From a virus, in the IMG/VR virus record IMGVR_UViG_3300036846_000181, positions 1-24,092 of that record: a stretch of DNA of 24,092 nucleotides, one strand, 5' to 3'. The first letter of the stretch is position 1. Each line of letters starts with the position of its first letter. This document shows, one piece after another, positions 1-24,092 of this stretch. The notes beneath the pieces were generated by a model that was not told the DNA's origin, made no database searches, and was given only the letters and a program-made list of their open reading frames with translations. The translations under genes were made by a program, and so were the position numbers.

Positions 1-105
1 CGATGCGCCCCTGTGAGCGGGGATCGGCTCACCACGCCTGTTCGCAGCGACATGCGAGCCACGTTGCCGGATCACGACAATTCCGGGGAGACTATGAGTG
101 AGTGA
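1..105 (+). CDS. C-terminal end of an upstream gene (possibly portal), partial
   Basis: Frame 1 is open from the first base to a TGA at 103-105 and would encode about 34 residues ending in GETMSE. It overlaps the GTG start of the scaffold gene by eight bases, a spacing typical of the coupled genes in this window. In phages of this layout the gene before the scaffold is usually the portal, so a portal C-terminus is a reasonable guess from position alone. The fragment has no recognisable motif. Frame 3 is also open, to 101, so the choice of frame is uncertain. Confidence 0.35.
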   Translation, partial: RCAPVSGDRLTTPVRSDMRATLPDHDNSGETMSE

Positions 106-925
106 TACAACGCAAGGCCAGGACGCCGCTCTATTCGAGCAAGCAACGACTGATCTCGAAGCTTTCGAAAATCCGCAGTTGCCAGAGCCGAAACCGGAGC
201 CGCCCAAGCCAGAACCACCGCAACCCGGCAGCGATAACCTTCCGCCTGACGCCGCAGTGCCCTCGGGGCGCTTCCGCGAAGAAAGCGAGGCACGTCGCCG
301 GGCCGAACGCGAAGCACAGGACTTGAGGGCGCGGCTTGCCGCGTATGAAGTCCAGCCGCGTTCACAGCCGCAGCCTGAGAAGAAGCTCGACGTGTTCGAC
401 AACCCGCAAGGGTTTGTCGCGCAGGAAGTCAAGCCGTTCTTCGAACAGATGCGGCAAGAGATGCAGATGACGCGCGAAGCGATGTCTGCGGACAATGCGG
501 TCAGGGTCTATGGCGAACCAAACGTGTCGGCGGCGCGGGCCGCTCTTGAACAGGGCATGGCCCGGCACGATCCGCATGCGTGGGCGACTTACAATCGCGC
601 GATGGCATCGCACGATCCCTATGGCGTGATTACCCGCGCGCACATGGATCGCGAAACGCTGCAACAGATCGGCGGCGACCTTGCGACCTACAAGTCCAAA
701 ATCTTGGACGAGGCGATGAAGGACCCGGAGTTTCAGCGCAAGGTCATTGAGGCCGCGCGCACAGGCGCACCGATGGTTAATCGCCCGATCACTCAGCCAG
801 CAGTCCCCAATCTGCCATCGCTGTCGGACATCGGCACAGCGGGCGGGGACGAACAGTTGCAAGACAACGCCTCCGACGAAGCCCTTTTCCGACAAGCCGT
901 CTCAGCCAAGCGGCGCAGGAACTAG
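98..925 (+). CDS. Capsid scaffolding protein
   Basis: This 275-residue, highly charged protein sits directly before the major capsid gene, the standard place for a phage scaffold. The N-terminal 55 residues are acidic and rich in Pro, Glu and Lys (PEPKPEPPKPEPPQP). A predicted coiled coil rich in Arg, Glu and Ala follows (about residues 58-85), then helical segments, and the protein ends in the basic tail AKRRRN, as scaffolds often do where they touch the coat. Scaffolds guide coat assembly and leave before or during DNA packaging. The start is a GTG at 98 with GGGGAG at 85-90, seven bases away. An ATG at 94 is out of frame and runs into a stop after three codons. The assignment rests on composition and position, not on a conserved motif. 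Confidence 0.8.
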   Translation: MSDTTQGQDAALFEQATTDLEAFENPQLPEPKPEPPKPEPPQPGSDNLPPDAAVPSGRFREESEARRRAEREAQDLRARLAAYEVQPRSQPQPEKKLDVFDNPQGFVAQEVKPFFEQMRQEMQMTREAMSADNAVRVYGEPNVSAARAALEQGMARHDPHAWATYNRAMASHDPYGVITRAHMDRETLQQIGGDLATYKSKILDEAMKDPEFQRKVIEAARTGAPMVNRPITQPAVPNLPSLSDIGTAGGDEQLQDNASDEALFRQAVSAKRRRN

Positions 926-926
926 C

Positions 927-951
927 GCCGCTAACCCCAAGGGGTTGCGGC
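927..951 (+). promoter_or_regulatory. Hairpin enclosing the capsid gene ribosome-binding site
   Basis: GCCGC (927-931) pairs with GCGGC (947-951), and after a one-base bulge AACCCC (933-938) pairs with GGGGTT (941-946). The only good Shine-Dalgarno sequence for the capsid ATG at 953 is AAGGGG (939-944), which lies in the loop and 3' arm. The scaffold stop codon (923-925) is one base before the hairpin. A ribosome finishing the scaffold would melt the stem, so the element looks suited to coupling coat synthesis to scaffold synthesis. The pairing is visible in the sequence; the function is inferred. Confidence 0.6.
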
Positions 952-952
952 T

Positions 953-2146
953 ATGCTTACGTCAAATCATGTCAATAACGAACTGATCAAATTCCGCCGA
1001 CAGGTCATTACTGACTTTCTGCGGCGCTCTCGGTTCGATCCCTTCATGGGAGATACTTCGACCGCCGTCATCGTTCGCATGATGGACCTTGAGGCCAACG
1101 GCAAGGAAATCAACGTTCCTCTCGTCAACCAGATGACCGGCCCCGGTGTGGGCGTCGGTACGCTGCGCGGCAATGAAGAACAGATGGATAGCTATGGCAT
1201 GCCGTTGTGGGCCGATTGGGCACGCAACGCGATTGCCAACAACCGCGCCGTCAACAAGGAAAGCTCGTTCGACGTTCGCTCGACCGCGCGCTCCCTGTTG
1301 CGCGGCTGGTCGCGTCGCATCGTGCGTGACGATCTGACTGACACGCTGTTGTCGATCCCGACCGCAGCCATTCAGTCGGGCCGCTTTCAGGCACCGGGCA
1401 ACCGTGTCAACGGCGTCAAGTGGAGCGCAGCCACCACGGCTCAGAAAAATTCGTGGACCACTGCGAACTACGACCGCTTGCTGTTCGGCAAGGACTTGGC
1501 GAACTACTCGTCAGTCTTTAGCACGGCGATCCTCAACGTGGATGCCACCAACGATCTGTTCACCGCTGCCAACGGATCGCTGATGAAAATCCTCGCCAAA
1601 CAGTCGGGCGTCGATCCCTCCAATCCTGGCATCTACAACGGGCGTCCGAAGATCACGCCTTACGAGATCGAGGAACTGGACGAGGAAATGTATGTCTGTT
1701 TCCTCGGGGATCGTTGCTTTGCGCAGTTGCAGGGCGACCCGGCGATGTATCAGGCCAACCGCGATGCGCGCGCCCGTGAGGGCGATCCGACCAAGAGCAA
1801 CCCGATCTTTACGGGTGGCGCACTGCTCTATGACGGCGTCCTCTACAAGAACATCCCTGAGATCACCTCACGGCTGTTGTTGAAGGGCGCTGGCGCGGCG
1901 GGCGTCGATGTCGAGCCTGTGTTCATGTGCGGTCAGGCGGCCATGGCCTATGCAATGGGCCAGATGCCGCGCCCGACTTCGCTTGAAGATCAGGACTATG
2001 ACTTTGTGACCGGCATCGGCATCGAAGCACAGTACGGTGTCGGCAAGGTCGCCAAGGCACCTCTGACGACGCAAGGCGCGACCGTGGGTGATCTTGTCGA
2101 TTGGGGCATGGTCACTGCTTTCATGGCGGCACCCGCCCACACCTAA
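953..2146 (+). CDS. Major capsid protein, N4-gp56 family-like
   Basis: This 397-residue protein forms the icosahedral head shell. It has the pattern I associate with the N4-gp56 capsid family: a GxGVGxGTLRGNEEQ stretch near residue 62, a following segment rich in Asn, Arg and Ala (NNRAVNKESSFDVRSTARS), a Trp-containing helix (LLRGWSRRIV), a central NPIFTGGALLYDGVLYK block and a C-terminal DWGMVTAFMA segment. The length is normal for the family. It follows the scaffold and is closed off by a strong terminator, which fits a protein needed in large amounts. The ATG at 953 is preceded by AAGGGG with an eight-base spacer, within a hairpin. Family membership is by recalled pattern and was not searched. 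Confidence 0.87.
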   Translation: MLTSNHVNNELIKFRRQVITDFLRRSRFDPFMGDTSTAVIVRMMDLEANGKEINVPLVNQMTGPGVGVGTLRGNEEQMDSYGMPLWADWARNAIANNRAVNKESSFDVRSTARSLLRGWSRRIVRDDLTDTLLSIPTAAIQSGRFQAPGNRVNGVKWSAATTAQKNSWTTANYDRLLFGKDLANYSSVFSTAILNVDATNDLFTAANGSLMKILAKQSGVDPSNPGIYNGRPKITPYEIEELDEEMYVCFLGDRCFAQLQGDPAMYQANRDARAREGDPTKSNPIFTGGALLYDGVLYKNIPEITSRLLLKGAGAAGVDVEPVFMCGQAAMAYAMGQMPRPTSLEDQDYDFVTGIGIEAQYGVGKVAKAPLTTQGATVGDLVDWGMVTAFMAAPAHT

Positions 2147-2153
2147 GACAACC

Positions 2154-2180
2154 GGCCCGGCAGCGATGCCGGGCCTTTTT
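2154..2180 (+). terminator. Intrinsic terminator after the capsid gene
   Basis: A perfect nine-base-pair stem (GGCCCGGCA at 2154-2162 with TGCCGGGCC at 2167-2175) encloses the four-base loop GCGA, a stable GNRA type. Five T residues follow directly. It starts eight bases after the capsid stop codon and before the next ribosome site, so it should reduce transcription into the downstream head genes or define the 3' end of an abundant capsid message. Confidence 0.9.
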
Positions 2181-2206
2181 CTATTTCTCAAAGGGAGACC
2201 ATGATC

Positions 2207-2626
2207 ATGGCACCTCGGAAAGGTTATGCGCAGCCGCAGGCTGGCTCACAGGGCTTTGCCCGCACCAAGAAAGTGTTTGGCGGCCCCACTATCACCCTCG
2301 TCGCCGCCGACGTGGCGCTCAACGGTCAAGTCGCGGTTGCCCGCGTGCCGAAGGATTTCATCATTCAGAGCATGAATGCGGTGTTCGGGGCCTGCGACAG
2401 CGGCGCGACGCTTTCGATGTCGATTGGCACGCTCGCCAACAACGCGCTCTTGGCGGCGACCTCGACCACGCCTCGGGCTGGCGGAACCGTCACCCTTGTC
2501 GGTACCGCTGTGAACAATCAGTTCACCGACGATACCGACATCATCCTGACCACGACCGCAGGGGCGGCCGGTCTCGGCGCAACCCCCACCGTCAACCTGA
2601 CGATGGAGGGCTATATCGGCCCGTAA
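2207..2626 (+). CDS. Head decoration or stabilisation protein candidate
   Basis: This protein of about 139 residues lies just after the capsid gene, where decoration or head-stabilising proteins are usually found. The sequence is Thr-, Ala-, Val- and Gly-rich and strongly beta-type (residues 30-139), with phrases such as VAVARVPKDFIIQSMNAVF and the C-terminus TMEGYIGP. These resemble small phage head proteins in which a beta sandwich sits on the shell. No catalytic motif is present. An in-frame ATG lies at 2201, but the Shine-Dalgarno GGGAG (2193-2197) is only three bases from it and nine from the ATG at 2207, so 2207 is preferred. The role comes from position and composition. Confidence 0.68.
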   Translation: MAPRKGYAQPQAGSQGFARTKKVFGGPTITLVAADVALNGQVAVARVPKDFIIQSMNAVFGACDSGATLSMSIGTLANNALLAATSTTPRAGGTVTLVGTAVNNQFTDDTDIILTTTAGAAGLGATPTVNLTMEGYIGP

Positions 2627-2665
2627 AAAACGGGAACCGTTTCACATGAAACCACGTTTTTTACG
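2622..2665. repeat. Perfect 11-base inverted repeat with nested inner repeat
   Basis: CGTAAAAAACG (2622-2632) is the exact reverse complement of CGTTTTTTACG (2655-2665). Inside, GTTTCA (2639-2644) and TGAAAC (2647-2652) form a second inverted repeat. The 5' arm contains the stop codon of the upstream gene, and the 3' arm ends four bases before the ribosome site of the next gene. The A and T tracts give it some resemblance to a bidirectional terminator, but the stem has little GC, so termination may be weak. Confidence 0.6.
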
Positions 2666-2678
2666 AATGGAGGAACCC

Positions 2679-3050
2679 ATGACTAAAAAGGTCAGCGTGA
2701 CTTACCATGCCCCGAAGGGCGACAGCAAAGTGGTCGAAGCCTTCGGCCACACCTTCTTTGACGGCAAGGCCGAAGAGATCGAGATCGAGGATTATGCGTT
2801 CGGCAAGCTCAAAAACAACGCAAATTTCACTTGCGGGAAAGAGAGCGATGTCGATCCGAACAAGCGCGATGCCGCCAAGGACAAGGCCGCAGACGAGGCG
2901 GCCAAGCGAGAGGACGACGCCAAGCGACAGGCGCAGGAAGGAAGCCGCCCGCTCCGTGGGGCGGTCAATCCCAACCTGCCAGCGGAGGGCGACGACAAAG
3001 AGGGCGACAAAAGTAAAACCCACACCGCGCAAGCGGGCCGCGATCACTAA
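2679..3050 (+). CDS. Small charged head-region protein of unknown function
   Basis: This 123-residue protein is of unknown function. Residues 1-50 look like a folded beta domain (KKVSVTYHAPKGDSKVVEAF) and end in a segment (FGKLKNNANFTC) reminiscent of small phage head proteins that define a domain edge. The second half is a low-complexity run of Asp, Glu, Lys and Ala with many charged repeats, probably helical or disordered. The chosen ATG at 2679 has GGAGG five bases upstream; an ATG at 2646 in the same frame has no such site and is rejected. An alternative frame over the 3' half encodes a strikingly Lys-rich tail that runs past this stop codon, so the true C-terminus may differ. Confidence 0.65.
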   Translation: MTKKVSVTYHAPKGDSKVVEAFGHTFFDGKAEEIEIEDYAFGKLKNNANFTCGKESDVDPNKRDAAKDKAADEAAKREDDAKRQAQEGSRPLRGAVNPNLPAEGDDKEGDKSKTHTAQAGRDH

Positions 3051-3102
3051 GCGAAAACCCGCGAAAATCAAAGCGAAAACCAAAAAGAAGGGCCGCCGCT
3101 AG
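2956..3102 (+). other. Alternative-frame basic tail or small overlapping ORF
   Basis: In the frame +1 to the gene at 2679-3050, an open stretch continues 52 bases past that gene's stop. From a GTG at 2956 it would give about 48 residues, ending in a run of mostly Lys and Arg (TKRKPAKIKAKTKKKGRR). A purine-rich AGGAAGGAAG lies at 2935-2944. The composition looks like a nucleic-acid-binding tail, and the segment ends exactly before the hairpin at 3091-3108. It could be a separate tiny gene, the product of a frameshift, or chance in a purine-rich stretch. Confidence 0.3.
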
Positions 3103-3116
3103 GCGGCCTTTCCTTT
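3091..3116 (+). terminator. Weak terminator-like hairpin before the next head gene
   Basis: GGCCGCC (3091-3097) pairs perfectly with GGCGGCC (3102-3108) around the loop GCTA, followed by TTTCCTTT. The interrupted T tract suggests partial termination. The ribosome site GGAGG (3117-3121) of the next gene follows at once. Confidence 0.55.
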
Positions 3117-3125
3117 GGAGGTGGC

Positions 3126-3479
3126 ATGGCGCTTACGATTCTCACCGCGACCATTAGCAAGGGCACGGCGCTGTCCAACGCGATCCAGATTACCGGCGCT
3201 CCGGTGGTGCGCCTGATCATGCCGACGCCTTGGGACTACGCCGGGGGCGTCAGTTTCCAGTGCTCGCCTGACGGCGTGACCTTTCGCGATCTGTTCGACA
3301 CTGCGGCGGGTGAACTGGTGATGAAAGTCGAGCCGGGCGTTGAGGTGTGGATTGGCACGCCGCGCTTTGCCATCACCAACACCTACCTCAAAATTCGCTC
3401 GGGCACGCGCGCCAAGCCGGTCAATCAGTCGGCGGATCGCGTGTTTCAGATCATTCTTGACCCCAACGCGATGAAGTAA
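3126..3479 (+). CDS. Small virion structural protein (head-region beta protein)
   Basis: This 117-residue protein begins MALTILTATISKG and contains a PWDYAGGVSFQCSPDG segment, then FRDLFDTAAGELVMKV, and ends with a KIRSGT...VNQSADRVFQIIL region. This arrangement resembles small phage proteins of alphaproteobacterial phages and prophages located between the capsid and connector genes. The composition predicts a compact beta sandwich without membrane segments. It has a strong GGAGG ribosome site and is followed after one base by the gp4-like gene, so the two are coupled. A role as decoration or head-completion protein is possible, but the sequence does not show it. Confidence 0.65.
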   Translation: MALTILTATISKGTALSNAIQITGAPVVRLIMPTPWDYAGGVSFQCSPDGVTFRDLFDTAAGELVMKVEPGVEVWIGTPRFAITNTYLKIRSGTRAKPVNQSADRVFQIILDPNAMK

Positions 3480-3480
3480 C

Positions 3481-3822
3481 ATGACCACCTTCACCTCCGA
3501 TCAGATCATCAACGGCGCAGCGGCGGCGCTCGGCAAGTGGGTTCCTGGCGAGGCCTTGGGATCAGCGGAGCATGACACGATCTCGGCGGCGCTGGACGCG
3601 GTGCTCGCGGAAGAAAGCAAGATCATCGCGATCTCCGACCGCGATGAAATCCCGGCCTTTGTCGCCGAAGTCATCATCACCATGACGGCAGCGTTCGCGT
3701 CGGCGTCGTTTTCGAACGTCCCGCTCGACTACTCCGTCACCATGGAACCGCTGGAACGGCGCTTGCGCTATCTGGTCGCGCAGTCGCCGACCTATGAGCC
3801 CTTGCAGGCGAACTATTTCTAG
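3481..3822 (+). CDS. Head-completion (P22 gp4-like) connector protein
   Basis: This 113-residue, mostly helical protein begins TFTSDQIINGAAAALGKWVPGEAL and continues with a helix ending AALDAVLAEESKII. This matches the general layout of gp4-type head-completion proteins (a helix, a GE turn, then a long helix with a conserved LxxxLxE-type pattern), which bind beneath the portal and start tail assembly in P22-type phages. The next gene is gp10-like, matching the P22 order gp4-gp10. Its stop is directly adjacent to the next ATG. The identity is inferred from size, helical pattern and neighbour. Confidence 0.62.
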   Translation: MTTFTSDQIINGAAAALGKWVPGEALGSAEHDTISAALDAVLAEESKIIAISDRDEIPAFVAEVIITMTAAFASASFSNVPLDYSVTMEPLERRLRYLVAQSPTYEPLQANYF

Positions 3823-5241
3823 ATGACCGACGTTCCGTTTCCGCTGCTCTCGACACCCGGCCAGCATCCGCAAGTCAGTGGAGGGCGGCTGATCAATTGC
3901 TATCCAGAACCGCTGGCCGCGACCGCTGGCAAGCCGAACGCCTACTGGCGTGTTGCTGGTCTCTCTCAGTTCGGAACGGCCCCTAGCGGCGTCTACAGGG
4001 GCGGCGTCGTGGTCGCAGGCACGTTCTATGGTCTCTTTGGCACCACGGTCTACAAATTCAATTCGCTCGGGGGCGCGGGTGTCTCACTCCCCGGTTCGAT
4101 CCCCGGCACGCAGTTTTGCTGGTTTGCCGCCAATCAGAACAGCCCACCCGACATCGCGGTGGTCTCACCCGGCCTCGGTGCGTTCATCGTGGTCGATCCG
4201 ACCGGGGTGGCGAACTACCCCGGTGGAACTGTCGGCTCGCCGAACTGCGTCACCTTCATGAGCGGCATGTTCGTGTTCACCTATGGCAACGGGTTGACAC
4301 AGACCTCTGATGTCAACTCGACCAACATCGGCTCACTCAGCCACGCCGCTGCGCAGTCGAAGCCGGATGTGCTCTACCGGCCGATCCCGCTCACCAACGG
4401 GCAATTGTTGCTGGCTGGCGGGAACACCATCGAAGTGTGGGGCGCACCGATCAATTCGCAGGGCTACCCGTTTTCCTACGTCTCCACGATCTACAGAGGG
4501 ATCGCCGGGCCTTCGGCCATCGCAGGCGCGGAGGATGGATGGGGCAAAGGCATATTTCTGGTGGGTGACGACAACAAGGTCTCGACACTCACAACCTATA
4601 CCCCGACGCCGATCTCGGTACCCGACATCGATCAGTTGATTGAGGCCGAACCCGACAAGACCAAGATCAGCGTTGGCGTCTATGTGTCGCGCGGTCACGG
4701 CATGGTGGTGGTGCAGGGTCCGAACTGGTGTTGGGAGTACGACACCACGTTGCAGTCCTGGCATGAGCGGCAATCCTATTTGCAGAGATTCTGGCGCGCC
4801 TATCAGCCGATCAACGTGTTCGGCAACTGGCTGTCGGGTGACAGTCTTGCGTCAAACCTTCTCAAGATCGACGGCACCGTTCGGAAGGAATTGACCGATC
4901 CCTTGAAGATGCGCGTCGAGACCGGCCCGATGGGCGCATTTCCGCGCATGATGAGGGTGAATGCTATCGAACTGTATCTGACCAAGGGTTCATCGATTGC
5001 GACCGGTCACGATCCTGATGAGACCAATGCGGCGGTGGATATTTCGATGTCGCGCGACGCTGGACTGTCATGGGGCACGCCGCGATCCGTTGCGATTGGA
5101 CGGCAACAGACCTCGCTTCGCGCGCGCGCCTCGATTTGGGGACAGGCCGATCTTCAAGGTGTCAGGTGGCGCTTTGAAGAAAGCGCCGGTCTCAACTTCG
5201 CGTTCATGGGCGCGGACATGGCCGTGGATGCCTTGCGATGA
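3823..5241 (+). CDS. P22 gp10-like tail hub / packaged DNA stabilisation protein
   Basis: This 472-residue beta-rich protein resembles the packaged-DNA stabilisation (gp10) family. Its N-terminus has the typical NCYPEPLAATAGK phrase (genome-encoded NxYpE-like motif), then GVYRGGVVVAGTFYGLFGTTVYKFN, the pattern of short repeated beta strands seen in the family. In P22 this protein forms a hexameric hub or plug below gp4 that keeps DNA in the head and holds tail spikes. The length agrees with P22 gp10 (about 470 residues). The start ATG directly follows the upstream TAG, and the next gene begins inside the stop codon, so expression is coupled. Confidence 0.75.
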   Translation: MTDVPFPLLSTPGQHPQVSGGRLINCYPEPLAATAGKPNAYWRVAGLSQFGTAPSGVYRGGVVVAGTFYGLFGTTVYKFNSLGGAGVSLPGSIPGTQFCWFAANQNSPPDIAVVSPGLGAFIVVDPTGVANYPGGTVGSPNCVTFMSGMFVFTYGNGLTQTSDVNSTNIGSLSHAAAQSKPDVLYRPIPLTNGQLLLAGGNTIEVWGAPINSQGYPFSYVSTIYRGIAGPSAIAGAEDGWGKGIFLVGDDNKVSTLTTYTPTPISVPDIDQLIEAEPDKTKISVGVYVSRGHGMVVVQGPNWCWEYDTTLQSWHERQSYLQRFWRAYQPINVFGNWLSGDSLASNLLKIDGTVRKELTDPLKMRVETGPMGAFPRMMRVNAIELYLTKGSSIATGHDPDETNAAVDISMSRDAGLSWGTPRSVAIGRQQTSLRARASIWGQADLQGVRWRFEESAGLNFAFMGADMAVDALR

Positions 5242-5543
5242 AGATCGCGCTGCCTGCGCAAAACATCTCGATCCAGCACCCGACAGGTGAAATCGATCCG
5301 ATCTGGTACGAGAAGCTTGCCAGCATTGCGAACGCAATCAACAACGGCACGCTTGGACAGCCCGGCCCGCTCCCCAACACCGGCACAACGGGTTTTGGTT
5401 TTATCCCGACAGTCGCAGGCGCACCGACCGGTGTCCCGACCGCGCAACCCGGTTATGTCGCGGCGGTCTACGACACCACCAATCACAAGATTTGGTTTTA
5501 CGACACCACCACGTCAACGTGGCGCGGTGTCGTGGTCACATGA
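5238..5543 (+). CDS. Small tail-region protein of unknown function
   Basis: This 101-residue protein begins in an ATGA overlap with the gp10-like gene. Its N-terminus is short and helical (IWYEKLASIANAINN). A Pro-, Gly- and Thr-rich stretch follows, and the C-terminus (AAVYDTTNHKIWFYDTTTSTWRG) looks like a single beta hairpin of the kind used to display or join phage appendages. I do not recognise a family function. Its place between the hub protein and the ejection proteins suggests a virion component. Confidence 0.6.
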   Translation: MKIALPAQNISIQHPTGEIDPIWYEKLASIANAINNGTLGQPGPLPNTGTTGFGFIPTVAGAPTGVPTAQPGYVAAVYDTTNHKIWFYDTTTSTWRGVVVT

Positions 5544-5551
5544 GGTGACAT

Positions 5552-6355
5552 ATGGCGGACTTTCTTTCGACGTTGTTCGGCGGTGGGGCCGAAGCGGAAG
5601 CCGCCGCCAAGGACCGCGCGGCACTGGCGACATATCAGGGACAGGCAGGCGACGTTCTCGGCTCGACGTACAACCAGGGCCGCACCGATCTGACATCGGG
5701 CATCAATGCCTACGCGCCGCTCGCGCAACTCGGTCAGACCTATTCGGCGGCGGCCCCGACCTACATGGCCGCGCTCGGCACCGGTACGCCAGAACAACAG
5801 GCGGCGGCGCTCGCATCCTTCAAGAGTGCGCCCGGCTATCAGGCGATGCTCGACGCCAATTCGCAGGCGGTGGCACGGCAGCGCGCTGTCGGCGGCATGG
5901 GCGCGAGTGGAAACGCCGACATCGACGCGATGATGGGGGCGGCGGGGATCACCAGCCAGCAATACCAGAACTGGCTGCAAAATCTCCAAGGTGCCGGGCA
6001 GATGGGGATCAATGCGACCGGCACGGCGGCGGCGGGACAGGCGGGTGGTTACGGATCGCTCGCCCAACTCGGTCAGCAGTACGGTCAGAACATGAGCGGC
6101 GTCTATAGCAACGTCGCGACCGGCGACATCGGCGCGAATAATTTGCAGGCCGCAGGCGAAGCCGCTGGCGCGAAGAACCTCTTGGGGGCCGGTCTTTCAA
6201 TTGCCTCGCTGGCAATGGGCGGCGGTGGTCTCGGCGGTCTTGGCAGTATGCTGAGTGGCGGTGGTACGCCAAGCACGGGGATGACATTCGGCGGCTACGG
6301 CGGCGGCACGCCCGGATCAGGAATGATGGGCGGCATTCGTTACCCGGCGTTGTAA
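5552..6355 (+). CDS. Internal virion / DNA-ejection protein, gp7-like
   Basis: This 267-residue protein is Ala-, Gly- and Gln-rich. It has a helical body full of small residues (YQGQAGDVLGS, GLSIASLAMGGGGLGG) and a glycine-rich, hydrophobic C-terminal third (about residues 205-255) that could insert into membrane. This matches phage ejection proteins such as P22 gp7, which are packaged in the head and form a channel across the cell envelope. Position and neighbours support the call: a transglycosylase and two larger ejection proteins follow. GAGGTGA lies just upstream of the ATG at 5552. Confidence 0.65.
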   Translation: MADFLSTLFGGGAEAEAAAKDRAALATYQGQAGDVLGSTYNQGRTDLTSGINAYAPLAQLGQTYSAAAPTYMAALGTGTPEQQAAALASFKSAPGYQAMLDANSQAVARQRAVGGMGASGNADIDAMMGAAGITSQQYQNWLQNLQGAGQMGINATGTAAAGQAGGYGSLAQLGQQYGQNMSGVYSNVATGDIGANNLQAAGEAAGAKNLLGAGLSIASLAMGGGGLGGLGSMLSGGGTPSTGMTFGGYGGGTPGSGMMGGIRYPAL

Positions 6356-6357
6356 AC

Positions 6358-6900
6358 ATGGCAGTCGCTCCGCTCTTATTCCCACAGCAACAGGCCTATA
6401 GCGACGCTACCGGCTTGTTCAAATCGCTTGGCTCGCTCGGCAACGTGATGTCGCCGCAGTCAAGCCTTGGCGATCTCGGGACGCTGTACGGGACACCACC
6501 AACCGCCTCACCAACCGCCGCACCGTCCTCGGGCTCGAATTATTCGAAGGCGATCTCGGGGATCGAGAGCGGCGGTCGGTACGACGCGCTTGGGCCTTCC
6601 ACCAAGAGCGGTGATCGCGCCTATGGCAAGTATCAGGTGATGGGCGCGAACATTCCCGAATGGTCGAAAGCCGCGCTCGGCTATTCGATGACGCCGGAAC
6701 AATTCCTCAATGATCCCAATGCACAGGAAAAAGTCTTTAGCCACCGGTTTGGTCAGTACGTCGATAAGTATGGCCCGACCGGCGCGGCCAAGGCGTGGTT
6801 CGCGGGCGAAGGCGGAATGACGAACCCGAATGCGTCCGACGTGTACGGGACCACGGTGCAGAGTTACGCCGACAAATTCAATCGCGCCCTGGATCAATAG
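6358..6900 (+). CDS. Virion-associated lytic transglycosylase
   Basis: This 180-residue protein carries an SLT-type transglycosylase domain from about residue 60. It shows AISGIESGGRYDALG, with E70 the likely catalytic glutamate, then RAYGKYQVMG, the counterpart of the usual GLMQ motif, and later AWFAGEGGM. It would cut peptidoglycan during DNA entry. Residues 8-30 (FPQQQAYS...SLGSLGNV) match the N-terminus of the next protein, which suggests a shared head-targeting or assembly tag. A Thr-, Ser- and Pro-rich linker lies at 40-60. The start ATG is two bases after the upstream stop, and the stop abuts the next ATG, so all are coupled. Confidence 0.82.
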   Translation: MAVAPLLFPQQQAYSDATGLFKSLGSLGNVMSPQSSLGDLGTLYGTPPTASPTAAPSSGSNYSKAISGIESGGRYDALGPSTKSGDRAYGKYQVMGANIPEWSKAALGYSMTPEQFLNDPNAQEKVFSHRFGQYVDKYGPTGAAKAWFAGEGGMTNPNASDVYGTTVQSYADKFNRALDQ

Positions 6901-8529
6901 ATGGCCATCAACTCGATCAGTTTCCCGACGCCACAGGCCTATAGCGGTGGAGTTGATTTCTCGTCGCTGGCCAATCTCGGCAACGTCTATCGTCAGGGAC
7001 AGGAAGATGCAGCCAAGCGATTGGCGCTGTCGAAATTGGGCGACGATCCCACTGCGAACGCCAGCATCCTGACCAGTTCGGGTGTGCCGTCACTGGCGCA
7101 ACTCGGCATTAACATGCAGCAACATCAAGGGACCGAAGCCGAACGGGTCCGTGAATGGGAAGCCGCGAACAGTCGCGCCGAAGCCATCGCAAGACGCGCA
7201 GAGGAAGATTATAAGAAAAAGGGCGAGGACGAGGAAGCCGCGCGTGCCTCCGTTGCGGCCCTTTGGGGCAATCGCGGAGCACCGCCGCCGTCTCCCGATG
7301 TGTTCACCAGGGGCGCACCGCCTGTCCCGTTCCAACCGCCCGCACCGCAGGCCGCGCCACTGCCCGCGCCTCAACCGATGCCGCCCGTGCAGGGCATGGG
7401 CGAAAACAACGAAGGCCTTGCGGTCCCGCTTGCGCCGGGACAGATGCCACCGAACGCGCCGGGCACGCCCGCTGTGCCGCTGCCCGCACAGGCTGCACCG
7501 CCCGCACCAGCACCGCCGCCAGAAATCCCGCCATCCCCGATTGCGCCATCTTCCTTGCAGGCGACCGGCGCATTGACAGCGGCACCTCCCGCGCAACGTG
7601 TCGCGAGCACTCTTGCCATGGGTGGCAATCCCGCGTCCGCTGGCATCTCGCGCGAACAGATCGGCGAAATGTATCGCAATCCTGAGACGCGCGATCTCGC
7701 GAAGGTGTTTCTGCAAAACGCGATGAACCCCGGAACGTGGAAAATCGAAAAAACGGAGGATGGCAGGCTTGTTGCCGTCAACGACAAGACCCTTGAGAGC
7801 AAGGATGTCACGCCACCGACACCGGGTGGCGGGCCTCCGGGGTCCAAGGAAGAACGCGAGACGGAAGGCTTTTATCGGGCTGGCATCAAACTCGGTATGA
7901 GCGATGCGCAGGCGAGGGCTTTTGCAGGCAACAAGGGCAAGATGCCGGGGTTGTCTTCAAAGGCACAGACGACGTTGCTCGCGAACGAGGCCGCCATTCC
8001 GCAGGCACAGGACGTTATCGACAATATAGATGCTCTGTCGAAACTGTCGCCGGACGCCACATCGGGCACTTTTGGCCAACTCGAAAATAAGTATTTGGGC
8101 GGGCTCGGCTCTTGGACGCCGGACGCGGTGAAGAAGTCGCAACAAATGAGCCAACTCGCGACGATGAACGTGCTGCAACAGGTGCGGACACTGTTCCCCG
8201 GACGTGTGCTTGCGGCGGAATTTAAGACGCTGCAAACGCTTGAACATCCGGAGCAATATTCGGATGAAGTCCGGCAGCAAAGCTACGCGACGTTGAAGAA
8301 ACTGGCGCAGGACCGTCTTTCCGAAATGAAGCGGGAGAATGAGGGCATTCGCAGCGGCGCGATTTTTGAGCCGGGTTTCAATCAGTCCAAGCCAACGCCA
8401 GCACCAACGCCCGCACCAACCGGCGCAAAGCCGACCCTCGGGGAATTTATGACCAAGGCGCGGGACGCTAATCCGGGCACTTCCGACAGTGAACTCGCGC
8501 GCTACTGGAAGGATCACTACGGCAGTTAG
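6901..8529 (+). CDS. Internal virion / DNA-ejection protein with Pro-rich middle
   Basis: This 542-residue protein has three parts. Residues 5-31 repeat the FPxxQAYS...SLANLGNV tag found in the transglycosylase upstream. Residues 60-110 form a charged helix, and residues about 120-225 are almost entirely Pro, Ala and Gln, a flexible linker. The C-terminal half is helical and Leu-rich (SQLATMNVLQQVRTLFPG) and ends in a small conserved-looking segment (ELARYWKDHYGS). This shape fits the middle-sized ejection proteins of podoviruses, which pass through the tail and assemble in the envelope. No catalytic motif is visible. The stop codon abuts the next ATG. Confidence 0.65.
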   Translation: MAINSISFPTPQAYSGGVDFSSLANLGNVYRQGQEDAAKRLALSKLGDDPTANASILTSSGVPSLAQLGINMQQHQGTEAERVREWEAANSRAEAIARRAEEDYKKKGEDEEAARASVAALWGNRGAPPPSPDVFTRGAPPVPFQPPAPQAAPLPAPQPMPPVQGMGENNEGLAVPLAPGQMPPNAPGTPAVPLPAQAAPPAPAPPPEIPPSPIAPSSLQATGALTAAPPAQRVASTLAMGGNPASAGISREQIGEMYRNPETRDLAKVFLQNAMNPGTWKIEKTEDGRLVAVNDKTLESKDVTPPTPGGGPPGSKEERETEGFYRAGIKLGMSDAQARAFAGNKGKMPGLSSKAQTTLLANEAAIPQAQDVIDNIDALSKLSPDATSGTFGQLENKYLGGLGSWTPDAVKKSQQMSQLATMNVLQQVRTLFPGRVLAAEFKTLQTLEHPEQYSDEVRQQSYATLKKLAQDRLSEMKRENEGIRSGAIFEPGFNQSKPTPAPTPAPTGAKPTLGEFMTKARDANPGTSDSELARYWKDHYGS

Positions 8530-11148
8530 ATGATGGCAATCGTTGATCCCTTCGCCACGCCAGCAACAAGCTCGGGGATTGTCGATCCCTTCGCCACGCC
8601 GAAGTCAGAAAGAGAGCCGACGCCCGCATGGGCCGATGTCCCGGCAGAGGCAGTGAAGCACTTCCTGCCGAATGTCGGTGAGGTGGCCAAGGGCATCGGC
8701 GGTGTCGCGCTCAAAAATATCGAGACGTATGCGCCTTATGGCCCCAATGCCCCGGCCAAGGCGATGATCGACATCGGGCGATCTCTCTACAACGACCCGA
8801 CCAAATATCCACGCGCGATGTTGAGTGATCTCGCCGAAAAATATGGTGGTGAGGAAAATCTCCGTCGCTCGCTTGCGTTCCGTCCTGCCGAAGTCGCGCT
8901 TGACGCCCTCTCGATGGCTGCACCGATTGAGGGCGCGGTGGGCAAGATCGGTGAGATCGGCCGCGCCGCCGATGTGTCGAAACCGTTCTATGAGGGTTTG
9001 CCGCGCGAACCGCCGCCAGCCACACCGCCGCCCGTGCCGCGCGGGCCTTCCGATCAGGCCATGCAAGAGCTTGAGGCCGCAGGGCGTGGGATCGATATTC
9101 CGCGCGCGCTCACCTATCAGGATCGCGCCCGTCAAGCCGGAAGTGTCGCGCTGTCAAAACTGCCGTGGGTTGGCGCGCCGTTGGATGAAGCGGTGCGCGG
9201 CGTGCCCAAGCAGATCGGCGCGCAAGTCGAAAATATCGCGGGCGAGTTTAGCCCGGCGCTTCCCGAAAACATCATCGGTGGTGGCATCGAACAGCGGTTG
9301 ACCGGTGCAGCCGAACGGGAAGCCGCCGCAGAGCAGGCCAAGGTCGAAGCCGCGAACCAAGCCGCGCAACAGAAATTCGAGAGCGAGCAGGGCGCGCGCA
9401 GGCAGGCCATCGAGGATCGTCAGACACAGGTCAACGATGTCGCACAGCGCGCGTTTGGTGATGTCGCGCCGATGGAGATGGCGCAGGACACCATCAACGA
9501 CGTGCAGAGCGCGCACCGTCAGGCGCGAGACCGAAAGGACCGGCTCTACGAGGACGTAAACAACGTTGACGCAAGGGTTCAAACGTCCGCGTTTTCAGAT
9601 TTGCGCGGGCGTGCGGAAAGGGCGCTCTCGGATGCCGGTGTGGCGATTGACGATCCTGGCTCAAACGCCGCGAAGATGCTTACCGAACTGGATCGTCTCT
9701 CTGGCAAGCCAGGAGAACTGCCAGCCAACGTTCCGCCTCGATTGATGCAGGCGTTGCAGCGCGAATATGGCGAGCACGTTCCGGCAAGTGTTCTTGAGCA
9801 AGCCGGTTTCCCCGGTGGCACCGATGCCGTCCCGCCTGACTTTCGTTTGAGCGGCGCGCATGCCCCGCCTCCCGGTGCCGACGCGATTTCGGTGCAGGGC
9901 TTGGAGCAGTTGAGCAAACGCATCGGGCGCATGGGGATGGATGCCGCGACGCCTTCGGATCGGATGGCGTCAGCCATCGTCAAGCGGGCTTTTGACGATT
10001 GGCGCAATGATGCTCTCGGCAGTCATCTGACGGCCGACAGCGCGCCGAATGCGCGCGGGGTGATCGATACAGCGCGCGCGGCGCATCGCGATCTGATGGA
10101 GCGATTTGGTTACAACTATAGCAGGCTCCCCGAAGGCGAACCGCGCCGGGCGGCAAAACTTCTCAATCAGATCGTCACCGAAGGCACCGGGCCGGAAGCG
10201 TTGCGGGACAATCTGATCGGCGCGAAGCCCGGCAACCGTCCGGTGTCCGCACCGCTCTATGAAGCGATCTCGAATGCAGTCCCGAATGCGGCAGCGTTCC
10301 GTAACAGACTGCGTGGTGCCTACTGGAATAGCGTCAACGGTGGTGCGCCAAGTGCGATTGCGCGCAAGGTCGAAGGCCTGACGCCGACGCGCATGGGATC
10401 TCATCTGTTCGAACCTCATGAGCACGATCTGATGCGTGGCGTTGCCGACATCGCGCAACGCACACCGGAAGAAATCACGGCGCTCGGCAAGGAAAAGCCG
10501 CCAAAGCCGGTCAAGGCCGAACCGGGCCGGGCCGAACAACTGGCAACCCGCGTGCTCGGGCGCAATCGTGGCGAGGAACAGGTTCTTGGCGTATTCGACA
10601 GCGCCATTCGTCAGGGCGGCAAGATCAAGGAAGCCGCGCGGATTTGGGGAAAACTCTCCACGACCGAACGCAATGAAGTGCGCGGCAACTGGCTGCGCAA
10701 TCTTGGTGGGGGCGGTGAGGATTTCAGCGTCGCCAAGTTCGTAACAAACTGGAACGACTATTCCGATCAAGCCAAGAGCTTCATGCTTGATCGCGAGCAT
10801 CGGCGCAACTTGGACAACTTCCATACCGTTGCGAAGAACTATCAGGACACGCTCGCCCGATACGGCAATCCGTCGCAGACCGCGCAGATGACGGCTTGGC
10901 ACAAGCTTATCGCTGGCGGGCTCAAAGCCGGTGTTGGTGTCGCGACCGGCACAACCGCCTTCTTTCACCCCATCGGGATGGCGATTGCGGGGCTCGGCTT
11001 GCGCAAGCTTTCAAGAATACTCGCCACACCGGAAGGCGCGCGCGACATCTCGCGATGGTCGCGCGTCGCGCAGTCCTACAAAGACGCACCAAGCGCGAGC
11101 AAAGCCGCTGCATTGACCAATCTTACGCGCTCTTTGAACGGGTTCTGA
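8530..11148 (+). CDS. Large internal virion / DNA-ejection protein
   Basis: This 872-residue protein is the largest in the window. It starts with two copies of IVDPFATP (residues about 5-24). A mixed helical region follows, then a strongly charged coiled coil at about residues 260-310 (EREAAAEQAKVEAANQAAQQ), and further long helices. Near the C-terminus a hydrophobic stretch at about residues 794-827 (IAGGLKAGVGVATGTTAFF) could cross a membrane. The layout is that of the largest ejected proteins of podoviruses, which form the conduit for DNA transfer. The start is ATG ATG, with the first ATG directly after the upstream TAG. The function is inferred from size, order and composition. Confidence 0.7.
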   Translation: MMAIVDPFATPATSSGIVDPFATPKSEREPTPAWADVPAEAVKHFLPNVGEVAKGIGGVALKNIETYAPYGPNAPAKAMIDIGRSLYNDPTKYPRAMLSDLAEKYGGEENLRRSLAFRPAEVALDALSMAAPIEGAVGKIGEIGRAADVSKPFYEGLPREPPPATPPPVPRGPSDQAMQELEAAGRGIDIPRALTYQDRARQAGSVALSKLPWVGAPLDEAVRGVPKQIGAQVENIAGEFSPALPENIIGGGIEQRLTGAAEREAAAEQAKVEAANQAAQQKFESEQGARRQAIEDRQTQVNDVAQRAFGDVAPMEMAQDTINDVQSAHRQARDRKDRLYEDVNNVDARVQTSAFSDLRGRAERALSDAGVAIDDPGSNAAKMLTELDRLSGKPGELPANVPPRLMQALQREYGEHVPASVLEQAGFPGGTDAVPPDFRLSGAHAPPPGADAISVQGLEQLSKRIGRMGMDAATPSDRMASAIVKRAFDDWRNDALGSHLTADSAPNARGVIDTARAAHRDLMERFGYNYSRLPEGEPRRAAKLLNQIVTEGTGPEALRDNLIGAKPGNRPVSAPLYEAISNAVPNAAAFRNRLRGAYWNSVNGGAPSAIARKVEGLTPTRMGSHLFEPHEHDLMRGVADIAQRTPEEITALGKEKPPKPVKAEPGRAEQLATRVLGRNRGEEQVLGVFDSAIRQGGKIKEAARIWGKLSTTERNEVRGNWLRNLGGGGEDFSVAKFVTNWNDYSDQAKSFMLDREHRRNLDNFHTVAKNYQDTLARYGNPSQTAQMTAWHKLIAGGLKAGVGVATGTTAFFHPIGMAIAGLGLRKLSRILATPEGARDISRWSRVAQSYKDAPSASKAAALTNLTRSLNGF
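8542..8600 (+). repeat. Direct repeat in the 5' end of the large ejection gene
   Basis: GTTGATCCCTTCGCCACGCC (8542-8561) recurs at 8581-8600 with one base changed, and both copies encode IVDPFATP. The unit is spaced 39 bases apart in the same frame, so it is a repeated peptide. Confidence 0.85.
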
Positions 11149-11149
11149 C

Positions 11150-12136
11150 ATGGCAGGAACCATCAATCTCGCTTTGACGCAACAACTGGACGAGTACGGC
11201 CAACCGCTATCGGGCGGCCTATTGTATTTCATTCAGGCCGGGACCGTCTCGACGCCGCAAAACGCCTTTCAGGATACGGCGCTGACGAACCCGTGGCCCA
11301 ACCCGATCACGCTCGACGCCGCAGGCCGCATTCCGCAATTCTTCCTGGCGGACGGTCAGATCAAGGTGCGGTTGCAGGATAAATTCGGCGTCGTTAAATT
11401 TGTTGCCGACAATCTGTTGGTGATCGGTCCATCGGCGGGCGGCGGCGGTGGTGGTGGTTCGGTCGATCCGACGACGGTCATGCAGACCGGCGACATGAAA
11501 ATCCGGTACGACACCGCGATCATTTCCGGGTTTGTGCGCCTCAACGGTAATACCATCGGCAACGCTTTATCCGGTGCGAGCGAACTCGCCGACGCATCGG
11601 CGCAGGCCTTGTTCAACCATCTGTGGCAGAAAGACGGATCACTTGTGGTGACGCCGGGCGGGCGCGGTGCGAGTTCGGCGGCCGATTGGGCGGCGAACAA
11701 GCAAATCGCGCTGCCTGATGGACGCTCGCGCCTTCTCGGCATGCTCGGCGACATGGGCGGCGTTGATGCCGGTTTCTGGACCGGAGTGACGTTCACCAAG
11801 GGCAACTCGACAACGCTCGGCGCGCTCGGCGGTCGTGCCAGTACACCGAACTGTAATGTCACGCTCGGCGTCCCCAATCTGCCGCCCCTGACACCCTCGG
11901 GCACAATCGCAAATGGTGCGATTACCGTCAGCGGCGGCCCTTGGGCTGCGGGCGGCGGCCTTAGCAACAATAACGGCGGTGGCGGCGGTGCATTCGGAGC
12001 TTTCACAATTTTTACAGGAATATCCAGCGTAACGCAGGGACCATCGATCTTCACGGGCTCGCCGATGGGAGGCAGCAACACACCGTTCAATGCCTGTCCG
12101 CCGATCATGCTGATCACTGTTTATATGAAGCTCTAG
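11150..12136 (+). CDS. Tail fibre / tail collar-type appendage protein
   Basis: This 328-residue protein has a virion-binding N-terminus (about 1-90: LDEYGQPLSGGLLYFIQAGT, then LTNPWPNPITLDAAGRIP, then FLADGQIKVRLQD). The pattern resembles the head-binding domain of P22-type tailspikes and fibres of other alphaproteobacterial podoviruses. A Gly-Ser linker at about 96-105 follows. The C-terminal part (LPDGRSRLLGMLGDMGG... and the end FNACPPIMLITVYMKL) is the common tail-collar or fibre tip ending. Trimeric fibres of this type contact the host. The start is one base after the previous stop. Confidence 0.78.
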   Translation: MAGTINLALTQQLDEYGQPLSGGLLYFIQAGTVSTPQNAFQDTALTNPWPNPITLDAAGRIPQFFLADGQIKVRLQDKFGVVKFVADNLLVIGPSAGGGGGGGSVDPTTVMQTGDMKIRYDTAIISGFVRLNGNTIGNALSGASELADASAQALFNHLWQKDGSLVVTPGGRGASSAADWAANKQIALPDGRSRLLGMLGDMGGVDAGFWTGVTFTKGNSTTLGALGGRASTPNCNVTLGVPNLPPLTPSGTIANGAITVSGGPWAAGGGLSNNNGGGGGAFGAFTIFTGISSVTQGPSIFTGSPMGGSNTPFNACPPIMLITVYMKL

Positions 12137-12138
12137 CC

Positions 12139-12522
12139 ATGTATTACGGGCACGTCTCCACCGCATCCAACAGGGCCGATTGGCAAGAGGCTGTGGTGTT
12201 GACCGATGAGGACACAGGCGAACTGATCGACATTTCGCTATGCCGGATCACGCTCTCAGTCGTCAAGATGGCGCGCAGCCGCCCCGACGATTATGGCGGT
12301 CAGAACGGTTACAACAACGCTGTGTCTCTGACGGGTTCGACCGATACCGGGGAAATTACACTGCCCGACGTTGGGACGTTCCAGTGGATATTCGTCGCCG
12401 ATCAAATGGCAGGCCTTCCGCCCGGCGAGTATCAGATCGGCGTTCGCATCACGCAGGATACACGTACCGTGCAATTGATCATCGGCACGGTCAACATCCT
12501 CGAAGGGATCGATCAACAATGA
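12139..12522 (+). CDS. Small tail appendage protein, baseplate-like fold
   Basis: This 127-residue protein begins MYYGHVSTASNRADWQEAV and has a beta-sandwich pattern with FQWIFVADQMAGLPPGEYQIGVRI, resembling the small ligand-binding-type N-domains found in phage baseplate and tail proteins (BppU-like). It lies right after the tail fibre and overlaps the next gene by ATGA. No catalytic motif is present. The assignment as an adaptor or structural protein is inferred from pattern and position. Confidence 0.58.
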   Translation: MYYGHVSTASNRADWQEAVVLTDEDTGELIDISLCRITLSVVKMARSRPDDYGGQNGYNNAVSLTGSTDTGEITLPDVGTFQWIFVADQMAGLPPGEYQIGVRITQDTRTVQLIIGTVNILEGIDQQ

Positions 12523-12737
12523 GCGGATTAAAGCTCAAGGTCACGCGCAAGCTTCCCGGTCAGGTGACAGGCGGCGCGGGGATCGATGCCGAGAAACACA
12601 ATGGCAACTGGACTGTTACGCTTGATTACGCCGAGTTCGGCCTAGTGTCGCCTTACACTCCGAAGGCCAATGATCACGTCTTGGTCTATGACGGCAGTGG
12701 GTATTTTTTGGTGCGTTCGGCGTCCCTGTTCTCATGA
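12519..12737 (+). CDS. Short tail protein consisting only of the repeated module (copy A)
   Basis: This 72-residue protein starts at the ATGA overlap with the previous gene. It consists almost wholly of one module: LKLKVTRKLPGQVTGG, then GIDAEKHNGNWTVTLDYAEF, and a second part with HVLVYDGSGYFLVRSASL. The same module opens the next gene and, more diverged, the gene at 16289. The module is likely a small beta domain that docks an appendage onto a virion partner. Here it carries no tip, so it may be an adaptor or a subunit of a ring. I do not know a named family. Confidence 0.62.
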   Translation: MSGLKLKVTRKLPGQVTGGAGIDAEKHNGNWTVTLDYAEFGLVSPYTPKANDHVLVYDGSGYFLVRSASLFS

Positions 12738-13255
12738 CCACCAACATCAAGCTCAAGGTCACCCCGCTTTTTCCATCGCGGGTGATCGAAGGCACGGGCA
12801 TTGACATCGAAAAATCTGGAACGGAGTGGACGATCTCGCTCGACTACAGCCAATTCGAAATCCGCGATCCCTATGTGCCGGACAGCACGCACCACATCGC
12901 GGTGTGGGATGGCAGTCAGTTTTTTCTTATTCCGGCGTCGGGTCTCGCGGCACACATCGTTACATCTCCGTCCTCGCTCACGATTTTCGATGATGCGACT
13001 GTCGGCACCGTCGTCGGTACGCTTTCGGTCACGGGTGGAACAGGGAGTTACACCTTTAGCCTGACCAGCAATCCGGGCGGAAAATATTCGATCACCGGCA
13101 ACCAACTCAAGGTCGCGGCTGCGCTCACGGCTGGCACCGACACCATCACCATTCATGCTGACAACGGCGCTGGCGGCACGGTGGACTTGACCACCACCGT
13201 CACCGTTCTCCATCGCTCCGCGTACAGTCCAACCTTCTATGTCTATGGGTTCTGA
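12734..13255 (+). CDS. Tail protein with repeated module (copy B) plus Ig/cadherin-like domain
   Basis: The first 65 residues repeat the module of the previous gene (IKLKVTPLFPSRVIEGTGID, then EWTISLDYSQF, then HHIAVWDGSQFFLIPASGL). Residues about 75-165 form a beta domain with the pattern GTVVGTLSVTGGTGSYTFSL and YSITGNQLKVAAALTAGTDT, reminiscent of cadherin- or Ig-like repeats that bind sugars or proteins on phage tails. The ending HRSAYSPTFYVYGF is aromatic, as in exposed tip segments. It starts in an ATGA overlap. The gene looks like a duplicated adaptor fused to a new outer domain. Confidence 0.65.
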   Translation: MTTNIKLKVTPLFPSRVIEGTGIDIEKSGTEWTISLDYSQFEIRDPYVPDSTHHIAVWDGSQFFLIPASGLAAHIVTSPSSLTIFDDATVGTVVGTLSVTGGTGSYTFSLTSNPGGKYSITGNQLKVAAALTAGTDTITIHADNGAGGTVDLTTTVTVLHRSAYSPTFYVYGF

Positions 13256-13257
13256 CC

Positions 13258-14220
13258 ATGGCTGATCCTGTCGTTCACATCACTGGCGGTATTCCCGATA
13301 GCGGCACCGGCAACATCACCACGCTTGGGCAAACGTTGCTTGATGGTGCCAACATCACCTATGGCGCGACGACCGATGCCGCAGTCGCGGCAGGCGCGGC
13401 CGGATCGGTCTCGGCAAAACTGCGAAGCATGTCGCGTGACATCGTTGGCGGCATTGTCCTGCAAGCCGGTGCCAACATCATCGGCGCGGTGACGCAGAGC
13501 GGCGCATGGAATGTCACCAACATCACGGGCACGATTTCATTGCCGACAGGTGCAGCGACATCTGCCAAGCAACCGGCACTCGGCACGGCCGGAACACCCG
13601 CCAGCGATGTGATTACGGTGCAGGGCGCGGCGTCGATGACGCCGCTGCTGTCCCGCATTTCGGATGGCGTGAATGCTGCCGCGATCAAGGCGGCCTCGAC
13701 CGCGCCAGCGGCGACCGATCCCGCAATTGTCGTATCGCTCTCGCCCAATTCCGTTGCGCTCGGCGCTGGTGCCGCCAATTCCACCACGCAGCGTGTGACC
13801 ATAGACAACACCCAACTCGCCGCGCTTGCAACCACACCGCAAGCAAGGTCGGCTGGTTTCCAATTGGTCGATCTTCCGACCGAACGCCAGGGATCGGCGG
13901 GCGGCCTAAAGATTGATGACATCTTCTCGCAATACGAAACTGTTGCCGCCAGTCAGACTGACCAAGCCATGGGGGCGACCGGTGCAACGGGGGACTACCT
14001 TGCTGGTGTGCTGGTCATCCCCGGAACGTCTGCGGCTGGCGTTGTCCAGATCAAGGATGGCTCTGGATCGGCCATCACGATCTTTGCAGGGGGAGGCACG
14101 ACTGCGCTTGCCGATCTGAAACCCTTCATGGTTCCACTTGGGCTCTACTCCACCAGTGGCGCGTGGAAAGTCACAACCAACACCAATGTCACCGCGATTG
14201 GCATCGGGAAGTTCACCTAA
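13258..14220 (+). CDS. Tail appendage protein, Thr/Ala/Gly-rich
   Basis: This 320-residue protein has long beta-prone low-complexity stretches. A segment GAWNVTNITGTISLPTGAA followed by TSAKQPALGTAGTPASDVIT resembles phage structural proteins I have seen in tail regions, where it forms elongated fibre-like parts. The second half (SGSAITIFAGGGTTALADL and TNTNVTAIGIGKF) looks like a beta domain of different origin. No enzymatic motif is seen. The start is two bases after the previous stop, and the last base of its TAA is shared with the next ATG, indicating coupling. Confidence 0.6.
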   Translation: MADPVVHITGGIPDSGTGNITTLGQTLLDGANITYGATTDAAVAAGAAGSVSAKLRSMSRDIVGGIVLQAGANIIGAVTQSGAWNVTNITGTISLPTGAATSAKQPALGTAGTPASDVITVQGAASMTPLLSRISDGVNAAAIKAASTAPAATDPAIVVSLSPNSVALGAGAANSTTQRVTIDNTQLAALATTPQARSAGFQLVDLPTERQGSAGGLKIDDIFSQYETVAASQTDQAMGATGATGDYLAGVLVIPGTSAAGVVQIKDGSGSAITIFAGGGTTALADLKPFMVPLGLYSTSGAWKVTTNTNVTAIGIGKFT

Positions 14221-15056
14221 TGCTGTTGCGAGGTAAGGGCGGAAAGAAGCTTTGGACGCCTAGCCTGATCGTGCCGGGGAAGGCCGCTGCGGGTGGGTTT
14301 ACTCCCACCAGCACAGAAAGCGCCAATTTCCTTGCGCGAACGTCCGGAATGGATGTTACCCATAAGACCGCCGTGGATGCGTTTATCACCGGCTTGGTGA
14401 CTGACGGGCTTTTCAGTCTTTGCGACGCGCAATATTTGTTGTGCCAGGACACGGCGGGCAATGCCGCGCTCAACTTGCAATCCAGTAGCTTTACGCTGAC
14501 CGTTAATGGATCGCCCACATTCACCGCAAATAGCGGGTATGTTGGCGGGTCAACGTCCAATCTCGATACTGGATACAATGCGAGCACCGCTGGCGGAAAT
14601 CTGACGCAGAACAGCGCAAGCGTGTTTGCTTGGACGCTCGCCAATTTTGTCGGCGGGACCGATTATGGATGTATGCTCGGGCAAAATCTCGCGTCGCCAA
14701 CGATTGATATGTATCCGCATTATACTGACAACACGTTTTATAGTCAGATCACATCAACGAACGGATCGACACCTCAAACGGCAACCGGGCATTTTTACGG
14801 AGTAAGCCGAACCAGTTCAAGCGTTGTTGCGACCTATGTTGATACCACTTCCAATACTTCAAGCCCGGTATCGACCGCACTGTCAAACACCAACATCCTT
14901 TTGCTGAATGATGGTGCAGGCAGTGGCAGCAACTCGCGCCCCTTCACAGCAAATCTCGCCTATGCGTGGATTGGCGCTGGCTTAAATTCAACGCAGCAAG
15001 GCAACCTTTACACTCGCGTCCACACCTATATGCACACGATTGGCGGGGCACCGTGA
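14220..15056 (+). CDS. Probable lectin-like (ConA-type) tail protein
   Basis: This 278-residue protein begins MLLRGKGGKKLWTPSLIVPG and shows jelly-roll-like elements: DLGYNAST-type beta strands (SNLDTGYNASTAGGNL), SVFAWTLANFVGG, then YGVSRTSSSVVATYVD and a closing ILLLNDGAGSGSNSRPF...YAWIGAGLN. These suggest a laminin G or concanavalin-like fold, as used for glycan binding in phage tails. It overlaps the previous TAA by one base and the following GH16-type gene by four. The two together look like a receptor-binding and glycan-cleaving pair. The start codon was chosen for this overlap; an upstream start would overlap the previous gene. No firm family is recognised. Confidence 0.55.
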   Translation: MLLRGKGGKKLWTPSLIVPGKAAAGGFTPTSTESANFLARTSGMDVTHKTAVDAFITGLVTDGLFSLCDAQYLLCQDTAGNAALNLQSSSFTLTVNGSPTFTANSGYVGGSTSNLDTGYNASTAGGNLTQNSASVFAWTLANFVGGTDYGCMLGQNLASPTIDMYPHYTDNTFYSQITSTNGSTPQTATGHFYGVSRTSSSVVATYVDTTSNTSSPVSTALSNTNILLLNDGAGSGSNSRPFTANLAYAWIGAGLNSTQQGNLYTRVHTYMHTIGGAP

Positions 15057-15931
15057 GCAGCGTTGTGCCTTTGCGAATGAGGTTGGCCGCTCAGTCCGTG
15101 TTTGCCCCCGCCCCTGCGGCGGCTTGGGGTTACAATACGCGCAATTTCGTTGATGACTTCACCAGCATCAGCACGATTGATCAGAACGATACTGCCGGGG
15201 CCGGGTTTCTCTGGTGGCCGCACAACGCTTGGCCGAATGCGGTCGATGATACCGACAACGGCAACATTTGGCGTACGGCCAGTCCAACGCCATCAAGTGC
15301 GATAAGCATTTCCGGCTCGGTGCTCACGCTCTCGACTGACGCGAGCACATTCAGCGAAGGTCTGAATACAGCGGTCACGAACGGTGCGGATTATCGAGGG
15401 CGCACGTTCGCAAATGGGTTCTATTTTGAAGTGATTGCTGCGTTCGATCCCGCAGCGCAGGCAGGTGGAAGCAGTTGGCCAGCGTGGTGGACGAGTGCCA
15501 TCGAGTTTATGCTCGGCACAAATTCCACCTTTGGCGAACTGGATGTATTTGAAGCCATTCCCCAAGGTGGTTCCGCGATCAACACCGTCCAAACTGATCA
15601 TTTGTGGAGCATCAGTGGGGGGCACCAAACGGATACGATTGTAAATTCTCCCTCGCTGTCTTTGGGAGCGGTGGATTACACGCAATTTCATACTTACGGT
15701 TTGTTGTGGGTGCCCGCGAGCAAGAACGCGGGAACGGGGCTCGTCCAATTTTATTTCGACGGCACCCACATCGCGTCTACCGATTTTTCATATACCTCCG
15801 GGGGCGCGTTCTCCAACGCGGTCGATAGTCAGCATTTCCCGGCCATCATAGGGACAGGGGTAAACTGGCCCACTCGGTTTGATAAAGTTTCAGTTTGGCA
15901 ACAATCATCAGCAGACATGACTGTAAAATGA
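15053..15931 (+). CDS. GH16-type glycoside hydrolase, probable tail depolymerase
   Basis: This 292-residue protein contains ELDVFE at about residues 162-167, the catalytic signature of GH16 glucanases (nucleophile Glu162, Asp164, acid/base Glu167). Supporting features are SSWPAWWTSAIEFML just before it, the later HTYGLLWVP, and VQFYFDGTHIAS, the usual GH16 jelly-roll strands. The family cleaves beta-glucans, galactans and related polysaccharides. On a phage tail it would degrade capsule or exopolysaccharide to reach the cell. The GTG at 15053 overlaps the upstream TGA (GTGA); an internal ATG at 15077 would remove eight residues. The last 24 bases overlap a minus-strand gene. The substrate cannot be told from the sequence. 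Confidence 0.82.
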   Translation: MSSVVPLRMRLAAQSVFAPAPAAAWGYNTRNFVDDFTSISTIDQNDTAGAGFLWWPHNAWPNAVDDTDNGNIWRTASPTPSSAISISGSVLTLSTDASTFSEGLNTAVTNGADYRGRTFANGFYFEVIAAFDPAAQAGGSSWPAWWTSAIEFMLGTNSTFGELDVFEAIPQGGSAINTVQTDHLWSISGGHQTDTIVNSPSLSLGAVDYTQFHTYGLLWVPASKNAGTGLVQFYFDGTHIASTDFSYTSGGAFSNAVDSQHFPAIIGTGVNWPTRFDKVSVWQQSSADMTVK

Positions 15932-16111
15932 AGTGGTTTGCTGCCATCCCTTGAGTTTGACATTTTCCTCGGTGTAGGCGCACCGCCGACATCCCCGAAT
16001 TTGATAGGCGTCGTTACCGACAGGGTTCTGCCAAGCGTGGCCGCGTAGAGAACATTTTAATCGTTCCTTGGCCTCGTCAATCGCGATCCAAAAAAGCAGC
16101 AGTCTGATCAT
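15908..16111 (-). CDS. Small putative zinc-binding protein on the opposite strand
   Basis: This 67-residue protein has the arrangement LKCSLRGHAW, then GCRRCAYTEE, that is Cys19, His25 and a CxxC pair at residues 40 and 43. Together these could coordinate a zinc ion, as in tiny phage proteins with a CxxxGHxW...CxxC pattern. A hydrophobic N-terminus (MIRLLLFWIAI) precedes it. A good ribosome site (AAAGGA, five bases before the ATG) lies inside the upstream minus-strand gene, which overlaps it by 35 bases. It also overlaps the end of the GH16 gene by 24 bases. Function unknown. Confidence 0.55.
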   Translation of the reverse strand: MIRLLLFWIAIDEAKERLKCSLRGHAWQNPVGNDAYQIRGCRRCAYTEENVKLKGWQQTTSFYSHVC

Positions 16112-16271
16112 CGCTGTCCTTTCGTTCGGTCATCAAGAGAATGCCCCCGTCAGGTTCGACCGTGTAACCCAAAATCGGGGTCTCCTGACCATTGAAGCTC
16201 ACCCGCACCAGAGCGGTGGGATCGTTCTTGGCCAGTCTGTTGAGGATTTCCAGCAAGCGGATAATTGTCAT
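16077..16271 (-). CDS. Small opposite-strand phage protein of unknown function
   Basis: This 64-residue protein begins MTIIRLLEILNRLAKNDPTAL and continues VRVSFNGQETPILGYTVEP and GGILLMTER. It has the layout of a common type of small phage protein (a helix of the form LLExLxxLxxDxxVxV, then beta strands and a final LxL). It is the first gene of a two-gene minus-strand pair placed inside a plus-strand tail operon. Only 17 bases separate it from the divergent tail gene at 16289, so its promoter would have to lie inside that gene. No strong ribosome site was seen. Function unknown. Confidence 0.55.
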   Translation of the reverse strand: MTIIRLLEILNRLAKNDPTALVRVSFNGQETPILGYTVEPDGGILLMTERKDSDDQTAAFLDRD

Positions 16272-16288
16272 GAGGCTCTGAGATAGAA

Positions 16289-17140
16289 GTGACCGTCCCG
16301 TTCCTACAGGTCAAACCAAAGGCGATCAAGCTCAAAGTCTCACCGCGATTTCCTGCACAACTTCTCTCCGGTATCGGCACCTCGGTTCGGAAAGCTAGTG
16401 GCAACTACACGGTTGATCTGAATTATAACGACTTCGCGCAGGCAGTGGCGCTGCCGCCCGGCACGCTCTTTACGTTGATTTGGGAGCCCACCAGCCAGCA
16501 ATATATCTTGGTGCCGTTGTCTTTGGTGGTGGGTGTCAACGAAGCGCCCGCTGATGGTTCGACCTACGGACGCAATAATCTGACATGGGTGAAGGCACTC
16601 CCGTTGTCAGGCGGGACGTTGACCGGTGCGTTGATCCTTGCCGCCGATCCGACGACCGCGCTTGGCGCGGCAACCAAGCAATACACGGACAGCAAGGCGG
16701 CGACTGTTGCGCCACTCATGGATGGCGCGGCGGCTGTCGGCGCGTCGGGACTATTCGCGCGTCAGGATCACGTTCATCCCTCTGATACGACCCGAATGGC
16801 GACCGTTGGCGGGCAAACCATTACGGGCGGTTTCAAGGTCACGCCAAGCAACGCCATCGGCACGGTGACGACCGGCACGGTGACGCCCGATCCGTTCAAC
16901 GGTAATTATCAGTTTTATACCAACAACGGCGCGCACACGTTGGCGGCTCCCGCGAGTGACTGTGCGATTGACATCCTCGTCACCAACGGTGCGAGTGCGG
17001 GAGCGATTACGTTCTCTGGCTTCACCGTTGGTGCCATAGGAGCCGGTGATGCGCTGACGACCACCAACACCCAAAAATTCCTTATCTCGATCCGCCGCAT
17101 CAACGCGATTGCGACCTACAGCATCAAGGCGCTGCAATAA
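16289..17140 (+). CDS. Tail protein with repeated module (copy C) and C-terminal appendage domain
   Basis: This 283-residue protein begins at a GTG. Residues about 12-80 carry the third, more diverged copy of the module found at 12519 and 12734 (IKLKVSPRFPAQLLSGIGTS, then GNYTVDLNYNDF, then QQYILVPLSLVV). The rest includes LPLSGGTLTGALILAADPTT and ATKQYTDSKAA, a typical tail-fibre shaft repeat, then FARQDHVHPSDTTRM, a common tail-fibre motif (DxVHPxD), and a beta tip. The module is likely the docking part and the shaft plus tip the variable part. The stop abuts the following gene. Confidence 0.7.
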   Translation: MTVPFLQVKPKAIKLKVSPRFPAQLLSGIGTSVRKASGNYTVDLNYNDFAQAVALPPGTLFTLIWEPTSQQYILVPLSLVVGVNEAPADGSTYGRNNLTWVKALPLSGGTLTGALILAADPTTALGAATKQYTDSKAATVAPLMDGAAAVGASGLFARQDHVHPSDTTRMATVGGQTITGGFKVTPSNAIGTVTTGTVTPDPFNGNYQFYTNNGAHTLAAPASDCAIDILVTNGASAGAITFSGFTVGAIGAGDALTTTNTQKFLISIRRINAIATYSIKALQ

Positions 17141-17968
17141 ATGCCGACGCTTTACTTTAGCACGGTCGGCACAACGTCTTGGACAGTTCCGGATGACTGT
17201 CGCAGGCTGGACACCATCGAATGCATCGGCGGTGGCGGAAGCGGCGCATCCTCTGGCGTGAATGCTAACGTATGCTCTGGCGGTGGCGGCGGGGGTTACG
17301 CCAAGAAATCCAACGTGCCGGTAACGCCGCGTAGCTCCATCAGCGTGACAATCGGCGGGGGCGGAGCGGCGGTCTCTGGCGTGTCCAATGGCAATGCAGG
17401 CGGCACCACGAATTTCGGTGGATTTTGTGCGGCGACAGGCGGGGGCGCTGGAACGCAAGCCATCGCCAGTTCGTCGGGATCGGGCGGCGCTGGTGGGGGC
17501 CTCAGCATCGGCGATAGCGGCTTCACTGGTGGCGTCGGAGGTACCGGATTTGGCAACGGGGCGGCATCAGCCAACGCTGGCGGCGGGGGCGGGGCGGCGG
17601 GTCCGAGTGGCAACGGTGGTGCGGGTCAGAGTGTATCAACCAGTTTGACGTATGGGGCCGGTGGCGCAGGCGATGCGGGCGCGGGGGGGGCCGGTTCAGC
17701 GGCAGGTGGAACGACAAGCGGGACCGGTGGCACCGGGTCAGAGATGGGCAGCGGGTTTGGTTGCGGCGGCGGTTCTGGCGGTTGCGGCGGCAACAACTCA
17801 GCCGCGTCCAGTGGGGGCGGCGGGCAGTTTGGTGGCGGCTCTGGCGCAGCGTCGGCTCAAGGTGCGAGCGGCACCGCTGTTACGGGAGCGGGCCGTCAGG
17901 GATTTGCCAAGATCACTTACACGTCGGTCCACGATGCCTACTTCAACATCCCGATGATGGGTTTCTGA
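17141..17968 (+). CDS. Glycine-rich tail tip / adhesin-like protein
   Basis: This 275-residue protein opens with FSTVGTTSWTVPDDCRRLDT and then contains more than 200 residues of Gly-, Ser- and Ala-rich repeats (many GGGG and GGGGA runs), closing with AGRQGFAKITYTS and a short aromatic tail (HDAYFNIPMMGF). The opening WTVP...ECIGGGG is typical of a glycine-rich domain widespread on phage tails, where polyglycine-type helices form a compact receptor-binding tip, as in gp38-type adhesins. The identity is from composition. The stop overlaps the next ATG (TGATG). Confidence 0.72.
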   Translation: MPTLYFSTVGTTSWTVPDDCRRLDTIECIGGGGSGASSGVNANVCSGGGGGGYAKKSNVPVTPRSSISVTIGGGGAAVSGVSNGNAGGTTNFGGFCAATGGGAGTQAIASSSGSGGAGGGLSIGDSGFTGGVGGTGFGNGAASANAGGGGGAAGPSGNGGAGQSVSTSLTYGAGGAGDAGAGGAGSAAGGTTSGTGGTGSEMGSGFGCGGGSGGCGGNNSAASSGGGGQFGGGSGAASAQGASGTAVTGAGRQGFAKITYTSVHDAYFNIPMMGF

Positions 17969-18198
17969 TGATCTGGCTTGTTGTGCTGGTGTTGTTGCAT
18001 ACGCCTGACGGTGCGGACGTTGTTGTGAGCGCCAACGAGGTTGTCAGCATGCGCGGGCCGAGAGCGGAGGACCCCGGAAAACATTTTACGCCCGGTGTCC
18101 ACTGCCTGATCAACACCACGGACGGCAAATACGTTGCGGTAAAGGAAACCTGCGTGGAGGTAATGCGGATTTTCGTGGACACGGAGCGAGCACCATAA
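17968..18198 (+). CDS. Small protein with N-terminal hydrophobic segment, unknown function
   Basis: This 76-residue protein starts MIWLVVLVLLHTPDGADVVV. It has a short hydrophobic stretch (IWLVVLVLL) that may be an inner strand or a weak membrane segment, then SANEVVSMRGPRAEDPGKHF and a Cys-containing part with TDGKYVAVKETC. It resembles small phage and prophage proteins of the form HTPDGxEVxVxxxxVxSxR, located near lysis genes, with no known function. The start is in a TGATG overlap with the glycine-rich gene, so coupling is likely. Confidence 0.6.
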   Translation: MIWLVVLVLLHTPDGADVVVSANEVVSMRGPRAEDPGKHFTPGVHCLINTTDGKYVAVKETCVEVMRIFVDTERAP

Positions 18199-18208
18199 GG
18201 AGAGAAAA

Positions 18209-18493
18209 ATGTCAGGCCTGATCGGAACGCTAATTGGGATCATCTTCGTCATCATCATCCTCGGTGTGATCTGGTGGGCGATCACTCAACTGTTGCCTCT
18301 GATCCCGTTACCCGAACCGTTCGCCAGGATCGTGCATGTGCTCTTGGTTGTGATCTTGGTGCTCGTCGTGCTTTGGATCATCATCGTGCTTCTCGGCGCT
18401 GCGGGCGTGCATGTTGCAGGCCCCTTTCACGTCGGAAACTTCGCAAGTCGATCCGTTGCCGCCTTATCCGCCACCGCCGCCATCGATTTGTAA
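18209..18493 (+). CDS. Holin candidate, two-helix membrane protein
   Basis: This 94-residue protein has two clear transmembrane segments (about residues 4-32 and 42-68, for example IIFVIIILGVIWWAI and VLLVVILVLVVLWIIIVLL) joined by a short polar loop rich in Pro. The pattern resembles the Thivi_2564-type small membrane proteins, and the size and place immediately before the endolysin suggest a holin that opens the inner membrane. The ribosome site AAGGAGAG precedes the ATG at 18209. A holin role is not proven by sequence; no spanin gene is evident. Confidence 0.68.
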   Translation: MSGLIGTLIGIIFVIIILGVIWWAITQLLPLIPLPEPFARIVHVLLVVILVLVVLWIIIVLLGAAGVHVAGPFHVGNFASRSVAALSATAAIDL

Positions 18494-18503
18494 GGGGTGT
18501 TAA

Positions 18504-19268
18504 ATGAGCGATCACCCCTCCTGTATCGACATAAGCCATTGGCAAGATTTTCCTGACTTCGATCAGGTGCGCGCCGCTGGCGTCGTCGCGATGATCCACA
18601 AGGCGACCGAAGGCACCGGCTACATCGATCCCAACCGCACGACCAACATCACCAACGCAGTACGGGCAGGGATTGCGTGCTGCACCTATCATTGGCTCTC
18701 GCCGGGTGTCAGTGCGGCGGCGCAGATGGAATTTTATCTTGATGTGGTCGATCCCGTCGAAGGCGAGCGCATGGTGATCGATTACGAGGAGCAAGGCTGT
18801 ACGCTGGACGAACTTAAGGAAGCGGTGCGCGCCTTGAAGGCGGACCCTCGCGGTTTGCAAGTCACCGTCTACAGTGGCCATCTGCTCAAAGAGCAGTTGG
18901 GCAACGACCGCGACGATTATCTCGCCGAGAACACTGACCTCTGGCTCGCGCAGTACACTGATGGTCAGCCGTCCTGGCCGGACGAGACCTATGACAACTG
19001 GACCCTCTGGCAATATTCAGAGACCGGTCAGGTGGACGGCATCTACGGCAGTGAGGTTGATCTCAACCAGTTCGATGGACCGGATGACGAGCTAATCGAA
19101 TGGATCAGCCCGGAAGGCGCAGCGCCGCCGAGACCTCAACCGCCGCCCGGTGACACGGTGTTCGTCAACGTCATCGCGCCCGACAACATCAAGATACAGG
19201 TCCACGTCTCCGGTGCGCGGGTGTTGGGAGAAGCCCGGCGCGGGCCTGACATCAAGAGGAGACGATGA
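18504..19268 (+). CDS. GH25 family endolysin (N-acetylmuramidase)
   Basis: This 254-residue protein has the GH25 muramidase fold: the opening CIDISHWQDFPDF (Asp9 in DISHWQ), MIHKATEGTGYID, the TYHWLSP segment, the catalytic pair in MVIDYEEQG (Asp93, Glu95), and the closing LWLAQYTDG, WTLWQYS and VDLNQF. It hydrolyses the sugar backbone of peptidoglycan at the end of the cycle. Residues about 205-254 form a Pro-rich linker and a short basic C-terminal segment, which may help substrate binding. No signal peptide is present, so it needs the holin. The last bases overlap the start of the following gene. Confidence 0.88.
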   Translation: MSDHPSCIDISHWQDFPDFDQVRAAGVVAMIHKATEGTGYIDPNRTTNITNAVRAGIACCTYHWLSPGVSAAAQMEFYLDVVDPVEGERMVIDYEEQGCTLDELKEAVRALKADPRGLQVTVYSGHLLKEQLGNDRDDYLAENTDLWLAQYTDGQPSWPDETYDNWTLWQYSETGQVDGIYGSEVDLNQFDGPDDELIEWISPEGAAPPRPQPPPGDTVFVNVIAPDNIKIQVHVSGARVLGEARRGPDIKRRR

Positions 19269-19465
19269 TGCCTCCGTATCCAAAACCACAATCTCAAGCG
19301 CAGCGCGGCGCGATGTACTCCGCTGCCCAAGGTAAGAGCACGCTCGGCATCCCGAAGAAAGTCGGCGCGGAATTTGCGAAGGGCGACAAGCCGGGCAAGT
19401 TACCTGAGTACAAGCAACCGGTTCACTACCCACCCCTCGGACATCTGGCAACGCGGCGAAAGTAA
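19265..19465 (+). CDS. Small phage protein with AMYSAAQGKSTLGIPKKVG motif
   Basis: This 66-residue basic protein shows the motif QRGAMYSAAQGKSTLGIP followed by KKVGAEFAKGD, a pattern I recall in many small phage proteins whose role is unknown (often a short KSTLGIPKxVGxEF stretch). The ending is rich in Pro and basic residues. It starts in an ATGATG overlap with the endolysin gene, preceded by a GAGGAGA ribosome site. Function unknown; a structural or lysis-linked role would be guesswork. Confidence 0.65.
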   Translation: MMPPYPKPQSQAQRGAMYSAAQGKSTLGIPKKVGAEFAKGDKPGKLPEYKQPVHYPPLGHLATRRK

Positions 19466-19489
19466 CCTCAACAGAAGAAAGGAAAGTGC

Positions 19490-20065
19490 ATGCAGCCGTT
19501 TCTTGCAATGATTACACCCGTGAGTGCCGAACACCCCGCGCATCCCATCGCGCCCGGTGGTTCGCCTCCGGAAATCTGGCCTTCGCCGGGACATCCCGCA
19601 CATCCGATTGCGCCGGGTGGACCGCCGCCACACCCGTCGCATCCGATTGTGATCATCCCACCGGACAGCATCGCACCGGGCGTGCCGACGCACCCGATCT
19701 ATATCCCGATCTACCCGTCGCATCCCATCGTGATCCCGCCCGGCAGTCTTGGCGATGGCAAGCCAGAACATCCGATCTATTTGCCACCCGGCATTTGGGG
19801 ACCAACGGACCCATTCCCGACGCATCCCATCGTGATCCCGCCTGAGAGCGTTGCACCGGGCGTGCCGACGCATCCCATCGTGATCCCGCCGCCACCACTC
19901 GGCATTTGGGGTGGAGCGAACGAGCCATTCCCGACGCCGCCGATTTTCCTGCCGCCAAATGCGGACAGGGAGAGGTTGATCGAGTGGACGATTGGTTGGA
20001 GCGAGGACACCGGTTGGGTCGTGGTCGGCGTTCCCAATGTCCCGGCACCAACGCCATCGAAATAG
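19490..20065 (+). CDS. Repeat protein of His-Pro-Ile units, unknown function
   Basis: This 191-residue protein consists mostly of Pro-rich units built around HPI: eight HPI copies plus a degenerate PPI (for example THPIVIPPESVAPGVP and SHPIVIPPGSLGDGKP). The repeats run from about residue 10 to 155, and the C-terminal end (RLIEWTIGWSEDTGWVVVGV) is a small aromatic beta piece. It has no cysteine and no predicted membrane segment. Long Pro-rich stretches suggest an extended rod or spacer. GAAGAAAGGAAAG precedes the ATG. It is the last gene before the terminator pair. I recall similar HPIVIPP-type proteins in phages of alphaproteobacteria, none with known function. Confidence 0.68.
   Translation: MQPFLAMITPVSAEHPAHPIAPGGSPPEIWPSPGHPAHPIAPGGPPPHPSHPIVIIPPDSIAPGVPTHPIYIPIYPSHPIVIPPGSLGDGKPEHPIYLPPGIWGPTDPFPTHPIVIPPESVAPGVPTHPIVIPPPPLGIWGGANEPFPTPPIFLPPNADRERLIEWTIGWSEDTGWVVVGVPNVPAPTPSK
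19721..19890 (+). repeat. Repeated 20-base units within the His-Pro-Ile gene
   Basis: CATCCCATCGTGATCCCGCC occurs three times exactly, at 19721-19740, 19823-19842 and 19871-19890. GCACCGGGCGTGCCGACGCA occurs twice, at 19673-19692 and 19853-19872. Unequal recombination between the copies could change gene length. Confidence 0.85.
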
Positions 20066-20088
20066 AAAAGCCGGGCTCGCGCCCGGCT
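20061..20088 (-). terminator. Minus-strand terminator of the convergent pair
   Basis: AGCCGGGC (20069-20076) pairs perfectly with GCCCGGCT (20081-20088) around the loop TCGC. On the minus strand the stem is followed by TTTCTATTT (20068-20060). On the plus strand no T tract follows, so it should stop minus-strand transcripts coming from the gene at 20131-20367. Confidence 0.75.
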
Positions 20089-20099
20089 CTTGAGATTGT

Positions 20100-20127
20100 C
20101 CCCGGCCTTCGGGCCGGGGCTTTTTTT
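20100..20127 (+). terminator. Plus-strand terminator at the end of the late operon
   Basis: CCCCGGCC (20100-20107) pairs perfectly with GGCCGGGG (20112-20119) around a TTCG tetraloop closed by a C-G pair. Seven T residues follow at 20121-20127. It lies just after the last late gene and faces the minus-strand block. Confidence 0.93.
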
Positions 20128-20130
20128 ATG

Positions 20131-20367
20131 TCACCTCGTCCTATTCGGTACGCCTAGCGTGTCATTGTTGACGACATTCTTTAGAGCGACCCATACTGCC
20201 GTCGCTTCGCGACGTTCGCGCTCGCACCAAAGCACGACATGAGTTTCGTTCGGGCCGCCAATCATCACGCCAGTCCATTCCTTCGGCGGATCGGGATTGC
20301 GGATGTCCGCGATCTCATAGCCCGTCGTCTTGAAGCGAATGATGTCACCATTCTCCATCGGTATCAT
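20131..20367 (-). CDS. Small hypothetical phage protein
   Basis: This 78-residue protein starts MIPMENGDIIRFKTTGYEIA and contains PPKEWTGVMIGGP and TAVWVALKNV. It looks like a small beta protein with a possible SH3-like or barrel shape, but I recognise no family. An in-frame TTG lies at 20373, but AGGGG (20376-20380) is eight bases from the ATG at 20367, so the ATG is chosen. It is separated from the rest of the minus-strand block by 202 bases with its own promoter, and its stop codon directly faces the late-operon terminators. Confidence 0.6.
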   Translation of the reverse strand: MIPMENGDIIRFKTTGYEIADIRNPDPPKEWTGVMIGGPNETHVVLWCERERREATAVWVALKNVVNNDTLGVPNRTR

Positions 20368-20386
20368 TTTCAATTCCCCTTGGTCA

Positions 20387-20402
20387 CGGACAAAATTGTC
20401 CG
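20387..20402. promoter_or_regulatory. Palindrome upstream of the small minus-strand gene, possible operator
   Basis: CGGACAA and TTGTCCG form a perfect 7-base inverted repeat around AA (20387-20402), about 20 bases before the ATG at 20367 and in the leader downstream of the candidate promoter. It could be an operator or a small hairpin near the ribosome site. Confidence 0.4.
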
Positions 20403-20469
20403 CGCGAGAGGATCATAGCAAATCGGGTTTTGCGAAATCGGCGAAATCTTAATTTTTGCGATGTGATGT

Positions 20470-20497
20470 GCTATACAGTCGCTAAAAACGCTGTCGA
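20470..20497 (-). promoter_or_regulatory. Candidate minus-strand sigma70-like promoter
   Basis: On the minus strand TCGACA (20497-20492) is a near-consensus -35, sixteen bases from TATAGC (20475-20470) as -10. It would drive the gene at 20131-20367. A direct pair TCAACAG (20511-20505) and TCGACAG (20497-20491) sits at and above the -35. The match is moderate. Confidence 0.5.
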
Positions 20498-20543
20498 AAA
20501 AATCTGTTGACACGGGAAACACAGGTGATCCGCGCACGATCTC

Positions 20544-20571
20544 GACGGGTCACATCGCACAAGTGCCCGTC
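20544..20571 (-). other. Stem-loop overlapping the end of the minus-strand operon
   Basis: GACGGG (20544-20549) pairs with CCCGTC (20566-20571), and with one bulged base the stem extends by CAC/GTG (20551-20553 with 20563-20565). It covers the stop codon of the gene at 20570-20800. No T tract follows on the minus strand, so it is not a classical intrinsic terminator; it may protect the mRNA 3' end or mark a Rho-dependent end. Confidence 0.35.
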
Positions 20572-20800
20572 AAAGCTCGATCTCGACTTTCTTCGCGCCC
20601 GCATGCCGCAGGATCAAGCGCGCGAAGTTGATCGCGTTCTCTTGCGGCATCGCGAACCACGACACCATCGAACCGAAATTGACCACGACGTTGCCCTTGC
20701 TGTCGTGGGCAACGCCGATGTTGAGTGCGCCGCTATCATGTGAGCCAAGCGAACCTTCCGGATACTCGCCTGTCGGTCCAATCTTCTCGTTTTTCTTCAT
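20570..20800 (-). CDS. Small hypothetical phage protein
   Basis: This 76-residue protein begins MKKNEKIGPTGEYPEGSLGS and has a central hydrophobic segment NVVVNFGSMVSWFAM followed by a helix (ENAINFARLILRHA). I recognise no family; the pattern of short strands then an amphipathic helix occurs in many small phage early proteins. Its ATG overlaps the stop of the upstream gene (ATGA), and it appears to be the last gene of the minus-strand operon. Confidence 0.62.
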   Translation of the reverse strand: MKKNEKIGPTGEYPEGSLGSHDSGALNIGVAHDSKGNVVVNFGSMVSWFAMPQENAINFARLILRHAGAKKVEIEL

Positions 20801-21042
20801 GCGTTTCCCGCCGCTATAAATTCCACCCCTTCTTGCTCAAGCGTGTCGGCGCTGTCGCGCAGCATGGCGATGATCCGCCCGCTGTTCGGATCGGTGGCCC
20901 AAGCAAAGCTCACGTCATCGTCACAGTCACACCAAACAATCAGGGCGAAGCGCGTCGCACCGCATCCCGTGATCTGCTTGAGGGTCTTGTCATTGGCGAC
21001 CATTAGCGCCTTTATCGCCGCCGTCTCACGGTCATTTTCCAT
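20797..21042 (-). CDS. Small hypothetical phage protein
   Basis: This 81-residue protein begins MENDRETAAIKALMVANDKT and has a compact Cys-containing middle (FALIVWCDCDDDVSFAWATD) and an acidic C-terminal helix. I recognise no family. A GTG at 21051 is in frame, but the GGAG ribosome site (21054-21051) overlaps it and lies eight bases from the ATG at 21042, so the ATG is chosen. It overlaps the next gene by ATGA, showing coupled translation. Confidence 0.6.
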   Translation of the reverse strand: MENDRETAAIKALMVANDKTLKQITGCGATRFALIVWCDCDDDVSFAWATDPNSGRIIAMLRDSADTLEQEGVEFIAAGNA

Positions 21043-21047
21043 TGTCG

Positions 21048-21692
21048 TCACTCCGCAGGCAGAAGCTTGAGCGCCGCACTGTATCGTTTCTCAAGCTCGA
21101 TCTTGCCGCCGATCCCATCCTTCTCGGCTATGTTCCGCAGAAGCGGCAAGCCCTTGTTGATCGCGGCCTCGATCTCGTCCCGGCTCGCGGTTCGGCCTTC
21201 CGTAAACCACAGCGTCTCAAGCGGTGGGCCGACCTCGAATAGCACGCCGCCACGCCCGTCGCTAATCGGCCGGAAATTCTTGGTGATCCAGATCAGGATT
21301 GCGCCGGGATTGTGCATGATGCCAACCCCGCCCATGACGGTGCCCGCAGGCATGTCCTTTTCGTTCCGACGCATCTTGGGCTGCGCCAGGAACGGGCATG
21401 CCTTCACGGCATATTCCGCGCAGTCACGGTGAGACGGTGGCTCGCTCGACACCCTGTTGATGGAACACATCGGGCCGATGACGAACGCCAGGAATTGGCC
21501 TAGCGGTTGGCCGCACAGCCAGCACAGTTTCTTGTTGTAGGCATCTTTGACCTTGCCGGGGCCGATTGCCCGGAAGTCCCATTTGCCGTCAATCATCGCA
21601 ACGAACCACGGCACTGGATAGCCGCGCTCGTTGACGGGTAGTCTCGCCATCCGCGCCGGGATGGCGATGTCTTTGATCGCATTATTGAGCAT
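21048..21692 (-). CDS. Cys-rich phage protein of unknown function
   Basis: This 214-residue protein has a segment NERGYPVPWFVAMIDGKWDF, then CWLCGQPLGQFLAFVIGPMC, then PPSHRDCAEYA and ACPFL. I recall these blocks from a family of hypothetical proteins in phages and prophages of alpha- and actinobacteria. Cys57, Cys60, Cys76, His88, Cys91 and Cys99 could bind zinc. The C-terminal half has a GGVLFEVGPPLETLWFTEG segment. The strong ribosome site GGAGGT precedes the ATG. It lies in the middle of the minus-strand block, suggesting an early or regulatory role, but no function is known to me. Confidence 0.7.
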   Translation of the reverse strand: MLNNAIKDIAIPARMARLPVNERGYPVPWFVAMIDGKWDFRAIGPGKVKDAYNKKLCWLCGQPLGQFLAFVIGPMCSINRVSSEPPSHRDCAEYAVKACPFLAQPKMRRNEKDMPAGTVMGGVGIMHNPGAILIWITKNFRPISDGRGGVLFEVGPPLETLWFTEGRTASRDEIEAAINKGLPLLRNIAEKDGIGGKIELEKRYSAALKLLPAE

Positions 21693-21721
21693 GTCGTACC
21701 TCCGACACGCCCCCTCTGAAT

Positions 21722-21910
21722 TTACCCCGGATAGTTGCTCATTTCCGCGATGCGCTTCGCTTCCAGTGCCAAATACTCCGACATGTTGGCGTGGTGACGC
21801 CGGAAGATGTCTTGGTCCGTGCTGTTCGCTTCGTGGGCATGGTAGTTCGCAAGCCGCAAGTGGAGCTTGATCGCCTCCGCGTGGCTCAACGTCGTCTTGG
21901 GCATGCTCAT
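21722..21910 (-). CDS. Small helical hypothetical protein
   Basis: This 62-residue protein begins MSMPKTTLSHAEAIKLHLRL and is almost entirely helical and rich in His, Ala and Glu (ANYHAHEANSTDQDIF, then HANMSEYLALEAKRI). No motif is recognised. It starts at an ATGA overlap with the HTH gene and is separated from the Cys-rich gene by 29 bases. Either of two in-frame ATGs (21910 or 21904) could be used; the first is given because of the overlap. Confidence 0.58.
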   Translation of the reverse strand: MSMPKTTLSHAEAIKLHLRLANYHAHEANSTDQDIFRRHHANMSEYLALEAKRIAEMSNYPG

Positions 21911-22239
21911 GGCTTCTTAGCCCTTTGCTCGATCTCTTTGCGCGCCTTTTCTAGTTCCTTCTCGAAATCCACATCCTTGGACTTAACAAATTCCTGCTTG
22001 TAGCCGAGAGAGTAGGTCACGGCGGCGACCGTGGCGTATTGCGGCTTCCGGGTCTCGCCGTCGAACCAGTTCGCCAGCGTGGAACTAGAGACGCCGCTGA
22101 TGACGTGGATTTCGGAATAGGACAGCCCCTCGTCCTTGACGATGGTCCTGATCCTGTCAATCACCGGGTCCTTGTCTTTGAACATATAAGACCGATAGAG
22201 GTGCAACGATCCGTTGGCGCGTTTCGCTTTTTTAGCCAT
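21907..22239 (-). CDS. XRE-type helix-turn-helix regulator
   Basis: This 110-residue protein has an XRE/Cro-type helix-turn-helix at residues about 40-61 (LSYSEIHVISGVSSSTLANW, then FDGETRKPQ), preceded by a helix (DPVIDRIRTIVKDEG) and followed by a short helix and a charged coiled coil at 90-107. The pattern LSYSEIHVISGVSSSTLxNW closely follows XRE helices, with the recognition helix in GVSSSTLANWFDG. It probably binds an operator in this region and acts as repressor or activator, perhaps setting lysis-lysogeny or early gene timing. A strong GGAGG site precedes the ATG, and it overlaps the next gene upstream by eight bases. Confidence 0.8.
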   Translation of the reverse strand: MAKKAKRANGSLHLYRSYMFKDKDPVIDRIRTIVKDEGLSYSEIHVISGVSSSTLANWFDGETRKPQYATVAAVTYSLGYKQEFVKSKDVDFEKELEKARKEIEQRAKKP

Positions 22240-22822
22240 TGGTTTCCTCCGTCGTCGCTGGTGTCACGACTTCCTGCGGCGGCGGTTTTGGCTTCTTTTT
22301 CTTTGCGAGTTGCGTGCGGAAGGTTTTCTTGGCGGGCGTCTTTTCCTTCGGCTTGCCCTTGACCAGCCCGCGATCTGCGGCTTCCTGCATGCCGCGCGCG
22401 AGCAATTGATAGGTGCCCTCATCGATACGCTTGGCGAGCCCGCGTGCGCGCATGAGACTGATCTGCGAATTTGCGGAGGATGGGTTTAGTCCTAACCCCT
22501 CAACGGTGGGCCGCAGTTCGGTGAGCGTCATGATGTGATCCTTCGCCTTCGTCATCGCGCGCAGGATCGCATTGTAAGCGGTGATGGGGTCTCCGTTCTC
22601 GTCCTTGCCGCGCTGGCGGGCTTGACCATGCGCGAGCCCATGGCGCTTCTTTGGACCCTCTAGAAGCTTCATCGCCGGATGAGCGCCGTTGAGTTGCTTC
22701 ACCTTGGTTGGTTTGTCATCACCGTAGATGTCGATCTTCATGTCGGCGTTGCCGGTGGCGATCAACCCTAACAGTTGCGTCATCGGAACATCGAACGAGA
22801 ACCTAAGTCGTTTGATAGGCAT
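22232..22822 (-). CDS. Winged-helix DNA-binding protein of unknown role
   Basis: This 196-residue protein is the first gene of the minus-strand operon. Residues about 80-145 have a winged-helix layout (ITAYNAILRAMTKAKDHIMT, then NPSSANSQISLMRARGLA, then KRIDEGTYQLLARG), where NSQISLMRARG is the recognition helix and RIDEGTYQL the wing. The N-terminal part (residues 1-75) is of unknown type, and the C-terminal tail is rich in Lys and Pro (KKKKPKPPPQ), consistent with DNA binding. AGGGGA precedes the ATG at 22822. It may regulate its own operon. Confidence 0.68.
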   Translation of the reverse strand: MPIKRLRFSFDVPMTQLLGLIATGNADMKIDIYGDDKPTKVKQLNGAHPAMKLLEGPKKRHGLAHGQARQRGKDENGDPITAYNAILRAMTKAKDHIMTLTELRPTVEGLGLNPSSANSQISLMRARGLAKRIDEGTYQLLARGMQEAADRGLVKGKPKEKTPAKKTFRTQLAKKKKPKPPPQEVVTPATTEETNG

Positions 22823-22852
22823 TGGCGTCCCCTTGGCTTGGTAGAAACTGCG

Positions 22853-22880
22853 AAGCTAGGCCTATTGGCGGTGGTGTCTA
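22853..22880 (-). promoter_or_regulatory. Weak candidate promoter downstream of the leader terminator
   Basis: On the minus strand TAGACA (22880-22875) and TAGCTT (22858-22853) are spaced 16 bases apart. The -35 is good and the -10 is poor. It would let the operon be transcribed independently of the terminator at 22904-22937. Confidence 0.25.
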
Positions 22881-22903
22881 GGGGGTGACGAAAAATAACG
22901 AAT

Positions 22904-22937
22904 AAAAAAACGCGCCGGGTGCAGAACACCCGACGCG
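22904..22937 (-). terminator. Minus-strand intrinsic terminator in the operon leader
   Basis: Read on the minus strand, an 11-base-pair stem (22937-22927 with 22921-22911, including one U-G wobble) encloses the loop TTCTG and is followed at once by seven T residues (22910-22904). On the plus strand the same position would be a C-A mismatch and no T tract follows. It lies 82 bases before the first codon of the minus-strand operon. Confidence 0.8.
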
Positions 22938-22940
22938 CCT

Positions 22941-22986
22941 AGGTCCCGACCTCGGGGGCCTTTGTTAGAGGGTAAGGTCAGGACCC
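22941..22986 (-). other. Upstream hairpin of the leader RNA
   Basis: On the minus strand GGTCCTGACC (22985-22976) pairs with GGTCGGGACC (22951-22942) over ten positions, with one U-G pair, and the stem extends inward by two more positions and outward by one wobble. The loop is about 20 bases. It sits four bases before the terminator hairpin. Confidence 0.6.
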
Positions 22987-23003
22987 GATCTCATTCTGAC
23001 AAA

Positions 23004-23024
23004 TTAAGAACTGCTCTGCACCAT
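23004..23024 (-). CDS. Possible six-codon leader peptide
   Basis: On the minus strand an ATG at 23024 opens the short frame MVQSSS and ends in TAA at 23006-23004. AGGA lies seven bases upstream. It is placed in the leader before the two hairpins, where a leader peptide could couple ribosome position to RNA folding. The three Ser codons in a row (AGC AGT TCT) are notable but such a short frame may be chance. Confidence 0.25.
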   Translation of the reverse strand: MVQSSS

Positions 23025-23073
23025 CTTTCGTTCCTGTTGTATCGTTTTAGGCCGATTGTGCGACCGGAATTTT

Positions 23074-23102
23074 CTTATTTTCCTGGTGTTGATCTAGGTC
23101 AA
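23074..23102 (-). promoter_or_regulatory. Candidate minus-strand promoter for the leader RNA
   Basis: TTGACC (23102-23097) matches the -35 consensus at five of six positions and AATAAG (23079-23074) the -10 at four of six, with an ideal 17-base spacer. The -35 overlaps the near-palindrome TTGATCTAGGTCAA (23089-23102) that also carries the plus-strand -35. Confidence 0.45.
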
Positions 23103-23118
23103 GATCGCAAGATGTAGT
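23089..23118 (+). promoter_or_regulatory. Candidate plus-strand promoter of the winged-helix regulator
   Basis: TTGATC (23089-23094) and TGTAGT (23113-23118) are spaced 18 bases apart and lie about 90 bases before the ATG at 23206. Both elements match only four of six positions. The -35 lies in the near-palindrome TTGATCTAGGTCAA. Confidence 0.35.
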
Positions 23119-23147
23119 TTCGCGTATGCGAGCTAACCATTTTGGTT
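23119..23147. promoter_or_regulatory. Two small palindromes just downstream of the plus-strand promoter
   Basis: TCGCGTATGCGA (23119-23130) has TCGC/GCGA arms, and AACCATTTTGGTT (23135-23147) has five-base arms around TTT. They lie at and just after the expected transcription start of the plus-strand regulator, where an autoregulatory operator would be expected. Confidence 0.35.
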
Positions 23148-23205
23148 GCGAAAAAATCAGAAAAAACAAACGCGACCAAATTTTAGTCATGGGAGGGACC
23201 CTGAC

Positions 23206-23643
23206 ATGGGAGTTAGTATTCCCGAAACCTTGCGCGTGCGCCATCAGCAGTCGGCCATCGTTGCCGGGTTGGCGATGGCAATCATGAGATCGATGCAAAG
23301 GGCGTACACCGCCAAAAACTTCGGGCAGTTGATGGAGCACTTCGCCATCGCCTGCTCGGTTCGCCTGAATGATCAGGACGGCGGCGAGCCATGCACGGTT
23401 GCTGCGCTTTCGCGGCTCTTGGGCATGCCGCGATCCAATGTGGACCGGGCGGCTAAGTCGCTCGTCAAGCAGGGTTTGCTTCGCAAGGAGGGGAACGGCT
23501 TTGTCGGCGATCTCGACTTTCTCGCCGAACACTTCGATGCCGACTATTTCAAGGAGACGTGCGCCGCGATCCTGGCCGCCGCCGACGAACTGCGGGGGAC
23601 CGGGGTCGCGGTGCTTTGTCTCTTGGAGGTGGTGTGCATCTAG
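23206..23643 (+). CDS. MarR-like winged-helix regulator
   Basis: This 145-residue protein has a winged-helix DNA-binding region at residues about 62-105 (CTVAALSRLLGMPRSNVDRA, then AKSLVKQGLLRKEGNGFVG), in which MPRSNVDRAAKSLVKQG is the recognition helix and GNGFV the wing, as in MarR-type proteins. The N-terminal helices (IVAGLAMAIMRSMQRAY) may dimerise. GGGAGG at 23191-23196 lies nine bases before the ATG at 23206; an upstream TTG in the same frame is rejected for lack of a ribosome site. It is divergent from the minus-strand operon and probably acts on the shared intergenic region. Confidence 0.78.
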   Translation: MGVSIPETLRVRHQQSAIVAGLAMAIMRSMQRAYTAKNFGQLMEHFAIACSVRLNDQDGGEPCTVAALSRLLGMPRSNVDRAAKSLVKQGLLRKEGNGFVGDLDFLAEHFDADYFKETCAAILAAADELRGTGVAVLCLLEVVCI

Positions 23644-23686
23644 CGCGCCACGGTGGTCCGAAAAAAGAACAGCCGGGGGGGGTGAG

Positions 23687-23923
23687 CTAGGCGAAGTCCC
23701 TCGCCGTCACCTCACCATTTTGATCAAAAACTTTGACCCCGTTGGCTTGGAGGTGCTTGAAGATCGATGTCAACTCCAAGGGGTCGCGACTGAGGCGGTC
23801 AATGCGATCAACGATTACGGCCTCAAACTCCCTGTTGCTCGCGGCCCTTAAAAGCTTTTGCAGGTTCTCCCGTTCACTAAGCGGCCCTGCGTCCGGTGTG
23901 CTGGCATACGATACTGCTCTCAT
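23687..23923 (-). CDS. Miniature serine-recombinase-like protein
   Basis: This 78-residue protein matches the catalytic domain of serine recombinases in a short region: DAGPLSERENLQKLLRAASN, then FEAVIVDRIDRLSRDPLELT, then SIFKHLQANGVKVFDQ. The DRIDRLSRD motif is the hallmark helix of the family. The N-terminus MRAVSYASTP resembles the YAxxSS active-site strand, but the roughly 40 residues that normally follow are missing, and there is no DNA-binding C-terminus. A complete enzyme has at least about 180 residues, so it is a remnant or a regulator or inhibitor. AAAGGAAA precedes the ATG at 23923. The stop faces the plus-strand regulator at 43 bases distance. Confidence 0.72.
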   Translation of the reverse strand: MRAVSYASTPDAGPLSERENLQKLLRAASNREFEAVIVDRIDRLSRDPLELTSIFKHLQANGVKVFDQNGEVTARDFA

Positions 23924-24092
23924 GATTTTCCTTTCTGGTCATGGTTATCGGATTTTTTACGGCGCAGCCGTCAAGCTATGCTGCTTCGCGCCAACGCCCA
24001 AGCAAAACCGGTACTGATTGAGACAATGACGGCACAATGGCATTGCCTGAATTTGAACGAATAAGTCCCTGATTTTCATGGGGAAATATCGG
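23924..24092. other. Right-end intergenic region upstream of the mini recombinase
   Basis: I accept no gene here. A candidate minus-strand promoter lies inside it and is listed separately. CAATG-G-CATTG (24038-24048) forms a small inverted repeat. The window ends before any next gene can be recognised. Confidence 0.5.
23944..23974 (-). promoter_or_regulatory. Weak candidate promoter of the mini recombinase
   Basis: On the minus strand TTGACG (23974-23969) is a good -35, and GATAAC (23949-23944) a fair -10 after a long 19-base spacer. It lies about 20 bases before the ATG at 23923. Confidence 0.3.

Follow-up and report, generated by a model that had tools for sequence, protein, structure and literature searches.

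The window, that is, the whole stretch of DNA analysed, is a 24,092-base IMG/VR virus record from a soil phage whose major capsid protein is of the Phage_capsid_3 type. A structured region sits in the gap between P0003, on the plus strand, and the minus-strand operon P0001-P0002-P0005. The genes around this gap are the following:

23206-23643, plus strand: P0003, a divergent MarR/IclR-type winged-helix regulator (Pfam MarR_2 and HTH_IclR above cut-off)
22232-22822, minus strand: P0001, first gene of the operon, 196 aa, start at 22822, no family match
21907-22239, minus strand: P0002, a small Cro/XRE-like regulator with weak PHROGs transcription-regulator matches and orthologues in the fetched loci
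21048-21692, minus strand: P0005, a conserved phage protein encoded behind P0002

P0005 has 371 confirmed relatives in IMG/VR, of which the best 80 were kept; Pfam and PHROGs gave no match for the window copy. Its family is very wide among phages and prophages, displays the motifs CW[LI]CG and F[VT]IGPMC (relatives in L032-L085 and L086-L112), and is found in loci from Proteobacteria, Actinobacteria, Verrucomicrobia and Planctomycetes. Since P0005 relatives occur in Bradyrhizobium genomes, the host of this phage is likely, but not certainly, a member of the Rhizobiales. Beside P0003, a short resolvase-like ORF (23687-23923, minus strand, 78 aa) covers only part of the Resolvase domain, and looks either truncated or like a small standalone fragment.

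Two stem-loops are found on the operon strand of the gap:

22941-22986, minus strand: upstream stem-loop (stem 1), 13 bp (22986-22974 with 22953-22941) plus an inner 3-bp helix
22904-22940, minus strand: intrinsic terminator, with a 14-bp stem (22939-22926/22922-22909), a 3-base loop (22925-22923) and seven T at 22910-22904

Stem 1 folds with -22.9 kcal/mol, a stability equalled by 2 of 500 dinucleotide shuffles, and the terminator hairpin with -25.3 kcal/mol, equalled by none of 500. Stem 1 is located exactly where a previous reading, made from the letters alone (hereafter the sequence-only reading), had placed it. The terminator of that reading (22937-22927 paired with 22921-22911, then seven T) was right in its site and its T-run, but its extent was underestimated, the stem being really 14 bp long. 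A stable G+C-rich hairpin with a T-run directly behind it, as expected of an intrinsic (Rho-independent) terminator, is present at 22939-22904, and a terminator scan gave this site the longest stem among the terminator-like sites in the window. The two other strong terminator-like sites of the window (2154-2175 and 20100-20119) come after plus-strand genes. No minus-strand gene lies upstream of the present one, P0003 being divergent; it is therefore not an ordinary gene end. The distance from its end to the start of P0001 (22822) is 81 nt, in line with the approximately 80 bases before the first codon announced previously.

Several U-G/G-U pairs of the stems form on the minus strand only, and the RNA can thus be assigned to that strand. 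The same holds for the 164-nt stretch as a whole, with a folding energy of -61.7 (z -3.24) on the minus strand versus -52.3 (z -0.64) on the plus strand, so that the earlier argument from wobble pairs is borne out. The idea of a structured leader spanning 22904-23067 is to be kept for the two stems, both beyond chance, but not for the 5' part (23068-22991), which folds no better than chance (339/500 shuffles equally stable). In sum, the essence of the earlier proposal has the support of the sequence: a structured RNA of the minus strand that stops at an intrinsic terminator in front of the regulator operon.

Within this 5' part, two further elements deserve attention:

23012-23022, minus strand: candidate antiterminator strand GGUGCAGAGCA, complementary (10 Watson-Crick pairs and 1 GU) to UGUUCUGCACC, 22928-22918, in the terminator
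23004-23024, minus strand: putative leader mini-ORF of six codons (MVQSSS, then stop), read from the sequence, with AGGA at 23035-23032

An 11-bp pairing between leader and terminator was reached by 7 of 3000 shuffles with at most one GU, and by 68 of 2000 with GU free. For the exposed RNA ending at 22916, an ensemble competition test gave an amount of leader-terminator pairing that was matched by 30 of 300 shuffles; the GGUGCAGAGCA/UGUUCUGCACC pairing is the minimum-energy state of this RNA, and the completed terminator outcompetes it. The 11-bp helix is consequently presented here as a weak antiterminator candidate. The start of the mini-ORF overlaps the candidate antiterminator strand, and an alternative pairing combined with an overlapping mini-ORF could possibly make a switch in the leader. 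The mini-ORF contains three consecutive serine codons, and its AGGA lies seven bases 5'.

Upstream of the leader, the control region shared with P0003 holds three elements:

23074-23102, minus strand: candidate leader promoter TTGACC-17-AATAAG, weak, predicted from sequence
23089-23102, no strand assigned: FnrN/FixK-type palindrome of 14 bp, TTGACCTAGATCAA on the minus strand, containing the proposed -35
23135-23147, no strand assigned: AACCATTTTGGTT, candidate operator adjoining P0003; similar GACCAAWTTGGTC palindromes lie by the P0003 relatives in L008, L012 and L013

The promoter with a 17-base spacer proposed by the sequence-only reading at 23102-23074 is indeed present as a sequence, with 5/6 matches in the -35 and 4/6 in the -10, the final T of the latter missing. 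However, it is weak, and a sigma-70 scan of the window, in which sites were no more numerous than in shuffles, did not call it. Promoters in the probable host group depart from the sigma-70 consensus, and for this reason a promoter downstream of the terminator may also be present. Moreover, TTGACCTAGATCAA agrees at 14/14 positions with the FnrN/FixK core consensus TTGANCNNGATCAA (PMC4999443), and also conforms to the FixK2 box consensus TTG(A/C)-N6-(T/G)CAA (PMC9104804). Because the proposed -35 falls inside this predicted box, the promoter reading must change.

FnrN/FixK-type boxes are over-represented in these phages, and this in a spacer-specific manner: counting the window and 72 distinct related loci, TTGAT-N4-ATCAA occurs 8 times, versus 0 or 1 time for the other half-site gaps tested. 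A single base (TTGAC) separates the window box from this strict form. Strict or close palindromes were observed at window 23089-23102, L003:1219, L002:3763, L013:3309, L009:1493, L022:1197 and L084:6825. They precede P0001 in L003, and small winged-helix genes in the window, in L013 and in the L009/L022 pair. A host regulator may bind these boxes and might act in either direction. The canonical class II FixK position (-41.5) was checked in both directions and set aside: TATGCG loosely fits P0003 in the window, and the spacing is lost in L013, L009 and L022.

As for P0003 itself, ACCA-N3/4-TGGT palindromes are found upstream of this gene (23135-23147 and 23174-23188) and of its relatives in L012 (approx. 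3414), L008 (approx. 3218) and L013 (approx. 3275), and are likely to be the operator of the P0003-type regulator. The second window copy, 23174-23188, is imperfect and overlies a minus-strand promoter-like TAAAAT (23185-23180).

The gene order P0001-P0002-P0005 is kept in approximately 15 IMG/VR loci from related soil phages. In L008 and L012, a P0003 relative is divergent from P0001 as in the window, and L013 is a diverged version of this layout; all three lack the two stems, and no operon-strand terminator is found near their operon. L004, L006 and L024 carry a divergent Cro/CI-like gene instead, as read from their sequences by eye. In L002, L003, L005, L007 and L025, the operon is preceded by a terminator-like hairpin that comes behind a same-strand gene. 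Hence, a leader terminator of the P0001-P0002-P0005 operon was found in no relative. Homologues of the gap DNA were detected neither by megablast and blastn against phages and plasmids, nor by blastn over 111 fetched loci, nor in 48 whole records of capsid relatives, and two exact 17-19-mers from the gap had no match in all IMG/VR. The best match in the whole records (31 bases, in G012, approx. 2.5 kb from the capsid gene of that record) looks like chance. The conservation of the stems that a covariance-model search had been expected to reveal did not appear in the relatives found: model R1, built from the single window sequence and thus of limited reach, gave chance matches only, both in the 77 loci and in the 47 whole records scanned. 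A back-translation search returned no P0003 relatives in IMG/VR and no P0002 relatives in genomes; the fetched loci do contain P0003 relatives. As the stems are unconserved in the relatives found, the operon does not carry this design as a conserved trait, and the two-stem leader may belong to a single lineage and have a lineage-specific function.

An A/T-rich stretch with ATACGCC or TTCCGAC at its end was noticed 60-100 nt before P0001 in L012, L008, L013, L003, L002, L005, L025, L007 and L004, where it is possibly the promoter or operator of the operon. The ATACGCC element was looked for in the window and rejected, being absent; no conserved promoter is thus visible after the terminator.

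The leader belongs to no tested RNA family. Indeed, an Rfam search gave nothing at gathering score (the sub-threshold matches to U12, E 0.39, and to a CRISPR repeat, E 2.1, being chance), the P1/P7 C4 covariance model (RF01695) had no match at E <= 10, and the isrK model (RF01394) had no match above cut-off, its sole hit being a 5-bit chance one in another part of the window. By working principle, and provided that the leader terminator is functional, the nearest systems would be P4 CI RNA and the IsrK RNA of Salmonella prophage Gifsy-1. Like IsrK, which reads through into downstream genes (PMC4825925), the predicted product would be a short phage RNA ending in an intrinsic terminator; unlike IsrK, it has no above-cut-off model match, and the read-through isoform and trans activation are IsrK features. 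With the seqA/seqC leader of P4 CI RNA and with P1/P7 C4, it shares a putative leader RNA before an early or regulatory operon and a complementarity inside the leader, and in P4 termination decides operon expression (PMC4825925). It differs from them in having no C4 match, no detectable seqA-seqB-seqC-type repeat, no conservation, and a divergent protein regulator; one pairing was found (leader to terminator), and no second. Similarly, a short ORF, an alternative pairing and a terminator ahead of the first gene recall trp-type leader-peptide attenuators, whereas the putative mini-ORF, of six codons, has no link to amino-acid biosynthesis and the alternative pairing is weakly supported.

In our preferred reading, which is tentative, the P0001-P0002-P0005 operon has a terminator leader specific to this lineage. 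Minus-strand transcription would begin in the control region between the operon and the divergent P0003, which serves both, cross the stable stem 1 and mostly halt at the intrinsic terminator approximately 80 nt before P0001. The halted transcript would be an RNA of approximately 150-165 nt ending at 22904, and the operon would be reached solely by read-through past the terminator. The switch could be the 11-bp pairing between 5' leader and terminator, perhaps sensitive to translation of the six-codon mini-ORF, or alternatively a phage antitermination factor. Such gating is suggested by stems that beat shuffles on the minus strand only. It is favoured by the lack of any upstream minus-strand gene end, in contrast to the five relatives whose hairpin follows a same-strand gene, by the lack of a visible conserved promoter after the terminator, and by the 11-bp leader-terminator pairing that reaches minimum energy at 22916. 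It is weakened because no relative has a leader terminator before this operon, and because the antiterminator is weak and the promoter both weak and uncalled. Operon gating by attenuation is accordingly plausible, and, as no relative shares the structure, the region seems to hold a leader or small RNA of a common type and of local occurrence, and not a demonstrated novel control system.

The same hairpins could instead form a plain insulator that stops stray minus-strand transcription from the P0003 control region, the operon being driven by its own promoter, placed within the 80 nt that separate it from the terminator. Terminators shielding phage operons are ordinary, the same operon is preceded in five relatives by a terminator and then a promoter-sized gap, some 80 nt just suffices for a promoter, and the part of the leader before stem 1 lacks structure. 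However, stem 1 is superfluous for insulation, and the absence from the window of the A/T-rich element found in relatives 60-100 nt ahead of P0001 argues mildly against it; we regard this explanation as credible but rather unlikely. A stand-alone small RNA of approximately 150-165 nt, acting in trans independently of the operon, would also account for the region, since a promoter-like sequence, a pair of stable stems and a T-run together make up a complete small RNA gene, with a structure that beats shuffles. This is unlikely, given that no homologue was found in phages, plasmids, fetched loci, whole records or IMG/VR exact searches, and that a duplex-energy search against the 33 translation starts in the window yielded no outlier (best z -2.3).

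We consider it very improbable that the leader is an immunity RNA of the P4 CI/P1 C4 type, in which RNA processed from the leader would base-pair with that same leader, so causing termination and immunity to superinfection. In favour of this type are its place, with a promoter of the control region on one side and a regulator operon on the other, its complementarity to the terminator and the precedent of Gifsy-1 IsrK for prophage leader RNAs with read-through isoforms (PMC4825925). The analogy with P4 and P1 c4 drawn by the sequence-only reading is left unsupported by the missing Rfam matches (C4 unmatched, isrK not above cut-off) and the lack of conservation, and L008 and L012 run the operon without a leader terminator; furthermore, no flanking seqA/seqC-like pair was found, and P0003, a protein regulator with a nearby palindrome, could already be the repressor. 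Hardly credible, finally, is a processive antitermination element (put- or nut-like) beside a terminator that modified polymerase must pass: close to where a phage operon begins, a stem does stand directly before the terminator, and a boxA-like UUCUUA was seen by eye in the leader just ahead of stem 1, but no Rfam family matched, the terminator is preceded by a single stem, and no N-like protein was identified.

A terminator leader could also be part of a wider circuit, wiring a host oxygen regulator to the control region of a temperate soil phage. The FixK/FnrN box between the divergent regulators would raise P0003 and, through its overlap with the -35, shut off the terminator-ended leader RNA and the operon, and oxygen would bias the lysis-lysogeny decision through both transcription start and attenuation. 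We hold this combination to be quite improbable.

The structure is real and appears confined to one lineage, and its function is a prediction. If the leader works as proposed, a phage of probable Rhizobiales hosts would join the few phages in which an intrinsic terminator, together with a leader RNA, holds back a regulatory operon. The FixK/FnrN-type box, which the promoter reading had hidden, is somewhat more interesting than the structure. Its presence in the control region of this phage and of several relatives is the broader point, as it would allow the role of host oxygen regulators in prophage decisions to be tested in soil and nodule bacteria.
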